From Arthrobacter sp. B1I2 (lineage in GTDB: Bacteria > Actinomycetota > Actinomycetes > Actinomycetales > Micrococcaceae), in the NCBI RefSeq assembly GCF_030816485.1, contig NZ_JAUSYC010000001.1, forward strand, positions 620,001 through 684,000: a stretch of 64,000 nucleotides of DNA. The letters run 5' to 3'. Shown here one piece after another: positions 1 to 64,000 of this stretch. Numbering within the stretch: position 1 is the stretch's first letter; the number at the start of each line of letters is the position of its first letter. The notes beneath the pieces are model-generated. The model did no database searches. It had not been told where the DNA came from and saw only the letters and a program-made list of their open reading frames with translations. The position numbers and the translations under genes are program-made.

Positions 1-135
1 GATGATCATCACCAGCAGGATGGCGATGCCCACCGCGGCGATGGTGAGCAGCACCGGCGTGCCGAGCTCAACTGCGGGTTTGATGGCCGGGGCATCGGCC
101 GCCCGCTGTATCAGCGGATTCATGAGGTGGTTCAC
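1..135 (-). CDS. GntP-family gluconate/sugar-acid permease, N-terminal fragment (runs off left edge)
   Basis: Only the first 45 residues are inside the window. They comprise a short polar leader followed by a hydrophobic stretch of about 20 residues rich in Ile, Leu and Val, which resembles the first membrane segment of GntP-type H+:sugar-acid symporters. I chose the GTG at 135 because an AGGAGA ribosome binding site lies 9 bases upstream (150-145); an in-frame ATG at 123 is the alternative. It is transcribed in the same direction as the LtnD and OtnK genes to its right, which fits a transporter for threonate or another four-carbon acid sugar. Family assignment from such a short piece rests partly on that context. 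Confidence 0.55.
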   Translation of the reverse strand, partial: MNHLMNPLIQRAADAPAIKPAVELGTPVLLTIAAVGIAILLVMII

Positions 136-237
136 GGGGAATTGTCTCCTTTGACCTGCCGGTCTGGGCGCAGACGGGCATCAGGGGTTAACGGTGTGGC
201 CGGACGCGGCGGGGAACCGCTCCAGCCGCGCTGGGAG

Positions 238-275
238 GTGCGACGACGGCGGAGGGGGGACCGCCGTCGTCGCAC
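238..275. other. Strong hairpin in the LtnD-permease intergenic region
   Basis: A perfect 15-bp inverted repeat (238-252 and 261-275, arm GTGCGACGACGGCGG) with an 8-base loop. It lies between two genes on the minus strand, so it could end, pause or process the LtnD-OtnK transcript before the permease. It has no U-tract on either strand, so it is not a classical terminator. Confidence 0.6.
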
Positions 276-283
276 GTTCTTCG

Positions 284-356
284 GCGTGGAGTTTTTGGGC
301 AGATAACGGGACCAAAAGGCGTTTTTAGTCGTGGCATCTGCCCAAAAACTCCACGC
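284..356. repeat. Palindromic intergenic repeat, copy 1
   Basis: Perfect 21-bp inverted arms at 284-304 and 336-356 (core GGAGTTTTTGGGCAGAT) flank a 31-base centre. The same arm sequence forms the ends of a second element at 3656-3720, so this is a dispersed palindromic repeat and not a single hairpin. It follows the LtnD stop codon by 9 bases. Confidence 0.8.
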
Positions 357-365
357 GGGGGCGGT

Positions 366-1265
366 TTACTTGGTGCGCTTTGTGGGCGCGACCACCTTGA
401 TGACGGCGGAGTCATCGGCGGCCGCCAAGCCCTGGGCCTGGCCCAGGAGGTACAGCTGCTCGGCGGCGGCGGCAACAGGGGCTGCCATGCCGGCGGCGCG
501 GGTGGCCTTGCCCACGATGCCCATGTCCTTGACGAAGATGTCCAGGCGGGAGAGGACCTCGGCGCCTTCCTCGTCGTAGGCCTCCAGGATGCGGGGGCCG
601 CGGTTGGAGAGCATGAAGGATCCTGCCGCACCGGCTTCCAGGGCGGCGAGGGTCTTGGCCTGGTCCAGTCCCAGTGCGTCGGCCAGGGCCAGGGCCTCGG
701 CCGCGGCGGCGATGTGGACGCCGCAGAGGAGCTGGTTGACGGTCTTCAGGGCCTGCCCGTCGCCGGGTTTGTCGCCCACAACGGTCAGGGTGGAGGCCAG
801 CAGTTCCAGTGCCGGCGCGGCCTTTTGGCGGGCTTCGGCGGAAGCACCGACGACGATCAGCAGGTCACCTTCGCCGGCGCGCTTGGGTCCGCCGGACAGC
901 GGGGCGTCCACCAGGTCCACACCGTATTCGGCCAGCTTGGCCACGGTGGCGGGAATGGCTTCCGTGCCCACGGTGCTGCCAAGGATGACGACGGCGCCCG
1001 GCTCGAGTACCGGGGCCACGCCGTTCTCGCCGAAGAGGACGTCGTTGAGCTGTTCGCCGTTGCGGACGGCCAGGAGCACTGCGTCAGCACCCTTGGCGGC
1101 CTCGCGGGCCGTGGTGAAGGTGGCGATGCCGGCTTCCCGGGCGAGCTCCAGGCGCGGCTCGGCGATGTCGAAGCCGTGGACGGTCAGCTGGGAGGTCAGG
1201 CGGGTGGCCATGGGCAGGCCCATGGCGCCAAGGCCCAGGACGGTAACGGTGTAATTGCTGGTCAT
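366..1265 (-). CDS. ltnD: NAD(P)-dependent oxidoreductase, L-threonate dehydrogenase type
   Basis: 299 residues, the usual length for the 3-hydroxyisobutyrate dehydrogenase superfamily. The N-terminal Rossmann domain shows GLGAMG at residues 10-15. A DAPLSGGPKRAGEGDL segment matches the substrate-binding signature, and a K-x-x-N-Q motif supplies the expected catalytic lysine ahead of the all-helical C-terminal domain. LtnD oxidises L-threonate at C2 to 2-oxo-tetronate in the cytoplasm. The specific call rests on the adjacent OtnK-type kinase 30 bp upstream, the permease downstream and the divergent GntR regulator; from sequence alone tartronate semialdehyde reductase or another beta-hydroxyacid dehydrogenase is possible. 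The OtnI and OtnC steps of the pathway are not in the window. Confidence 0.85.
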   Translation of the reverse strand: MTSNYTVTVLGLGAMGLPMATRLTSQLTVHGFDIAEPRLELAREAGIATFTTAREAAKGADAVLLAVRNGEQLNDVLFGENGVAPVLEPGAVVILGSTVGTEAIPATVAKLAEYGVDLVDAPLSGGPKRAGEGDLLIVVGASAEARQKAAPALELLASTLTVVGDKPGDGQALKTVNQLLCGVHIAAAAEALALADALGLDQAKTLAALEAGAAGSFMLSNRGPRILEAYDEEGAEVLSRLDIFVKDMGIVGKATRAAGMAAPVAAAAEQLYLLGQAQGLAAADDSAVIKVVAPTKRTK

Positions 1266-1294
1266 GGTGTTCTCCGTTGAATTTCGTGCGGGTT

Positions 1295-2773
1295 TCAGAA
1301 AGTATTGCTGAGCTTGCGGGTGACCTGGGCCAGGGAATCGTCGTCGCCCACGTTGCCGGCGAACACGATGTACGGGATGCCCTTGGCGGGTCCGTCCACC
1401 GGTTCCCAGAGGCTGACGATGCCGGGGAGCATGGGGCCGCGGACAATCGCGTGGCGGATTTCCAGGCCGTGGGCTGCCACATCCGAGGAGGTGATGCCGC
1501 CCTTGGCGATGACAAACCGCGGCGGGAAGGTCTTCAGGGTCCGGTTGACCACGTCAACGACGGCGGCGGAGACGGTCCGGGCGATCCGCAGGCTTTCGGC
1601 GGGGTCGTCCGTCTTGATGAGCAGGCGGCTGGTGTGGACGATGACGTCACCGCTGCGGAGGGCTTCGACGACGGCGTCCACCGTCCGGTCCAGGTGCGCC
1701 TTGGCTTCCGGCTCGGCGCCAAGGAGCTTCTCGACGTCGATCTCGATGGTGCGCGCAGAGCCGTGTTCTGCCGTGAGGACGTTAAGCTGCCGGGTGGTGA
1801 GGCCAACGTGCGAGCCCACCACGATCAGGCCGCCTGCCTCCGACGGGGTGTTGCCCGCATAGGCCTCTTCGGCGGTGAGGGCGGTGCGCACTTCCTGGCC
1901 GATGCGGCCACGGACGAACGGGGGGCCGACGCGGTAGAGGAGCTTCTTGCCCCGGCGTTCCGCTTCATCAAGGCCCAGGGCCAGGGCGCGGAAGTCGTTC
2001 TCCGTGACAATGTCCGCCACGATGGGCGTTGAGTCGGTGGCCGGTTCGATGGCGTCGGCGATGGCCTTGGCGGAGATGGCGGGGTCCTGGGCGGTGGCGC
2101 CGGCGCGGATGGTGTTCAGGTCCAGGACGATCACGGAGTCTGCGGGGAACCTGCCCTGCGACTTCTCCGCCACGTAGTCGGCCATGACGGAGGTGCTGAA
2201 GCCGAAGGACGCGTCCTTCGCGAACTCGGTCTCGGAGACGGGGACCAGGGTGCCCTTGGCGTCGCCGGTGCCGCGCATGTAGTGGACGCCGCCGATGGTG
2301 AGCCGGCCGGCGTCGGGGAACGCCGGAACCAGGACAACGCCGTCGGTTTTCTCGCCGCTGACTTCGGCAACGGTGGCTGCAATGACGTCCGGTTCCAGGG
2401 GGTAGTGGCCGCGGAGGGTGGAGTCGCTGCGGCTGACGAAGCCCAGGCGCAGGCCGGAGCCAGCCGCGGTCAGGGCGTTCCGGACCACTTCCTCGTTGCG
2501 TGCCGCCGCCTCTGCAGGGTCAAGGCTGCGGGTGTTGGTCAGGACGTAGACGGCGGGCTTGCCCTGGCCCAAGGCCCAGGAGAAGTCTTCCACTTCCCAG
2601 CGGGTGAGCACCGGCAGGTCTGCCACGGACTGCGTGCCGGTGGGGTCGTCGTCGAGCACTACCAGGACGCGGGGAACCTCCGCGTCGGAAGCGGCCAGCG
2701 CGCGGGCAACCAACCCGGCGGGGATGTCCATGTCTGCCGGATAGGCGGCCAGAACGTCTGCTTCAAGCGTCAC
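1295..2773 (-). CDS. otnK: Four-carbon acid sugar kinase (3-oxo-tetronate kinase type, DUF1537)
   Basis: About 492 residues with the two-domain layout of the family: an N-terminal domain with VLDDDPTGTQSVADLPVLT near residue 40 and a C-terminal nucleotide-binding domain with a KGGITSSD motif. It would phosphorylate 3-oxo-tetronate at O4 using ATP. I prefer the GTG at 2773 because GGAG lies 6 bases upstream; an ATG at 2785 adds four residues and has no clear ribosome binding site, and an open frame continues upstream without family similarity. It is the first gene of a minus-strand operon with ltnD and a GntP permease. The GntR gene and its candidate operators lie directly upstream. Confidence 0.88.
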   Translation of the reverse strand: MTLEADVLAAYPADMDIPAGLVARALAASDAEVPRVLVVLDDDPTGTQSVADLPVLTRWEVEDFSWALGQGKPAVYVLTNTRSLDPAEAAARNEEVVRNALTAAGSGLRLGFVSRSDSTLRGHYPLEPDVIAATVAEVSGEKTDGVVLVPAFPDAGRLTIGGVHYMRGTGDAKGTLVPVSETEFAKDASFGFSTSVMADYVAEKSQGRFPADSVIVLDLNTIRAGATAQDPAISAKAIADAIEPATDSTPIVADIVTENDFRALALGLDEAERRGKKLLYRVGPPFVRGRIGQEVRTALTAEEAYAGNTPSEAGGLIVVGSHVGLTTRQLNVLTAEHGSARTIEIDVEKLLGAEPEAKAHLDRTVDAVVEALRSGDVIVHTSRLLIKTDDPAESLRIARTVSAAVVDVVNRTLKTFPPRFVIAKGGITSSDVAAHGLEIRHAIVRGPMLPGIVSLWEPVDGPAKGIPYIVFAGNVGDDDSLAQVTRKLSNTF

Positions 2774-2830
2774 AGTGCACTCCATTGTGTAGCGATCCGG
2801 CGGGGCGGATCCAGATGTAAAGGTAACTGT

Positions 2831-2847
2831 AAGATGTCTGACATCTT
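2831..2847. promoter_or_regulatory. Candidate GntR operator 1
   Basis: A perfect 17-bp palindrome, AAGATGTCTGACATCTT, in the divergent region between otnK and the GntR gene. Its core TGTCTGACA recurs at 2897-2905. Position and symmetry suggest the binding site of the neighbouring FCD-type regulator. Confidence 0.6.
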
Positions 2848-2896
2848 GCATTTGAATGTCAGTGTGGCACACCACATACGGACGCGCAAGTACACT

Positions 2897-2905
2897 TGTC
2901 TGACA
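2897..2905. promoter_or_regulatory. Candidate GntR operator 2
   Basis: TGTCTGACA, an exact second copy of the core of the 17-bp palindrome at 2831-2847, 62 bp away and 42 bp before the GntR start codon. Two sites in a divergent promoter would allow control of both directions. Confidence 0.5.
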
Positions 2906-2946
2906 TATCCGCCAGGCGCAGGCCGGGAACAGGGATCGGGGGCAAC

Positions 2947-3651
2947 ATGGCAAGGAAGTCACTGGTTGGCGTGGTGGCCGACGAGTTGCTGGACCGCATC
3001 ATTGAAGGCGAATTCCCGCCCGGCTCCACCGTTCCCGGCGAGCACGAACTGAGCGCGCGCCACGAGGTCAGCCGCATGACGGTCCGTGAAGCCATGAAGA
3101 CGCTGCAGGCCCAGCGCATCCTGAGCGTGGAACGCGGCCGGGGAACATTCGTGAATCCGCTGAGCCGCTGGGCCTCGTTGGAAGCCGTGCTCCGGGCCGC
3201 ATCCGAGGGCAAGAACGACGCCGATGCCTCCATCCAGCTCATCGAGCTCCGCCGGATGCTCGAAACCGGAGCCTGCGAGCTTGCCGCCGGACGGATCGCG
3301 GAGGAGGACATCGAGGCCCTCTTCAACCACGTCTCAGCCATGAAGGCCGCCCACAGCATCAACGACGTCGCCGCTTTCGTGGAGGCGGACCTTGCCTTCC
3401 ATGACGTCATCCTGCACGCCTCCGGGAACGTCTTTGTGTCGGTCCTGTTTGATCCGCTGCACCGCGTGCTGGAAAAGCGCAGGACTGAGACCTCTGCCGT
3501 TCCCGCCATTCAGGAGCACGCAATCGGCCATCACCGGAATATTGCCGAGGCCCTGAAATCCCGGGACGCCGTCCGGTCACGCGAAGCCATGGACGCCCAC
3601 ATGCAGCAGACCCTGGACGACCTCAGGCAGCTGGTGCTGGAAACCAAATAG
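2947..3651 (+). CDS. GntR/FadR-family transcriptional regulator (FCD domain)
   Basis: 234 residues. The N-terminal winged helix (about residues 5-75) carries the GntR pattern with SRMTVREAMKTLQAQRIL and the wing GRGTFVNP. The C-terminal part (about 95-225) is an all-helical FCD ligand-binding domain with conserved histidines in FHDVILHASGN and HHRNIAEAL that usually bind a metal and the acid ligand. ATG 2947 has GGGGG upstream; the frame could extend to a TTG at 2896 but that part looks non-coding. Divergent from the threonate operon, it is most likely its ligand-responsive repressor. Confidence 0.88.
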   Translation: MARKSLVGVVADELLDRIIEGEFPPGSTVPGEHELSARHEVSRMTVREAMKTLQAQRILSVERGRGTFVNPLSRWASLEAVLRAASEGKNDADASIQLIELRRMLETGACELAAGRIAEEDIEALFNHVSAMKAAHSINDVAAFVEADLAFHDVILHASGNVFVSVLFDPLHRVLEKRRTETSAVPAIQEHAIGHHRNIAEALKSRDAVRSREAMDAHMQQTLDDLRQLVLETK

Positions 3652-3655
3652 CCCC

Positions 3656-3720
3656 GGAGTTTTTGGGCACGTATGCGGACTTGGGGCGGCCGGAAGTCCG
3701 CTTATCTGCCCAAAAACTCC
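3656..3720. repeat. Palindromic intergenic repeat, copy 2
   Basis: Outer arms GGAGTTTTTGGGCA (3656-3669) and TGCCCAAAAACTCC (3707-3720), identical to the arm core of the repeat at 284-356. An inner stem GCGGACTT/AAGTCCGC (3675-3682, 3694-3701) would fold a long double hairpin. It begins 4 bases after the GntR stop codon and may serve as its transcript end. Confidence 0.8.
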
Positions 3721-3812
3721 AGCGCCCTGGCCTCTGTTCAACGCTCCCGCAGTCACACTAGGCTTCAGGAACGCCCCGCAACCGGGAGCATCGACGATCA
3801 CGAGGAGCGAAG

Positions 3813-4025
3813 TTGTCCAACCACACGTACAGCATTTCTGAAATTGTCGGCACCTCCACCCAGGGCGTGGACGATGCCGTCCGCAACGGTATTGCCAAGG
3901 CATCCCAGACCCTCCGGAACCTCGACTGGTTCGAGGTCAAGGAGGTCCGCGGCCACCTGGAGGACGGGAAGGTCGCGGACTGGCAGGTCACCATCAAGAT
4001 CGGCTTCCGCCTGGAAGATCACTAG
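3813..4025 (+). CDS. Dodecin family flavin-binding protein
   Basis: 70 residues, typical of dodecins, small proteins that form hollow dodecamers and sequester flavin and related cofactors. The sequence fits the beta-alpha-beta-beta fold: a VGTSTQGVDDAVRNGIAKASQTLRN helix region, then two strands including DWFEVKEVRGH and WQVTIKIGFRLE. The tryptophan in LDWFEV corresponds to the residue that stacks on the flavin. The start is TTG 3813, preceded by GAGGAG at 3802-3807; no ATG or GTG gives the full family length. A strong terminator follows, so it is likely monocistronic. Confidence 0.9.
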   Translation: MSNHTYSISEIVGTSTQGVDDAVRNGIAKASQTLRNLDWFEVKEVRGHLEDGKVADWQVTIKIGFRLEDH

Positions 4026-4043
4026 ACACACCAGCCGTAACGC

Positions 4044-4078
4044 GAAGGGGTCGTGAAGCCTGGCTTCACGACCCCTTC
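4044..4078 (+). terminator. Terminator after dodecin
   Basis: A perfect 15-bp stem (4044-4058 with 4064-4078, arm GAAGGGGTCGTGAAG), a 5-base loop, then ACTTTT. It lies between convergent genes. Confidence 0.85.
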
Positions 4079-4097
4079 ACTTTTGACCGAATGTGCC

Positions 4098-4316
4098 CTA
4101 GTTCGCCGCGCCCGGGCTGCGCCGCCGCCAGACGGTGGGCACGCCGTCGAAGGCGGGAAATACGTGGCCTTCAAAGAAGGACAGGACGGTGTGCGGATCG
4201 AGGTCGGGGCTCCAGAGACCCGAAACAGGGCAGTGCGAACCGGTGGCGGTGGAGGCGGCGCCGGCTGACGCCTGGCGCTCCTTCAGCAGGGCGATGCGTT
4301 TCATCGTTGAGACCAT
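4098..4316 (-). CDS. Small hypothetical protein with CPxSGxW motif
   Basis: 72 residues (68 if the ATG at 4304 is used). The first third is polar and low in conserved features. The second half reads CPVSGLW, then a short linker, FFEGHVFPAFDGVPTVWRRR. I recognise this C/P/W plus FPxxxGxxTVW pattern from short uncharacterised proteins of actinobacteria but know no function. No signal peptide or membrane segment is visible. It lies alone between the dodecin terminator and the MmyB-type regulator, reading away from the latter. Confidence 0.55.
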   Translation of the reverse strand: MVSTMKRIALLKERQASAGAASTATGSHCPVSGLWSPDLDPHTVLSFFEGHVFPAFDGVPTVWRRRSPGAAN

Positions 4317-4443
4317 CCTGGGTGTTAAAACTGGGCGGGGAAAGCTGGTACTCCCACCCTAGGAAACGGCAAACCGCGCACCAATGGGCGGCTGGCCAGA
4401 ATCAGCCCTCCGTGCTGGACGAATGTACAGAAGGAGCGGGCGG

Positions 4444-5352
4444 TCAGCCTGCCTCGCCGCTTTCCGGTACGGCCGCAGCGTCCCGGTTCCGGTCCACATC
4501 CGGCGCAGCGCCGAGGCTTCCCAGCAACGCCAGGGCGTCCGACGACGGCGATCCCGGCCGGGCGGAGTACACCCTCAGCGTCTGGTCGGGGTCCTCCGGC
4601 AGGACAAGGTTTTCAAAGTTCAGTTCCAAGTCCCCCACCGCCGGGTGGTGCAGCCGGACAGTGCCGGCCGCGCGGGTGGCCACCCGGTGTCCGGCCCACC
4701 ACTGGCGGAAGTGCTCACTGTGGACGGCGAGTTCGCCCACCAGATGGTTCGCCTGCGGATCATTCGGGTGCCGTCCCACATCCAGCCGCAGGGACCCCGC
4801 AGCTTCAGCCGCCACCGTCTTCCAGTCCCTGAACAGTTCCCGCGCCGCGGGGTCCAGGATGGTCCAGCGGGTGAGGTTGCGCTCCGCGGGCGGCAGCGCC
4901 GGAAAGTCGGCGAACAGCAGGAACGCCATCCTGTTTCCTGCCAGGACGTCGCTGCGCCGGCCCAGCACCATCGCGGGCACATCCCCCACCGCGTCGAGGA
5001 GTTGCCGCAGTGCCGGGCGGACGCCCTGCACTGCATTGGCGCCGGGCTCGCGGGGGGCGCCGGCGCAGTTCTCGAGCAGGTCCATCATGTGCGCATGTTC
5101 GCTGCTGTCCAGGCGAAGCGCCCGGGCCACCGCATCCAGGACCGTGCGTGACGGGTGGATGTTGCGGCCCTGTTCCAGCCGGACGTAGTAGTCGGTGCTG
5201 ACCCCGGCCAGCCGGGCCACTTCCTCCCGCCGGAGGCCTGGAACCCTGCGTGCGCCCGTACTGGGGCCGGTCCCCGCAACGTCGGGGCTCAGCCGCGACC
5301 GCATGGCCTTGAGGAATTTTCCGAACTCGGCGCTTTGACCCATGGAGACCAT
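4444..5352 (-). CDS. XRE-type transcriptional regulator with MmyB-like ligand-binding domain
   Basis: 302 residues. An N-terminal helix-turn-helix at about residues 15-80 includes LRREEVARLAGVSTDYYVRLEQGR, the hallmark of this actinobacterial family. The remainder (about 110-280) is the MmyB-like PAS-type domain, recognised by segments such as NLTRWTILDPAARELFRDW and HSEHFRQWWAGHRV. Such regulators usually sit divergent from an oxidoreductase gene, as here (aldo/keto reductase at 5563). ATG 5352 has GGGGG upstream; ATG 5343 is an alternative. A symmetric site at 5389-5405 lies just upstream. Confidence 0.88.
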   Translation of the reverse strand: MVSMGQSAEFGKFLKAMRSRLSPDVAGTGPSTGARRVPGLRREEVARLAGVSTDYYVRLEQGRNIHPSRTVLDAVARALRLDSSEHAHMMDLLENCAGAPREPGANAVQGVRPALRQLLDAVGDVPAMVLGRRSDVLAGNRMAFLLFADFPALPPAERNLTRWTILDPAARELFRDWKTVAAEAAGSLRLDVGRHPNDPQANHLVGELAVHSEHFRQWWAGHRVATRAAGTVRLHHPAVGDLELNFENLVLPEDPDQTLRVYSARPGSPSSDALALLGSLGAAPDVDRNRDAAAVPESGEAG

Positions 5353-5388
5353 TGTGCCCCCGATGGATGCCTTGCTCTACAACGAAGG

Positions 5389-5405
5389 TAGGACTGCCGG
5401 TCCTA
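5389..5405. promoter_or_regulatory. Candidate operator between MmyB-type regulator and aldo/keto reductase
   Basis: Inverted repeat TAGGAC-N5-GTCCTA, 37 bp upstream of the regulator start and in the shared divergent region. It is the clearest symmetric element there. Confidence 0.5.
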
Positions 5406-5562
5406 GGAAAAACAGGAACAGCCTTGTCTGCTGACTTGATGGGAAAAAGTGCATAGGCTCAGGAGTGAGCCGGCGGAAACCGCTTTCTCAATGTCGAGCA
5501 GCCGGCACCAATCGTTCCAGCCTCAAATCGTTTCAGCACCATCACGTTCCAAGGAGCACACC

Positions 5563-6384
5563 ATGTCAGAGCTGACACTCAACAACGGCGTCACCATTCC
5601 GCAGCTTGGCTTCGGCGTTTTCCAGGTCCCGCCGGAAGACACCCAGCGGACCGTGGAGGACGCCCTGGAAGCGGGCTACCGCCACATCGACACCGCCGCC
5701 GCCTACCGCAACGAGGCCGGAGTGGGGGCAGCGCTGGCCGCTACCGGAATCTCCCGCGAGGACATCTTCGTCACCACCAAGCTCCGCAACGGCGAGCAGG
5801 CCCGGGCGCAGGAGGCCTTCCAGAACAGCCGCAAGGCACTGGGCCTGGACTTCATCGACCTCTACCTCATCCACTGGCCGGTCCCGTCGCAGGGGCTGTT
5901 CGTCCAGGCCTGGAAGGAGATGGAGCGGCTTTACGAGAACAAGGAAATCCGCGCCATCGGCGTCTCCAACTTCCTCTCCGACCACCTGGACACGCTGCTG
6001 GAGTCGGCTGAAACCGTGCCGGCCGTTAACCAGATCGAGCTGCACCCCAGCTACCAGCAGGCGGACCTTGCGGCGAAGTGCCGGAGCCTGGGCATCGCCG
6101 TGGAGTCTTACAGCCCGCTGGGGCAGGGCGGGGACCTGAACGGAAACGCCGTCACGGCAATCGCCGGCGCGCACAACGCCAGCACGGCCCAGGTGGTGCT
6201 CGCCTGGCACCTTGCCAACGGAAACATCGTCATTCCCAAATCGGCAAACCCGGACAGGATCCGGGAAAACTTCGCAGCCTCGTCCCTGAAGCTGTCCCAG
6301 GACGAACTGGCCGCCATCACCGCCCTGGAGTCCGGCGCCCGCATTGGCTCCGATCCCGCCGTCGCCGCCTTCACCCAGATGTAG
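5563..6384 (+). CDS. Aldo/keto reductase (2,5-diketo-D-gluconate reductase-like)
   Basis: 273 residues, a single TIM barrel that reduces carbonyls with NADPH in the cytoplasm. The catalytic tetrad is visible: Asp43 and Tyr48 in RHIDTAAAYRNE, Lys73 in VTTKLRN, His104 in YLIHWP. GVSNF follows, and the C-terminal IPKSANPDRIREN is the NADPH phosphate-binding loop. ATG 5563 is preceded by AAGGAG (5551-5556); the frame extends upstream but without similarity. It is the first gene of a likely three-gene set (second reductase at 6451, SDR at 7416), divergent from the MmyB-type regulator that probably controls it. Confidence 0.92.
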   Translation: MSELTLNNGVTIPQLGFGVFQVPPEDTQRTVEDALEAGYRHIDTAAAYRNEAGVGAALAATGISREDIFVTTKLRNGEQARAQEAFQNSRKALGLDFIDLYLIHWPVPSQGLFVQAWKEMERLYENKEIRAIGVSNFLSDHLDTLLESAETVPAVNQIELHPSYQQADLAAKCRSLGIAVESYSPLGQGGDLNGNAVTAIAGAHNASTAQVVLAWHLANGNIVIPKSANPDRIRENFAASSLKLSQDELAAITALESGARIGSDPAVAAFTQM

Positions 6385-6450
6385 GTTTCCCACAGGCTCC
6401 ACCACCGGCATTCCATCCGCCGGCAGGCATCGCCACCGAAAGGATTTTCC

Positions 6451-7422
6451 ATGCAGTACACCCACCTGGGCCGCTCCGGCCTGAAAGTCTCCCGCCTCTG
6501 CCTGGGCACCATGAACTTCGGCCCCCAGACGGAGGAGGCGGACGCCCACAGCATCATGGACTCGGCCCACGAGGCCGGCATCAACTTCTTCGACACCGCC
6601 AATGTCTATGGCGGCGTGGACCACCGCGGCTGGACTGAGGAAATCATCGGCCGCTGGTTCGCCAAGGGCGGCGAGCGCCGTGAGCACACCGTGCTGGCCA
6701 CCAAGCTCTACGGCACCATGACGGACCGGCCCAATGAATCCAAACTCTCGGCGCTGAACATCCGCCGGGCACTGGATGCCAGCCTCAAGCGCCTGCAGAC
6801 CGACTACATCGACGTGTACCAGTTCCACCACATCGATCGCGATACTCCGTGGGATGAGATCTGGCAGGCCATCGAAGTGGCCGTGCAGCAGGGGAAGATC
6901 CTGTACTCGGGCAGCAGCAACTTCGCCGGCTGGCACATCGCCCAGGCGCAGGAAGCCGCCCGTCGGCGGAACTACACCGGCCTGGTCAGCGAGCAGTCCA
7001 TCTACAACCTGTTCATGCGCCAGGTGGAACTGGAGGTCATCCCGGCCGCGCAGCAGTACGGCCTGGGCCTCATCCCCTGGTCGCCGCTGCAGGGCGGACT
7101 CCTGGGCGGTGTCCTGAAGAAGGAACGCGAGGGCGTGCGGCGCACCGAAGGACGGGCTGCAGAAACGCTGAAGAAGCACCAGGACCAGATCCGCCAGTAC
7201 GAGGACTTCGCCGACGAACTGGGGCATGAACCCGGCGATGTTGCCCTGGCCTGGCTCCTGCACCAGCCTGCCGTGACCGCCCCGATCGTGGGTCCGCGGA
7301 CGCAGGAACAGCTGGACGCTGCCATCCGGGCCCTGGACGTCACGCTGGATGCCGATGCGCTTAAGAAGCTGGACGACATCTTCCCCGGACACCGAACGGC
7401 ACCGGAAGACTACGCGTGGTAA
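6451..7422 (+). CDS. Aldo/keto reductase (Kv-beta/YghZ-like group)
   Basis: 323 residues. It starts MQYTHLGRSGLKVSRLCLGTMNFG, the typical opening of this group. Asp and Tyr of the tetrad are in FFDTANVYG, Lys in LATKLYG and His in YQFHHIDRDTP. The C-terminal cofactor loop reads PIVGPRTQEQLD. AAAGGA lies 7 bases before the ATG. It follows the first reductase by 66 bp and overlaps the start of the downstream SDR gene by 7 bases, so translation of the two is probably coupled. The substrate cannot be read from the sequence; sugars or aromatic aldehydes are common for the group. Confidence 0.92.
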   Translation: MQYTHLGRSGLKVSRLCLGTMNFGPQTEEADAHSIMDSAHEAGINFFDTANVYGGVDHRGWTEEIIGRWFAKGGERREHTVLATKLYGTMTDRPNESKLSALNIRRALDASLKRLQTDYIDVYQFHHIDRDTPWDEIWQAIEVAVQQGKILYSGSSNFAGWHIAQAQEAARRRNYTGLVSEQSIYNLFMRQVELEVIPAAQQYGLGLIPWSPLQGGLLGGVLKKEREGVRRTEGRAAETLKKHQDQIRQYEDFADELGHEPGDVALAWLLHQPAVTAPIVGPRTQEQLDAAIRALDVTLDADALKKLDDIFPGHRTAPEDYAW

Positions 7423-8438
7423 CCCCGGCAGCGGCCGATACGGTGGCGCCCAGGAGCATCCTTTTCATCGGCGGCACCGGGGTCATCAGCGCGGCGGCGG
7501 CGGAACGCGCCGTCGCGCTGGGCCACCGGCTGACCATCCTGAACCGGGGCCAGTCCACCAGGCCGGTCCCGGACGGGACGGAAGTGCTGCACGCGGATGT
7601 CCGCGATGCCGCGTCGGTCCGGGAGGTCCTGGGCGGCAGGGAGTTCGACGCCGTCGCGGACTTCATCTCCTACACCCCGGACCAGGCGCAAACAAGCATG
7701 GACCTGTTCCGGGAGCGGACCGGCCAGTACGTCTTCATCAGCTCCGCCTCCGCGTACCAGAAGCCACCCACCAGGCTGCCCATCCTGGAGTCAACGCCGC
7801 TGAAAAACCCCTTCTGGCAGTACTCCCGGGACAAGATCGCATGCGAGGAACTGCTCTACCGGGCCTACCGGGAGCAGGACTTTCCACTGACCGTAATCCG
7901 GCCATCGCACACCTACGACCGCACCAAGATTGCCATGGTGGGCGGCTGGACGGACATCCACCGCATGCGCAGCGGCCTTCCGGTGATGGTCCATGGCGAC
8001 GGCACCTCGCTGTGGACGCTGACACACAGCAGGGACTTCGCCAAGGCATTCGTCGGCCTGCTGGGAAGGCCGCAGGCGGTGGGCGAAAGCTACACCATCA
8101 CCTCGGATGAGTACCTGCCCTGGAACCAGATCTATCGGCTCTTTGCCAGGGCAGCAGGTGTGCGGGAACCGGAACTGGTTCACGTGGCGTCGGAAACCAT
8201 CGCCGCCCACGACCAGGAACTGGGCTCCAACCTCCTGGGCGACCGGTCCCATTCGGTGGTCTTTGACAACACCAAGATCAAGTCCCTGGTCCCGGACTAC
8301 ACCGCCACCATCCCGTTCGCGGACGGGGCCCGGGAGATTGTCGAGTGGTACGACAGCCACCCGGAGTTGCAGCAGGTGAATGAGGCCTACATGCAGCTCT
8401 CCGACAAGCTCACCAGCTGGTCCCGGCAGGGCGCCTGA
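7416..8438 (+). CDS. NAD-dependent epimerase/dehydratase (extended SDR)
   Basis: 340 residues. A Rossmann fold begins at about residue 13 with ILFIGGTGVIS, close to the TGxxGxxG motif of extended SDRs. SSASAYQ and a YSRDK segment (Y-x3-K) provide the Ser/Tyr/Lys catalytic residues. The C-terminal half with VIRPSHTYD and GDGTSLWTLTHSRDFAKAF resembles nucleotide-sugar epimerases and isoflavone-reductase-like proteins. GTG 7416 overlaps the preceding reductase; a GTG about 27 bases further in is an alternative start. Co-transcription with two aldo/keto reductases suggests sugar or sugar-derivative oxidoreduction, but the substrate is unknown. Confidence 0.87.
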   Translation: MVTPAAADTVAPRSILFIGGTGVISAAAAERAVALGHRLTILNRGQSTRPVPDGTEVLHADVRDAASVREVLGGREFDAVADFISYTPDQAQTSMDLFRERTGQYVFISSASAYQKPPTRLPILESTPLKNPFWQYSRDKIACEELLYRAYREQDFPLTVIRPSHTYDRTKIAMVGGWTDIHRMRSGLPVMVHGDGTSLWTLTHSRDFAKAFVGLLGRPQAVGESYTITSDEYLPWNQIYRLFARAAGVREPELVHVASETIAAHDQELGSNLLGDRSHSVVFDNTKIKSLVPDYTATIPFADGAREIVEWYDSHPELQQVNEAYMQLSDKLTSWSRQGA

Positions 8439-8457
8439 ACCGGCTTTCCCGGCGCCG

Positions 8458-8486
8458 CTGGCCTGCCGTATCCGGCGGCAGGCCAG
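8458..8486 (+). terminator. GC-rich hairpin after the reductase operon
   Basis: An 11-bp stem CTGGCCTGCCG (8458-8468 with 8476-8486) and a 7-base loop, 19 bases after the SDR stop. There is no T-run, so it may be a weak or Rho-assisted terminator. Confidence 0.5.
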
Positions 8487-8541
8487 GGGGCAGGTCGGCG
8501 GCGAGGCCGGCACCCAATGGTGACTGTGCTAATTTCGGCGC

Positions 8542-9255
8542 ATGACGTTGCCCCCTTCCGAACAACCCGTCGTCGATACACCTGTTGCGGCCGCCATCGG
8601 ACTCCTGGCCAGGCAGGGTTTCGACGCAACGTCCGTTGAGGAACTTGCAGAGGCTTCGGGCATGAGCCGCAGCACGTTCTTCCGGCGATTCGGGTCCAAG
8701 GAGGACGTTGTCTTCGCTGACCATGAGCGGATCCTGAGCCAGGTGAACCACCGGCTCGCGGAATCGAGGCTGGAGCCCCTGGCCGCCGTTGCGGACGCGG
8801 CATTGCTGGTCTTCGACCACCACCTGCGCAACCGGGAAACGTCGCGTGCCCGGTACGAACTTCTGCAGGCGGTTCCGGCCCTGCGGGACCGGGAGCTGGT
8901 CACCTCGCATCGGTACGAGCGGGCGTTCCTGCAGTACCTGAATGACAAGCTGCCCCGGGACGGGCGGCGCGGGTACAAGGCCGTGGCCTTCGCCGCAGCC
9001 GTGGTGGCCGTGCATAACGCCTTCCTTCGGCAGTGGCTGCGCGCCTCGCCCGAGGCCGCGGAAGCAGCGGATGGCGACCGGAAAAGGGCCGCAGCCCTCG
9101 CGGGCGAACTCCGGTCCCTGGCGGAAACCTTCAGGCCCGCACTCCTTGCCGCCACTGCTGCCACCGAACCGGCGCGGACCGTCGTCGTGACCGTCCTTCC
9201 GGGCTCGGCCGATAAGGAAGCGGTGGCCCAAGCGGTCCGGGACGCACTTCCCTGA
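8542..9255 (+). CDS. TetR/AcrR-family transcriptional regulator
   Basis: 237 residues. The N-terminal TetR DNA-binding domain (about residues 12-58) includes ATSVEELAEASGMSRSTFFRRFGSKEDVVFADH. The rest is helical and variable, forming a ligand pocket that cannot be assigned from sequence. It precedes, in the same direction, the acyl-CoA dehydrogenase / thiolase / acyl-CoA ligase genes, 127 bp away, so a role in sensing an acyl-CoA and controlling that set is likely. ATG 8542 is the first start matching the domain. Confidence 0.88.
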   Translation: MTLPPSEQPVVDTPVAAAIGLLARQGFDATSVEELAEASGMSRSTFFRRFGSKEDVVFADHERILSQVNHRLAESRLEPLAAVADAALLVFDHHLRNRETSRARYELLQAVPALRDRELVTSHRYERAFLQYLNDKLPRDGRRGYKAVAFAAAVVAVHNAFLRQWLRASPEAAEAADGDRKRAAALAGELRSLAETFRPALLAATAATEPARTVVVTVLPGSADKEAVAQAVRDALP

Positions 9256-9382
9256 GGACCAATTTCCGGCTGATACTCAGTTTCTTGACGTGGAACTGCG
9301 TTTCAATGCATCCTTAGTTCCTGTGGTCCAAGCCACATGGTTGCGGTGGTCCCACCACCATTGATTCAGAGGATGCAGATAC

Positions 9383-10639
9383 ATGACGACGACGTCGCCC
9401 GCCCACGTGCCCACGCGCACCGGACGCTCCACCAGCTTCCCTGCCGGCACCGTGGAGCCGGGCTACCTCCTGACCGAGGCCCTGGGGACGGATCCGGCGT
9501 CCGTCCTGGCCGGCGTCAGCGACGAGGACCGAGCCTACTGGGACCGCGCGCGCCGCTTCGTCCAGGATGAGGTCCTCCCCGTCATCGATGGCTACTGGGA
9601 ACGCGGTGAGTATCCGCTGCACCTGCTCCGGCGCCTGGGTGAACTGGACCTGCTGCGCGACGGCGTTCCGGTGGACGGCTTCGCTCCGATGAGCAGCATG
9701 GCCGCCGGACTGGTGAACATGGAAATAAGCCGCGGTGACGGCTCCGTGGCAACAATGATCGCGGTCCAGGGCGGCCTGGCCCTGCGGTCCGTTGCCGAAT
9801 GCGGGTCTGCGGCGCAGCGGGAGCGCTGGCTGCCGGCGATCGCCAGCGGCACCGAGTACGCGGCGTTCGCGCTGACGGAGCCCACCCACGGCTCCGACTC
9901 GGTGGCCCTGGAAAGCACGGCGACCCGTACTGACGGCGGTTTCCTGCTCAACGGTGAGAAGAAGTGGATCGGCAACGGCTCTATCGGCGGCGTCAGCATC
10001 GTGTGGGCGCGGGGTGAGGACGGCCAGGTCCACGGCTACCTGGTTCCGCAGGACTCCCCCGGGTACACCGCGACCAAAATCGAAGGCAAACTTGCCCTGC
10101 GTGCCATCTGGCAGGCCCACATCAGGCTGGAGGACGTCTTCGTCCCGGAAGGGAACGTCCTTCCCGGCGCACGTACTTTCAAGGACACAGCCCGTGTGCT
10201 GCTGGCGACCCGACTGGGGGTGGCCTGGTCCGCCGTCGGCCACGCCACCGCCTGCTACGAAACGGCCGTCCAGTACGCCAAGCAGCGCAAGCAGTTCGGC
10301 CGGCCGCTGGCCGCCTCCCAGATCGTCCAGGAACGGTTGGCCCGGATGCTCAGCGAACTTGCCACCATGCAGCTGATGGTGGTGCAGATGACGCGCCTCG
10401 ATGAGGCCGGAACGCTCACACCGGAGCAGGCATCGCTGGCCAAGTACACCTGCACCCGCACTGCGCGGGGCATCGCCTCCAACGCCCGCGACCTGCTGGG
10501 CGGCAACGGCATCCTCCTGGAAAACCGCGTGGCCCGGCACCTGGCCGATATTGAAGCCATCCACACCTACGAAGGCACCGAGACCATGCAGGCCCTGATC
10601 ATCGGCCGGGGCATCACCGGCACCTCCGCCTTCGCCTGA
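9383..10639 (+). CDS. Acyl-CoA dehydrogenase (glutaryl-CoA dehydrogenase / ACX4-like)
   Basis: 418 residues with the three ACAD domains: helical N-terminal (about 45-150), beta middle domain with FALTEPTHGSDS and GEKKWIGNG, and helical C-terminal domain with RKQFGRPLAASQIVQERLARM. The catalytic base is Glu397 in HTYEGTETMQALIIGR; this YEGT placement is that of glutaryl-CoA dehydrogenase and peroxisomal short-chain oxidase relatives. It would oxidise an acyl-CoA to the enoyl-CoA with FAD and pass electrons to ETF. It is the first of three genes in a fatty-acid-type operon. Confidence 0.9.
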   Translation: MTTTSPAHVPTRTGRSTSFPAGTVEPGYLLTEALGTDPASVLAGVSDEDRAYWDRARRFVQDEVLPVIDGYWERGEYPLHLLRRLGELDLLRDGVPVDGFAPMSSMAAGLVNMEISRGDGSVATMIAVQGGLALRSVAECGSAAQRERWLPAIASGTEYAAFALTEPTHGSDSVALESTATRTDGGFLLNGEKKWIGNGSIGGVSIVWARGEDGQVHGYLVPQDSPGYTATKIEGKLALRAIWQAHIRLEDVFVPEGNVLPGARTFKDTARVLLATRLGVAWSAVGHATACYETAVQYAKQRKQFGRPLAASQIVQERLARMLSELATMQLMVVQMTRLDEAGTLTPEQASLAKYTCTRTARGIASNARDLLGGNGILLENRVARHLADIEAIHTYEGTETMQALIIGRGITGTSAFA

Positions 10640-10673
10640 CCTCCGCCGCACCGCCACCCCGAAAGGACTGTTC

Positions 10674-11870
10674 TTGAACCAGAACGCCAACATCCCCGTC
10701 ATTCTGAGCGGCGCCCGTACCCCGTTCGGCAGGTTCCGGGGCAGCCTCACGCCCTTCTCGTCCAGCCAACTGGGAGCTCATGCCATCCGGGCTGCGCTGG
10801 AACGGACCGGTGTGGCACCGGAACAAATCGGCGCCGTCATCGTGGGGCAGGTCATCCAGGCCGGAGCCGGGCAGGGCCCTGCCAGGCAGGCCAGCCTGGC
10901 CGCCGGAATAGGCTGGGACGTCCCCACCGTCACCATCAACAAGCTCTGCCTGTCCGGGCTGACGGCCGTGATTGACGCAGCCCGGATGATCCGCACGGGG
11001 GAAGCCGACTTTATTGTCGCCGCCGGCCAGGAGTCGATGACCAACGCACCGCACCTGGTCCCCGGGCTTCGCGCCGGCGTCGTCATCGGTGATGCTCCCA
11101 TACTTGACTCCCTGAACCACGACGGACTGCAGGACCCGGTCAGCGGCAAGCTGATGGGCGAGGCCACCGACGCCGGCAATGCGGGGCGCGGGATCACCCG
11201 TACCGAGCAGGACGCCGTGGCGGCACGCTCCCACCAGCGCGCCGAAGCAGCCCGCGCTGCCGGGGTGCTGGCCGAGGAAATCGCGCCGATCCAGGTGCCG
11301 CAGCGCAAGGGCCCTGCCGTAACCCTCGAGCATGACGAGGGCATCCGCCCGGAAACCACGGCCGGATCACTGGCGCAGCTCCGGCCGGCGTTCTCCAAGG
11401 AGGAGACGGCCACCATCACCGCAGGCTCATCGTCCCCGCTCTCCGACGGCGCCGCAGCCCTGGTCATTGCCAGCAAAGCGGCAGCGGAAGCCGCAGGGCT
11501 GGAGTGGATCGCGGAAATCGGGGCGCACGGGCAGACTGCCGGGCCAGACGGATCCCTGCACTCCCAGCCTGCCCGGGCCATCGAACGTGCGCTCAAGGAT
11601 GAGGGGCTCACCGTTCAGGACCTGGACCTGGTGGAAATCAATGAAGCGTTCGCCTCGGTCCTCATCCAGTCCGCCAACGACCTGGGCATCGAAACTGGAG
11701 CCGTGAACGCCGAAGGCGGTGCCATCGCCCTGGGCCACCCCGTCGGCGCCTCAGGCGCGCGTCTTGTGCTGCACCAGGCACTGGCGCTGAAACGCCGCGG
11801 CGGAGGCACCGGCGTCGTAGCCCTCTGCGGGGGCGGCGGGCAGGGCGACGCCCTGATCCTCAAAGCATGA
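10674..11870 (+). CDS. Thiolase (acetyl-CoA C-acetyltransferase)
   Basis: 398 residues, standard thiolase length. The nucleophile Cys92 is in NKLCLSG, His355 in GHPVGASG, and the second Cys385 in ALCGGGGQGDA; NEAFA is also present. It cleaves 3-ketoacyl-CoA with CoA, or condenses two acetyl-CoA. The start is TTG 10674, with GAAAGGA 6 bases upstream, and the protein then reads NQNANIPVILSGARTPFGR, which fits the family. It lies 34 bp after the acyl-CoA dehydrogenase and overlaps the ligase by 4 bases (ATGA), indicating one transcript with coupled translation. Confidence 0.93.
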   Translation: MNQNANIPVILSGARTPFGRFRGSLTPFSSSQLGAHAIRAALERTGVAPEQIGAVIVGQVIQAGAGQGPARQASLAAGIGWDVPTVTINKLCLSGLTAVIDAARMIRTGEADFIVAAGQESMTNAPHLVPGLRAGVVIGDAPILDSLNHDGLQDPVSGKLMGEATDAGNAGRGITRTEQDAVAARSHQRAEAARAAGVLAEEIAPIQVPQRKGPAVTLEHDEGIRPETTAGSLAQLRPAFSKEETATITAGSSSPLSDGAAALVIASKAAAEAAGLEWIAEIGAHGQTAGPDGSLHSQPARAIERALKDEGLTVQDLDLVEINEAFASVLIQSANDLGIETGAVNAEGGAIALGHPVGASGARLVLHQALALKRRGGGTGVVALCGGGGQGDALILKA

Positions 11871-13450
11871 CCATCCCAACCAAGAAGCAGGCCATGACCA
11901 ACACCACCTCCGCCGACGGCTTCGGCACCATCTCCGTCGCAGCCGTCCTGGCTGAATCTGCCAAAAGGACCCCCGACAGCATCGCCCTCGTCGTCGGAGA
12001 GGACCAGGTCAGCTACGGCGAACTCTGGGACCAGGCCCGCGCCTATGCCGGTGCACTCCGGGCCCGCGGCATCGGCCCTGGAGACGCCGTCGCTGTCCTG
12101 ATCCCCAACGTTCCGGACTTCGCCCGGGTGTACTACGCCATCTTGTCGCTCGGCGCCATCGTGGTCCCCGTGCACGCCCTGCTGAAGGCCCGCGAAATCG
12201 AATACGTCCTCCAGGACAGCGGCGCCAGACTGCTGATCTGCGCCGCTCCGCTGCTCGCGGAGGGCGCTGCCGGTGCTGCGGCCAGCGGAGTCGACGTCCT
12301 GACCGTGATGGCTCCCAACGACGGCGGCTTCCCCCGGCTGGAGGCGGAAGCCGCAGGCGCGGAGCCCATCCGGACGTATGAACCGTGCCGCCCCTCCGAT
12401 ACAGCCACCATCCTCTACACCTCGGGCACCACCGGCAAACCGAAAGGTGCGCTGGGAACCCACTTCGCGCTGGTGGAACAGACCAGCGTCCTGCTGACCA
12501 GCGTGATGGATTTCCGCCCGGGTGACGTCCTGTTTGGCGGCCTGCCGCTCTTCCACACGTTCGGCCAGACGGTGGTCCTCAACACGGGACTGAGGGCCGG
12601 CGCCACCATCGTCCTCATGCCGCGCTTCACCGGCGAGGACGCCCTGAAGCTGCTGGCCAGGCACAACGTCAACATCTTCCTCGGCGTGCCCACCATGTAC
12701 GTGGCGCTCCTGGAAGCTGCCAAGACGGTGCCGGACCGGCCGACAGCCCTGCGGTACGGCATCTCCGGCGGCGCATCCCTTCCGCTGGCTGTCATGGACA
12801 AGTTCCGCGACGTCTTTGGCGTGGAGATCCATGAGGGCTACGGCCTGACCGAGACCTCCCCGGTAGCCGCTTTCAACCACGTGGGGACGGCGCCACGGCC
12901 TGGCACTATCGGCGTCCCGATCTGGGGCGTGGACATCGAGATCGCCCGCCCGGAGACCGTGGAGAGCATCGAGCTGCTACCCAACGGCGAACTCGGCGAG
13001 CTCGTCATCCGCGGGCACCTGCTGATGAAGGGCTACCTCAACCGGCCGGAGGCCACCGCGGAGGCGGTGGTGGACGGCTGGTTCCGCACCGGGGACCTGG
13101 GGACAAAGGACGACGACGGCTACCTCACCATTGTGGACCGCAAGAAAGACATGATCATCCGCAACGGATACAACGTTTACCCCAGGGAAGTGGAGGAAGT
13201 CCTGCTGACCCACCCGGCAGTGGTGAGCGCCGCTGTCTACGGCATCCCCGACGACGCCCACGGGCAGGAAATCGCCGCTGCCATTGTGCTGGACGCCGGG
13301 GCCACGGTCACCGAAACCGAGTTGAGGGACTTCGCCAGCAACCAGCTCGCGGCCTACAAGTACCCGCGGGTGGTCAGGATCCTTTCCGAACTGCCGTTGG
13401 GACCCAGTGGAAAGATCCTGAAGCGGAAGCTGGCGGAGGATCCCGCCTAG
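11867..13450 (+). CDS. Acyl-CoA synthetase (FadD-like, AMP-forming)
   Basis: 527 residues of the ANL superfamily. It has the P-loop YTSGTTGKPKG, the A5 motif GYGLTETSP, WFRTGDLG, the hinge region VDRKKDMIIRNGYNVYPREVE, and the C-terminal catalytic lysine in PLGPSGKILKRKL. It activates a carboxylic acid to its CoA thioester with ATP. An internal ATG ten codons in (MTNTTSADGF) could be the true start, but the overlap ATGA with the thiolase stop favours 11867. Substrate chain length is not evident. Confidence 0.93.
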   Translation: MTIPTKKQAMTNTTSADGFGTISVAAVLAESAKRTPDSIALVVGEDQVSYGELWDQARAYAGALRARGIGPGDAVAVLIPNVPDFARVYYAILSLGAIVVPVHALLKAREIEYVLQDSGARLLICAAPLLAEGAAGAAASGVDVLTVMAPNDGGFPRLEAEAAGAEPIRTYEPCRPSDTATILYTSGTTGKPKGALGTHFALVEQTSVLLTSVMDFRPGDVLFGGLPLFHTFGQTVVLNTGLRAGATIVLMPRFTGEDALKLLARHNVNIFLGVPTMYVALLEAAKTVPDRPTALRYGISGGASLPLAVMDKFRDVFGVEIHEGYGLTETSPVAAFNHVGTAPRPGTIGVPIWGVDIEIARPETVESIELLPNGELGELVIRGHLLMKGYLNRPEATAEAVVDGWFRTGDLGTKDDDGYLTIVDRKKDMIIRNGYNVYPREVEEVLLTHPAVVSAAVYGIPDDAHGQEIAAAIVLDAGATVTETELRDFASNQLAAYKYPRVVRILSELPLGPSGKILKRKLAEDPA

Positions 13451-13481
13451 CACAGGGCCGGCGCCACACGGCAGGACGCTG

Positions 13482-13519
13482 AAGGCACGCCCGCCAAGCG
13501 CTCTTGGCGGGCGTGCCTT
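13482..13519 (+). terminator. Terminator of the fatty-acid operon
   Basis: A perfect 17-bp stem, arm AAGGCACGCCCGCCAAG (13482-13498 with 13503-13519), with a 4-base loop, 32 bases after the ligase stop. Confidence 0.8.
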
Positions 13520-13620
13520 GGCGGGCGTCTGGCGCCCACCTTCTACATCGTTCTAAATACCCTGCCAGAGCCAGGAAAACAAGGCTTGCCTTGACCCCTC
13601 CCCCACTCATAGATTGCTTG

Positions 13621-13633
13621 GGAAGCGTTTTCC
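13621..13633. promoter_or_regulatory. LacI-type operator before the PL11 lyase
   Basis: GGAAGCGTTTTCC, a near-palindrome with the central CG typical of LacI/CcpA-family operators, 27 bp before the lyase start and just upstream of its ribosome binding site. It suggests repression until pectin-derived sugars are present. The cognate regulator is not evident nearby; the LacI at 36155 is associated with a different motif. Confidence 0.55.
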
Positions 13634-13659
13634 GGTCTCAAAATTGAAAGGATTCACTG

Positions 13660-16221
13660 ATGAATCCACGCCTAACCCCCGTACGTCTTCTCTCCGTGGC
13701 CGCCGCCGGCCTGGCACTGACGGTTGGCTGCCTTGCTGCCCCGGCCTCCGCCGTCGGCCCCTCCCCCAAGCCGGGGAACCCCGGCATCCAGCTGGACCAC
13801 CTGGACCGCGGACTGGTGGCCGCCGGCACCTCGGAGGGCGTCTTCCTCAGCTGGCGCCTGCTGGGCAATGAAGCCACCGGGTCCTCGGCCACCGGCCTCA
13901 CCGGTACTGACTTCAATGTGTACCGTGACGGCCAAAAACTGGCCACCGTCACAGACAGCACCAACTTCCTGGACCGCGCAGGAACCGCCGCTTCGGCATA
14001 CCAGGTGCGTGCCGTCGTCGGGGGCGTTGAAGTGGACCACAGCGCCACGGCCACCCCCTGGGGAAGCAACTTCAAGGACATTCCGCTTAAGAAGCCGGCG
14101 GACGGCGTGACCCCCGCCGGCCAGCCCTACACCTACTCCGCCAATGACACCTCGGTGGGTGACGTGGACGGCGACGGGCAGTACGAGTTCGTCGTCAAAT
14201 GGGACCCGAACAACTCCAAGGACGTCTCGCAGGTGGGCTACACGGGCAACACCTACGTGGACACCTACAAGGCGGACGGCACACTCCTCAGCCGGATCGA
14301 TCTCGGCGTCAATATCCGCTCCGGCGCCCACTACACCCAACTGCTGGTCAACGACTTCGACGGCGACGGCCGGGCGGAGATGATGATGAAGACGGCTCCG
14401 GGGACCAGGAGCACCAGCTTCAACGCCGACGGAAGCGTGGCCGCGAGCTCCTTCATCTCCCTGCTCCAGTCCGACCTTGACGCCGGGTACTCCAACACGG
14501 ATGACTACCGCATGAGCGCCGCGGACTACTACCAGCACATGGTGAAGACCTTCCAGGGCTGGACCGAGCACCCCGAGGTCAAGGCCGGCCACTGGCCCGC
14601 CACCCTGGAGCAGGCCTTCGGCATCGCGCCGCAGTACAAATACCCGCTGTCCCAGGCCGACGCCGAAAAGCTCACGGACTACTTCATGGACGTTTACGCT
14701 CCGTCGCGCAGCGCCCGCAACAACCTGCGCGCGTTTGAAGGCTTCATCGTGTCCGGACCCGAGTACCTGACAGTTTTTGAAGGCGCCACGGGCAAGGAAC
14801 TGAAAACTGTGGCCTACCAGCCCGGCCGCACCGACGACGGCCTCATGTGGGGCGACTACGCCTTGGCGCGCATCGAACCGGGCAACCGCGTGGACCGGTT
14901 CCTGGCCGGCGTCGCCTACCTCGACGGCAGGAAGCCTGCGGCAGTCTTTGCCCGCGGCTACTACACCCGCACCACCCTGGCCACCTACACCTGGGACGGC
15001 GCCAACCTCTCGCCGGTCTGGAACGTGGACTCCGGCTGGACGCCCATGACCAACCCGTTCAACGACTCCCCGCACGGCCGTGACGGTACGGACCCCACCT
15101 ACGGCAAGCTCACCACGCAGGGCTTCCACTCGCTGAGCGCCTCGGACGTGGACGGTGACGGAAAGCAGGAGATCGTCTACGGATCGGCAACGCTCGACGA
15201 CGACGGCTCAGTTTTGTACACGTCGTTCGACACCCTGCCAACGGGCAGCGCCGCGCCCGGCGAAGAGGCGCGGCTGGGCCACGGCGACGCCATGCACGTC
15301 ACCGACATCGATCCCAACCGGCCGGGCAAGGAAATCTTCACCGTCCACGAGGGCGCCGCATACGCACCCTACGGCTACGCCATGCGGGACGCGGCCACCG
15401 GTGAGGTGCTGTTCGGCGCGTACTCGGGCAAGGACACCGGCCGCGGCATGATCGGCGACGTTGACCCGTCCGTCCCCGGCATCGAGAACTGGGCCATCGG
15501 CATGCAGGCCGCGGACGGCACCAAGCTCTCCGGCTCCCAGCCGGGTACCAACATGAGCATCAAATGGGCCGCGGACATGACCACGCAGATCATCAACGGA
15601 TCCGGTGACCAGACCCCCACCATCGACGACTGGAAGCGCGGGCGGCTGCTTACGGCCGAAGGCACCCGGACCAACAACAGCACCAAGGGCACTCCCAGCC
15701 TGGTGGCGGACATCCTCGGCGACTGGCGCGAGGAGATGGTGGTCCGGACAGCAGACAGCTCGGCCCTGCGCATCTACCTGAGCACTGAGGTGACCAACCA
15801 CAAGCTCTACACCCTGATGCACGATCCGCAGTACCGGGCCGAGGTTGCCCGGCAGAACACGGCCTACAACCAGCCCGCCTACACGGACTTCTACTTTGCC
15901 TCCGACATGAACTTTGGCGACGTCCCGCTGCGCGCCGCCTGGCTCCCGGGCAGCATCAAGGCCCTGCAGGACATCCTGGCGGACCTGGTGGAGTCGGGCG
16001 ATGTCTCAGGGCCGGTCGCGAGCCAGCTTGGCGCCAGCATCCAGCAGGCTGCAAAGGCAGTCCAGGACGGCGAGCCGACCAAGGCAGGCCAGGCCCTGCA
16101 GCGGTTCGTGGACTTCCTTGCCCAGCAGAAGAACCCGGATACGGTATCAAGTACGGCCCGGGTGTCGCTGGACTACAACGCCGGCAATATCCTCCGGGCC
16201 TTTTCGAATCCGGGCCTCTAA
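13660..16221 (+). CDS. Secreted rhamnogalacturonan lyase (PL11 family)
   Basis: 853 residues. A Sec signal peptide (RLLSVAAAGLALTVGCLAAPASA) occupies about residues 9-32. The mature protein opens with a beta-sandwich (about 40-140) and then the eight-bladed PL11 propeller, marked by repeated D-x-D-G-D-G calcium motifs (VGDVDGDGQYE, VNDFDGDGRAE, ASDVDGDGKQE) and a long stretch through DWREEMVVRTAD. It cleaves the rhamnogalacturonan I backbone by beta-elimination outside the cell. The last 110 residues form a helical FIVAR-like module, an addition not present in the minimal YesW-type enzyme. GAAAGGA precedes the ATG. A LacI-type operator sits just upstream; an aldo/keto reductase follows 36 bp downstream. 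Confidence 0.92.
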   Translation: MNPRLTPVRLLSVAAAGLALTVGCLAAPASAVGPSPKPGNPGIQLDHLDRGLVAAGTSEGVFLSWRLLGNEATGSSATGLTGTDFNVYRDGQKLATVTDSTNFLDRAGTAASAYQVRAVVGGVEVDHSATATPWGSNFKDIPLKKPADGVTPAGQPYTYSANDTSVGDVDGDGQYEFVVKWDPNNSKDVSQVGYTGNTYVDTYKADGTLLSRIDLGVNIRSGAHYTQLLVNDFDGDGRAEMMMKTAPGTRSTSFNADGSVAASSFISLLQSDLDAGYSNTDDYRMSAADYYQHMVKTFQGWTEHPEVKAGHWPATLEQAFGIAPQYKYPLSQADAEKLTDYFMDVYAPSRSARNNLRAFEGFIVSGPEYLTVFEGATGKELKTVAYQPGRTDDGLMWGDYALARIEPGNRVDRFLAGVAYLDGRKPAAVFARGYYTRTTLATYTWDGANLSPVWNVDSGWTPMTNPFNDSPHGRDGTDPTYGKLTTQGFHSLSASDVDGDGKQEIVYGSATLDDDGSVLYTSFDTLPTGSAAPGEEARLGHGDAMHVTDIDPNRPGKEIFTVHEGAAYAPYGYAMRDAATGEVLFGAYSGKDTGRGMIGDVDPSVPGIENWAIGMQAADGTKLSGSQPGTNMSIKWAADMTTQIINGSGDQTPTIDDWKRGRLLTAEGTRTNNSTKGTPSLVADILGDWREEMVVRTADSSALRIYLSTEVTNHKLYTLMHDPQYRAEVARQNTAYNQPAYTDFYFASDMNFGDVPLRAAWLPGSIKALQDILADLVESGDVSGPVASQLGASIQQAAKAVQDGEPTKAGQALQRFVDFLAQQKNPDTVSSTARVSLDYNAGNILRAFSNPGL

Positions 16222-16256
16222 GAGCCGGGACGGCCGATACAGGGGAGACTGATGGC

Positions 16257-17090
16257 ATGACACTTGCACCGCTCATCGAACTCAATGACGGCAACACGAT
16301 TCCGCAGCTGGGGCTTGGCACCTGGCCGCTGGACGACGAACAGGTGGCGGCCGCCGTCGTACAGGCTGTGGAAGCCGGGTACCGGCACATCGATACCGCC
16401 GTGAAGTATGGCAACGAACGCGGCGTAGGCAACGGCATGCGGGCCAGCGGCGTGGACCGCAACGAGCTCTTCATCACCACCAAGCTCGACGGTGAATTCC
16501 AGGGCCACGACCGCGCGGTGGCGGGCTTGGAGGGGTCCCTGAAGCGCCTTGGGCTGGACTACGTGGATCTGCTGCTGATCCACTGGCCGCTGCCCGGCAG
16601 GGACCAGTATGTCTCCACGTGGCAGACGTTTGAACGGCTGCAGGCAGAGGGAAAAGTCCGGTCCATCGGCGTATCCAACTTCAAGCCGGCGCACCTCGAA
16701 CGGCTGATGGCGGAGACCGATGTGGTGCCCGCGGTGAACCAAATCCAGCTCAGCCCGGCAATAACCCGCTCCGCGGAGCGGGAATTCCACGCCAGGCACG
16801 GAATTGTCACCGAATCGTACAGCCCCCTTGGCGGGTCGGGGGCAGGTTTAGTCGGCGCTCCTGTCCTCGTCCAGTTAGCGGAAAAACACGGAAAAACACC
16901 TGCACAACTGGTCCTGCGGTGGCACGTACAAAACGGATTGGTAACGATTCCGAAGACGGCCTCACCGGAGCGGATGGCGGAGAACCTGGACGTGTTCGAT
17001 TTCGCCCTGGATCCGCAGGATCTAGCGGAATTATCGATCCTGGATGAGGGCCCCGGAGCGGGCAACGACTCGGACAAAACCGGGCACTGA
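16257..17090 (+). CDS. Aldo/keto reductase
   Basis: 277 residues of the AKR5-like group. The tetrad is Asp46 and Tyr51 (HIDTAVKYGNE), Lys76 (ITTKLDG) and His109 (LLIHWPLPG). GVSNF and the NADPH-binding loop IPKTASPERMAEN are present. It lies 36 bp after the PL11 lyase in the same direction and may be co-transcribed, though a role on pectin-derived carbonyls is only inferred from position. The first six residues are variable; ATG 16257 agrees with family length. Confidence 0.9.
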   Translation: MTLAPLIELNDGNTIPQLGLGTWPLDDEQVAAAVVQAVEAGYRHIDTAVKYGNERGVGNGMRASGVDRNELFITTKLDGEFQGHDRAVAGLEGSLKRLGLDYVDLLLIHWPLPGRDQYVSTWQTFERLQAEGKVRSIGVSNFKPAHLERLMAETDVVPAVNQIQLSPAITRSAEREFHARHGIVTESYSPLGGSGAGLVGAPVLVQLAEKHGKTPAQLVLRWHVQNGLVTIPKTASPERMAENLDVFDFALDPQDLAELSILDEGPGAGNDSDKTGH

Positions 17091-17126
17091 AACCGGCCTG
17101 AACTGCGCCTTTTTACAAATACGGGG

Positions 17127-17157
17127 TTGGCAAAAAGATAGTAAGCATGATTACTAT
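17127..17157 (+). promoter_or_regulatory. Promoter-like region with inverted repeat before GlsB-type gene
   Basis: TTGGCA (17127-17132) and TACTAT (17152-17157) could be -35 and -10 elements 19 bp apart. ATAGTAA-N6-TTACTAT (17138-17157) is an inverted repeat overlapping the -10, a plausible operator. This AT-rich island stands out from its surroundings. Confidence 0.45.
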
Positions 17158-17223
17158 TGAGGCAGAAGGATGAAGTGCCTCCGGGATCCGGAGGCCTCCT
17201 TTACTTAGGAAGAGGAACGACAA

Positions 17224-17490
17224 ATGGGATTTATTGCATTTCTGATTCTCGGACTTATTGCTGGTGCGATCGCTAAGGCGATCCTCCCGGGCAGGCAGGG
17301 CGGCGGCTGGGTCATCACCCTGATCCTGGGCGTCGTTGGCGCCTTCCTCGGTGGCTGGCTGGGCGGACTGATCTTCGGCAGTGGACTGCAGGAGTTCTTC
17401 TCCATCCAGACGTGGCTGCTGGCGATCGTCGGCTCGCTGATCGTCCTTGCCATCTACGGCATGGTCACCAAGCGCAGCGCCCGCGGATAA
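17224..17490 (+). CDS. GlsB/YeaQ/YmgE-family stress response membrane protein
   Basis: 88 residues, almost entirely hydrophobic, with three glycine-rich membrane helices (about residues 2-22, 28-52, 60-80). The first loop PGRQGGGW and the GxxGAFLGGWLGG motif define the family. These small inner-membrane proteins are induced by envelope or general stress; their biochemical role is not settled. A good ribosome binding site (AGGAAGAGGAACGAC region) precedes ATG 17224, and it has its own promoter-like region and terminator. Confidence 0.93.
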   Translation: MGFIAFLILGLIAGAIAKAILPGRQGGGWVITLILGVVGAFLGGWLGGLIFGSGLQEFFSIQTWLLAIVGSLIVLAIYGMVTKRSARG

Positions 17491-17511
17491 CTAAACGGGC
17501 AAGCCAGGAGG

Positions 17512-17544
17512 CCGGCCTGGGGACACTATCCCCAGGCCGGTTTT
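17512..17544 (+). terminator. Rho-independent terminator after GlsB-type gene
   Basis: Stem CCGGCCTGGGGA (17512-17523 with 17529-17540), a 5-base loop, then TTTT and further T-rich sequence. Confidence 0.9.
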
Positions 17545-17616
17545 CATTTTCTCCGGTAACGGGCGCCCGCTACCCCGGCCGGGACTGACAACCTTCTCGC
17601 AGAGCAGGAGTTCATC

Positions 17617-18033
17617 ATGAAAAACAAGCTTCTTTTGGGTGCAGGCGTTGCCGTCGGCTACGTCCTCGGTTCGCGTTCAGGCCGTGCGGCCTATGACAAG
17701 CTGAAGGCCCGCGCCGCCGGTCTCTGGGACAGCAAGCCCGTCCAGGACAAGGTCTCTGTAGCTACTGAGACCATCAAGGAAAAGGCGCCTGAGGTGGCGG
17801 ACCAGTTGAGTGAGGCAGCGCGCCGGGCAGGCACAGTCATCGGCTCTGCGATGCACCGGGACAGCGCGTCCGGTACGTCCGGCGGGAGCCACTCCCCGGC
17901 GCCTGTCGCTGGTACTTCCACTTCCACGGCCGGCGATGCCGGTGGCCTGGGCGAAGACCACATCCCCGCGCACAGCACGCACCCGGAAACCACCAACCTT
18001 GGTACCTCCGACGGGACCGACACCAAAGCCTGA
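17617..18033 (+). CDS. YtxH-like small membrane-anchored hypothetical protein
   Basis: 138 residues. The N-terminus KLLLGAGVAVGYVLGSRSGRAAYDKL resembles YtxH-type proteins: one membrane helix followed at once by an amphipathic, charged helix (about residues 28-75). The last 60 residues are Gly/Ser/Thr-rich and likely disordered. GCAGGAG precedes the ATG. It follows the GlsB-type gene after a terminator, so it has its own promoter; both may belong to stress responses, which is an inference. Confidence 0.75.
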   Translation: MKNKLLLGAGVAVGYVLGSRSGRAAYDKLKARAAGLWDSKPVQDKVSVATETIKEKAPEVADQLSEAARRAGTVIGSAMHRDSASGTSGGSHSPAPVAGTSTSTAGDAGGLGEDHIPAHSTHPETTNLGTSDGTDTKA

Positions 18034-18118
18034 TTGCCGCTTCGTCCCCGTTCGTTACGCCGGCACCGCCGCGTGACAAATGGAATGTACCGGCTATGTG
18101 CTACAACTAAATCGCCTT

Positions 18119-18156
18119 GCTGGCCGTCGCGATCCTTGGGGGACGCGGCGGCCAGC
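18119..18156 (+). terminator. Hairpin downstream of the YtxH-like gene
   Basis: A 13-bp stem with one T-G pair (18119-18131 with 18144-18156, arm start GCTGGCCG) and a 12-base loop, followed by GTTTAA. It is a probable transcript end. Confidence 0.5.
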
Positions 18157-18266
18157 AGCGTTTAACCAGCAGTGTCTAAAAGGACTCGGGACAACTCCCG
18201 CCCAAGTTTTCCACATAGCAGTATTGCCGACTCCTGATTGTCAGTGCTGGCTGGCAGAGTTGGGTT

Positions 18267-20151
18267 ATGGAGGCCATTGGGGAGCAGCTTGGGGAGACGG
18301 ACGACGCCGGCAGTTGGCTGCCGCGTCCGGCCTACCTTCACGCGGTCCCTGGGGAGGAACCTGCACGGCAACCTGAGCCCGTGTTTGACCCCGGACTTGT
18401 TTCTGAGCTGGTTTTTGAAGCCGGACCTGTTTCTGAGCCCGGACCTGCCGCGCCTGTTTCTGAGCCCGGACCTGCCGGGCATTCCGGGCCGGGACGTGTT
18501 GGACGGGCTGGCTGCGCAGCTTGCCGCCGCCGCCCTGGCCGCCCCGGGCGTGCTCGCAACGGCCACCTACGCCCAGGCCGCCGATTTCGCTGACCACGTT
18601 GAGCGCCTCTCCCGCAACATGGAGTACCTCCAGCTCCTGGCAGCCGGGACCGTGGACCGGACCCGCGCACAGGCCATCAGAGACGCAGCCGCAGCAGGAT
18701 ACAGCCGCGGCAGGCGCTCCATGTGGGACGCCGACGGTGTGGAAACCCTGAATGAAACTGACGCTGACTGGCCCGCCCGCTTCGCCAGTCCCACCCGCCC
18801 TGTCGCGATCTCTCCGGCCGATGACGGTTGCCGGAACACCGCTGAGTTCCTCCGTCTGCGCCTCCGGATTCCCATCCGCGAAGCCCGCCGCCGGCTCACC
18901 CTCGCCCAGCACACGCTCCCTGGTACCAGCCTCACCGGCCAACCCGTCCCACCGGCCCGGCCCCGCATCGCCGCCGCCCTCGCCCCCAGCACGCCCAGCA
19001 CGCCCAGCAGCAGTGAAGCCGGCATCACCGAAACCGGGTCAGTGCAGGGGCCGGCGGTGTCCTCGCACGCCGGCACACTCATCACCGCCACCCTGGACCG
19101 GCTCCAACACCACACCACCGCCGGCACCCTGGACCGGATCGAACACCACCTCACCAAAGCCGCCACCACCACCGACCCCGACTTCCTCGCCCGCCTGGCC
19201 CAACGATGGACCGACACCATTGACGCCGACGGCACCGAACCCACCGAAGAAGCCCTCCGCCACACCCAAGGCGCCTTCATCCGCAAACCCCGCCACGGCC
19301 TGCACCACCTCGAAATCTTCGCCACCACCGACCAGTACGAACACCTCCTCACCGTCATGAACACCGCCACCAACCCCCGCACCAACAGCACGGAAACAGG
19401 CACCACCGCCACGAACGGCACGGCCAGTGAAACCAAATCCGATGACGGCACGGGAACAGTCCGGTCGGGTCAACGGACAAGCAGGAACCCTGACCTGCCC
19501 GACCTGGACCGGCGGACCCGGCCACAAAAACAACTGGACGGCATCATCACCGCCGCCAAGATCGCCCTGGCAACCAACACCCTGCCCACAACCGGCGGCA
19601 ACCGACCCCAAATCATCGCCACCATCCACTACCAGGACCTCTTCCCCACCCGCACCACACAACCCGGGACAGGGAGAGAGCCAGGGGCAGGGCCTGGAAC
19701 GGCATCAGGGACCGGTGCGTTCGCATTCACCGGCCCCGTCGCCGCGGCCACCCTGCGCAAAATCGCCTGCGACGCCGACATCATCCCTGCACTCCTGGGC
19801 ACCCGCGGCGAAATCCTTGACCTCGGCCGTAAAACCCGCCTCTTCACCCCAGCCCAACGCACCGCCCTCATCGCCCGTGACCAAGGCTGCGCCTTCCCCA
19901 ACTGCACTATCCCCGCACCCTGGTGCGAAGCCCACCACATCACCTACTGGTCACGTGGCGGCCCCAGCACCACCACCAACGGCGTCCTGCTCTGCAGCCA
20001 CCACCACCACCTCATCCACAAAGAACAATGGACCATCACCACCACCCACGACACCCCAACCTTCATCCCCCCGCCCTACATCGACCCCACCCAAACACCC
20101 CAGCAAAACCACTACTTCAAACCTCCGCCACCACCCCACCCACAAGAATGA
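18267..20151 (+). CDS. DUF222 / HNH endonuclease (13E12-repeat type) with apparent N-terminal frameshift
   Basis: The DUF222 domain (from VLDGLAAQLAAAALAAPGVLATATYAQAADF near 18498) and the C-terminal HNH nuclease (CAFPNCTIPAPWCEAHHITYW, then LCSHHHHLIH) are in one frame that stays open back to a TTG at 18238. However the 5' part of that frame reads as nonsense (RRTTPAVGCRVRPTF). The sensible beginning, MEAIGEQLGETDDAGSW from ATG 18267 through acidic Pro-rich VSEPGPA repeats, is in another frame. The two meet near 18490 (CCGGGACG), where removing one base joins them. I therefore read it as a gene with a single-base frameshift; translation could alternatively start inside at GTG 18498. These proteins are widespread in actinobacteria and their biological role is unclear. 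Confidence 0.75.
18426..18477 (+). repeat. 25-base direct repeat, 27-base period, inside the HNH gene
   Basis: CCTGTTTCTGAGCCCGGACC and the following five bases occur at 18426-18450 and again at 18453-18477. The period is in frame and encodes repeated PVSEPGPA in the ATG 18267 frame. A degenerate further unit lies just upstream. Slippage here would not itself change frame. Confidence 0.7.
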
Positions 20152-20155
20152 AGAC

Positions 20156-21139
20156 CTAACCCATGACGCAAGGGACAACCGCGCGACCGACAACCACGGT
20201 CCCGTCAAGCTCCTCCGAACGGACCGTCCGGGTGCGGAACCCGGCTGCAGCCAGGATTGCGGAGGTGCCGGCCGCCTGCCGCTGGCTGGTTTCGATGAGC
20301 AGATGACCGCCGGGGGCCAGCCACCCACGAGCACCGGCAGCAACCCGGCGGTGGAAGTCCAGGCCGTCAGGACCGCCATCAAGGGAGACAACGGGCTCGT
20401 ACAGGCGTGCTTCCGGCGGCATGGTGCGGATGGCTTCCGTGGGAACGTAAGGAGCATTGACAACGAGCACCTGGACACGGCCGCGCAACACGGACGGGAG
20501 GGCGTCGAACAAGTCCCCCGCATGCACCTGACCACCAAGGGGCACAACATTCCGACGGGCACACCGTACCGCCGCGGGGTCGATGTCCGCGGCATGCAGC
20601 TCCACCAACGGCACTTGATGAAGGAGTGCCGCTCCCACAGCACCGGACCCACAGCAGAGGTCGACGACGACCGGCAGCGTCGGCTCGAGGCCGTCCGGCA
20701 GCAGGGCCCGTGCCTCGTTGACCAGCAGCTCGGTACGGCGCCGCGGCACGAAGACGCCGGGCTCGACCAGGACGCGGCGGCCCGCAAATTTTGCCCAGCC
20801 CAGGATGTGTTCCAGGGGGACGCCTTCCACCCGGCGCTGGACATTCCGGGCAAGGCCGGTGGGACTTGAAGCCTCAGCCAGCAGCAGACGGGCCTCTTCC
20901 TCCGCAAATACACAGCCCGCGGACCGCAAGGCACAGGCAACTTCCTCGAAGACCGGCGAAGTGGAAGGACTGTGCACAGCCTGTGGCTCAGGAGGCGGCG
21001 CAGCAACGCCATTCGGTGAGCTGACGGGTACCCCCACGCCGGTTAGGCCAGGCTCTCCGGCCGACGCCGGGAGGGGATCCCCAATACCGTTACAGCAGTC
21101 ATGGGACCCACCTCCTTCAGCCGTTGCTGGAAATTCCAT
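20156..21139 (-). CDS. PrmC/HemK-related protein N5-glutamine methyltransferase
   Basis: The core matches the PrmC-related family of about 250 residues. A helical N-terminal part (EEEARLLLAEA) is followed by VPLEHILGWAKFAGRRVLVEPGVFVPRRRTE, the SAM-binding VVDLCCGSGAVGAAL, and a catalytic-loop motif VVNAPYVPTEAI where true PrmC has NPPY. It should methylate a glutamine side chain, classically the GGQ motif of release factors; the altered motif makes the target uncertain. ATG 21139 gives 327 residues with a disordered Pro/Gly-rich leader and no ribosome binding site. GTG 20977 (273 residues) is closer to family length and may be the real start. Confidence 0.8.
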   Translation of the reverse strand: MEFPATAEGGGSHDCCNGIGDPLPASAGEPGLTGVGVPVSSPNGVAAPPPEPQAVHSPSTSPVFEEVACALRSAGCVFAEEEARLLLAEASSPTGLARNVQRRVEGVPLEHILGWAKFAGRRVLVEPGVFVPRRRTELLVNEARALLPDGLEPTLPVVVDLCCGSGAVGAALLHQVPLVELHAADIDPAAVRCARRNVVPLGGQVHAGDLFDALPSVLRGRVQVLVVNAPYVPTEAIRTMPPEARLYEPVVSLDGGPDGLDFHRRVAAGARGWLAPGGHLLIETSQRQAAGTSAILAAAGFRTRTVRSEELDGTVVVGRAVVPCVMG

Positions 21140-21195
21140 GCTAGTAGGTGGCCGGGCGCACGGGAATGGACGGCAACAATTGGCAGGATGGGACC

Positions 21196-22242
21196 ATGAC
21201 TACGGGCACAACCAGCAACATTCTCTGGATCGGCACCTACACCCCCGACGGCGGCGGCCGCGCCGATGGCATCGGTGCTGTCCGGGAGCATCCGGACGGA
21301 AGCCTCGAATGGCTGGGCACGGCAGTCGAGGCACAGTCGCCGTCGTTCCTTGCCGTCCACCCGACGCTGCCGGTGGTGTACGCCGCGGCGGAGCAGCGCA
21401 AAAAGGTCCAGGCCTACCGCCGCCGGGGCGATTCTGCGTTGGAACTGCACGGGACACCGGAGCGGGCCGGCGAGGCCACGTGCCACGTGGCCGTGGACCC
21501 GATCGGCCGCTTTGTCACCGCTGCCTGCTGGGGCGACGGGCAGGTCCTGCTCTACGAGTTGGATGCCGACGGCGGCATGATCGGGCGGTTCCCGGCCGCA
21601 CCGTCGGCCGACCCCCACGCCAGCCTTTCTCCCGGCAGCCCCCGACAAAGCCGAGCCCACGCCAGCCTCATGCTGCGTGACGGGCGGATCATGACCACAG
21701 ACCTGGGCCATGACGTCCTCCGCATCTGGACCTACGAGCCGGGCACCGGGCTGGTGGCTGACCATGAAGTGGTCCTCCCCTACGGTTGTGGCCCCCGCCA
21801 TATGGTGGAGCACCCAACCGGCAACGTCTTCATCGTGTCGGAGTACTCCGTGGAGGTCTTCGTGGTCCGTCCCGAGGCAGGCACTTACGAGCTGGTATTC
21901 CGCGGGCCGGCAACGGCAGGCGCCAGCCAGGAAGGCGATTCCGCCGCCGAAATCTGCCTCGGCCCGCAGGGAAACTTCGCGTATGCCGGCGTCCGCGGCT
22001 CCAACGTCATCAGCGTTTTGGAAGTCGCAGCGGACGGCACCGAACTGATCCCCGTGAAGGACATCGGCAGCGGCGGGGACTGGCCACGGCATCACCTGGT
22101 CCGGGGAAGCTGGCTGCACGTGGCCCACGAACGGTCGGACAACATCGCCACGTTTGAGCTGGATCCCGTCACCGGGCTCCCGGGCCCGGCGCTTCACAGC
22201 CTGCCTACTCCATCCCCCACTGCCCTGGTATCCGCCGGCTGA
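21196..22242 (+). CDS. Lactonase-fold beta-propeller protein (6-phosphogluconolactonase/YbhE-like)
   Basis: 348 residues forming a seven-bladed propeller. Family segments include WIGTYT near the start, SPSFLAVHPTLPVVYAAAE, CHVAVDPIGRFV, DLGHDVLRIW and YGCGPRHMVEHPTGNVFIVSEYS, and near the end WPRHHLVRGSWLHVAHERSDNI. Members hydrolyse 6-phosphogluconolactone or related sugar lactones, but many are uncharacterised. ATG 21196 (MTTGTTSN) with AGGATGGG upstream is preferred over an upstream ATG at 21148. It is divergent from the PrmC-like gene and ends before the amylase regulatory region. Confidence 0.87.
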   Translation: MTTGTTSNILWIGTYTPDGGGRADGIGAVREHPDGSLEWLGTAVEAQSPSFLAVHPTLPVVYAAAEQRKKVQAYRRRGDSALELHGTPERAGEATCHVAVDPIGRFVTAACWGDGQVLLYELDADGGMIGRFPAAPSADPHASLSPGSPRQSRAHASLMLRDGRIMTTDLGHDVLRIWTYEPGTGLVADHEVVLPYGCGPRHMVEHPTGNVFIVSEYSVEVFVVRPEAGTYELVFRGPATAGASQEGDSAAEICLGPQGNFAYAGVRGSNVISVLEVAADGTELIPVKDIGSGGDWPRHHLVRGSWLHVAHERSDNIATFELDPVTGLPGPALHSLPTPSPTALVSAG

Positions 22243-22304
22243 CGGCACCTCCAGGCAGACCTTCATAGGCGAAAGCACCCTCCACAAACACTGGAGTAAT
22301 TAAG

Positions 22305-22318
22305 TGCAAGCGCTTACA
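22305..22318. promoter_or_regulatory. LacI-type operator before the GH13 amylase
   Basis: TGCAAGCGCTTACA, an almost perfect palindrome of the kind bound by maltose-type LacI regulators in actinobacteria, 110 bp before the likely TTG start. No maltose LacI gene is in the window. Confidence 0.65.
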
Positions 22319-22427
22319 GTTGTGACTTGGTTCACAGGTCAGCATGCTGTCCTTCGAACCCTCCTGCCGCATCCCTTGTCAACGGCAAGCCTGTACAGCA
22401 GCGCTGCTTCCCAGGAAGGTCTCACCC

Positions 22428-25400
22428 TTGTTATTCCGCACCCCTCCGGGCGCGCCCCCAAGCGCCCACCTGCCGGCAAAGCCCGCAGGAACACAGCACC
22501 CCACAAGCGGCCGGCCACTCTCCGGCCGCTCCGTCACAGCCAGGTCCGCGGCCGGCCTCCTGGCGGCCGCCGTCGCCATTTCCGTTGCAGTCCTCCCGGC
22601 TCACGCCGCCCCCAACCCTAAAGACCAGGGCCCCAAGGATCCTGGTACCAACGGCCGGGGATCCTCCTCCGCCCTGCATTCGCTGCGCGGTCCCGTGACG
22701 GACGAGAACTTCTACTTCGTCATGGCAGACCGGTTCAGCAACGGCAGCCCCGGCAACGACCAGGGCGGGCTGGGGTCCGACCCCATGGTCTCCGGCTTCG
22801 ATCCCGCAAAGAAGGGCTTCTATAACGGCGGCGACCTGGCGGGCCTGCGCAACAAGATCGACTACATCCAGGGCCTGGGCACCACGTCCATCTGGCTGAC
22901 CCCCAGCTTCAAGAACAAGGCGGTCCAGCCGGAGGACAAGTCAGCCGGCTACCACGGCTACTGGGTCACCGACTTCACCCAGATCGATCCGCATCTGGGC
23001 ACCAATGACGAACTTAAAGCCCTCATTGACGAGGCCCACGCCCGCGGCATGAAGGTGTACTTCGACATCATCACCAACCACACGGCTGACGTCATCGGCT
23101 ACCAGGAAGGCGACCGCAAAGGCTACGTCTCAAAGGATGCTGTCCCCTACAAGACGGCCGCGGGCGAAGCATTCGATGACCGCGACTACGCCGGCACCGG
23201 AACGTTCCCGCAGCTGGACCCAAACACATCATTCCCCTACAAGCCCCTCCTGGCCCCCGGCGAAGAAAACCTCAAGGTCCCCGCATGGCTGAACGACCCC
23301 GCGCTTTACCACAACCGCGGCGACACCACCTTCACCGGCGAAGACTCCATGTACGGCGACTTCTTCGGCCTCGATGACCTCTTCACCGAAAATCCCACGG
23401 TGGTGCACGGCATGGAGGACATCTATAAGTCCTGGATCGGCGACTTTGGCGTGGACGGCTTCCGCATCGACACCATGAAGCACGTGAACAACGAGTTCTG
23501 GCAGGAATTCGGCCCTAACGTCCTCAGCTATGCCAAGGAGCATGGCAAGGACGAATTCTTCATGTTCGGCGAAGTCTTCGATACCACCAAGAGCTTCACG
23601 TCGCAGTTCACCAACGGCAACAAGATGCAGGCAGTGCTGGATTTCCCCTTCCAGGACGCCGCCCGCAACTTCGCCTCCAAGAGCCAGGACGCCACGGCGC
23701 TGCAGGCCTTCTTCGCCGGCGACGACTGGTACACCGACGCCGATTCCAACGTCTATGAGCTGCCCACCTTCCTGGGCAACCACGACATGGGCCGCATCGG
23801 CACCTTCATCGGCCAGGACAACCCGGCCGCAAGCGACGCCGAGAAGGTGGCACGCGACGAACTGGCCCACGAGCTGATGTACTTCTCCCGCGGCAACCCG
23901 GTGGTCTACTACGGCGACGAACAGGGCTTCACCGGCCCGGGCGGCGACCAGGACGCACGCCAGACCCTCTTCGCCAGCAAGGTCCCCGAGTACCTGGATG
24001 ACGACCTGCTGGGCACGGACGCCACTCACGCCACCGACAACTTCAGCCCGGGCCACCCGCTCTACGCCAAGATCCACGAACTGGCAGCCCTCACCAAGGA
24101 GCACCCGGCGCTGCGGAACGGCGCCCACCAGCACCGCTACGCCTCTGATGGGCCGGGCATCTACGCCTTCTCCCGCACCGATGCCCAGGACCAGCGCGAA
24201 TACGTGGTGGCCCTGAACAACAGCGCCCAGCCCCGGACAGCGGAGGTCCCCACCTACATCGCCAAGCGCAGCTACACGCGTATCTACGGTGAAGGCGCCG
24301 ACGAGGTGAAAACCTCGGGGGACGCCAAACTGACCGTGACCGTGCCGCCGCTCTCCGCCGTCGTCTATGAATCCTCGGGAAGGATCCCGCACTCCCAGGC
24401 GGCTCCCGCCGTCGCCCTCCAGCAGCCAACCGGCGCGCCGGGTGACAACGGACGCATCAACGTGACGGCCGACGTCGACGGTTCCTCGTTCTATGAGGTC
24501 ACCTTTGAAGCGAAGACACCGGGCGGCGGATGGCAGCCGATCGGGACGGACGATACCGCGCCGTACCAGGTGTTCCACGACGTGGCAGCGCTGGACGCCG
24601 GCACGCCACTGGAGTACCGCGCCACCGTGCTGGACAACGGCGGGCACACCGCCACCAGCAAAACCCGTTCGGCGAGCGTCCCCGCGCCAGTCCTGACCCT
24701 GCAGGAGCCCGCCGAGGGCAGCAGCGTGGAGGGCAAAGTCGAGCTGAGCGCCACCGCTGATCCGGAGAAGGCCAGCCATGTGGTGTCCTTCGAGCGCAGT
24801 GTTGACGGCGGGCACTGGACGGCGGTGGGCACCGACTCGTCGTCACCCGTGTACTCGGCAAGCGATGACGTGTCCGGCCTCGCGGCCGCCACGAAGGTGC
24901 GCTACCGCGCCTCAATGAACGGCACGGGCTTCAACGTCACCAGCGGGACCAGGACCGTGACGGTGGGCCAGGCCCCGCAGCCCGACTCTGTCACGGTGGC
25001 CGGATCCCTGAACCAGGCAATGGGCTGCAGCGCGCAGTGGGATCCAACCTGCAGCCAGGCGCGGATGGTGCTGGATCCCGTCGACCGCATCTGGCGGTTG
25101 ACCGTGGACCTGCCGGCCGGGAAGTACGAGTACAAGGCCGCCCTCAATGGCGGCTGGGACGAAAACTACGGCGCCGACGGCCAGCTCAACGGGCAGAACA
25201 TCGTGCTGGACCATCCCGGCGGCCCGGTCACCTTCCGCTATGACAACAGCACCCACCTGCTGAGCGCCGTTTACGCCTCCCAGCAACCGGCCGCCGTGGC
25301 TGCAGCGGGAAGTATGGACAGCGAGCTGGGCTGCGCCGCGGACTGGGAACCGTCCTGCAGCCAGGCGCAGCTGGTGCTGGACACGGCAGACCTGGTGTGG

Positions 25401-25583
25401 AAGCTGTCTGTTCCGGACCTGCCGACGGGAAGCTACGAGTTCAAGGCTGCCCTGAACCGCAGCTGGGACGTCAGTTACGGGGCTGGCGGGGCTTCCCCGG
25501 GTGCCAATATCGTGTTTGAGCACGACGGCGGCCCGGTCACCTTCCGGTACGACCACTTCACGCATGTGATCGCCGCGGGCTAA
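22428..25583 (+). CDS. Secreted GH13 alpha-amylase/pullulanase-type enzyme with two X25 modules
   Basis: About 1051 residues. I place the start at TTG 22428, 8 bases after AGGAAGG (22413-22419); this yields an arginine-rich n-region and a hydrophobic Sec signal ending LPAHA. An upstream in-frame ATG at 22344 adds 28 non-conserved residues. The GH13 barrel (about 90-620) shows nucleophile Asp348 (DGFRIDTMKH), acid/base Glu382 (FMFGEVFD) and His452-Asp453 (GNHDM). Two Ig-like domains (about 660-850) and two tandem X25 starch-binding-type modules (about 852-950 and 955-1051), each with GCxAxWxPxCSQA, follow. It acts outside the cell on starch or pullulan. Regulation is likely by a LacI repressor at 22305-22318. 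Confidence 0.92.
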   Translation: MLFRTPPGAPPSAHLPAKPAGTQHPTSGRPLSGRSVTARSAAGLLAAAVAISVAVLPAHAAPNPKDQGPKDPGTNGRGSSSALHSLRGPVTDENFYFVMADRFSNGSPGNDQGGLGSDPMVSGFDPAKKGFYNGGDLAGLRNKIDYIQGLGTTSIWLTPSFKNKAVQPEDKSAGYHGYWVTDFTQIDPHLGTNDELKALIDEAHARGMKVYFDIITNHTADVIGYQEGDRKGYVSKDAVPYKTAAGEAFDDRDYAGTGTFPQLDPNTSFPYKPLLAPGEENLKVPAWLNDPALYHNRGDTTFTGEDSMYGDFFGLDDLFTENPTVVHGMEDIYKSWIGDFGVDGFRIDTMKHVNNEFWQEFGPNVLSYAKEHGKDEFFMFGEVFDTTKSFTSQFTNGNKMQAVLDFPFQDAARNFASKSQDATALQAFFAGDDWYTDADSNVYELPTFLGNHDMGRIGTFIGQDNPAASDAEKVARDELAHELMYFSRGNPVVYYGDEQGFTGPGGDQDARQTLFASKVPEYLDDDLLGTDATHATDNFSPGHPLYAKIHELAALTKEHPALRNGAHQHRYASDGPGIYAFSRTDAQDQREYVVALNNSAQPRTAEVPTYIAKRSYTRIYGEGADEVKTSGDAKLTVTVPPLSAVVYESSGRIPHSQAAPAVALQQPTGAPGDNGRINVTADVDGSSFYEVTFEAKTPGGGWQPIGTDDTAPYQVFHDVAALDAGTPLEYRATVLDNGGHTATSKTRSASVPAPVLTLQEPAEGSSVEGKVELSATADPEKASHVVSFERSVDGGHWTAVGTDSSSPVYSASDDVSGLAAATKVRYRASMNGTGFNVTSGTRTVTVGQAPQPDSVTVAGSLNQAMGCSAQWDPTCSQARMVLDPVDRIWRLTVDLPAGKYEYKAALNGGWDENYGADGQLNGQNIVLDHPGGPVTFRYDNSTHLLSAVYASQQPAAVAAAGSMDSELGCAADWEPSCSQAQLVLDTADLVWKLSVPDLPTGSYEFKAALNRSWDVSYGAGGASPGANIVFEHDGGPVTFRYDHFTHVIAAG

Positions 25584-25595
25584 GGCACGAGGAGG

Positions 25596-25645
25596 GGGTC
25601 ACTGTCAGCCCGGTCCGAAAGCTTCGGAGCGGTTGACAGCGGCCC
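25596..25645. terminator. Bidirectional terminator between convergent genes
   Basis: GGGGTCACTGTCA... pairs imperfectly with ...TTGACAGCGGCCCC around an inner perfect TCCGAA-AGC-TTCGGA hairpin. It lies between the convergent amylase and SDR genes. Confidence 0.65.
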
Positions 25646-25664
25646 CTTCCGGCCCCGGCGGCGC

Positions 25665-26573
25665 CTACCCGCGCACGGAATGTCCCAACGTCCCCATGAG
25701 CCGCCGAATCGCGTCCTCGGCCGTGGGCGGCGGGCCAAAGACATCCCGCTGGCGGGTGGTATCAGCGACGTAACGGCCGGTTTGGAACCAGGCCATCATG
25801 GTCGCCATGTCCTTGACGATGGGGTTGCGGCGGCCAACCACGGCAGCGGCAGCCTTCAGGACCGGCATGGGGACGGAGCGGACCTTGATCCGGGTGCCAG
25901 TCATGCGCCCCGCGATGTCCGCGAAATCCTGCATGCCCATCGGCCGGTCCCAGCCAATATCGATGTGCTGGCCCTCCACGCCGGGGGAATCGACGGCATC
26001 GGCCAGGTAACGGGCAAGGTCAGCGGTCAGCACGAACGTCAGCGGGACACGCGGAGAACCAAACCACATAACCCTTCCCTTGGCCACGGGGTCGCCGCCG
26101 GACCGTGTCACCTGGTCCAGGAAGGCGCCGGGGCGCAACGCGACGTAAGGGACTCCCAGCTGGCCCAGTCGGTCCTCCATCAGCTTCTTGTGCCAGAAAT
26201 GGGGCACCTGCGGGGTCTGGTCGCAGGTGAGGATGCTGGTCAGCACGAAACGTCGAATTCCGGCCCTGCTGGCCGCCTCGGCAAGGTTGGCGTTGCCCAC
26301 CGTATCGATCTCCGGGCTGTCGCCCTTGCGGTGCCGGGTGTAGCCGGCTGCGGAGGTGATGACGGCATCGACACCTGCCAGGGCCTGGTTGAGCGAGTCG
26401 GGTTGCATCATGTCGCCCCTTGCAATGTCGACGCCGACCGCCTCCAGCTTGGCGGCATCGGAGCCGGGACGCACCAGGGCGCGCACTTGTTTCCCCCGGG
26501 ACATCAATTCGCTGACGACCTGGCTGCCCAGCATGCCAGTACCGCCAACCACCAGGGTAGGACCGTCGCTCAT
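25665..26573 (-). CDS. NmrA-like NAD(P)-binding SDR protein
   Basis: 302 residues, atypical SDR. It begins MSDGPTLVVGGTGMLGSQVVSEL with a GGTGMLG nucleotide motif and continues RALVRPGSDAAKLEAVGVDIARGDM, as in NmrA/TMR-like proteins. No classic YxxxK catalytic pair is obvious, so it may be a redox sensor or a quinone/isoflavone-type reductase. The frame extends to a TTG at 26585, but GGAG sits 7 bases before ATG 26573. It starts 13 bp after the malQ stop on the same strand, so the two form an operon, an unusual pairing with no evident metabolic link. Confidence 0.85.
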   Translation of the reverse strand: MSDGPTLVVGGTGMLGSQVVSELMSRGKQVRALVRPGSDAAKLEAVGVDIARGDMMQPDSLNQALAGVDAVITSAAGYTRHRKGDSPEIDTVGNANLAEAASRAGIRRFVLTSILTCDQTPQVPHFWHKKLMEDRLGQLGVPYVALRPGAFLDQVTRSGGDPVAKGRVMWFGSPRVPLTFVLTADLARYLADAVDSPGVEGQHIDIGWDRPMGMQDFADIAGRMTGTRIKVRSVPMPVLKAAAAVVGRRNPIVKDMATMMAWFQTGRYVADTTRQRDVFGPPPTAEDAIRRLMGTLGHSVRG

Positions 26574-26586
26574 TGCATTCTCCAAC

Positions 26587-28806
26587 CTATTTGTCGTGCA
26601 GGGCCCCCTCTACCGCCGCGAGCAGCGAGTTGAACCGCTTGTTGGCGGGAAGGTCATCGAGGTATACGGGTTTGCCGTCCGGGCCGCCCAGCGGCACCTG
26701 CCAGTTGGGGTACAGCGCCTCGGTGGTGCCGGGCTGGTTCTGGACCCGCCGCTCCCCCACCGCGTCCACCAGGGCCACGCCGAGGAGGACAGAAGGCGCC
26801 TGTGCCAGCAGCAGGTGCAGCGCCTCGATGGTGTGCTCCTCCGCAGACAGGTCCCCGCCGGCGGCAGCCCCCTCAGAGAGGTAGCCGCGTTCGCGCAGCA
26901 GGGCAAACATTTTCTCCAGGGAGGCGTTGTGTTCGGCGCGCTCTTCCTCCTCGGACCGTTCCAGCAGGCCCAGCCTGCTTCGCAGCCCCACATGATCCCC
27001 GGCAAGGTAGCCGGCGGTGGGCGGAAGGTCGTGGGTGTTGACGCTGGCGAGTGCCTGGGTGCGGTACTTTTCCGGCGCAAGGGGCGAATCGCCGTCGTAC
27101 TCGAACCACAGGATGGACGTGCCCAGGATGCCGCGCGCCGCCAGGTAGTCGCGCACCCACGGCTCGAAGGTGCCCAGGTCCTCCCCGATCACCACCGCAC
27201 CGGCGCGGTGCGCCTCGAGGGCGAGGATGCCTATCAGTGCCTCGTGGTCGTAGCGGACGTAGGCGCCGTCACCCGGAGCATTGCCCATGGGGATCCACCA
27301 CAGCCGGAACAGGCCCAGGATATGGTCCACGCGGATGCCGCCGGCGTGCCGGAGCACGTTGGCCAGCATGTTGCGGAACGGCTCGTAGCCGGCCTCGGCC
27401 AGCCGCGTGGGGTGCCAGGGCGGCTGCCCCCAGTCCTGGCCCTGCTGGTTGTACATGTCCGGCGGTGCGCCCACGCTGGTGTCCGGGGTCAGCACGCCGC
27501 GCAGCGTCCACGCGTCGGCACTGCTGTGGTCCACGCCAACTGCGAGGTCGTGCACCACGCCAAGCCGCATCCCCGATCGCAGCGCGGCCCGCTGGGCGTT
27601 TTCCAGCTGCTCGTCACAGATCCACTGCAGCCAGCGGTGGAATCCGATCCGGTCCGCCAGCTTCTCCCGCAGCGCTTCGGCGGCCGGCGTTCCGATGGCG
27701 CACGCCGGGTCTTTCCAGAGGGGATCGCCCGGTGCCAGGTCCTCGCGGATGGCTGACCAAAGCGCGAAATCTTCCAGTCCGCTGCCGGAAACGCGGCAGA
27801 ACTCGTCGAAGGCAGCCTGCCGGGCCGGCGGGCGCCGGGCGTGGTAGAGCATCTCCAGCGCCTGCAGCTTCGCCCCGTAGACGGCGTCGCGGTCCAGGCG
27901 GGCGCCCTCCCTGTTCAGCCCTGCCACTTCCTCGTGCAGCTTCTCCAGCGCCGCACGTTTCCGCGGCCGGAGGTACGCCAGTTCGGGGATGGCCTCGATC
28001 CGGATGTACAGCGGGTTGAAGAACCGGCGGGTGGACGGCGAGTAGGGCGAGGGCTGCACCGGCGGAACGGGCTCAGCCGCGTGCAGCGGGTTGACCAGCA
28101 CGTAGTCGGCGCCGCGCGCACCGCTGATCGCCGCCAGGTCCGCCAGGTCGGCAAAGTCGCCGATGCCCCACGACCGCTTTGAGCGCACCGAATACAGCTG
28201 GGTGGCCAGCCCCCAGCCGCGGCGCTCCTCCAGCGGCTTTGCCGTGGCCAGCCGCGCCGGCGTGACCACCAGGGTCGCGGTGGCGGTAGCGCCTTCCGAC
28301 TCCGCATGCAGGGCGTGCCAGCCCAGCGGCAGGTCCTCGGGAAGGGAGAACGTGGCACGCCCCACGGAGACGCCGTCGACCTCCCGGGGCGGGACCCAGA
28401 CATCCTGCTGAACCGCCTCCCGCGACCCGGCTCCCCCTTCCAGGGTGATGGTCAGGCGGGCGGTGGCGCCGTCCCGAAGATGGACCGGCACCTGGGCGGG
28501 TTCGCCCTGTTTGATGACGACGGCGGGCGGCAGCATCCGCCGCCAAGGCGCCAGTTCCGCTTCCGCCAGGGCAGCCTCGATGAGCTGGTTGGTGTGTGCC
28601 TGAACGCCGAGGGCGGCCAGCACCTTGACCAGCGTCGCTTCGGCCACGGAATGCGGAAGCCCGTCCCAGGCCTGGAAGGACGTGCCTACGCCGTGTGCGT
28701 CGGCCAGCTGCTGCAGCAGGTGCGGATCCACCGGTTCAGGGGCAGCGGCAGGAGGGTCTGCGGGCATAGCTGGCCGTGGTGCGTGCTGCTGGTCTGAAGC
28801 CGTCAT
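26587..28806 (-). CDS. malQ: 4-alpha-glucanotransferase (amylomaltase, GH77)
   Basis: 739 residues, the long actinobacterial form with an N-terminal beta-sandwich extension (about 30-190) before the GH77 barrel. Catalytic region motifs include GIGDFADL, NPLHAAEPVPPVQPSPYSPSTRRFFNPLYI, RVDHILGLFRLWW (nucleophile Asp) and VIGEDLGTFEP (acid/base Glu), then SVNTHDLPPTAGYLAG. It transfers glucan chains between maltodextrins in the cytoplasm, consistent with processing the products of the secreted GH13 enzyme next door. ATG 28806 is the first start; the first 20 residues are Pro/Ala-rich and variable. Confidence 0.95.
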   Translation of the reverse strand: MTASDQQHAPRPAMPADPPAAAPEPVDPHLLQQLADAHGVGTSFQAWDGLPHSVAEATLVKVLAALGVQAHTNQLIEAALAEAELAPWRRMLPPAVVIKQGEPAQVPVHLRDGATARLTITLEGGAGSREAVQQDVWVPPREVDGVSVGRATFSLPEDLPLGWHALHAESEGATATATLVVTPARLATAKPLEERRGWGLATQLYSVRSKRSWGIGDFADLADLAAISGARGADYVLVNPLHAAEPVPPVQPSPYSPSTRRFFNPLYIRIEAIPELAYLRPRKRAALEKLHEEVAGLNREGARLDRDAVYGAKLQALEMLYHARRPPARQAAFDEFCRVSGSGLEDFALWSAIREDLAPGDPLWKDPACAIGTPAAEALREKLADRIGFHRWLQWICDEQLENAQRAALRSGMRLGVVHDLAVGVDHSSADAWTLRGVLTPDTSVGAPPDMYNQQGQDWGQPPWHPTRLAEAGYEPFRNMLANVLRHAGGIRVDHILGLFRLWWIPMGNAPGDGAYVRYDHEALIGILALEAHRAGAVVIGEDLGTFEPWVRDYLAARGILGTSILWFEYDGDSPLAPEKYRTQALASVNTHDLPPTAGYLAGDHVGLRSRLGLLERSEEEERAEHNASLEKMFALLRERGYLSEGAAAGGDLSAEEHTIEALHLLLAQAPSVLLGVALVDAVGERRVQNQPGTTEALYPNWQVPLGGPDGKPVYLDDLPANKRFNSLLAAVEGALHDK

Positions 28807-28971
28807 GGGTGTCCGCCTCGTCTGTGATGGTCCCGGAACTTACAGTGCTGCTGTTACACCGGGCGCTGACACCCCCGTGCACAACCGTTGGTTCAGATTA
28901 TTGCAGGGCGGCGCGAAGGCGAAACCCGGCCGGCATGCAGGCCGGTCGGGAGAAAGGTTTCCGGGACGGGC

Positions 28972-29706
28972 CTACGGATCGAAGTGCGTGGTCACCCCTC
29001 CGTCACTGACCCGGCCAATGATTCCCGCCGCCAGGTCCCGCAGCTTCTGGTTCCGGTGGCTGGACGCCTTGGTAAGCATGGCTATGGCTTCATCCTGGGA
29101 ACACCGGTTCTGCGCCATGATCACCCCGCAGGCCAGGTCGATCGTGGTGCGGTTCGCCATGGCAGCTGTCAGGTCATCCGCCAGGTTCCGGGCATCGGCG
29201 ATCCGCAACGAGAGCCTCAGTGCGCGGCCCGCGAGCTCTGCAAACCCTTCAGCCTTACGGATGACGTCGGGAGCAAAGATATCCGGCTCCGCCGCGAAGA
29301 AGTTCAACGCGGCGGACTGATGTTCGTCCAGGACAAGGGGAACGCCCAGCGCACTGCGGCAGCCGTTATCAGCCAGCACCTTCCGGTAGTCGGGCCAGCG
29401 GTTATCGGTGCCTACATTGGACAGGACCATGGGCTTCATGGCGTCCAGCGCTGCAATGCACGGCCCATCCCCCAGAACCTGTTCCAGCTGGTCCAGGACT
29501 ACGGCGCGCTCGCTGCTGCCGGCGATGGTGGTGCTGCGTTTGCGGCGGCGGAGCGTAACCCCGCATTCGATGAAGACGCCCGCTGCATCGGTGAGCGTGG
29601 AAGCGGCAACAGTGGACAGCTCAGTCAGGAAGTCAGCCACATTGCTGCTGCCGATGATGAGATCGTGCAACTGGACGAACTGATCGTCACTTTGAAGGGT
29701 GCCCAT
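28972..29706 (-). CDS. GAF and ANTAR domain RNA-binding antiterminator
   Basis: 244 residues. A GAF sensor domain spans about residues 12-160 (ERAVVLDQLEQVLGDGPCIAAL and NGCRSALGVPL are characteristic). The ANTAR domain occupies about 170-235, with LACGVIMAQNRCSQDEAIAMLTKASSHRNQKLRDLA, the three-helix RNA-binding unit that stabilises antiterminator stem-loops. Actinobacteria have many such orphan regulators; ligand and RNA targets are unknown. It lies upstream of malQ on the same strand but 165 bp away, so co-transcription is uncertain. It is divergent from the aldo/keto reductase at 29883. Confidence 0.92.
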   Translation of the reverse strand: MGTLQSDDQFVQLHDLIIGSSNVADFLTELSTVAASTLTDAAGVFIECGVTLRRRKRSTTIAGSSERAVVLDQLEQVLGDGPCIAALDAMKPMVLSNVGTDNRWPDYRKVLADNGCRSALGVPLVLDEHQSAALNFFAAEPDIFAPDVIRKAEGFAELAGRALRLSLRIADARNLADDLTAAMANRTTIDLACGVIMAQNRCSQDEAIAMLTKASSHRNQKLRDLAAGIIGRVSDGGVTTHFDP

Positions 29707-29882
29707 CCCTCAATATAGGCGCCCGGCCTTGCCGTGCGCGCGCCACAAAACGTCATTCCCATGGCCCCGGTTACCCCATGCGACGAAAAGAGAAGGACTA
29801 AGGCGGAAATCTGTGGTGGTCCGTGCAATCTGTGTAGCCTCATGACGATCCGGGCACGGCAACTGAATGGAGGAGAAGGCAG

Positions 29883-30929
29883 ATGAGTCTGAGCGAACTG
29901 CGGGTGTTCGGACGGTCGGGCACTCCCATCAGTCCCTTTACCCTTGGCACCATGAATTTCGGCGAGGGTACCGGCAGCTCCCAGGGCGCTCCCACCGGAG
30001 CGGATGAGAGCATCCGCATCATCCACGCAGCCCTGGACGCCGGCATCACCGCAATTGACACCGCGGACGTCTATTCACAGGGCGAGTCCGAACAGGTGGT
30101 GGGCCGGGCCCTCCGCGGCCGTCGGGACGATGTCTTCCTCGCCACCAAGTTCCACGGCCAGATGAGCCCCAATCCTGCGCACTCCGGGAACTCCCGGCGC
30201 TGGATCACCCAAGCCGTGGAGGGCAGCCTCCGGCGGCTGCAGACAGACCGCATCGACCTGTACCAGGCGCACCGGCCGGACTACAACACCGACGTGCTGG
30301 AGACCATCACCACCCTTAACGACCTGATCCGCCAGGGCAAGATCCTCTATTACGGCACCTCCGTGTTCACGCCGGCGCAGCTTGTCGAGGCGCAGTGGCT
30401 GGCCACCACCAACCACCTCATTCCGCCGCTGGGCAACCAGGTTCCGTACTCCATGCTGGTCCGCGGCAACGAACGCGACGTCCTGCCCATCGCCCAGCAA
30501 TACGGACTGGGCGTGCTCGCTTACGGACCGCTGGCGGGCGGCTGGCTGTCCGGCAGCTTCGTCCTCGAATCGGGCAGGCCGCCCACCCGCGTCCACACCC
30601 TCCCGGGACGGTACGACATCTCCGGGCCGGCCAGTGAGCGGAAACTGCTCGCCGCGGACTCGCTGGCCAGGCTGGCAGACAAACTGGAGCTGTCCCTGGT
30701 GGACCTTGCCGTGGGGTTTGCCCTGACCCACCCCGCCATCAGCAGCGTGATCATCGGACCGCGGAGCGGGGAACACCTCCAGGCCTACCTTCGCGCCGCG
30801 GACGTCCAGCTGGGCGAGTCGGTTCTGGACGCCATCGACGACCTGGTGCCCCCGGGCACCAACTTCGTGGAACGGGACGCAGGCGCAATCGTCCCGTCCA
30901 TCGAGTTCGCGGAATTACGACGGCGGTAA
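29883..30929 (+). CDS. Aldo/keto reductase (AKR12/YajO-like)
   Basis: 348 residues. The tetrad Asp and Tyr are in AIDTADVYSQGESE, Lys in LATKFHG and His in YQAHRPD. GTSVFTPAQLVEAQWLA and the cofactor loop VIIGPRSGEHL follow. GGAGGAGAAGG precedes the ATG. It is the fourth aldo/keto reductase of the window and lies just before the levanase, separated by a promoter and a LacI-type operator, so it is probably an independent unit. Confidence 0.92.
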   Translation: MSLSELRVFGRSGTPISPFTLGTMNFGEGTGSSQGAPTGADESIRIIHAALDAGITAIDTADVYSQGESEQVVGRALRGRRDDVFLATKFHGQMSPNPAHSGNSRRWITQAVEGSLRRLQTDRIDLYQAHRPDYNTDVLETITTLNDLIRQGKILYYGTSVFTPAQLVEAQWLATTNHLIPPLGNQVPYSMLVRGNERDVLPIAQQYGLGVLAYGPLAGGWLSGSFVLESGRPPTRVHTLPGRYDISGPASERKLLAADSLARLADKLELSLVDLAVGFALTHPAISSVIIGPRSGEHLQAYLRAADVQLGESVLDAIDDLVPPGTNFVERDAGAIVPSIEFAELRRR

Positions 30930-30965
30930 GCGGCTCCTGCAGCCGTCAGGCGCTGGAATAATCCG

Positions 30966-30995
30966 TTGACTTGTCTTGTGGACATCCTTTAGCGT
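30966..30995 (+). promoter_or_regulatory. Candidate levanase promoter
   Basis: TTGACT (30966-30971) and TAGCGT (30990-30995) 18 bp apart match an actinobacterial -35 and TAGnnT -10. Transcription would start close to the operator at 31005. Confidence 0.45.
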
Positions 30996-31004
30996 TCCTG
31001 TCAC

Positions 31005-31018
31005 TGACAACGTTGTCT
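31005..31018. promoter_or_regulatory. LacI-type operator before the levanase (fructan regulon site 1)
   Basis: TGACAACGTTGTCT, containing the perfect 12-bp palindrome GACAACGTTGTC. It differs by two bases from the sites at 37271-37284 and 37193-37206 flanking the LacI/fructose ABC promoter. It lies about 10 bp after the candidate -10, a position suited to repression. Confidence 0.7.
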
Positions 31019-31054
31019 AGATGACAAGACGCGCGATGAAGGGCGACTCCACGC

Positions 31055-33712
31055 ATGAAATCCCCTGCATTAAGAATGAAACGGGCAAGCGCAGCATTGA
31101 CCCTGGCCGGGTTCGCCCTGGCAGCGGCACTCGCAGGAGCCGGGGCGGTCCAGGCCACGCCAGCCACCCTGGATCCGCAGCCGGGCGGGGAACCTTTCCG
31201 GCCGGCAATCCACTTCACCCCGCAGCAGAACTGGATGAACGATCCAAACGGGCTGGTGTTCCACAAGGGGGTCTACCACCTCTATTACCAGCACAATCCT
31301 TCCGGCAACACCTGGGGCAACATGTCCTGGGGCCACGCCACCTCCATCGACCTCACGCACTGGAAAGAGCAGCCGCTGGCCATCGCCACCGATGACCAGC
31401 AGGACATCTTCTCCGGCAGCGTGGTGGTGGACAAGAACAACACCTCGGGCTTCGGGACCCCGGAGAACCCTCCGCTGGTGGCCGTGTTTACCAGCGCCTA
31501 CAAGGATGCTTCCCCGTACCGGGGACTGCAGGCCCAGTCCTTGGCGTACAGCCTGGACGATGGCCAGACGTGGACCAAGTACAGTGCCAACCCTGTCCTG
31601 AACCGCAACTCCGCCAACTTCCGCGACCCCAAAGTCTTCTGGTACGACACTCCCGGCGGCGGAGGGTATTGGGTGATGGCCGCCGTCGAAGCCACCGACC
31701 ACAAGGTCCTGCTCTACAAATCCACCAACCTCAAGGACTGGGGACTGCTCAGCCAGTTCGGTCCGGCAAACGCCACCGGAGGCCTGTGGGAATGCCCCGA
31801 CCTGTTTCCGCTTGCGGTGGATGGGGATCCGGCCAACATCAAGTGGGTCATGGTGGTGAACATCAACCCTGGCGGCGTGGCCGGAGGGTCTGCTGGCCAG
31901 TACTTCGTAGGCAACTTTGACGGCACCACCTTCACCTCGGAGTCCACCAAGGCCAGCGATGTCCTGCCCGCAGGGACCCCCGTGGCCGGCTTCAACGACG
32001 GCAGCTACAACGGCTGGGCGGTCAACAATGAGCCGGGCAACTGGAAGAACGGGCCATTCGGCGACGTTCCCGCACCCGGCACACTGCCGGGCCAGAATGC
32101 CGTGACCGGATTCGCCGGCACCGGCCTGGTCAACTCGTTTCACGACGGCGACTGGCCGGTGGGGTCCATGGCCTCGCCGGAGTTCACGCTCACCAGTGAC
32201 TACCTCAACTTCCTGGTGGGCGGAGGCCAGCACCCACGCGTCTCGGACAAGCTGGACAACACTCCCCCTCCCGGCGACCTGCTGTTCGACGGCTTTGAGG
32301 TTCCGGACGGAACCACACTGGCCGACGCCGGCTGGACCGGCACCGGCGACCTCGCACCGGTGTTCCAGCCCGCCACGGCCGGGGGTGACTTCTACATCGG
32401 AGCCAAGCGGATCAATACGTTCGAAACCGGCGGAGCTCCCGGCGACGACCGGCAGGGAACCCTGACCTCGCCGTCCTTCACTCTCAGCCGCAACTTCATC
32501 AGCCTGCTGGTGGGCGGGGGTTCCCGTCCCGCCGGGTCCGGACAGACTCTTGAGGCCCAACTTTTGGTCGACGGCCAGGTGGTCCGTTCAGTCGCCGGCG
32601 GTGACACCGGACAGCTCAACTGGAAGGGATGGGACGTCTCCGAATTTGCCGGACGTACAGCCCGGCTGCGGATCGTGGACCAGGCCACCGGGGGCTGGGG
32701 CCACCTGACCCTTGACCACGTCATGCTGACGGACCAGGCTGCCGTCCCGCGTTCGGACGAAACCACCGTGAACCTGGTCGTGGACGGCCAGGTAGTCCGG
32801 AGCGCTACCGGCGCCAACAGCGAGGTGCTGGACTGGGCGTCCTGGAACGTCGCGGAATTCAAAGGCCGCCCGGCAAGCATCCGGATCGTGGACAACAACC
32901 GCTTCGGCTGGGGCCATATCCTTGCCGACGAATTCGTTGCGTCCCCGAAGCCGGCCACCCCACGCCTGCAGGCCTATGACTGGCTTGACTACGGCCGGGA
33001 CTACTACGCGTCCGTATCCTTCGCCAACATGCCGCAGGACAAGCGGATCATGCTGGGCTGGATGAACAACTGGGACTACGCCAACAGCGTTCCCACCTCC
33101 CCTTGGCGCAGTGCCATGTCCCTGCCGCGCGAAGTGGGGCTGACCTGGACGGCTGACGGTCCACGGCTGGTGCAGAAGCCGGTCAAGCAGGTGGATGACC
33201 TGGCCGGGAAGCCCGCCTACCAGGAAAAGACGGCCCGCAGCATCGCCCCGGGTACAGCCGTTCTGCCCCCGGCAGCAGCCGGCCAGGTTCAACGGATTGA
33301 CGTGACCTTCTCCCCCGGAACGGCGTCCAGGGCCGGCATCTCCGTCCTTGGGAACGGCACCACGTCAACCGTGATCGGCTACGACGCCGCAACCGGTGAA
33401 GTGTACGTTGACCGCAGCAACTCCGGGAACACGGCCTTCCATCCGCTGTTCAGCTCGGTTGATTCCGCCCCCGTGCAGCCCGAGGCCAGCGGCAACATCA
33501 CGCTGCGCATCTACGTGGACAGGTCCTCGGTGGAGGTCTTCGCCCAGAATGGACGCCGCACCATCACGGACCAGGTGTTCCCGGCCGACGGTGCCGGAGA
33601 AGTGGCGCTGTTTGCCGACGGCGGCACCGCCGTCCTTAAGTCCGTCACCGTCACCCCGTTGGATCAGGCCATGTTCACCACGCAGTCCAAGCCGGCGAAG
33701 GGCCACCGGTAG
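31055..33712 (+). CDS. Secreted GH32 levanase / fructan hydrolase with large internal insertion
   Basis: 885 residues. A Sec signal peptide covers about residues 1-35 (ALTLAGFALAAALAGAGAVQA). GH32 catalytic residues are all present: nucleophile Asp63 (WMNDPNG), transition-state stabiliser Asp191 (FRDPK) and acid/base Glu246 (WECPDLF). Between FDGTTFTSES (about 300) and RLQAYDWLDYGRDYYASVSF (637) there is an insertion of roughly 325 residues, with two copies of a beta-rich pattern ending xxxNFxxLLVGGG. The propeller resumes after it, and the C-terminal sandwich (YVDRSSVEVFAQNGRRTITD) is normal. It releases fructose from levan or inulin outside the cell, feeding the ABC transporter at 37335. 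Confidence 0.92.
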   Translation: MKSPALRMKRASAALTLAGFALAAALAGAGAVQATPATLDPQPGGEPFRPAIHFTPQQNWMNDPNGLVFHKGVYHLYYQHNPSGNTWGNMSWGHATSIDLTHWKEQPLAIATDDQQDIFSGSVVVDKNNTSGFGTPENPPLVAVFTSAYKDASPYRGLQAQSLAYSLDDGQTWTKYSANPVLNRNSANFRDPKVFWYDTPGGGGYWVMAAVEATDHKVLLYKSTNLKDWGLLSQFGPANATGGLWECPDLFPLAVDGDPANIKWVMVVNINPGGVAGGSAGQYFVGNFDGTTFTSESTKASDVLPAGTPVAGFNDGSYNGWAVNNEPGNWKNGPFGDVPAPGTLPGQNAVTGFAGTGLVNSFHDGDWPVGSMASPEFTLTSDYLNFLVGGGQHPRVSDKLDNTPPPGDLLFDGFEVPDGTTLADAGWTGTGDLAPVFQPATAGGDFYIGAKRINTFETGGAPGDDRQGTLTSPSFTLSRNFISLLVGGGSRPAGSGQTLEAQLLVDGQVVRSVAGGDTGQLNWKGWDVSEFAGRTARLRIVDQATGGWGHLTLDHVMLTDQAAVPRSDETTVNLVVDGQVVRSATGANSEVLDWASWNVAEFKGRPASIRIVDNNRFGWGHILADEFVASPKPATPRLQAYDWLDYGRDYYASVSFANMPQDKRIMLGWMNNWDYANSVPTSPWRSAMSLPREVGLTWTADGPRLVQKPVKQVDDLAGKPAYQEKTARSIAPGTAVLPPAAAGQVQRIDVTFSPGTASRAGISVLGNGTTSTVIGYDAATGEVYVDRSNSGNTAFHPLFSSVDSAPVQPEASGNITLRIYVDRSSVEVFAQNGRRTITDQVFPADGAGEVALFADGGTAVLKSVTVTPLDQAMFTTQSKPAKGHR

Positions 33713-33879
33713 GAAGCCGGCTGCGGTGCCGGGGGGAGGGAGCCTTCGCCTTCCCCCCGCACCGTACAGGGCTTTCCGGCCGTTACTGCAAGCCCGGCAC
33801 CGGACACCCTTGACTAACTGAGACAAGACTCCTACGGTCAATACCGACACCGCGTCTCATGGAATCCAGGGGGCATGCA

Positions 33880-34179
33880 ATGCCAATGTCCGAAGAGGAG
33901 CGGAGGCTGCTCAAGGAGCTTGAGCTGGGGCTGATCGCCGACGATCCCCACCTGGCCATGGAGCTGCTCTCCGGTTACCCGGCCCGCCGCTTTCCGGCAG
34001 GGCTTTTCTCTGGCGTAGCCGTTTGCCTGAGTGCTCTAGTGCTCATTATGGCGGGAATCGGCAGCCAGGCACCTGCCGCCGTCGTCCTGGGTATCCTGCT
34101 GCTGGGACTGGGCGCCTGCTTGCTCCTGGACCGGCCCCTCCTGGACAGGATGCGGCGACGGGAACAGCCCACCGGCTGA
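33880..34179 (+). CDS. DUF3040 domain small membrane protein
   Basis: 99 residues. The N-terminus MPMSEEERRLLKELELGLIADDPHLA is the DUF3040 signature: a conserved acidic helix before two membrane segments (about residues 40-60 and 65-85), then a short basic tail. Function is unknown; the family is common in actinobacteria. ATG 33880 is preferred to an upstream in-frame ATG at 33859 because it agrees with the family start and has a purine-rich GGGGG sequence before it. Its 3' 144 bases overlap, antisense, the end of the EamA gene. Confidence 0.82.
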   Translation: MPMSEEERRLLKELELGLIADDPHLAMELLSGYPARRFPAGLFSGVAVCLSALVLIMAGIGSQAPAAVVLGILLLGLGACLLLDRPLLDRMRRREQPTG

Positions 34180-35136
34180 CGGGCGCGCCGTCCTGGCCGG
34201 GCGACCGCCCCTGGTTCTGCCGGTGCCTGGCGTCAGAATGAACAGGCCCACCAGGACGACGGCGGCGCCGAGCCAGCCAGGTGCCGGGAGCCGCTCCCCC
34301 ACCACCAGCACGGCGAGGACCGCGGCGACCACCGTTTCCAGCAGGGAGATGCTGGTGGCCGCGCTCGCCCGGATCCGGGCCAGTCCCCAGCCGAACAGGA
34401 CGTACCCGACGAACATCGGGACGAGGGCCATGTAGGCGCCCACGGAGAAGTTGGTCCATGACTGGAGCAGCGGCCCTCCCGTTACGGCAAGCACCGGCAT
34501 CAGCAACAGCCCTCCGAACCCGAAGACGGTTCCCATGGCTGCCCTCGACGAAATACCGGTCCCGATCAGGCGGTGCGAGGCCCAGGAATAGAGCGCGTAC
34601 GTGCCGCCGGCCACCAGCCCCAGGAGGATGCCGGCGGTCGTGGGCCACGAACCGGCGGGTTCGGAGGCTGCCGGGCTATGGCCTGCGGGGCTGCTGCCGG
34701 CAAAGGACAGAAGCCCGGCGCCGGCAACTCCCAGCACTGCCCCGACGATCCATCGGCGGGTGAGGGGCTTCCGGTCCGCAAACCGCTCGATCAGTGCCGC
34801 CACGACCGGGGCTGAACCGATGGAGACCACCGTTCCCACCGCTACCCCCGAAAGATGCATGGAGCTGTAGAAGGCGAGGGGATAAACGGCAACGGCTGCC
34901 GCCGCCACGGTAACCAGCCGCCACCGCTCCAGCAGGCCGGGACCCTGGGACGCGATGTGCCGGGCGGCATAGATTGCCTGCAGGAGTCCGCCCACACCCA
35001 TGGCGGCAGCTCCGATGGCCAGCGGGCTCACCGCCGGTGCAAAAGTGGCCGCGGTCCCCGTGGTTCCCCACAGGATTGACGCCGCAGCCACGAACAGTGC
35101 GCCCCACAGCGGCGTGTTGGCTTGGCTTGGCTGCAT
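34036..35136 (-). CDS. EamA-family (DMT) transporter
   Basis: 366 residues. Ten hydrophobic segments in two EamA repeats are visible, from LWGALFVAAASILWGTTGTAATF to AAVVLVGLFILTPG, as in drug/metabolite exporters. About 65 residues of Arg/Pro/Gln-rich tail follow the last helix and lie antisense to the DUF3040 gene; this tail is probably without function. ATG 35136 begins 3 bases after the TetR stop; GTG 35142 would overlap it. The pair TetR-EamA suggests a regulated exporter, substrate unknown. Confidence 0.87.
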   Translation of the reverse strand: MQPSQANTPLWGALFVAAASILWGTTGTAATFAPAVSPLAIGAAAMGVGGLLQAIYAARHIASQGPGLLERWRLVTVAAAAVAVYPLAFYSSMHLSGVAVGTVVSIGSAPVVAALIERFADRKPLTRRWIVGAVLGVAGAGLLSFAGSSPAGHSPAASEPAGSWPTTAGILLGLVAGGTYALYSWASHRLIGTGISSRAAMGTVFGFGGLLLMPVLAVTGGPLLQSWTNFSVGAYMALVPMFVGYVLFGWGLARIRASAATSISLLETVVAAVLAVLVVGERLPAPGWLGAAVVLVGLFILTPGTGRTRGGRPARTARPSAGGLFPSPHPVQEGPVQEQAGAQSQQQDTQDDGGRCLAADSRHNEH

Positions 35137-35138
35137 TG

Positions 35139-35735
35139 TCACAGGCCTGCCAGCATCCTGGCAGCGATGGCGCGGGCGTCCTTGAGCAGCGCGTCCCGGC
35201 CATCGAGCCCTGCCCTGGCCATGGCACCCTCCAGCAGGAAGGACAGGTGCCGGGCAAGGTCCGCGGCCCGTTCCTCCCCGTCCGGCAGCAGCTCGGCCAG
35301 ATGTTGTGCCAGCAGGCGTTCCACCTCTTCCTTGTGCTGCCGGACGGCCAGTCTCCCCGGGTGGCCCGCGGGAAGTTCCGCTGCCGCGTTGAGGAGTCCG
35401 CAGCCGCGGAAGCCATGGACATAGGCGGAATTGGCGTGGTCCAGGTAGGCGTCGAAGATGGCGAGCACGCCGCCACCGGCGCCCGCCGCGGTTTCCATCC
35501 TTTTCCGGTACAGGCCCAGCCATTCCCCATGGCGTGCCTCCAGGTAGGCGGCCACCAGCTCGGCCTTCGAAGCGAAGTTGTTGTACAGGCTCTTCTTTGC
35601 CACTCCTGCTTCCGACGTGATGGTGTCGATGCCGGTGGCCGTCACGCCCCGCGCATAAAAGAGGCGGGCCGCGGCATCAAGCAGCAGCTGGCGCGCCGGG
35701 CGCCGGGGTGGGACGGAAACGCCTGGAGTGGCCAC
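35139..35735 (-). CDS. TetR-family transcriptional regulator
   Basis: 198 residues. The helix-turn-helix region (about 12-60) reads LLLDAAARLFYARGVTATGIDTITSEAGVAKKSLYNNFASKAELVAAYL. The C-terminal domain with HGFRGCGLLNAAAELPAGHPG belongs to the common TetR_C group near YcdC/AcuR-like regulators. It is followed without gap by the EamA transporter and preceded by a 34-bp palindrome, so it most likely represses its own operon until an exported compound binds. Confidence 0.9.
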   Translation of the reverse strand: MATPGVSVPPRRPARQLLLDAAARLFYARGVTATGIDTITSEAGVAKKSLYNNFASKAELVAAYLEARHGEWLGLYRKRMETAAGAGGGVLAIFDAYLDHANSAYVHGFRGCGLLNAAAELPAGHPGRLAVRQHKEEVERLLAQHLAELLPDGEERAADLARHLSFLLEGAMARAGLDGRDALLKDARAIAARMLAGL

Positions 35736-35746
35736 AATGTTCTCCC

Positions 35747-35780
35747 GTTCTGGTAGGTAGACCAGTCTACCTACCAGAAC
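35747..35780. promoter_or_regulatory. TetR operator (34-bp palindrome)
   Basis: A perfect 15-bp inverted repeat, arm GTTCTGGTAGGTAGA, with a 4-base centre, 12 bp upstream of the TetR start codon. Size, symmetry and place fit an autoregulatory TetR operator. Confidence 0.75.
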
Positions 35781-35813
35781 GGCGTCCTGCGCCAGCCTTG
35801 CAGCCGGAGCCCC

Positions 35814-36107
35814 TTAGTGCACTGGCTGCAGCCAGGTCAGGACGGAACCATCCCCTTCGATATGCTGCGCCAGTTCGCCGTTGAACCGTGCACCATAATC
35901 GGCCGTGATGTGCTCCTGGAAGGCAGCGTCGTCCCCGTAGACCTCGAAGACGAAGTACTCGCGCGGGTTGCTTTCGCGGGTGTACGGCAGGAAGAGCTGA
36001 TTGCCGGGCTCGCGGCGGACATGCTCGGTAAGCTCGCGCATCATCTCGGCAACGCGGTCTTCGCTGCCGGGCTTGACGGTGAATTCGGCGTAGAGCGTTT
36101 TGGTCAT
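35814..36107 (-). CDS. Antibiotic biosynthesis monooxygenase (ABM) domain protein, YgiN-like
   Basis: 97 residues, a single ferredoxin-like ABM domain: LYAEFTVKPGSEDRVAEMMRELTEHVRREPGN, then YVFEVYGDDAAFQEHITADYG with the conserved H. Members are small cofactor-free monooxygenases or quinol-binding proteins. It starts 47 bp after the LacI gene in the same direction and may share its transcript. No link with fructose metabolism is known. Confidence 0.88.
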   Translation of the reverse strand: MTKTLYAEFTVKPGSEDRVAEMMRELTEHVRREPGNQLFLPYTRESNPREYFVFEVYGDDAAFQEHITADYGARFNGELAQHIEGDGSVLTWLQPVH

Positions 36108-36154
36108 GGTTGTCCCCTTGGTTGGTTAGTGGCGGGTGGGCAAAATTGCGGAAA

Positions 36155-37207
36155 TTACTTTGGCGGCCGGATTTCCCCGGATCCCCGCTCAATAAGTTCG
36201 GACGGAACGACGTATGTCCCTGGCGGCCGGTTGTCGCCGTCGATCCTGGCCAGGAGCCTCTCAGCAGCAAGCCTTCCAATCCGGTCCGGATGCTGGGCAA
36301 TCACCGTGATGCCGGGGTCCATCATGTCCGCCAGCGTGAAGTCATCGAACCCCACAAGCGCCACGCGGCGGGCGAGGTCCAGTTTCTTCAACGCGCGCAT
36401 CACCCCGAAAGTGACGAGGTTCTGGCTGGAGAAAATGGCCGTTGGCGGGTTCTCCCCGCCAAGCAGTTCAAGGGCTGCCTGCCGGGCTGATTCCTCGTCG
36501 TGAAGGCCCTCCCGGACGGGAATGGTGGTGGTGGAAATCCCGGCGCGGCCCAGTTCCTCGATGAAACCGCGGCGGCGTTCGCGCGCCGTCTGGATGTCCG
36601 TCCGGTCGCCCAGGTAGGCCAGTCTGGTGTGGCCATGTGCCAGCAGGTGCGCGGCAGCAGTTGAGGCGCCGACGGCGTTGTCGGTCACCACGGCGTCCGC
36701 GTCGATACCCACCGGCTCCCGGTCGATAAACACCATGGGCAGGTCACGTGAATGCTCCGGGATGGCATAGGCCTGGCTCCTCGCGATGGGGGTCAGGACC
36801 AGGCCGTCCACCCGCCGCCCCAGGAACGCCGCCACCAGGGCCTTCTCACGGTCCGGGTCGTCGTCCAGGCTGGCCGCGAACACGGCAATGCCGCGGGCGG
36901 TCATGGCATCCTCCAAGGCGCGGTGGATCTCGCTGCTGAAGGGGTTCGCAACGCTCGGGAGCAGCAGCCCGATGGAGAGCGTCTGCCGTCCCGCCCGGCG
37001 CAGGCTGCCCGCGGCCATGTCCAGCTGGTAGTTCAACTGTTGGGATGCACCCAGGACCCGCTGCCGGGTGGCCTCGGAAACTCCGGGCTCATCGTTCATT
37101 ACCCGGGACACCGTCTTGATTCCCACACCGGCCAATGCCGCCACATGCCGCATGGTGGGCCGGCCCTTAGCGGGATCCGCCAAGTAACGATTAGACATCG
37201 TTGTCAC
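36155..37207 (-). CDS. LacI-family transcriptional regulator of the fructan/fructose genes
   Basis: 350 residues. The LacI helix-turn-helix with hinge helix (about residues 14-70) reads TMRHVAALAGVGIKTVSRVMNDEPGVSEATRQRV. A periplasmic-binding-type effector domain follows, with IGLLLPSVANPFSSEIHRAL and GFDDFTLADMMDPGITVIAQHP. I choose GTG 37207, 7 bases after AAGGA; ATG 37198 and ATG 37225 are alternatives. A TGACA-CG-TGTCA-type site overlaps its own start, and matching sites precede the divergent ABC transporter and the levanase, so it probably represses all three in the absence of fructose or a fructose derivative. Confidence 0.92.
   Translation of the reverse strand: MTTMSNRYLADPAKGRPTMRHVAALAGVGIKTVSRVMNDEPGVSEATRQRVLGASQQLNYQLDMAAGSLRRAGRQTLSIGLLLPSVANPFSSEIHRALEDAMTARGIAVFAASLDDDPDREKALVAAFLGRRVDGLVLTPIARSQAYAIPEHSRDLPMVFIDREPVGIDADAVVTDNAVGASTAAAHLLAHGHTRLAYLGDRTDIQTARERRRGFIEELGRAGISTTTIPVREGLHDEESARQAALELLGGENPPTAIFSSQNLVTFGVMRALKKLDLARRVALVGFDDFTLADMMDPGITVIAQHPDRIGRLAAERLLARIDGDNRPPGTYVVPSELIERGSGEIRPPK
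37193..37206. promoter_or_regulatory. LacI operator over the regulator start (fructan regulon site 2)
   Basis: AGACATCGTTGTCA, one base from the site at 37271-37284. It overlaps the start of the LacI gene and suggests autoregulation. Confidence 0.65.
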
Positions 37208-37270
37208 AACATCGTCCTTCATCATCGAATTTGTATTGACTCTACCCTGTGACGCTGATTACATGATGCC

Positions 37271-37284
37271 TGACATCGTTGTCA
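37271..37284. promoter_or_regulatory. LacI operator before the fructose ABC genes (fructan regulon site 3)
   Basis: TGACATCGTTGTCA, a near-perfect palindrome with central CG, 51 bp before the substrate-binding protein start. Confidence 0.7.
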
Positions 37285-37334
37285 TCGACCAGCACGGCTT
37301 GAGAAAAAGTGCTTGAGAAACAGGAGATTCAAAG

Positions 37335-38450
37335 ATGAGTTCCATTCGCTCCCGCTCCACCGCCCGCCGCCTGATGGCCGCAGGTGCCGTCCTGACACTT
37401 GGCACCCTGAGCCTGACCGGCTGTGGCGGAAGCTCCAGCGCCGGTTCCAGCACCGGCGGCGCCGGCGACGGAAAGGTGGGCGTCTCCCTGATCGTCAAAA
37501 CCACCACCAACCCGTTCTTCATCTCCATGCAGGACGGCGCCAAGAAGGCAGCGGAGGCTGACGGCGTGGACCTGAAGCTCGCAGCCGGCAAGGCAGACGG
37601 TGATGAAGACACGCAGATCCAGGCAATTGAGAACGCCATCTCCAAGGGAGACAAAGGCATCCTGATCACTCCCAACGGCCCTTCCGTGGTGGATGCACTG
37701 AAGAAAGCGAAGGACGCCGGCCTGTTCGTCATCGCTCTGGATACCCCGCCGGACCCGGCAGACGCCGCGGACATCACTTTCGCCACGGACAACTTTGCCG
37801 CCGGCCAGCTCATCGGCAAGTGGACGGCTTCACAGCTTGGCGGTAAAAAGGCCACCATCGCCCTGCTGGATCTCTTTGACGACAAGATTGTGTCCGTCGA
37901 CTACAACCGCGACCAGGGGTTCCTGACCGGGCTCGGCATCGACACGGCGGACAAGAAGAAGAACGGCGACGAGGCCAAGACCGGGAAGTACACCGGAGGC
38001 AAGGGCGGCGACTACGAGATCGTTGGCAGCCAGGCCTCCGGCGGCAACGAGGACGGCGGCCGCACCGGCATGGAAACCCTGCTGTCCAAGAACCCCAACA
38101 TCAGCGTTGTGTACACCATCAACGAACCCGCAGCGGCCGGCGCGTACGAGGCCCTGAAGTCCGCCGGCAAGGAGAAGGATGTCCTGATTGTCTCGATCGA
38201 CGGCGGCTGCAGCGGCGTGAACAACGTCAAGTCCGGCGTCATCGGGGCCACTGCCCAGCAGTACCCGGTGAAGATGGCCGAGATGGGCGTGAAGGCCATT
38301 GTGGAGCTGGCCAAGACCGGCAAGAAGCCGGCCAACTCCGAGGGCCTGGACTTCTTCAACACGGGCGTGGAGCTGGTAACGGACAAGCCGGCCGACGGCG
38401 TCAAGAGCATCACTACCACCGACGCCGGCAATATCTGCTGGGGCAAGTAA
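37335..38450 (+). CDS. Sugar ABC transporter substrate-binding lipoprotein (fructose type)
   Basis: 371 residues. An N-terminal signal with lipobox LSLTGCG (about residues 25-31) marks a lipoprotein, followed by a Gly/Ser linker. The periplasmic-binding fold starts VGVSLIVKTTTNPFFISMQDGAKKAAE, as in ribose/fructose (FrcB-like) binding proteins, with YTINEPAAAGAYEALK and a C-terminal GVELVTDKP segment. It is held at the outer face of the membrane and delivers sugar to the permease. AGGAG lies 8 bases before ATG 37335. It is first of four genes ending in a fructokinase, so fructose is the likely ligand. Confidence 0.93.
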   Translation: MSSIRSRSTARRLMAAGAVLTLGTLSLTGCGGSSSAGSSTGGAGDGKVGVSLIVKTTTNPFFISMQDGAKKAAEADGVDLKLAAGKADGDEDTQIQAIENAISKGDKGILITPNGPSVVDALKKAKDAGLFVIALDTPPDPADAADITFATDNFAAGQLIGKWTASQLGGKKATIALLDLFDDKIVSVDYNRDQGFLTGLGIDTADKKKNGDEAKTGKYTGGKGGDYEIVGSQASGGNEDGGRTGMETLLSKNPNISVVYTINEPAAAGAYEALKSAGKEKDVLIVSIDGGCSGVNNVKSGVIGATAQQYPVKMAEMGVKAIVELAKTGKKPANSEGLDFFNTGVELVTDKPADGVKSITTTDAGNICWGK

Positions 38451-38480
38451 GCAGGCCGGCAACCCATGTCAGGAGTACCA

Positions 38481-39523
38481 GTGACCCAGCAACAGACTGC
38501 AGGACCGCCCGCGGCAGGGCAGGCGGACCTGGCCGGCGAATTCATCGACCGGCAGACCCCCCTCAGCCGCATCCGGAACATCCTGCACCGCTACCCGGCC
38601 CTCAGCCCGGCAATCGTCCTGATAGTCGCCGTCGTGGTGTTCGGCCTCCTCAATGACCGCTTCCTGCGCTTCGAAAACCTGTCGCTGATCACCCAACAGG
38701 TGTCCGTGGTGGGAACCCTGGCCATAGCCCAGACCCTCATCATCCTCACCGCCGGCATCGACCTTTCCGTTGGCGCAGTGATGATCCTCGCGTCCATGGT
38801 GGTGGCGCAACTGTCCGTAGGCAGCGGCATCCCCGGACCGTTGGCACTCCTTCTCGGCCTGGTGGTGGGCCTCGCCGCGGGCGCCTTGAACGGGTTCCTG
38901 GTCACCCGGTTCCGGCTGCCGCCGTTCATCGTGACGCTGGGAACCCTCAACATCTTCATCGCCCTGACCCTGCTGTACTCCGGCGGTTCCACCGTGCGCG
39001 GCTCGAGCATGCCCGGCCTGCTCACCTGGACCGGGAGCACCTTCCCCGTAGGCCCGGTCCGCATCTCCACGGGCGTAGTGATGATGCTCCTGCTCTACGT
39101 CGCCGTTGCGTTCATCCTCGGCAAGACCGCCTGGGGCCGCCACGTGTACGCGGTAGGTGACGACAAGGAAGCTGCCCGCCTGGCCGGCATCCCCGTCAAC
39201 CGGGTCCTCATGAGCGTCTACCTCGCCGCCGGCGCGGTGCTGGCCGTCGGTGCCTGGATCCAGATCGGCCGGACCAACGCCGCCAGCCCCAACGCCGGTG
39301 TGGACCTAAACCTGGACTCGATCACCGCCGTCGTGATTGGCGGCACCAGCCTCTTCGGCGGCCGCGGCTCCATCTGGGGTTCGTTGCTGGGCGCGCTGAT
39401 CGTGGGCGTCTTCCGCAACGGGCTCTCCCTGGCCGGCCTGGATGTGCTCTACCAGACTCTCGCCGTGGGCGTCCTTATCATCCTCGCTGTGTCCATCGAC
39501 CAGTGGATCCGAAAGGTGAAGTC

Positions 39524-39527
<4 letters not shown>
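38481..39527 (+). CDS. Sugar ABC transporter permease (FrcC/RbsC-like)
   Basis: 348 residues with about ten membrane helices, BPD_transp_2 type. Family marks are LIILTAGIDLSVGAVMILASM, GLLVTRFRLPPFIVTLG-like sequence and YAVGDDKEAARLAGIPVNRV, then GGTSLFGGRGSIWGSLLGALIVGV. GTG 38481 has AGGAG 5 bases upstream; ATG 38466 in the same frame lacks one. It starts 30 bp after the binding protein and its stop overlaps the ATPase start by 4 bases. Confidence 0.92.
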
Positions 39528-40318
<791 letters not shown>

Positions 40319-40412
40319 CCGGGCTCCCTCCCCACCCCCCCAACACGCCGTCCGCGCGCCTGCCACTTATCCACGTGGAAAGGCCCGCGGACGGCTCCAT
40401 GAAAGGCACCCC

Positions 40413-41375
40413 ATGCGCCCCCAACCCTTCCGCCGCCCAACCGGCACGGCCACCCCCGAGGTGCGGCCCGACGTCGTTGTTATCGGCGAGGCCCTGATGG
40501 ACATCGTCTCCACCCAAGACGGCACCGCCGAACATCCGGGTGGCTCTCCCGCCAATGTCGCCTACGGCCTGGGCCGCCTCGGCGTGCCCACGGCCCTGCT
40601 CACCTCGCTGGGTGAGGACCAGCGCGGACACGCAATCGAGGAGCACCTGGCGCGTGCCGGCATAGAACTCCTGCCCGGTTCACGGTCGGCCGGCCGGACC
40701 GCATCGGCTACCGCCACCATCGCCGCAGACGGGTCCGCGGCGTATGACTTCGACATCGCGTGGGAACCGGCCCTAGTGGCGCCGGCGTTCCTGCCGCGGA
40801 TTCTGCACACGGGTTCCATCGCCACCTTCCTGGCGCCGGGTGCGACGGCGGTACGGCGACTCTTGGAGCAGTCGCACCGCGAGTGCATGGTCACCTACGA
40901 TCCCAATATCCGCCCGGCCCTGCTGGGCAGCCACAGCGAAGCAGTGGCGCTGTTTGAGGACCTGGTCCCGCTGACTGATGTGGTGAAGCTCAGCGACGAG
41001 GATGCTGCCTGGCTGTACCCCGGCCGGAGCATCGAGGACACTGCCGGACGCGTTCTCCGCCTGGGCGCCCGGCTCGCGGTGGTCACGCGTGGCGCGGAGG
41101 GATCACTGCTGGCCACCGGCTCCGAAGCCCTGCACGTTCCGTCCGTGCCGTCCATTGTGGCGGACACGATCGGCGCCGGCGACTCCTACATGGCCGCCCT
41201 GATCTACGGACTGCTGACCAGGGGAACCGACGGCCTGGGCCGGGACGCCGTGGAGAACCTTGGGATCCTGGCGTCCCGCGCCGCAGCCATCACCGTCCGA
41301 AGGCCGGGGGCCAACCCGCCCAGCCTCGCCGAGCTCGAGGCTGGGCTTCCGGAGGAGCTGGCAGAAGCGTCTTGA
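40413..41375 (+). CDS. PfkB-family fructokinase
   Basis: 320 residues. A ribokinase fold with VIGEALMDIV at the start, GGSPANVAYGLGRLG (sugar binding) near residue 43 and DTIGAGDSYMAALIYG with the catalytic Asp near residue 250. ATP-dependent phosphorylation of fructose to fructose 6-phosphate is inferred from its place at the end of the fructose ABC operon, 94 bp after the ATPase. GAAAGG precedes ATG 40413. The first 18 residues are Arg/Pro-rich and not conserved in PfkB kinases. Confidence 0.9.
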   Translation: MRPQPFRRPTGTATPEVRPDVVVIGEALMDIVSTQDGTAEHPGGSPANVAYGLGRLGVPTALLTSLGEDQRGHAIEEHLARAGIELLPGSRSAGRTASATATIAADGSAAYDFDIAWEPALVAPAFLPRILHTGSIATFLAPGATAVRRLLEQSHRECMVTYDPNIRPALLGSHSEAVALFEDLVPLTDVVKLSDEDAAWLYPGRSIEDTAGRVLRLGARLAVVTRGAEGSLLATGSEALHVPSVPSIVADTIGAGDSYMAALIYGLLTRGTDGLGRDAVENLGILASRAAAITVRRPGANPPSLAELEAGLPEELAEAS

Positions 41376-41388
41376 CAGACATTGGGAT

Positions 41389-41423
41389 TCGCTCTAAATT
41401 CAAGATACTTATTTTTAGAGCGA
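41389..41423. promoter_or_regulatory. Inverted repeat upstream of the GH15 operon
   Basis: TCGCTCTAAA (41389-41398) and its reverse complement (41414-41423) flank an AT-rich 15-base centre. This is the most AT-rich spot nearby and lies 7 bp before the small ORF at 41431. It may be an operator over the promoter, or the terminator hairpin of the fructokinase operon. Confidence 0.55.
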
Positions 41424-41430
41424 GGCTCCC

Positions 41431-41538
41431 ATGCTCAACCAAAGAGAAGTGCTCAACCGGATAGACGTCCTCAGTCAGTCGCAGTTCCCCTCCGGAACCG
41501 TCTCCGCGGCCCAGCGGCTCCGGGGTCGGGCGGCGTGA
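41431..41538 (+). CDS. Small ORF leading the GH15 operon
   Basis: 35 codons, MLNQREVLNRIDVLSQSQFP and a further 15 residues ending RLRGRAA. GAGG lies about 7 bases before the ATG. The stop is followed after one base by the ATG of the membrane protein at 41540, which suggests translational coupling. The N-terminal half is helical and polar (coiled-coil-like spacing of Leu/Ile/Val). I recognise no family; it could be a leader peptide or a truncated regulator start. Confidence 0.4.
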   Translation: MLNQREVLNRIDVLSQSQFPSGTVSAAQRLRGRAA

Positions 41539-41539
41539 G

Positions 41540-42016
41540 ATGGACTGGCAAGGCTGGGGGCTCTTCGGCCTCCTGGCAACCGCCCTCCTGACCCTCATCA
41601 TGATCGCGGCCCAAATGGCCGGCCTGACCCGGCTGGACCTGCCGCTGGTGCTGGGCACCCTGGTGACGCCCGACCCCGACCGGGCCCGTGTCGCCGGCTT
41701 CTTCATCCACCTCATGGCGGGCCAGGTTTTCGCCCTGGGATATGCCGCGGCCTTCGCCCTCCTGGGCAGGACCACGTGGTGGATCGGTGCGCTCTTGGGC
41801 CTGCTCCACGTGGGGGTGGCCTTGACGGTAATCCTGCCGCTGCTGCCCGGCGTGCACCCGAGGATGGCATCCACGCGGGCTGGCCCCGCCAGCACGGCAG
41901 TGCTGGAACCACCGGGACTGCTGGGCTTGAACTATGGAATCCAGACGCCAGCAGTCGCCATACTGGCCCACGTTGCATACGGCGCGGTGCTTGGGCTCCT
42001 GCTGAGGGCGCTGTGA
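41540..42016 (+). CDS. Hypothetical integral membrane protein
   Basis: 158 residues with four hydrophobic segments (about 7-28, 53-74, 80-103, 136-156). Between helices three and four lies a loop HPRMASTRAGPASTAVLEPPG. No catalytic motif is seen. Its gene is embedded between a 35-codon ORF and the GH15 gene, whose GTG start overlaps its stop by 4 bases, so the three are probably co-expressed. Function unknown. Confidence 0.7.
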   Translation: MDWQGWGLFGLLATALLTLIMIAAQMAGLTRLDLPLVLGTLVTPDPDRARVAGFFIHLMAGQVFALGYAAAFALLGRTTWWIGALLGLLHVGVALTVILPLLPGVHPRMASTRAGPASTAVLEPPGLLGLNYGIQTPAVAILAHVAYGAVLGLLLRAL

Positions 42017-43878
42017 AAGCCGCACCGGGATGGAGGCGGCCGGCCGCACCGGAGCCGCACGCCGCCGTCGCGCCCTTCCCCGCGGAGGCCTGGCAACCCG
42101 CGCCGATCGCCGACTACGGCCTGCTCGGTGACACCCGGACCGCAGCCCTGGTCTCCTCCGCAGGATCGGTGGACTGGATGTGCGCCCCGGCGTTCGACGG
42201 CGAACCCATTTTTGGTGCCCTGCTGGGCGGCAAGGAAGCCGGTCAGTTCGTTGCCGGCCCTGCCGGAACGGCACACCTGCTGCGCCGACGGTACCGCGGC
42301 AACACTGCCACGCTGGAAACAACATGGTCCTCGGGCGGGGCGCAGCTGACGCTGACCGAGGCAATGGTTGCTGAAGTGTCCGGCGCCCTCCTGCCCACCA
42401 CGCTCCTGGTCCGGAGGCTCTGTGCGGACGGGGCTCCGGTAGCCGCCGTCGTCCGCTTCAATCCGCGGCTGGGCGAAACCCACCGGGTGCCACGCGTCAG
42501 CCGGCGGGGCCAGGACCTGGTGTGCGAATGGGGCCCGCTCGCCGTGTCGCTGGGCTTCAGCGAGGGCTGTCCGCTGCCGGACGGCGACCATCAGACGGTG
42601 CTGGTGCATCCCGGGCACCCCGTCACCCTGGTCCTCGCCGTCGCCTATGGCGAGCCGCTCATCCACGTGGATCCGGAGGCAGCCTGGGACCTGGTGCGCA
42701 CTGATGAGCGGCGGTGGGAGAGCTGGGCCGCGGAGGTGGACGCCGGCATCCCCTTCCGCGAACAGGTGCTGCGGAGCCTGCTCACCCTGAGGCTGCTGAC
42801 CTACTCGCCTTCCGGTGCGCCGGTGGCGGCGCCCACCACGTCCCTGCCGGAGGATCCCGGCGGCATACGGAATTGGGACTACCGGTTCGCGTGGCCCCGC
42901 GATGCCAGCATCGGTGTGGCCGCGTTCCTGCACGCGGGAAAGACGAACGAAGCCCTGGGCTTCCTGGGGTGGCTGCTGCATGCCAGCCGGCTCCAACGGC
43001 CCCGGCTCCCGGCCCTGCTCACGCTGTCCGGCGGCCGGGTGCCGCGCGAGCGCGTGCTGCGCGGGTGGCAAGGGTATGCGGGGAGCGTGCCCGTGCGCAC
43101 AGGCAATGGCGCGGCCGGGCAGCATCAACTGGACGGCTATGGGTGGGTGCTGGACGCAGCCTGGGTACTGGTGGAGAGCGGCCACCGGCTGTACTCGGAG
43201 ACATGGCGGGCCATGCGCGGCTTCGCGGATATGGTGGCAGTCACGTGGTCCGCGCCGGACGCGGGCATCTGGGAAATCCGCGCCGACGCCGCCCACCATG
43301 TGCACTCCAAGCTCATGGCCTGGCTCGCCCTGGACAGGGCCCTGCGGATTGCTGCCACCCACCGTCTGCCAAAACGGCAGCGGCGGCGCTGGCAGGCCGC
43401 TCGGGACCAGCTTGGCGCCGAGATCCGGAGCAAAGGCGTGGATCCGGTGCGGAACTGCTACACCCGGACCTATGGGTCAACGGACCTTGACGCCGCCCTG
43501 CTGGTCCTTCCGCTGATCGGGCTGGAGGACCCTGGATCCACGGTGGTCCGGACAACGGTAGACGCGGTGTGGAACGAACTGGGCGCCGGCGGCCCCCTGC
43601 TTTACCGGTACCCGCCGGGGCAGGACGGGCTGGAAGGCGGCGAGGGAGCCTTCCTGCCGTGCTCATTCTGGCTGGTGCAGGCGCTGGCCATGACCGGCAG
43701 GACCGCCGAGGCACTGGCAACCTTTCGTGCCCTGCTGGACTTGGCGTCCCCGCTTGGCCTCTTCAGTGAAGAAGTGGACCCCGCTTCAGGCGTCTTCCTG
43801 GGCAACTACCCCCAGTGCCTTACCCATGCCGCGATGGTGCAGGCTGCGCTGGCATTGCGGGACAACCCCGCGACATAA
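42013..43878 (+). CDS. Glycoside hydrolase family 15 protein (glucoamylase/trehalase-like)
   Basis: 621 residues from GTG 42013, no signal peptide, so cytoplasmic. The N-terminal beta-sandwich (about 20-250) begins IADYGLLGDTRTAALVSSAGSVDWMCAPAFDG, the usual start of this family. The (alpha/alpha)6 barrel shows RNWDYRFAWPRDASIG, with the substrate-binding Arg/Asp, GWQGY and QLDGYGWVLDA, and GIWEIR with the general acid Glu. The general base would be the late Glu in LFSEEVDPASGVFLGNYPQCLTHAA. Such bacterial GH15 enzymes act on alpha-glucans, dextrins or trehalose; which cannot be told here. A longer open frame upstream is spurious because it overlaps the membrane protein gene. Confidence 0.88.
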   Translation: MKAAPGWRRPAAPEPHAAVAPFPAEAWQPAPIADYGLLGDTRTAALVSSAGSVDWMCAPAFDGEPIFGALLGGKEAGQFVAGPAGTAHLLRRRYRGNTATLETTWSSGGAQLTLTEAMVAEVSGALLPTTLLVRRLCADGAPVAAVVRFNPRLGETHRVPRVSRRGQDLVCEWGPLAVSLGFSEGCPLPDGDHQTVLVHPGHPVTLVLAVAYGEPLIHVDPEAAWDLVRTDERRWESWAAEVDAGIPFREQVLRSLLTLRLLTYSPSGAPVAAPTTSLPEDPGGIRNWDYRFAWPRDASIGVAAFLHAGKTNEALGFLGWLLHASRLQRPRLPALLTLSGGRVPRERVLRGWQGYAGSVPVRTGNGAAGQHQLDGYGWVLDAAWVLVESGHRLYSETWRAMRGFADMVAVTWSAPDAGIWEIRADAAHHVHSKLMAWLALDRALRIAATHRLPKRQRRRWQAARDQLGAEIRSKGVDPVRNCYTRTYGSTDLDAALLVLPLIGLEDPGSTVVRTTVDAVWNELGAGGPLLYRYPPGQDGLEGGEGAFLPCSFWLVQALAMTGRTAEALATFRALLDLASPLGLFSEEVDPASGVFLGNYPQCLTHAAMVQAALALRDNPAT

Positions 43879-44013
43879 CCCTGCCGCGGGGAACGGCGTC
43901 GCACCGCTGCCATGCCGCCCTCGAACCCGGCCGGGAATTTGTTGCCTGCGTCCTGCGTTGTCGATCTGTCCGGAACAATCTGGACTTGGAAGCTTGACAG
44001 GAGAAGACACCAC

Positions 44014-44313
44014 ATGTCAGTTGACTACGACGCTCCGCGCGTGGCTCCGGAGGAAGAGCCGAACGTCGCCCTGGAGGAGCTGAAGTCCGATAAGTCCGGC
44101 CGCCGGGAGGCCTCTCCCGAAATGGACGAAACGGACCTCGCGGACAGCTTCGAGCTGCCCGGCGCAGACCTCTCCAACGAGGAACTGCTCATCCAGGTGG
44201 TCCCGGTGCAGGCAGACGAATTCACCTGCATGTCCTGCTTCCTGGTCCACCACCGCAGCCAGTTGGCCCGGGAGAAGGACGGCAAGAAGTACTGCAGGGA
44301 ATGTGAGGGCTAG
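44014..44313 (+). CDS. DUF4193 domain protein (zinc-ribbon-like)
   Basis: 99 residues, highly acidic in the first two thirds (ESFELPG-type block SFELPGADLSNEELLIQVVPVQADEFTC). Two pairs of cysteines, C-x2-C in FTCMSCFLV and C-x2-C in KYCRECEG, form a likely zinc ribbon. The family is restricted to actinobacteria and uncharacterised. AGGAG precedes ATG 44014 by 9 bases. Confidence 0.9.
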   Translation: MSVDYDAPRVAPEEEPNVALEELKSDKSGRREASPEMDETDLADSFELPGADLSNEELLIQVVPVQADEFTCMSCFLVHHRSQLAREKDGKKYCRECEG

Positions 44314-44439
44314 CATCGGCACGGGGAAAGGCCAGGTTCAGGTTTCAACCATTGGAATCCGTACTCGTGGCCGGAGCGGCAGCCAGTCATGATGTAGGTC
44401 ACGCTCCGGCAAGGGCCGGCCGACTGGAAAGAAGGAAAC

Positions 44440-45510
44440 ATGTCCCTCAGCGTTGAGGAAATGAACAAGCAGCTCCCGGCGGCCAACGCGCTGCCCGGAG
44501 AGGCAGTCCCGTACTACATGGCGTCGGGCGAGGGCGCGCGCTACGAAATCAACGGCCAACTGGTGACAGTCATTGCCCGCGCCGCCGACACCGGGGGCAT
44601 CTTCAGTGCTGCCTACATTTCCGGCGGCATGGGGGCAGAGTCCCCGTTTGTCAGCCACAGCATCGAACACAAGACCCTCTATGTCTTCGACGGCATCCTG
44701 CACGTCTGGCTCCCCGGCGAGAGCAGGATCCTCACGCCCGGCGACTCGGTGGTCATCCCGCCGAACACTCCGCACGCTTACCGGATGGCCAGCCACTACA
44801 CCCGCTTCCTGAACTGGATGACACCCGGCGGCGGCGAGAAGTACTACGAGCGGGTGGGAACGCCCATCGATTCCCACGTCCCGCCGGTCCGCCCCGGTCA
44901 CAAGGCAAGCCTCCAGGAGCAGGCCGAGGTGGGCGCCGGGTTTGGCATCACCTTCCCGGACGTTGAGCGCGTGGCGCCGTCGTTCAAGCACGACGCCGGC
45001 CTGCCGCCTGCGCAGAGCCCCTACTTCCTGAGTGCCGGGGAAGGCGACCGCATGGTCAGCTACCAGACTATGTTCACTTACCTGTCCCGCCCGGCCAACA
45101 CGGGGTCGAACTACTTCGCCGTGCACACCAAGGGCGCCAAAACCCCTTACATCCCGCTGCACTTCCACTCGGAGCACACCGAAAATTTCCTCTGCACCGA
45201 GGGCCGCATGTGGCTGTACGCCAACGGCCGCGAGATGCTCCTGACCAAGGGTGACTTTGTGCACGCGCCCGCAGGAACCATCCACTCCTTCGCGCTTGAT
45301 GCGCACAACACCCAGATGGTGGGCTTCCTGACGCCGTCGGTCTTCAACGGGTTCTTCGAGTACTTCAACAAGCCCACCGAGGACTACATGTACACCGAGG
45401 GCGGGGAGCCGTACATGGACATGGAAGGCTTCGGCCGCGCCCAGGCCGAGATGGACCTGACCGTCGTGGGACCGCCCCCGCAGCGCCGTGCCGCACTGGA
45501 CATCTCCTAG
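44440..45510 (+). CDS. Quercetin 2,3-dioxygenase-type bicupin
   Basis: 356 residues with two cupin domains, like the metal-dependent quercetinase of Bacillus (337 residues). The second carries HFHSEHTENFLCTEG (His-His-Glu metal ligands) and a later His in GTIHSFALD. The first has SHSIEHKTLYVFDG and PPNTPHAYRM. It would cleave the flavonol C-ring with release of CO. AAGGAAACATG gives the start. It is convergent with a set of aromatic-type genes, and ends at a strong terminator. Confidence 0.87.
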   Translation: MSLSVEEMNKQLPAANALPGEAVPYYMASGEGARYEINGQLVTVIARAADTGGIFSAAYISGGMGAESPFVSHSIEHKTLYVFDGILHVWLPGESRILTPGDSVVIPPNTPHAYRMASHYTRFLNWMTPGGGEKYYERVGTPIDSHVPPVRPGHKASLQEQAEVGAGFGITFPDVERVAPSFKHDAGLPPAQSPYFLSAGEGDRMVSYQTMFTYLSRPANTGSNYFAVHTKGAKTPYIPLHFHSEHTENFLCTEGRMWLYANGREMLLTKGDFVHAPAGTIHSFALDAHNTQMVGFLTPSVFNGFFEYFNKPTEDYMYTEGGEPYMDMEGFGRAQAEMDLTVVGPPPQRRAALDIS

Positions 45511-45528
45511 CTCTTAGGCCCAGGCAAG

Positions 45529-45568
45529 CAAATGGCCCGGACTTCCGAAAGGAAGTCCGGGCCATTTG
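45529..45568. terminator. Bidirectional terminator with GAAA tetraloop
   Basis: A perfect 18-bp stem, arm CAAATGGCCCGGACTTCC (45529-45546 with 45551-45568), and loop GAAA, then TTTG. It serves both the cupin gene and the convergent DUF3500 gene. Confidence 0.92.
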
Positions 45569-45598
45569 TTTGTAGCGGTCCAGTCGCCAGCGTCGAGC

Positions 45599-46840
45599 TT
45601 AGCTGCCGGTGAGCGCCTGTTTGACCAGTTCGCGGCCGTAGTCGTTGCCGTTGGGGGTGCGCACCACGGTGTGCATGTGGAACGGGGCAGGTTCATCGTT
45701 GCTGAGGAACACCCCGGTGTGGTGGTCCAGCTCGAGCACCACCACAGGACTCTGCAGCCGGAAATAGAACGCTTCTGCCCCCTCCCAACCGCCGATCCAG
45801 CTGAAATAGGATTCCCCATAGTGCTCCCGGATTTCCCGACGGCGGGCTGCGCGCGGTCCGTCGGGAAGGTAGGCGATGAAGTCGTCCACCACGGCGTCGA
45901 GCAACTTCCGCGCGTCAGCCGGCATGTCGGCAACCGGGATGCCCTCATAGGGGATCACCCGGTTGTCCTGAAAGCAGCCGCCCAGGTGCCGCTCATCGCC
46001 GGGGTGGAGCCGGCCTTCGGGCATGGCGGGATCCACCATCGATTCATACACAACAGCGCGGGTCCGCAACTCTGCCGGCAGCGCACCCATCAGTTCCCGG
46101 GCCAGCGCAATGCGCTCCTTGAACACCTTGACGCCCTGGTGCGGGCCGGCGTCGATCATGTCCGGTTCCGCGCCCATGAACACCGGCGAGACGACCAGTT
46201 GCGTCCCCGCCACCAGGCAGTTCAGCGCCGCGTGGTGGCCGAACAGCTGCCACCCCCACGGTTCGGTTTCGGACGGCTCCCCGTACAGGGCGAAGTTATA
46301 GCTGTACTCGTTCATGAGCAGCGGCAGCTCCACCAGGTCGCCCAGGAAACCGTTGATGCGCATCAGGTTCCGCACCAGCTCAAACCCCTGGGCGCTCAGG
46401 CTTGCCTCCACCACCCCCAGCACGGCGTCGCGGACGGCAGGATCCAGCTCGTCCAGGCGGAGCCCGGTGTCGTGCTGCATGAACTCGGGGTTGGCCCAGC
46501 TCTGCCATTCGGGCGCGTCCACGGCGTAGCTCAGCTTGCGGGCCTGGTCAGCGCGCACGGTGCCCAGCAGCTTGTCGGCGGCAGCCACCATCTCCGCGGT
46601 GGGCGCCTCTTCGCCCGGACGTGCCGGGGTGAGCGGATACAGCCCTTGGCGGCGGACGCCGTCGCTGGTGATTCCGATGAAGGGCTGCGGGTAGAGCTTC
46701 TGCCAGCCTTCGATCATGGGCCCGGCAAACGAGTCGGTCTTGGCCGCTTCTGCGTACTCGCGGGCGTTCAGGCCCCGGATGTCCGCCACCCGAGGGTGGC
46801 CAGGGGCAAACAGGTAATCACGGAATGACGGCGTCGACAC
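45599..46840 (-). CDS. DUF3500 protein
   Basis: 413 residues from GTG 46840, which has AGGAG 5 bases upstream and overlaps the end of the monooxygenase gene by 23 bases; the longer open frame further upstream is antisense-like noise. DUF3500 has no established activity. Near its end the sequence has LELDHHTGVFL and then PFHMHTVVRTPNGNDYG, a His cluster that could bind a metal (inference). Earlier regions include NEYSYNFALYGEP and PWGWQLFGHH. It is the last gene of a minus-strand set with an FAD monooxygenase, an FAH hydrolase and an esterase, suggesting a catabolic role. Confidence 0.85.
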   Translation of the reverse strand: MSTPSFRDYLFAPGHPRVADIRGLNAREYAEAAKTDSFAGPMIEGWQKLYPQPFIGITSDGVRRQGLYPLTPARPGEEAPTAEMVAAADKLLGTVRADQARKLSYAVDAPEWQSWANPEFMQHDTGLRLDELDPAVRDAVLGVVEASLSAQGFELVRNLMRINGFLGDLVELPLLMNEYSYNFALYGEPSETEPWGWQLFGHHAALNCLVAGTQLVVSPVFMGAEPDMIDAGPHQGVKVFKERIALARELMGALPAELRTRAVVYESMVDPAMPEGRLHPGDERHLGGCFQDNRVIPYEGIPVADMPADARKLLDAVVDDFIAYLPDGPRAARRREIREHYGESYFSWIGGWEGAEAFYFRLQSPVVVLELDHHTGVFLSNDEPAPFHMHTVVRTPNGNDYGRELVKQALTGS

Positions 46841-48590
46841 GGGTGCTCCTGGTGTTGTCAAGGGAAGCTGCTTGTTCGGGTAATGCGGTTTCGACGAGCG
46901 GGTCGGACGCCCACCCGGCTGCGACCGAGAGAGCCGCTGCGGCGGCTTCGGCGGAATTGCCGCGCCAGGCCACGTGCTGGTCGGGCCGGACCAGCACGGC
47001 CTCGGCGCCCCACAGCACGGAAAGCGGGGTTCCTTCCCCGGAAGATCCGACGGCGGCAACGGCCACCGGAATGCTCTGCCGGGCAGCGGCCGCCAGCACC
47101 GGTTCGAAAAATGTTGCGGCCGGCACCCCACCCAGCCTGCCGGCGTCGGCCAGCAGCGTGAAGCCGGTTCCCACGTGGCCGTAGAGGGATGTGCCATCCG
47201 GCAGCCAGGCGTGCGGCAGCAGGGCGCCCGGGCGGGCGGAGGGGACGTAGTGGATGGGGTCCTCTGCCGGTGCGGGCAGGCCATCGGGCACCACCAGCGG
47301 CGAGTCCCCGTAGGCGTAGCCGAGAACAAGGCCCAGGGAGTCGAACTCGCTCTGCTTCACGGCGAGCGCCGCCTCCGCCCTTTCCCGGGCAGCCTCGCCG
47401 GCAGGCCCGGTAGCCGCCAGCTCCGGATCAGCGAAGTGGTAGGCCAGGGCCTTGCCGTTTTCGGCGGCGTCGCGGATGGTGCGGGCGGCCACCGGTCGGC
47501 GTTCCTGCCCGTAGCTGTCGAGCAGCCCGGGTCCGGCCCAGCCCTTGATGGTGGCTGCGAGTTTCCACGCCAGGTTTGCGGCGTCGCCGATGCAGGTGTT
47601 GAAGCCGTGGCCGCCCCAGGGCGGATTGAGATGTGCGGCGTCGCCCACCAGGAAGATGTCGCCGCGGCTGTACTCAGGGGCCAGGAGCATGCGGGCGGTC
47701 CAGGGGTCCGTGGCCAGCACCTCGATGTCCACGCCGGCACCCACCAGTGAACGGACCATGGCAGCGGCGTCCCCGGCGCTGACGGCGACGGCGGGGTCCA
47801 CGCCCTGGACGATGGCCCACCAGGTGCCGGCCAGGTCCATGGGCCCAACCATGCCCGAGGTCTCCGATCCCACCACCCAGTACTGGACGGCGGGGTCCAG
47901 CGTGATCGCCGAGGCCAGCGAATCCGAGCGGAACAGGATGCTGATGTTGGACAGCGCCGCGGACCCGCCCTCCAGCCGCAGTCCCAGGCTCCGGCGCACG
48001 GCGGAGGACGCGCCGTCGGCACCGATGACAAAGTCCGCGCGGACGGTTCGTTCCGTGCCCCCGGGATTGGTTGCGACGACGGCGTATGGCGGCGTGGCAG
48101 CGTCACCTTCAGCATTGCTGACCCCAGTTACAGTCCAGCCGGCCAGGAAGGTGACCAGGGGGTTGTCCGCGACGGCGGCGCGGAGCACCTCTTCGAGGAC
48201 GGGCTGCGGGACCTGCTGGCCGCACTCGGGCTGTGGTCCGTAGCGGCCGGGAACCAGCTGGAAGGCGTTGCGGAACCGGCGCAGCTCGTGCGAGGCAGGA
48301 CCGGTGAGCCCGGTGCAGAAGATGACGTCCTGCGCGTAGTCCACCGGCAGCGGCGACGCGTCCCGGAGCAGGTCCGCGAGCCCCAGCCGGCGCAGGTGGG
48401 TCATGGTGCGGGCGTTGGTGGTTTTGGCCCGCGGCCGGGTGTGGTCCACGGCGGTGCGGGGTTCGATGACGGTGCTGGGGATGCCCCGCGCTGCCAGGTC
48501 CAATGCCAGGAACAGTCCGCTGGGCCCGCCGCCGGCAATCAGGACCTGTACTTCCCCCGGAATATCCTCGGCGTTATGGAGAGCGTTCAT
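46818..48590 (-). CDS. FAD-dependent aromatic monooxygenase (PheA/MhpA-like)
   Basis: 590 residues. FAD-binding GGGPSGLFLALDLAARGI at about 20-37, the DG motif VIGADGASSAVRRSLG and the second FAD motif FLVGDAAHLNPPWGGHGFNT are all present, with a thioredoxin-like C-terminal domain (about 440-590) as in phenol hydroxylases. It hydroxylates a phenolic ring with NAD(P)H and O2. Its start touches the stop of the FAH gene (48590 is shared), and its stop overlaps the DUF3500 start, indicating a tightly coupled operon. The actual substrate is unknown. Confidence 0.9.
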   Translation of the reverse strand: MNALHNAEDIPGEVQVLIAGGGPSGLFLALDLAARGIPSTVIEPRTAVDHTRPRAKTTNARTMTHLRRLGLADLLRDASPLPVDYAQDVIFCTGLTGPASHELRRFRNAFQLVPGRYGPQPECGQQVPQPVLEEVLRAAVADNPLVTFLAGWTVTGVSNAEGDAATPPYAVVATNPGGTERTVRADFVIGADGASSAVRRSLGLRLEGGSAALSNISILFRSDSLASAITLDPAVQYWVVGSETSGMVGPMDLAGTWWAIVQGVDPAVAVSAGDAAAMVRSLVGAGVDIEVLATDPWTARMLLAPEYSRGDIFLVGDAAHLNPPWGGHGFNTCIGDAANLAWKLAATIKGWAGPGLLDSYGQERRPVAARTIRDAAENGKALAYHFADPELAATGPAGEAARERAEAALAVKQSEFDSLGLVLGYAYGDSPLVVPDGLPAPAEDPIHYVPSARPGALLPHAWLPDGTSLYGHVGTGFTLLADAGRLGGVPAATFFEPVLAAAARQSIPVAVAAVGSSGEGTPLSVLWGAEAVLVRPDQHVAWRGNSAEAAAAALSVAAGWASDPLVETALPEQAASLDNTRSTRVDAVIP

Positions 48591-49474
48591 CAGGCACGGC
48601 TCCGGAGGGAAGCATCGCCCACGGGGGTGGTCAGGGTGCCGAGCTTTTCAATGTCCACTTGCACGGTGTCACCGGGCTGCAGCAGCCACTGTGGGGTGCG
48701 GGCGTAGCCCACGCCTTCCGGAGTGCCGGTGGCAATAACGTCCCCGGGGTGGAGGGTGAAGGTTTCACTGATGAGGGAAATGATGGCCGGGACGGAGAAG
48801 ATCATGTCCCGGGTGTTCCCGTTCTGGGCCTCAACGCCGTTAACCAGGGTGCGGACCTGGAGGCCGTCCCGGAGGTCACCCACTTCATCGCGGCTGACCA
48901 GGGGGCCAAGTGGACCGCTGAAGTCGCCGTTCTTGCCCAGGGTCCACTGCGACGTGAGCTTCTGCGCCTTGCGGGAGGTGATGTCGTTGAAGGTGGAGTA
49001 GCCAAAGACGGACGCTGCTGCGGTTGCCTCGTCTGCGGATTCGACCCGGCGGCCGATGTAGGCGGCCACCTCGCCTTCCCAGTCCAGCCCGGCTTCGCCC
49101 GCGGGGACCGGCACCGGGACATTGCCCACGGACAGGGACGCGGTCCACCGGCCAAAGAGGGTGGGGTACGGCGGCAGTTCCTGGTCCTTGTAGCTGCCCT
49201 CGGCGGCATGCGCCTTGTAGTTAAGGCCCACGCAGATGACCCGTGCGGAGGCGGGGACGAGCGGCACCTCGGTGACGCTGCCGCGCTCCAGCCAGGTCCC
49301 GGCGTCGGACGTTCCGGCTGTGGTGCCGGCGCCGGCAACCAGGGAGGCGGCCTTGTCCTGCCAGCCCTCGGCGTCCGCCCAGAAGTCCGTGACGGTGGCG
49401 AGCGGGAGGACGCGGGAACCGGCAAGGGCTGCCGCCCAGGATTCGCCGTGGTGGTTGATGCCAATGAACTGCAT
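48590..49474 (-). CDS. Fumarylacetoacetate hydrolase family protein
   Basis: 294 residues. ARVICVGLNYKAHAAE begins the FAH fold; metal ligands Glu are in DWEGEVAAYIG and an Asp in GYSTFNDITSR; the C-terminal PGDVIATGTPEGVGYARTP is typical. These enzymes cleave or hydrate acylpyruvates or tautomerise products of aromatic ring cleavage. ATG 49474 with GAAAGG nearby matches the family; the upstream extension is not conserved. It shares one base with the monooxygenase start. Confidence 0.92.
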   Translation of the reverse strand: MQFIGINHHGESWAAALAGSRVLPLATVTDFWADAEGWQDKAASLVAGAGTTAGTSDAGTWLERGSVTEVPLVPASARVICVGLNYKAHAAEGSYKDQELPPYPTLFGRWTASLSVGNVPVPVPAGEAGLDWEGEVAAYIGRRVESADEATAAASVFGYSTFNDITSRKAQKLTSQWTLGKNGDFSGPLGPLVSRDEVGDLRDGLQVRTLVNGVEAQNGNTRDMIFSVPAIISLISETFTLHPGDVIATGTPEGVGYARTPQWLLQPGDTVQVDIEKLGTLTTPVGDASLRSRA

Positions 49475-49530
49475 GGAGGGCCTTTCAGGTCTGTTCCGGG
49501 CGCGCGTGGCGCCCCGGGGGAATGCGGAAA

Positions 49531-50451
49531 TCAGTGCTGGTTCGCGTGGCGGCGGAAGAAATCGATGGTGGCCGCGGTTGCCTGTGCGGCGGCTTGGCTG
49601 CCGCCGTCCGGGGTGGACCACATGTGGTCGGCGCCCTGGAGCAGGAGGAGTTCGACGGCGTTGCCCGCGCCTTCCAGCGCGTCGGCGAGGCTGGCGGACT
49701 GGGCCGCGGGGACGAAGCGGTCAGCGGTGCCATGGATGAGGAGGAAGGGCGGCGCATCCGGGTGCACGTACGTGAGGGGACTCGCTGCCCTGGCTTTCCC
49801 CGGGGCATCGGCTGGCTGCGCCCCGATCAGGAGGGCTTCACGGGAACCGGGGTCATCGGCGCGCGCGACGGCGTCGGGCCGGGCTTGCTGGCCCATCCGT
49901 TCCAGGTCCGTGGGCGGGTACCAGGCCGCGACGGCGGCAACGGTATCAGCAACGTCAACGGCACCGGCAACAGCATCGTGGGCGGCATCGGTGCCGGGCT
50001 CGGCGAAGGCTGTGGACCCCGGGGTCAGGCCCAGGAGGCAGGCGAGGTGCCCGCCGGCCGAATCGCCCCAGGCGTAGATCCGGTCCGGGTCGATCCCGTA
50101 GTCGGCGGCGTGGCCGCGGAGCCAGCGGACTGCTGCCTTGGCATCAAGCAGCTGGGCCGGGAAGGTGGCGGCGGTGCTGAGCCGGTAGTCCGCGGAGGCC
50201 ACCACGAAGCCGGCGTCCACCAGCTGCTCGATGGGACTGAGGCCGAAACCGTCGACAGTCGGTCCCAGCGAGGACCGCTCCCCCGTCCGCCAGCCTCCGC
50301 CGTGGAAATGGATCACGGCGGGACGGCCCTGCCGGGTGCCCCCGGCGGCGGGCAGGTGGGATTCAGCCGGGAGGTAGAGGTCCAACAGCAGCGGCTCCGC
50401 GTTCTGTGGCCTGGCGAACTCGATCCCCCGGAGGATCCGCAGTGCCGTCAT
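49531..50451 (-). CDS. Alpha/beta hydrolase (HSL-type esterase)
   Basis: 306 residues from ATG 50451. HFHGGGW forms the oxyanion hole, GDSAGGH carries the nucleophile Ser, and PFLLIHGTADRFVP with a late GADHMW give Asp and His of the triad. GGAG lies 6 bases before ATG 50451; ATGs at 50463 and 50523 are alternatives. It lies 56 bp upstream of the FAH gene and probably starts the operon. An esterase acting on an aromatic ester or depside would fit the set. Confidence 0.88.
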   Translation of the reverse strand: MTALRILRGIEFARPQNAEPLLLDLYLPAESHLPAAGGTRQGRPAVIHFHGGGWRTGERSSLGPTVDGFGLSPIEQLVDAGFVVASADYRLSTAATFPAQLLDAKAAVRWLRGHAADYGIDPDRIYAWGDSAGGHLACLLGLTPGSTAFAEPGTDAAHDAVAGAVDVADTVAAVAAWYPPTDLERMGQQARPDAVARADDPGSREALLIGAQPADAPGKARAASPLTYVHPDAPPFLLIHGTADRFVPAAQSASLADALEGAGNAVELLLLQGADHMWSTPDGGSQAAAQATAATIDFFRRHANQH

Positions 50452-50637
50452 CGTTGACTCCATGTGTGCTGCGCCGTTTCTGTCCTGTAGCTGGAGCGGG
50501 TCCATACCTTGGTCCGCGTTCATGGACTCAACTCTGGGCCATCGGCGGCACTGCACGCGCTGCCGGTTTCACTGAATGAAACTAGTTCGGCGGGCTGTGC
50601 CCGGCGTGCGGATGCCGGGAAGACGCAGTGCGGAAGA

Positions 50638-51120
50638 TCAGCTGACCAGGACCTGGGTGGCAGACTCCTTCAGCTTGCCGTTGGCCCACTTCATCTGGCG
50701 GATCGTTTGCGGATGGCACCGCTCCGCAAGGGCCAGCAGGTCGCGGTCCTTCATCCCCTGGGCAGCCTGGGCCAGCAGCTCCCAGTCGGCCGATACGCCA
50801 CAGGCCTTCAGGTAGAGCTCCCGGAGGTCCCGCAGCAGAAGCAGTCCGGTTTCGGGGCGCCGGCCCACCATCTCGCTGCCCTTCTCCCGGAGCGTTTCCA
50901 TGAGCCCCGTTTCGCTGCGCGGCTCCGGATCCAGGTCCTGGCCGTAGTTTTTGGCGATGTCCGCGATGTCCCGGACGTGCTGCTGGGACCAGCGGGCCAG
51001 GTCCCGGGCCAGGTGGTAGATCTCGTGGTCAACCTTGTGCCGCTCGGAGATGACCAGCAGGTGGTGCGCCAGATCGTTTTCGGACCGGTGCATTTCCTCG
51101 AGTACAAGCCCGAACTTCAT
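50638..51120 (-). CDS. Hypothetical helical protein, partner of the molybdopterin oxidoreductase
   Basis: 160 residues, rich in Leu, Glu, Arg and His, predicted almost wholly helical, without signal peptide or membrane segment. The first 60 residues have several His and Glu residues (EEMHRSENDLAHHLL, HKVDHEIYHLARDLARW) arranged like a helical-bundle metal or haem site, which is speculative. Its start overlaps the stop of the molybdopterin enzyme by 4 bases, so it is translationally coupled and likely a subunit or maturation factor. I do not recognise a named family. Confidence 0.75.
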   Translation of the reverse strand: MKFGLVLEEMHRSENDLAHHLLVISERHKVDHEIYHLARDLARWSQQHVRDIADIAKNYGQDLDPEPRSETGLMETLREKGSEMVGRRPETGLLLLRDLRELYLKACGVSADWELLAQAAQGMKDRDLLALAERCHPQTIRQMKWANGKLKESATQVLVS

Positions 51121-53582
51121 CGTGCCCCTCCTTGTGTGCCGGTGGCTTCATCCGCCAGGGCAGAGGCGATCCCCTTGGTCCTGGCCCCTTCCGGAAAGTC
51201 GCCGGCGGGAGCCGACGCAGTGTTGGTGGGTGCCGGGGACGGCCCCTCACCGCCGGCAACCCGGGTAATGCGCGCCGCCGCCGTCTTGAAAATGGGCTGC
51301 TTGGACGCGGCATCCCAGTCGGTGATGGTCAGCTCGTTCGCTGCCCTGCCGGCCCCGTCCGGCTGGTGCCCGCCGTCGGTGTCCCAGTAGCCGTAGTGGA
51401 AGGGCAGGAAGAGCACCCCGTTCCGGATTCCGCTGATGCGGACCCGCGCCCGGACGGAACCACGGGGAGTCTCCACCTCCGCAAGGTCCCCTTCGGCAAT
51501 CCCGTACGCGCCGGCGTCGTCCGCTGACGACTCCACCCAGACGTCGGGTGCGGCCGCCTGCAGCTCCGGCGCACGCCCGGTCTTGGTGCGGGTGTGGAAC
51601 TGGTAGAGCGTGCGGCCGGTGATGAGCTGCAGCGGAAAATCCTGGCTGGGCAGCTCGTGCGGCGGGACGTACTCCGCGGCCTTGATGATGGCCCTGCCCT
51701 CCGGATTCAGCGCCTTGTATTCGGATGGCTCCACGGGCGCGCCGGTGATCAGGTCCCGGCCATACGTCTCGCAGTACTCCGGGTGGGCCCAGAACTTCCC
51801 GTCAGCGTAAATCCGTTCGGTGCCGTCCGGGTTCTCGTCGTTGCACGGCCACTGGATGCCGGAGCCGCCGCGCAGCTTGCTGTAGGTAATGCCGGTGTAG
51901 TCGCACGGACGGCCCCGCGTGCATTCCTTCCACGCCTCAAAGGCGGATTCGGGATCGTGCCACTTGATGAGCGGCTGCCCGTCCTTGTCCTGCAGGCCCA
52001 TCCGGTGGGCGTAGTCGATGAAGATCTCCAGGTCGGGTTTGGCCTCGCCGGGCGGCTCCACCGCTTTCTCTGAGAGGTGGACCGTCCGGTCCGCATTGGT
52101 GAAGGTGCCCGTCTTTTCGCCCCACGTGGCAGCCGGAAGGACGACGTCGGCCAGCTGGGCGGTCTCGGACAGGAAGATGTCCTGCACCACCAGGAACAGC
52201 CGGTCCTGTTCCAGGATGCTGCGGATGCGCGCCAGCTCCGGCAGTGAAACGGCCGGATTGGTGCCACTGACCCAGAGCATCCGGATGGAGCCGTCCTCCA
52301 CGTACCGCATCATCTGCATGACGTGCGTGGGCGGCGAGTAGTGCGGAATGGACATGGGGTCGATGTTCCATACCCGGGCGAGGTCCTGGATGTGGGCGTC
52401 GTTGGACCAGTTGCGGAAGGCGGCAAGGTCGCCGTCGGCACCGCATTCGCGGGTGTTCTCCGCGGTGGGCTGGCCGTTCATCTGCAGGATGCCGCAGCCC
52501 GGCTTGCCCAGCATGCCGCGGATGATGTTGATGTTGTTCACCTGCACCGCGGCGGCCGTGGCCTGGTTGGACTGGTAGAAACCCTGCAGCACCGTGGACA
52601 GCAGCCGCTCGGCGTGGCCGATGATGCTTGCCGCCTCGGAGATCTGCTCCGCCGGGACCCCGCAAATCTCCGCTGCCAGGGCGGGCGGGTAGTTCTTGAC
52701 TTCTTTTTCGAGTTCTGAAAAACCCACGGTGTGGGCCTCGACGTAGTCCTGGTCCACCCAGCCGTTGCCGATGATTTCGTGCAGGATGGCGTTCATTAGG
52801 GCCACGTTGGTGCCGGGCCGTGGGGCCAGGTGCACGGTCGCGGCCCTGGCCACGGGGGTGAGGCGGGGGTCCACGCAGATGACCTTGGGCGGGTTGGGTC
52901 CGGCCAGCCGGTCCAGCATCCTGGTCCAGAGGACGGTCTGGGTTTCGGCCACGTTGTGCCCGTACAGGGCAATGACGTCCGCGTGGTCCACGTCCGTGTA
53001 GGAGCCGGGCTGGCCGTCGCAGCCGAACGATTCCTTCAGCGCCTCCCCCGCCGTCGCCGTGCAGAGCCGGGTGTTTCCGTCCACGTGGTTGGTGCCGATG
53101 CCGCCGTGGGCAAGGGTTCCCAGGGTGTAGTACTCCTCGGCGAAGAGCTGGCCGGTGGTGTAGAAGCCGATGGCGCTGGGCCCCTGCTCCGCCAGCAGTG
53201 CCTTGGACCGGTCCACCACGCGCTGCATGGCGGTGTCCCAGTCGGTTTCCACCAGCTTCCCGCCATCGCGGATCAGGGGTTTGGTGAGCCGGTCCGGCGA
53301 CGCGTTCGCCTGCCAGCCGTACAGGTCTTTCGGTCCCAGCCGGCCGTGGTTGACCCGGTCCATGGCCCGTCCGCGCACACCGACGATCCGGTTGTCCTTG
53401 ACCGCGATGTCCATGGCGTCGCCGTTCGAGTGCAGCAGCGACGCCGTCTGGACCCACCTGTCCACGTCCTCCGGTGCAACCCCTTCAGCCAGATGGGTGT
53501 CAACCCTGACCGGCCAGTCACCGCCACTGGCGTACGGCGTCCGTGTCCCCCATGGTTCAGCTATTCGGTCAATCCGAGCCAT
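51117..53582 (-). CDS. Molybdopterin oxidoreductase (nitrate reductase/formate dehydrogenase superfamily) lacking the N-terminal Fe-S ligands
   Basis: 821 residues with the full bis-MGD fold. NTRLCTATA places the Mo-ligand Cys at 174, as in assimilatory nitrate reductases, and GKPGCGILQMNGQPTAENTRECG, WVSGTNPAVSLPELARI, AATWGEKTGTFTNADRTVH and the C-terminal FHTRTKTGRAPEL and PFHYGYWDTDGG are family-typical. Where relatives have C-x2-C-x3-C the sequence is SLLHSNGD (residues 48-55), and the fourth cysteine in GRLCPKG is Gly83. So no [4Fe-4S] cluster can form in the usual way. No Tat signal; cytoplasmic. It is coupled to the 160-residue protein downstream. Substrate unknown. Confidence 0.9.
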   Translation of the reverse strand: MARIDRIAEPWGTRTPYASGGDWPVRVDTHLAEGVAPEDVDRWVQTASLLHSNGDAMDIAVKDNRIVGVRGRAMDRVNHGRLGPKDLYGWQANASPDRLTKPLIRDGGKLVETDWDTAMQRVVDRSKALLAEQGPSAIGFYTTGQLFAEEYYTLGTLAHGGIGTNHVDGNTRLCTATAGEALKESFGCDGQPGSYTDVDHADVIALYGHNVAETQTVLWTRMLDRLAGPNPPKVICVDPRLTPVARAATVHLAPRPGTNVALMNAILHEIIGNGWVDQDYVEAHTVGFSELEKEVKNYPPALAAEICGVPAEQISEAASIIGHAERLLSTVLQGFYQSNQATAAAVQVNNINIIRGMLGKPGCGILQMNGQPTAENTRECGADGDLAAFRNWSNDAHIQDLARVWNIDPMSIPHYSPPTHVMQMMRYVEDGSIRMLWVSGTNPAVSLPELARIRSILEQDRLFLVVQDIFLSETAQLADVVLPAATWGEKTGTFTNADRTVHLSEKAVEPPGEAKPDLEIFIDYAHRMGLQDKDGQPLIKWHDPESAFEAWKECTRGRPCDYTGITYSKLRGGSGIQWPCNDENPDGTERIYADGKFWAHPEYCETYGRDLITGAPVEPSEYKALNPEGRAIIKAAEYVPPHELPSQDFPLQLITGRTLYQFHTRTKTGRAPELQAAAPDVWVESSADDAGAYGIAEGDLAEVETPRGSVRARVRISGIRNGVLFLPFHYGYWDTDGGHQPDGAGRAANELTITDWDAASKQPIFKTAAARITRVAGGEGPSPAPTNTASAPAGDFPEGARTKGIASALADEATGTQGGAR

Positions 53583-53678
53583 CTGTCCACCTCCCGTTCG
53601 GAACTGGCAGGCAACGCCGGGAACGGCGTTGTCCCTACCGGATCCTTTACCCGGAATGGATGGCTGGAAACGGGGCTT

Positions 53679-54677
53679 TTAGGCCTGCTTGTCCTCGAGC
53701 GGACGCCGGGCGAGCCAGGCAGCGACGATGGCACCGGAGATGTTGTGCCACAGGGAAAAGACGGCGGACGGCAGCGCGGCCAGCGGGCTGAAGTGGGCGG
53801 TGGCCAGCGTCGCGGCCAGGCCGGAGTTCTGCATGCCCACTTCGAAGGCGAGGGCGCGGCGCGCCTTGTCGTCCAGGCGGCCGAGCTTGCCGGCGAGGTA
53901 CCCCAGGCCCAGGCCGAAGCCGTTGTGCAGCACCACGGCGAGGAACACAATGGCACCGGCCCCGATGATCTTGCCGGCGCTGCCTGCCACCACGATGGCC
54001 ACAATCAGGGAGATCACGACGGCGGACGCCCACGGCAGTGCGGGCAGCACCTTCGCGACGAGCTTCTTGAGGAAGAGCCGGGCAGCGAGGCCGGCCACCA
54101 CCGGCAGCAGCACGGTCTTGACGATGTCCAGGACCATGCCGGCAGCATCGATCTGGAGGTAAGAACCGGCCAGGAACAGGACCAGCAACGGGGTGACGAT
54201 CGGGGCGATCAGGGTGGATACGGATGCCACCGCCACCGATAGGGCAACATCGCCCTTGGCCAGGAAAGCCATCACGTTGGAGGCGGTCCCGGAGGGCGCG
54301 CAGCCCACCAGGATGACGCCGACGGCCAGCTCAGGCTCGAGGTTGAGGGCGCCCGCGATCAGCCAGCCCGCGCCGGGCATGATGATGTAGTGGGCAACGA
54401 TTCCCAGTGCCACCGCCCAGGGCCGCTTGGCCACCGCCGCGAAGTCCGGCGGGGTCAGGGTCAGGCCCATGCAGAACATGATGACGCCCAGCAGGTAGGG
54501 CACGCTGGGCGCAAGGGGTTTGAAGACTCCGGGGAGCAGGAAGCCGATGACGCCTGCGGCCACCACCAAAAGGGGGAACACCGTCACGGCGACGCGGGCG
54601 ATCCTGCTCTCCGCTTCCAGTGCGGGGTTGACGGGCGTCCCGTCCGGGGAATTGTGGGGTTTAGTTGCCTCAAGCAT
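53679..54677 (-). CDS. Bile acid:sodium symporter (BASS/SBF) family transporter
   Basis: 332 residues with nine to ten membrane helices. Family marks are LLGVIMFCMGLTLTPPDF and the discontinuous helix motif VGCAPSGTASNVMAFLAKGDVALS, then FEVGMQNSGLAATLA. Members cotransport organic anions such as pantoate, pyruvate or sulfonates with Na+. ATG 54677 begins a leader of 23 polar residues; the ribosome binding site is weak. It is followed by the molybdopterin gene on the same strand, 96 bp apart, so a shared substrate is conceivable. Confidence 0.9.
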   Translation of the reverse strand: MLEATKPHNSPDGTPVNPALEAESRIARVAVTVFPLLVVAAGVIGFLLPGVFKPLAPSVPYLLGVIMFCMGLTLTPPDFAAVAKRPWAVALGIVAHYIIMPGAGWLIAGALNLEPELAVGVILVGCAPSGTASNVMAFLAKGDVALSVAVASVSTLIAPIVTPLLVLFLAGSYLQIDAAGMVLDIVKTVLLPVVAGLAARLFLKKLVAKVLPALPWASAVVISLIVAIVVAGSAGKIIGAGAIVFLAVVLHNGFGLGLGYLAGKLGRLDDKARRALAFEVGMQNSGLAATLATAHFSPLAALPSAVFSLWHNISGAIVAAWLARRPLEDKQA

Positions 54678-54767
54678 CCAACTATGCTGGCACTGGCTGG
54701 TATGGTTCCGCCAATTGATGACCGTGAACGGTAACAACGGCGGAACCACACTGGCCCGTTGGAGTTA

Positions 54768-55125
54768 TCAATGGAGCTGCTTGCCGAGCTCCATCTTCCG
54801 GATCTTGCCGCTGGCCGTGCGCGGCATATCCGCCACCACCACCAGCGACTTGGGGGATCTTGTAGCGGGCAAGCCGGCCGTCGAGGAAGCTGCGCAGCTG
54901 CTCCTCCGTCAGGGATTCGCCTTCCCGGAGGGTCACGATCGCCTGGGGAACCTCGCCCCAGTTGTCGTCGCTGACGCCGATGACCGCCACGCTGCTGACG
55001 GCACCGTGCTCCGCGATAACGGCTTCCACCTCGGCCGGGTAGATGTTTTCCCCGCCGGAGATGATCATGTCCTTGAGCCGGTCCGAAACGAACAGGAAGC
55101 CTTCCTGGTCCCGGTAGCCCATGTC
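54768..55125 (-). pseudogene. Acyl-CoA synthetase (AMP-forming), C-terminal remnant
   Basis: Only the last 120 or so residues of an ANL enzyme remain: DMGYRDQEGFLFVSDRLKDMIISGGENIYPAEVEAVI then YKIP. The frame then breaks at a run of five C (54852-54856) and resumes as SLVVVADMPRTASGKIRKMELGKQLH, which contains the A10 catalytic lysine. Everything 5' of the GD-MGY motif (about 400 residues) is missing, and the sequence switches directly into a MarR-like gene on the other strand. Two independent lesions make it a clear pseudogene. Confidence 0.85.
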
Positions 55126-55133
55126 GCGCCGCC

Positions 55134-55553
55134 AGAATCGGCAGTGATGTCGGCCTGCTGCTGGCCAAGCTGCATGCCGCGGGTTCGATCCTAAACAACA
55201 AGGCGCTGGCGGACTTCGGCCTGCGCGAGCGCTCCTTCTCCGTCCTGACGCTGGCATGCAGCGGGCTGGAGCCGACGCAGCGGGAACTGGCGGATTTCCT
55301 CAGCCTGGACCCCAGCCAGGTCGTGACGCTGGTGGATGACCTGGAGCGGCGCGGACTGGTGGAGCGGGCGCAGGGGAAACAGGACCGGCGCGCCAAGATC
55401 ATCGTTTCCACCGCCGAGGGACGGAAGATGCACACCAAGGCACGCGCGGCCATGGACGAGGCGGAGCTAAAGCAACTGGCCGGACTTTCCGTCGAGGAGT
55501 CGCACGAGTTGAAGCGGCTGCTCCGCAAAGCGCTGTGGGGCGCGGCGGAGTAG
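55134..55553 (+). pseudogene. MarR-family regulator lacking its start
   Basis: The frame reads RIGSDVGLLLAKLHAAGSILNNKALADFGLRERSFSVLTLAC, then the winged helix QRELADFLSLDPSQVVTLVDDLERRGLVER and a normal C-terminus, a nearly complete MarR protein. No ATG, GTG or TTG exists in frame before GTG 55323, deep in the DNA-binding helix. The missing first residues coincide with the junction to the acyl-CoA synthetase remnant at about 55126-55133. It was probably the divergent regulator of that gene before a deletion removed both 5' ends. A short product from GTG 55323 (76 residues) would be non-functional. Confidence 0.75.
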
Positions 55554-55744
55554 CCGCACGAACCCGCAAAATTGCCGCAGGGCAGCGGATTTCCGTTATT
55601 TATCTATTGTGGTCCTGCCTGGAAAAGCGCTGTCAGGACAACGATTCAGCGCTAATCTGTGACTAATGCCCGTGCCCTGATTGTTCAGGGGCGAGACACG
55701 GCAGATGCCGCGCGCAAAAGCGCTTTCTTGGGGGCTTCAAAATC

Positions 55745-56581
55745 ATGACTTCAAACCGATTCGGCCTTTATGGCGCCGTGACTGTCGCAGGCGTCGCCAT
55801 CAGCCTTGTCCTTTCGGCCTGCGGGCCTCAGCCAGCAGAGAATGCGGCCGCGGAAAAAACGGCTCCCGCATCATGGGCCACCACATCATCGCCGCCGGTT
55901 GCTCTTGGTACACCGAGCGCTGAAGCTGCTCCGTCATCAGCTGCGCCCTCCGCTGAGGCTCCTGTCCAGCCCGCTTCCCCGTCCGCGCCCGCGGAGCCTG
56001 CACCTGCAGTTCCGGCCCAGCCTGCAGCGCCGGTCCAGCCAGCACTGGCCTCGTTCACCTTCCCTGATGGGCACATGTCCTTCTCCTACCCGGCTTCGTG
56101 GTCCGTGAGGACGCAGCGGGGCCCGGGCCGGGAGGGGCCCGGGTTCCAGCCCGTTGAAGCGATTGTCTCGGACGGAACCGGCGCTGACCTGTTCAGGATT
56201 GCGAGCGGCGCGGACGGGATCGGCTGCACGGCGGGACCTGTCAGCCGTACCGTGCTCGATGAGGCAGCCGTCCCAGGCATGACGGAGGTTGATGGCAGCA
56301 CGCCGCTGTTCGGATTCATCGTGGAACGCATCGGCAGTCAAGACCAGTACGCCATGGCGGTCATGAACCGCCGCAATCTTCAGGAGGGTGACGTCGGGTC
56401 GCACTGCACGTTGCTCGTGATGGGAAACGGCGGGTCAGTGAACCAGGTCATATTTGTCGACCAGCCCGCCACCCTGGCCACCCGCTCGGCGTTCAACAGC
56501 CGCCAGGGGGCGAAAGAATGGATGGTCACGGAGCAGTACGCACAGCTCAAGGCCCTGATACTAAGCCTCAAATACTCCTAG
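55745..56581 (+). CDS. Hypothetical secreted lipoprotein
   Basis: 278 residues. Signal with lipobox LVLSAC at about residues 21-26. A low-complexity linker of about 75 residues rich in Ala, Pro, Ser and Glu follows, then a folded domain (about 105-278) starting FTFPDGHMSFSYPASWSV, the pattern of PsbP-like or DUF-type domains in actinobacterial lipoproteins. Two cysteines (IGCTAG and SHCTLL) could form a disulfide. No enzyme motif is visible. Function unknown; it lies alone between the decayed regions. Confidence 0.8.
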   Translation: MTSNRFGLYGAVTVAGVAISLVLSACGPQPAENAAAEKTAPASWATTSSPPVALGTPSAEAAPSSAAPSAEAPVQPASPSAPAEPAPAVPAQPAAPVQPALASFTFPDGHMSFSYPASWSVRTQRGPGREGPGFQPVEAIVSDGTGADLFRIASGADGIGCTAGPVSRTVLDEAAVPGMTEVDGSTPLFGFIVERIGSQDQYAMAVMNRRNLQEGDVGSHCTLLVMGNGGSVNQVIFVDQPATLATRSAFNSRQGAKEWMVTEQYAQLKALILSLKYS

Positions 56582-56662
56582 GGGCATCGGGGAATAGGCC
56601 GCGGCGGCCCGGACCGGCGCGGGCCCGGTCCAGTGCTCCTTCCCCATGTGCCGCAGGCGGCC

Positions 56663-56872
56663 ATGAAGCTGTCACCTCGTACCGGGTGGATGCCGGTCCA
56701 GCTGTTCATGGACGAGGGTGCGGTGTCCGCCGTCGTGCAAGTCAGGTGGCCCGACGGGGAATGGTCCAGGGTGGACTATGTACCCACGGCCTCCTCGGTG
56801 GAATGCTGTGTTGATGGATATCCAAGCGTGGTGGCCTTTGCTCGACGCCGAAACCCGCGACTGGCTCATTGA
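56663..56872 (+). CDS. Possible small hypothetical protein, low confidence
   Basis: Up to 69 residues. The first part, with VRWPDGEWSRVDYVPTASSVE, has coding-like GC-rich third positions; the last 20 residues (ARRRNPRLAH) do not and overlap the start of the better-supported gene at 56814. It may be a real short gene whose end is altered by a frameshift, or a non-coding frame. Confidence 0.25.
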   Translation: MKLSPRTGWMPVQLFMDEGAVSAVVQVRWPDGEWSRVDYVPTASSVECCVDGYPSVVAFARRRNPRLAH

Positions 56873-57047
56873 ACACAACGGCGAGCCACTGCCGCCGAAA
56901 GTAGTCGCCGGCATCATGGCGGCTGCGGGCGGCACCACCGATTCCAGGTGGTGGGCCAGCGAATCAGCAGACGGCCCCGAGCTTTCCGACGATGCTGTGG
57001 ACTGGATCGAGGGTGTCACGAACGACGAGGATCCGACTGCCAGCTGA
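56814..57047 (+). CDS. Small hypothetical protein (MDIQAWW type)
   Basis: 77 residues starting MDIQAWWPLLDAETRDWLIEHNGEPLPPKVVAGI and ending ELSDDAVDWIEGVTNDED. I recognise this pattern (DxQxWW, RDWLI-NNG, LSDxAVDWIE) from short uncharacterised Micrococcaceae proteins. It is acidic, without membrane segment. An open frame extends upstream to 56718 but the similarity begins at ATG 56814. No clear ribosome binding site. Confidence 0.65.
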   Translation: MDIQAWWPLLDAETRDWLIEHNGEPLPPKVVAGIMAAAGGTTDSRWWASESADGPELSDDAVDWIEGVTNDEDPTAS

Positions 57048-57164
57048 ATTACTTTCGAAGCGTCCCGCAGAAGGATCCTCCATCGGGCGCCCCAAGATCT
57101 ATCCGGCTGCTTCTTTAACTGGAGGGTGCCTCGCCCGTCTTTGGGCGGCTGGCTCCGAGCACAG

Positions 57165-57623
57165 TCACTCTCCGAGGAGTCTGTGTTCGTGAGCGAACGC
57201 GATTAACTGCAGCCTGGTACGCAAAGTCAGTTTGTCGAGGACGCTACGCAAATGTGTTTTCACTGTGGCATCGGAAACGAACAAGGCTTCGGCCATGTCC
57301 CTGTTGCTGAGGCCTTTGGCGGCCAGGAGAAACACGTCCCGTTCACGGACCGAGAGGACGTCCAGGACCGAGAGGTCCGGTCCCCTGCTCGGACCGCGGC
57401 TGGCGGCGTGCTCGAACAGTGAGTGTACCGATCCCGGCGCTATGACCGAGTAGCCGGAATGAACGGTTCTTATTGCTGCAAGCAGGAATTCCGGTTCCGC
57501 GCTCTTCAGCAGGTATCCGCTGGCGCCGGCCTGGACAACGTCCAATACGGCGTGGTCGCGGTTGAAGGTAGTTAGTGCAATTACTCGGGGCCTGTCAGAG
57601 TGGCAAGCATCCGCATCGTTCAT
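57165..57623 (-). CDS. LuxR-type response regulator, N-terminally truncated
   Basis: 152 residues. It begins in the middle of the receiver domain (RVIALTTFNRDHAVLDVVQAGASGYLLKSAEPEFLLAAIRTV) and has a complete LuxR helix-turn-helix (LSVRERDVFLLAAKGLSNRDMAEALFVSDATVKTHLRSVLDKL). The first 55-60 residues, including the phospho-acceptor Asp, are absent, and the sequence upstream of about 57620 is unrelated. The available ATG at 57623 has GGGGAG only 2 bases away. It is best read as a gene beheaded by rearrangement; a phosphorylation-independent product is possible. No sensor kinase is adjacent. Confidence 0.7.
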   Translation of the reverse strand: MNDADACHSDRPRVIALTTFNRDHAVLDVVQAGASGYLLKSAEPEFLLAAIRTVHSGYSVIAPGSVHSLFEHAASRGPSRGPDLSVLDVLSVRERDVFLLAAKGLSNRDMAEALFVSDATVKTHLRSVLDKLTLRTRLQLIAFAHEHRLLGE

Positions 57624-57670
57624 ATCTCCCCATGGGAGTCAACGTCTGTTAGGTAGGGGATAAATGCCGT

Positions 57671-57796
57671 GACACGGAACTCGCCCGCGCCTGGTTCGCC
57701 CGCAACCCGAAACGCCTCACCCGCATGAGCGCCGGCGGCGGAGTCATGATGATCGGCCTCGGCGGAGGCCTCGCCCTCACCGGCAACAAAACCTAA
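57671..57796 (+). pseudogene. LysE/RhtB-family exporter, C-terminal fragment
   Basis: The frame reads DTELARAWFARNPKRLTRMS then AGGGVMMIGLGGGLALTGNKT and stop, the typical last helix and end of LysE-type amino acid exporters. No start codon or remaining helices lie upstream; an in-frame TAG is found just before. The rest of the gene was lost, probably in the event that truncated the response regulator. Confidence 0.7.
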
Positions 57797-57883
57797 GCAG
57801 GTCGATAAGCTCGCCCGCCCGCACCGCCTCGATAAACAAAAGGACTTTCAAGACATCTTTCTGCTATTCAGAAAACAGGGCGC

Positions 57884-57914
57884 TACCAGTCGTGGCCTGT
57901 CTTACCAGTCGTGG
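57884..57914. repeat. 12-base direct repeat at the ManD gene end
   Basis: TACCAGTCGTGG occurs at 57884-57895 and at 57903-57914. The second copy encodes the last residues and stop of the ManD-type gene (minus strand); the first is an extra copy just outside it. Confidence 0.6.
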
Positions 57915-59131
57915 ACGGTGCCGTCGACCAGGCGGTTGTAGGGCAGGTAGGCCTGCTGGTACGGGTAGGCTGCGGCGGCTTCTTCGTTGAATTCGACGCC
58001 GATGCCCGGCGTCTCGCCCGGGTGCAGGTAGCCGTCGGTGAACGTCATGGACTGCTCGAAGACCTCGTTCGTCTTGACCGAGTGCTGCATGTATTCCTGG
58101 ATCCCGTAGTTATGGATCGCCAGGCCCACATGCAACTGCGCCGCGAAGCCCACCGGGGAAATATCCGTGGGCCCGTGGAAACCGGACTTGATCTGGTACT
58201 GCGCGGCGAAGTCCATCACCTTCTTCAACGGGGAAATCCCGCCGAAATGCGTGGACGCGGCCCGCACATAGTCGATCAACTGTTGCTTGATCAGCGTCTG
58301 GAAGTCATACACGGTGTTGAAGATCTCCCCGATCGCCAACGGGGTGGTGGTGTGCTGGCGCACCAGGCGCAGGCCCTCCTGGTTCTCCGCCGGCGTGCAG
58401 TCCTCCAGCCAGAACAAGTCATACGGCTCCAGCGCCTTGCCCAGCTTCGCAGCCTGGATCGGCGTCATCCGGTGGTGCCCGTCATGCAGCAACGGGATCT
58501 CCGGGCCGAACTCGTTCCGCACCGCCTCAAACACCGTGGGCAGGTGCCGCAGGTACGCCCGGGTGTCCCAGTCCTCCTCCAGCGGGAACGCCCCACGCCC
58601 GGCGGGTTCGTAGTCATACCGCTCCCCCGAGGCCTGCGCCTGCGCCGCCACCCCGTACACGGCCTTGATCCCGGGAACGGCCGTCTGGATCCGGATCGAT
58701 TTGTACCCCAGCTCCAGGTGCTCCCGGACCGAATCAAACAGCGACTCAAGATCAGCACCCGACGCATGCCCGTACGCGCGCAACCCGTTCCGCGACGCCC
58801 CACCGAGCAGCTGGTACACCGGCATCCCGGCCATCTTGCCCTTGATATCCCACAACGCCATATCCACCGCAGCAATCGCGGCCATCGTCACCGGCCCCCG
58901 CCGCCAATACGCGCTCCGGTACAGGAACTGCCACGTATCCTCAATCCGGTGCGCATCCTTACCGACCAGCAACTGCGCCACATGCTCCCTCAAATACGCC
59001 GCAACAGCCAACTCACGGCCATTCAACGTGGCATCACCAATACCGGTCACACCATCCTCGGTAGTGATCCGGAGCGTCACAAAATTCCGCGAGGGACTGG
59101 TAACGAACACATCGGCGGCAATGATTCTCAT
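57902..59131 (-). CDS. manD: D-mannonate dehydratase (ManD/RspA, enolase superfamily)
   Basis: 409 residues. The start [22 protein letters not shown] and [29 protein letters not shown] are characteristic of ManD. Metal ligands are the Asp in [11 protein letters not shown], Glu in [12 protein letters not shown] and Glu in AIGEIFN; the later [10 protein letters not shown] and [10 protein letters not shown] complete the barrel. It dehydrates D-mannonate (and in low-efficiency members D-gluconate) to 2-keto-3-deoxygluconate. It is the last gene of the sugar-acid operon, 62 bp after the KDG kinase, with no terminator visible after it. Confidence 0.9.
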
Positions 59132-59193
59132 GGCTGGCTTTCGGGTCGGGGACGGCAGGAAGTGCGGAAAGTGTGGGGTTTGACGGGCAAGGG

Positions 59194-60255
59194 TCAGCGT
59201 TGGGTGCTGCCTCTGGCGGCGTCGAGCAGGGCAAGCTCGTCGCGGCGGGGCAGCCCTTCCCAGTCGCCACGGGTACTGACGGCGAAAGCGCCGGCCAGGA
59301 TGCCGCGCTTCAGGCGGCCGGCAACGTCACCGCCGTCGAGCAGCGCCGAAAGGTAGCCGGCGGTAAACGCATCCCCCGCCCCCACGGTGTCCACGCTGGT
59401 CACGGGGACGGCCGGCGCTTCAAGGCGGCCTTCCGCTGTGTAGACTGCTGCGCCCGCAGCACCGCGCTTCACCACCACTTCGCTGACTCCGGCGCCCAGC
59501 AATGCCCTGGCGGCGCACGCCTCAGCATCGTCAGCGGCCTCTCCGCGGGCAGGCTCGCCGGCGGCAGCGGCTGCTTGCCCTGCCGCCCCGTTCCGTTCCT
59601 GCGGCGGGGCGATCAGGTCCAGTTCGTCGTCGGACGCGATGACAATGGCGGCATGCCGGGCCAAGGGGCCCAGGAGGGCCCTCGCCTCGTCCCGGGACCA
59701 AAGCTTGCTCCGGTAGTTGACGTCGAGGGAGACCAGCAGCCCTTCGGACGCAGCCCGTTCCGCAGCGTATTCCACGGCATCCCGGGCCTCCACGCTGAGC
59801 GCCGCGGTGATGCCGGTCAGGTGCAGGATCCGGGCGCCGCCATCCAGCGCGGCGGCAACGTGGCCGCGGGAGATGGTGGACCCGGCAGACCCGGCGCGGT
59901 AGTAGAAGGCCCTGCTGAGATCGGCGGTGCGCTGTTCCAGGAACATCACCCCGGTGCTCCGTTCCGGATGCACGCTGTGGTGCAGTTGGACACCCTCGCC
60001 CCGCAGTTGTTTGAGGATGAACTCACCGTGCGGATCCGCGCCCACCACCCCGGCCCAGGCCGACGTGTGGCCAAGCCGTGCGACGCCGATGGCAACATTC
60101 GATTCCGCCCCCGCCACCTGCATGTTCAGGGTTCCGCCTGACGCCAGGGGGCCGGTGGAACGGAGCGAGACCATGGACTCGCCGAAGGTCAGCAGGTCCA
60201 CCTGGTGTTCGGCGGGGTTGCGTCCCGCGGAGCCGGGCACGGCAGCAGCCGTCAT
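59194..60255 (-). CDS. kdgK: 2-keto-3-deoxygluconate kinase (PfkB family)
   Basis: 353 residues. [16 protein letters not shown] at the start, [14 protein letters not shown] for substrate binding, and [18 protein letters not shown] with the catalytic Asp. A low-complexity Ala/Gly/Glu insertion (about 225-250) makes it somewhat longer than usual. It makes KDPG, or the galactonate analogue KDPGal, from the dehydratase products with ATP. Its start overlaps the aldolase stop by 4 bases. Confidence 0.9.
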
Positions 60256-60935
60256 ATCTGCGTCCCGGTTCCGGCACGGGCTGCGAACCCGGCGGCGAGG
60301 CCCAGGAAACTGCGGGCGCGCTCACGCATTCCGGAAAGGTCGCCGCCGGAGGCTGCCTTCCCGAACAATGGCCCGCCCAGGCCAACGGCGATGGCGCCGG
60401 CTTCCCAATATCCCGTGGCTTCGCTGAGCCCCACGCCGCCAACGGCGATGAAGGGGATGTCCGGGAAGGGATCCCGGACGGCTTTGAGGTAGCCGGGGCC
60501 GCCGATCGATGCCGGGAAGAGTTTGATGGCGGTGGCGCCGCGTTCCATCGCTTCATAGGCCTCGCTGGGGGTCAGCGCACCGGCCAGGACCGGGATTCCG
60601 GCCTTTGCTGCTTCACTGATCGAGGGGGCCAGGGAGGGAGTGACGATGAACTGGCCGCCGGCAGCGGTGACCTGTTCGACGTCGGCCGGAGTCATCACGG
60701 TGCCTGCTCCAACCAGGCAGCCGTCAGGGGCAGCCGCGCGGACCTCGCGGATTGCCTCCAGCGCGTTGGGCGTGGTGAGGGCGATCTCCACGTACTGGAA
60801 GCCTTCCTCCATCGCGGCCAGCGCGGCCTTGGCGGCAGCACCGCCGTCGTTCCCGCGCACGATGCCGACAAGGCGCGCCTGCCGGATACCCTCGAGCAGG
60901 CTGGCGGCAGTAACGGCTGGGTTTTGGATAGTCAT
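60252..60935 (-). CDS. 2-dehydro-3-deoxy-6-phosphogluconate/galactonate aldolase
   Basis: 227 residues from ATG 60935. ARLVGIVRGND contains the catalytic-site Arg region, YVEIALTTPNALEAIREV follows, GAGTVMTPADVEQV is typical, and the Schiff-base lysine is in AIKLFPAS. It splits KDPG or KDPGal to pyruvate and glyceraldehyde 3-phosphate. The upstream open frame to 60977 overlaps the dehydratase stop and is not conserved. Six bases separate it from the DgoD-type gene. Confidence 0.92.
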   Translation of the reverse strand: MTIQNPAVTAASLLEGIRQARLVGIVRGNDGGAAAKAALAAMEEGFQYVEIALTTPNALEAIREVRAAAPDGCLVGAGTVMTPADVEQVTAAGGQFIVTPSLAPSISEAAKAGIPVLAGALTPSEAYEAMERGATAIKLFPASIGGPGYLKAVRDPFPDIPFIAVGGVGLSEATGYWEAGAIAVGLGGPLFGKAASGGDLSGMRERARSFLGLAAGFAARAGTGTQI

Positions 60936-60940
60936 AGGGT

Positions 60941-62089
60941 TCACCATTCTGCGAAGGATCCGTCGGGGTGGCGCCATACCGGGCCGCGCCAGGCGTGACC
61001 GCGCTTGTCCGCGGCACGGACCACGGCCTCGTCGATTTCGATGCCCAGTCCGGGCCCCGTGAGCCGCTCGATGTGGCCATCCACGAACTTGAAAGGCGTC
61101 TTGTCCACCACGTAGTCAAGGACTTCTGCGCCCTGGTTGTAATGGATGCCGATGCTCTGTTCCTGGATGAGGAAGTTGGGGGTGGCAAATCCCACCTGGA
61201 GGCAGGCGGCGAGCGCCAGGGGCCCCAGCGGGCAGTGCGGCGCCAGCTGGACTTCGTAGACCTCCGCCAGCGAGGCAATCTTCCGGACCTCGGTGATGCC
61301 GCCGGCGTGCGAGAGGTCCGGCTGCGCCACCGCTATCCCTGCCTGCAGCGCGGGCAGGAACTCCTGCCGGTTGTAGAGCCGCTCCCCCGTGGACACCGGT
61401 GTGGTGGTGCATGAGGTGAATTCCCGGAGCAGGTGGGTGTTTTCGGGCACCACGGGTTCCTCAAGGAAGAAGGGCCGGAACGGTTCCAGCAACGGGGCCA
61501 CGCGCCTGGCGTTGGCCAGGGTAAAGCGGCCGTGGAAGTCGACGGCCACGTCCCGGTGGTCGCCCAGGACCTGCCGGGCCGCGGCAACACGGCGGATGAC
61601 GCCGTCGATCTCTGCCACCGAAGCCACCGGGCTCATCCGTCCGCTGGCGTTCATTTTGACGGCGGTGAGGCCCACCTCCAGCTGGGCGCTGATTTGGTCC
61701 GCCACCTCGTTCGGCTCATCGCCGCCCACCCAGCCGTACATGCGGATCCGGTCCCGGACGTGGCCGCCCAGGAGCTGGTGCACGGGGGTGTTGAAGTGCT
61801 TGCCGGCGATGTCCCAGAGTGCCTGGTCCAGGCCGGAGACGGCGCTGGCCAGGATGGGCCCGCCACGGTAGAAGGAGCCCTTGGTCATCACCTGCCAGTG
61901 GTCTTCGATCCGGAGGGCGTCCCTGCCGATGAGCAGTTCGGAAAGTTGCCCGACGGCGGCGCGCACCGTTTCGCTGCGGCCTTCGCAGGTCGCCTCGCCC
62001 CATCCCACGATTCCGCTGTCCGTCTCGATCCGGACGAAGAGCCAGCGGGGTGGAACGAGGAATGTTTCGATCCGGCTGATGACAGTCAC
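60941..62089 (-). CDS. dgoD: Galactonate dehydratase (DgoD-type, enolase superfamily)
   Basis: 382 residues, the length of E. coli DgoD. WLFVRIETDSGIVGWGEATCEGR and FYRGGPILASAVSGLDQALWDIAGK are family-typical. Metal ligands: Asp in AVDFHGRF, Glu in FLEEPVVPEN, Glu in STGERLYNR; the catalytic His lies in APHCPLGPLALAACLQV. It dehydrates D-galactonate to 2-keto-3-deoxygalactonate. It starts 11 bp after the permease gene stop, within the operon. Gluconate or arabinonate specificity is possible. Confidence 0.9.
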   Translation of the reverse strand: MTVISRIETFLVPPRWLFVRIETDSGIVGWGEATCEGRSETVRAAVGQLSELLIGRDALRIEDHWQVMTKGSFYRGGPILASAVSGLDQALWDIAGKHFNTPVHQLLGGHVRDRIRMYGWVGGDEPNEVADQISAQLEVGLTAVKMNASGRMSPVASVAEIDGVIRRVAAARQVLGDHRDVAVDFHGRFTLANARRVAPLLEPFRPFFLEEPVVPENTHLLREFTSCTTTPVSTGERLYNRQEFLPALQAGIAVAQPDLSHAGGITEVRKIASLAEVYEVQLAPHCPLGPLALAACLQVGFATPNFLIQEQSIGIHYNQGAEVLDYVVDKTPFKFVDGHIERLTGPGLGIEIDEAVVRAADKRGHAWRGPVWRHPDGSFAEW

Positions 62090-62099
62090 GCGGCGGTTC

Positions 62100-62978
62100 C
62101 TAACCCTTGGTGGCGCCGGCGGTCAGGCCGGAGACGATGTACTTCTGCGTGAAGAGCGCAATGATCATGATGGGGATGGTGACAACGGTCGCCGCGGCCA
62201 TGAGCCCGCCCCAGTCGATGCTGGCGTAGGAGACAAAGTCGAAGATCGCCACCGGCAGGGTCTTGGTCTTCGCGCCGGACAGCACCAGCGCGAACATGAA
62301 GTTGTTCCACGAGAAGATGAAGGACAGGATGCCTGCGGTGGCGATGCCGGACACCGACAGCGGAAGCGTGATCAGCCGGAAGGCTCCAATTGGAGTAAGC
62401 CCGTCCACCTCGGCTGATTCCTCCAGCTCCAGCGGCAGTGAGTCGAAGTAGCTCATCATGATGTACACGATCAGCGGCAGGGCGACGAACATGTGGCTGA
62501 GGATCAGCACCTCGAACTTCCCCACCATGCGCAGGTTGGAGAAGACGTAGTACCAGGGCACCAGGAGCGAGACGCCGGGGATGACGCGGGCCATCAGGAC
62601 CACCAGCGCTGAGCGGTGCATGGTGAACCGGCTCATGGCGTAGGCCGCCGGGACGCCGAGGACGATCGACAGCGCCGTGGAGACGAAGGCCACCCAGAAG
62701 CTGTTGATGACGAAGACAAAGTAGTTGTTGCGCTGCAGCACATTCGCGTAGTTCTCGATGGTGGGCGAGAACAGGAAGGCCTTGCCGGTGTCGTAGATGT
62801 CCACGTTGGTCTTCAGCGAGGCCAGGAGCATCCAGAACAGCGGCGCGAGCAGGAACAGCACCACAAGGATGAGGGCCGCTACCCGGAAGACCTTGTAGGC
62901 GCGGGTGGCCAGCGGCTTGCGGCGGCGCGGGCGCCGGTTGTCCGCGGCGGTGGCGGCGGAATCTGTCATGACGGTCAT
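62100..62978 (-). CDS. Carbohydrate ABC transporter permease (MalG-like)
   Basis: 292 residues with six membrane helices (first at about 25-47). The EAA loop reads LELEESAEVDGLTPIGAFRLITLPLS, which docks the ATPase. It pairs with the permease at 62975, whose stop overlaps ATG 62978. No ATPase gene is in the window; actinobacterial importers of this class often use a shared MsiK-type ATPase. The substrate is probably a sugar acid or oligosaccharide giving mannonate/galactonate. Confidence 0.92.
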   Translation of the reverse strand: MTVMTDSAATAADNRRPRRRKPLATRAYKVFRVAALILVVLFLLAPLFWMLLASLKTNVDIYDTGKAFLFSPTIENYANVLQRNNYFVFVINSFWVAFVSTALSIVLGVPAAYAMSRFTMHRSALVVLMARVIPGVSLLVPWYYVFSNLRMVGKFEVLILSHMFVALPLIVYIMMSYFDSLPLELEESAEVDGLTPIGAFRLITLPLSVSGIATAGILSFIFSWNNFMFALVLSGAKTKTLPVAIFDFVSYASIDWGGLMAAATVVTIPIMIIALFTQKYIVSGLTAGATKG

Positions 62979-63928
62979 TTGCTTACCGCTTTCCTGCGCA
63001 TGGTGAGCAGCCACATCGAGCCGATGATGATCATGAAGAACAGGATCAGCACTGCCGAGGAGAGCCCGTACTGGTTGTAGTCGAAGCTCAGCCCATAGGC
63101 ATAGACGTTCAGCGTTTCCACCTCGTGGAACGAGCCGCCGCCCTTGCCCTTGGTGGCGTAGAGGATGTCGAAGGTCTTCAGGGCATCAATCCCGCGGAGC
63201 AGGATGGCCACGATCACGGTGGGCATCATGAGGGGCAGGGTGATGAAGAAGAACCGCTGGAAGGCGTTGGCGCCGTCCACGCGGGCGGCCTCGTCCGGTT
63301 CATCGGAGAGCGACGTCAGGCCTGCCAGCAGGATCAGGACCACCATGGGGGTCCACTGCCACACGTCCATGAAGATGGTGGTGCCCAAGGCAGTGTCCTG
63401 CCCGGACAGCCACGGCTGGGGCGGGATGCCAACCATGCCCAGGAGCTGGTTGACGAAACCGATGTTGGGATCGAAGATCAGCCGCCACATCATGCCGACA
63501 GCCACGGGGGTGGCCACCAGTGGCAGCAGGATGGCCACCCGGACCCACTTTTCGCCCCGGAAGGGCCGCCACAGGAGCAGCGCGACGCCCATCCCAAGCA
63601 CCACCTCGAACGCCAGTGCGACGCCGGTGAAGGCAAGGGTGCGGCCCACGGCGGGCCAGAAACGCTCGGTATCACTGAGGACCGTGATGTAGTTCTGCAG
63701 CCCGATGAAATCCGTGGCAGCCCGGACGGAGCCCTGGGAATCGGTCAGGCTGAGGTACACGGTCCAGGCAAGGGGAAAGACGATCAGGACGCCGACGAAG
63801 ATCATGGCCGGTGCCGCGAAGAGCCACTTGCGGTGCCGGTTGGCCCAGGCGGAAAAGCTCCCCCCGGCACCGGCGGGGCCACCCGGGCGGCGGGTGCGGG
63901 CGCTGCGGGGAGGGTTCAAAACAGACAT
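62975..63928 (-). CDS. Carbohydrate ABC transporter permease (MalF-like)
   Basis: 317 residues, six membrane helices after a basic, Pro/Gly-rich cytoplasmic leader of about 33 residues (RKWLFAAPAMIFVGVLIVFPLAWTVYLSL is helix one). The EAA motif is LSDEPDEAARVDGANAFQRFFFITLPLMMP. AGGTGA precedes ATG 63928. A substrate-binding protein gene is expected just beyond the right edge, since the operon continues upstream. Confidence 0.92.
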   Translation of the reverse strand: MSVLNPPRSARTRRPGGPAGAGGSFSAWANRHRKWLFAAPAMIFVGVLIVFPLAWTVYLSLTDSQGSVRAATDFIGLQNYITVLSDTERFWPAVGRTLAFTGVALAFEVVLGMGVALLLWRPFRGEKWVRVAILLPLVATPVAVGMMWRLIFDPNIGFVNQLLGMVGIPPQPWLSGQDTALGTTIFMDVWQWTPMVVLILLAGLTSLSDEPDEAARVDGANAFQRFFFITLPLMMPTVIVAILLRGIDALKTFDILYATKGKGGGSFHEVETLNVYAYGLSFDYNQYGLSSAVLILFFMIIIGSMWLLTMRRKAVSK

Positions 63929-63959
63929 GGTTCACCTAAGGAGTTTGGGGGTGAAGTTG

Positions 63960-63996
63960 GCCCCGCCGGGGCGGCCATGGGCCGTCCCGGCGGGAC
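63960..63996. other. GC-rich hairpin cluster upstream of the MalF-like gene
   Basis: Two tandem small palindromes, GCCCC-GCC-GGGGC (63960-63972) and GTCCC-GGC-GGGAC (63984-63996), lie 30-70 bases before the permease start. In such operons a hairpin here often lowers permease expression relative to the binding protein; that role is inferred. Confidence 0.5.
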
Positions 63997-64000
63997 GTTG

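Follow-up and report, generated by a model that had tools for sequence, protein, structure and literature searches.

Within the 64,000-nucleotide stretch of the Arthrobacter sp. B1I2 genome analysed here (referred to as the window), a two-gene unit encodes a molybdenum oxidoreductase in which none of the four Cys ligands of the N-terminal iron-sulfur cluster is present, together with a small helical partner protein (Table 1). Judged from its sequence, the enzyme is a Mo-bisPGD-type oxidoreductase of the Nas/Nap/Fdh branch, the Cys-ligated branch of MopB, and its clade represents an independent loss of the cluster within this branch. Electrons are considered to enter enzymes of this branch through the N-terminal cluster, which in NarG also counts as a maturation checkpoint; with a large clade under selection, a loss in two steps and three-Cys relatives for comparison, both roles become directly testable. 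In the literature searched, which lay mostly outside the subscription journals, no description of the Cys-less clade or of the fused domain treated below was found.

Table 1. Features of the two-gene unit, in positions of the window.
Feature	Position	Strand	Basis
Cys-less Mo-bisPGD oxidoreductase, 821 aa, no N-terminal Cys cluster motif	51117..53582	(-)	PF00384, PF01568; 220 aligned homologues
Codon 48, Ser, former cluster ligand 1; S/T/A across the clade	53439..53441	(-)	alignment
Codon 51, His, former cluster ligand 2; invariant (220/220)	53430..53432	(-)	alignment
Codon 55, Asp, former cluster ligand 3; invariant (220/220)	53418..53420	(-)	alignment
Codon 83, Gly, fourth ligand position; Gly also in 133/133 aligned three-Cys relatives	53334..53336	(-)	alignment
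Codons 85-86, Lys85 invariant in both groups, Asp86 clade-specific (Gly in relatives)	53325..53330	(-)	alignment
Codon 174, Cys, Mo ligand, invariant	53061..53063	(-)	alignment
Small partner subunit, 160 aa, predicted four-helix, probably ferritin-like; C-terminal domain in fused homologues of other phyla	50638..51120	(-)	

Both reading frames were located as originally predicted, the small gene overlapping the stop of the Mo gene by 4 bases, and Ser48, His51, Asp55, Gly83 and Cys174 were all found as claimed. A Pfam scan of the 821-residue protein gave 211 bits for PF00384 (Molybdopterin) and 92 bits for PF01568 (Molydop_binding), both above cut-off, and with Cys174 in 220/220 homologues this agrees with the prediction that the Mo ligand and cofactor regions are kept. 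The Fe4S4 domain PF04879 reached 13.8 bits and thus stayed below its cut-off of 22.7. The nearest NCBIfam models were formate dehydrogenase and Nas/Nap nitrate reductase, with the protein under the cut-off in each of the matches listed (25 of 27 models), for example 402.7 of 1100 bits for NasC and 464.7 of 666.25 bits for Fdh-alpha. The best sequence matches among solved structures were the FdhF subunit of hydrogen-dependent CO2 reductase and NapA, and no export signal was seen by eye, as in Nas. Formate dehydrogenases carry a His after the Mo-ligand Cys; as T175 takes this place in 220/220 Cys-less proteins, a formate dehydrogenase was rejected. The Mo-cofactor domains and the Cys Mo ligand are shared with NasC/NasA/NarB and NapA, whereas enzymes of the NasA/NapA type hold their N-terminal [4Fe-4S] cluster with four Cys, of which the Cys-less enzyme has none, and lack its additional small helical subunit.

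The former cluster pocket was compared across three kinds of aligned proteins: 220 Cys-less ones, 120 three-Cys ones with the fusion and 13 three-Cys ones that are split or partnerless. The alignment took only locus Mo proteins of more than 700 residues and holds near-copies among its 220 Cys-less rows. Cys occurs at positions 48, 51 or 55 in none of these 220 rows, and a C-x2-C within the first 250 residues in a single one, while the 133 three-Cys relatives show C, C and C in the same columns and G at 83. His51, Asp55 and Asp86 were each present in 220/220 Cys-less rows and, after clustering of these rows at 90% identity, unchanged in 133/133 clusters, across which 173 of the 821 columns are invariant. 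Asp86, an invariant residue overlooked in the original prediction, is replaced by Gly in all 133 three-Cys relatives. Position 48 is Ser, Thr or Ala (146, 55 and 19 rows, respectively), so the Ser itself is not conserved, and position 83 is Asp in 38 of the 220 rows. At the thresholds applied, Cys-less and three-Cys proteins are told apart by 16 positions, most cleanly by 51, 55 and 86. The Moco-site residues C174, T175, T177 and R378 are invariant in the Cys-less alignment, and K85, C174 (the Mo ligand), T175 and R378 are constant in Cys-less and three-Cys proteins alike. HSNGD was found at 51-55 in 120/120 listed homologues (best 120 of 7895; 76-88% identity) and a motif of the H-S-x-G-D type in 80/80 named Cys-less loci (best 80 of 571). 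Comparison with 10 orthologues gave a dN/dS of 0.057-0.086 (Mo gene) and 0.053-0.120 (small gene). From the invariance of the motif and the low dN/dS, the pocket with its new residues is strongly constrained.

In maximum-likelihood trees the Cys-less proteins formed one clade, with support of 100/98 (38 rows) and 99/94 (20 rows). Conservation of the Ser/His/Asp/Gly set as a clade, named earlier as a point to check, was found for His51 and Asp55, but not for Ser48, which varies, nor for Gly83, which is not specific to the clade. When both trees were rooted on the four-Cys rows, the three-Cys rows were paraphyletic, one of them (L051) being placed differently in the two trees. As the Cys-less rows form one clade inside this paraphyletic group, the fourth Cys most likely went before the others, and those three most likely disappeared once, in Actinomycetota. 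Gly83 in 133/133 three-Cys relatives is therefore the older change, and the earlier statement that all four ligands were lost is correct in that none of them is present, but the clade itself would have lost three, the fourth having gone before. Cys-less, fused and split three-Cys proteins were united in one clade (node 100/98), a three-Cys/helical-domain family whose features, Gly or Asp at 83 and a small domain or gene, are also found for the window protein.

Intact three-Cys relatives that were compared showed about 58-65% identity to the window protein. No close homologue was found to keep the Cys ligands; the nearest cluster-keepers are a separate group at 62-65% identity, namely a second type in 8 genomes of the genus with C-x2-C-x3-C kept and Gly at the fourth ligand. 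The more distant relatives examined (38-40% identity) keep all four Cys, with one exception: a relative at 41% identity, carried by a plasmid of Staphylococcus saprophyticus, is three-Cys too. Judged by their names, the 80 named Cys-less loci (best 80 of 571) all belong to actinobacteria, ranging from Rubrobacter to Streptomyces, Mycobacterium and Arthrobacter, and the two-gene unit is also plasmid-borne in Georgenia, Streptomyces and Rhodococcus. An even sample of 396 Actinomycetota genomes contained 25 with the Cys-less motif and 2 with three-Cys members; in one further genome (G408) the member is in pieces and the motif was not seen. Among 37 genomes of the genus, 11 have the Cys-less and 8 the three-Cys gene and none has both (P 0.04, kinship not corrected), which is only suggestive of the two genes being mutually exclusive. 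Some genomes are represented twice among the 105 Cys-less loci that were searched for the small gene (L149/L041, L156/L042, L157/L043 and L158/L049), and L034 equals L146 in the Mo protein.

TorA, BisC and PgtL are also without the N-terminal cluster, and these enzymes and DorA have a Ser Mo ligand, in contrast to Cys174 in 220/220 members of the Cys-less clade. According to parts of the superfamily survey PMC10100899, in which family-level cluster loss is marked in a figure, DorA functions without the N-terminal cluster and is placed in the Ser-ligated group with TorA, BisC and PgtL. As the Cys-less clade has Cys as Mo ligand and lies within a group of relatives that carry cluster ligands, its loss is independent of that in the DorA group. 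Arsenite oxidase AioA has a [3Fe-4S] cluster with three Cys and a non-Cys fourth position, and a Rieske partner. It resembles the three-Cys relatives in this set of positions but is distant in sequence, and a table in PMC10100899 assigns it no amino-acid Mo ligand.

The 160-residue protein gave no Pfam family above cut-off in the Pfam scan. Its gene was present in 105/105 Cys-less loci given to the search (which leave out L050 and L052-L055, at contig ends or with broken frames), usually with a 4-base overlap or a few bases of spacing; it lies 36 bases from the Mo gene in L090, and larger apparent gaps occur where the Mo frame is broken. Hence, the predicted pairing was universal in these loci and none without the small gene was met. 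It is not exclusive, however, as the small gene also adjoins the Mo gene in 8/8 three-Cys loci of the genus and on plasmids of Curtobacterium, Deinococcus and Hymenobacter, and in Halomonas sp. KO116 the two form a single protein of 942 aa with the small one at the C-terminal end. With the Halomonas protein as query, 120/120 listed matches had 937-1006 residues and covered 96-100% of the query, indicating that they are fused as well; those bearing names are from Proteobacteria, Planctomycetes, Nitrospirae, a Pyrinomonadaceae and Methanobacterium. All 120 have C-x2-C-x3-C and Gly at the fourth position (117 by pattern and 3 by eye; 120 in the alignment). The three-Cys relatives thus share with the Cys-less enzyme the Mo-ligand loop, the Gly at the fourth ligand and the small domain, and differ in the kept C-x2-C-x3-C and in a helical domain that is fused or split, in many cases fused. 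From its place beside and within cluster-bearing relatives, the small protein is, as far as sequences can tell, an old integral subunit that predates the cluster loss, and no substitute for the cluster. A widespread small helical domain of nitrate-reductase-like enzymes is thereby brought out, with no Pfam match in the scanned copies and fused in several phyla. One three-Cys locus (L148) had no detectable partner gene; its neighbours include genes that read, by eye, as glutamate synthase. The subunit is probably ferritin-like, with 6-14% identity to proteins of the bacterioferritin/ferritin/Dps fold, from which it differs in that the ferroxidase ligands are apparently mostly absent. A coupling analysis of Mo protein and partner (236 pairs, Meff 195) ranked nine pairs within the Mo protein above the first inter-protein pair, and the top inter-protein couplings (375-124, then 516-138 and 411-124) were too weak to place the interface.

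Of 13 three-Cys loci, 5 have an HPP gene after the partner (L170, L171, L172, truncated, L174, fused, and L175, where the Mo and partner frames are broken). These 13 are the loci with fetched flanks (L148, L159-L163, L170-L175 and L178), and L015, L017 and L019, from three further genomes of the genus and with 1.5-kb flanks only, lie outside the count. One early Cys-less branch has HPP as well, in 5 of its 7 members (L040 and L045-L048; not L041 and L044), and a search of the 80 named Cys-less loci, the best of 571, found none. The HPP proteins were identified as PF04982 (transmembrane), and in one case HPP comes only after a formate/nitrite transporter; a transporter of this kind was noted in Deinococcus aetherius. 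Parts of PMC7438415, citing Maeda 2014, report the HPP family in nitrite transport of cyanobacteria and chloroplasts, and the GlnR sites given in parts of PMC3662644 include an HPP gene and two molybdopterin oxidoreductases, not linked to each other. The occurrence of HPP in three-Cys loci and in the early Cys-less branch points to nitrate or nitrite chemistry for the ancestor, which most probably was a reductase of the nitrate type. In 17/80 named loci and in L043, the earliest Cys-less branch, the gene right behind the partner encodes a YaaH-like membrane protein (one of two tested passes the Pfam cut-off); as it stands in place of HPP in derived members and L043, the substrate may have changed. 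The host genome also holds a separate NasC-like enzyme (L165; C-x2-C-x3-C and fourth Cys; 680.9 bits, below the cut-off of 1100), so plain nitrate assimilation may not need the Cys-less enzyme.

Flanks of the named loci also contained a four-helix DUF326 (copper-binding) protein and a zinc alcohol dehydrogenase, in 14/80 each. The BASS transporter, suspected before to carry the substrate, lies just upstream in only 4/80 named loci, all Pseudarthrobacter or Arthrobacter; the case for it is therefore weak, and it was rejected as a general substrate transporter. When 136 neighbours in 36 loci were counted by Pfam family, none of the families exceeded 8 members, and no electron-donor family recurred among the 25 commonest neighbour families (109 further families lie outside this listing). 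NarJ/TorD chaperones were not found in 50 VIA-align rows, by which their presence is not excluded. MSMEG_4206/NasN of M. smegmatis was rejected as a characterised relative since, according to parts of PMC7816997, it has 1351 residues with additional domains and is thus another protein.

How the enzyme might work can be proposed from these comparisons with moderate confidence; the literature search gave no biochemistry for any clade member. As the sequences show, the fourth ligand of a four-Cys ancestor most likely changed first, from Cys to Gly, as in present three-Cys relatives; the small helical domain belonged to the enzyme by then. In one actinobacterial branch the other three ligands were replaced afterwards, and His51, Asp55 and Asp86 became fixed around the invariant Lys85. 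This His-Asp-Asp/Lys set may fill the old cluster pocket so that the loop stays folded and Moco enters without a cluster, while the small subunit would have a structural or docking role. A soluble donor of the flavin, F420 or ferredoxin type could deliver electrons directly to the pterin/Mo end, as in the cluster-free enzymes of the DorA type. The reaction is probably still the reduction of nitrate or a similar small oxyanion, because neither the Mo-ligand loop nor Arg378 differs from the three-Cys relatives. For E. coli NarG, parts of PMC10609526 report that variants with replaced cluster Cys ligands insert neither the cluster nor Moco, a behaviour which counts against Moco insertion without cluster ligands.

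Rather unlikely, in our view, is a swap of the cluster for a mononuclear metal site, in which His51, Asp55 and Asp86, beside Lys85 and the pterin, would bind a metal that feeds or gates electrons to Mo; if true, a Mo-bisPGD enzyme with Cys as Mo ligand would have exchanged its cluster for a single metal. Non-redox or substrate-to-substrate chemistry, for which acetylene hydratase and pyrogallol transhydroxylase are precedents, would need no electron route at all and would fit the missing cluster, the lack of a recurrent donor gene and the different adjacent transporter in many derived members; it is nevertheless unlikely, as the Mo-ligand loop and R378 are identical to those of the three-Cys relatives and the early Cys-less branch has the HPP arrangement of cluster-bearing relatives.

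The original prediction suggested that, with the cluster gone, the small protein stepped in as an electron carrier that binds metal or haem. This appears improbable, since the partner existed before the loss and occurs fused even to cluster-bearing enzymes. When the partner was mapped within the aligned ranges to what we take to be the ligands of E. coli bacterioferritin, with the di-iron pattern E/ExxH/E/ExxH of ferritins, only E14 and H48 matched and the ligands of the C- and D-helices were apparently missing; among 120 fused domains 38% retain H48, and ferritin-type metal ligands are not conserved across the small-subunit family. Moreover, early-branch Cys-less partners (L040, L041 and L043) resemble three-Cys partners, with Glu at 136. 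From the fusions and the poorly kept ligands, the partner as a late replacement for the cluster was rejected.

A non-catalytic scaffold without Moco, like ActB, Nqo3 or FhcB, would accord with the cofactor-free members of the superfamily listed in parts of PMC10100899 and with the NarG variants, which without cluster ligands are also without Moco (parts of PMC10609526), but is quite improbable in view of Cys174 and Arg378 in 220/220 rows and of Pfam cofactor domains far above cut-off. Although broken frames occur in a few relatives elsewhere (e.g. L053, L055 and L122; none for the window), a sequencing error or a decaying copy is virtually out of the question, as the change is common to 220/220 homologues and dN/dS is far below 1.

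Some three-Cys relatives are annotated as 'ferredoxin-nitrate reductase' by JGI, and many actinobacterial proteins named 'nitrate reductase' do not have the cluster suggested by that name.

Among the 37 genomes of the genus (G000-G036), homologues of the Cys-less type were found in 11 and relatives of the three-Cys type in 8, and the two were never found together (P 0.04 for mutual exclusion, uncorrected for kinship). Outside the genus, the relative from a Staphylococcus saprophyticus plasmid carries C-x2-C-x3-C with Gly at the fourth position, and a protein of 181 aa that matches no Pfam family is encoded ahead of it. At locus L148, the three-Cys gene shares its strand with genes reading as gltB and gltD and lies directly 3' of them.

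Features in the window and at two further loci
Feature	Location	Strand	Remarks
Three-Cys member	L148 7386-9746	-	no partner gene detected
Mo-enzyme relative, S. saprophyticus plasmid	L176 5404-8379	+	41% identity
Aromatic-catabolism-like cluster	window 44440-50556		cupin protein, FAD aromatic hydroxylase, FAA hydrolase, BD-FAE-type alpha/beta hydrolase
AMP-binding acyl-CoA ligase fragment	window 54682-55257	-	PF13193 C-terminal domain, 54.6 bits

A small number of close relatives have parts of the window's aromatic-catabolism-like cluster in the vicinity of their Mo gene. The acyl-CoA ligase fragment, in whose surroundings no long intact frame was seen, looks like a decayed gene; it adjoins the gene of the BASS anion transporter. 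At L077-L087 and other loci of Geodermatophilaceae and Streptomyces, the pair of Mo and partner genes shares its region with DUF421, DUF2254 and Na+/H+ antiporter genes, together with genes for a DUF326 copper-binding protein and a zinc alcohol dehydrogenase, and these regions may represent a stress island.
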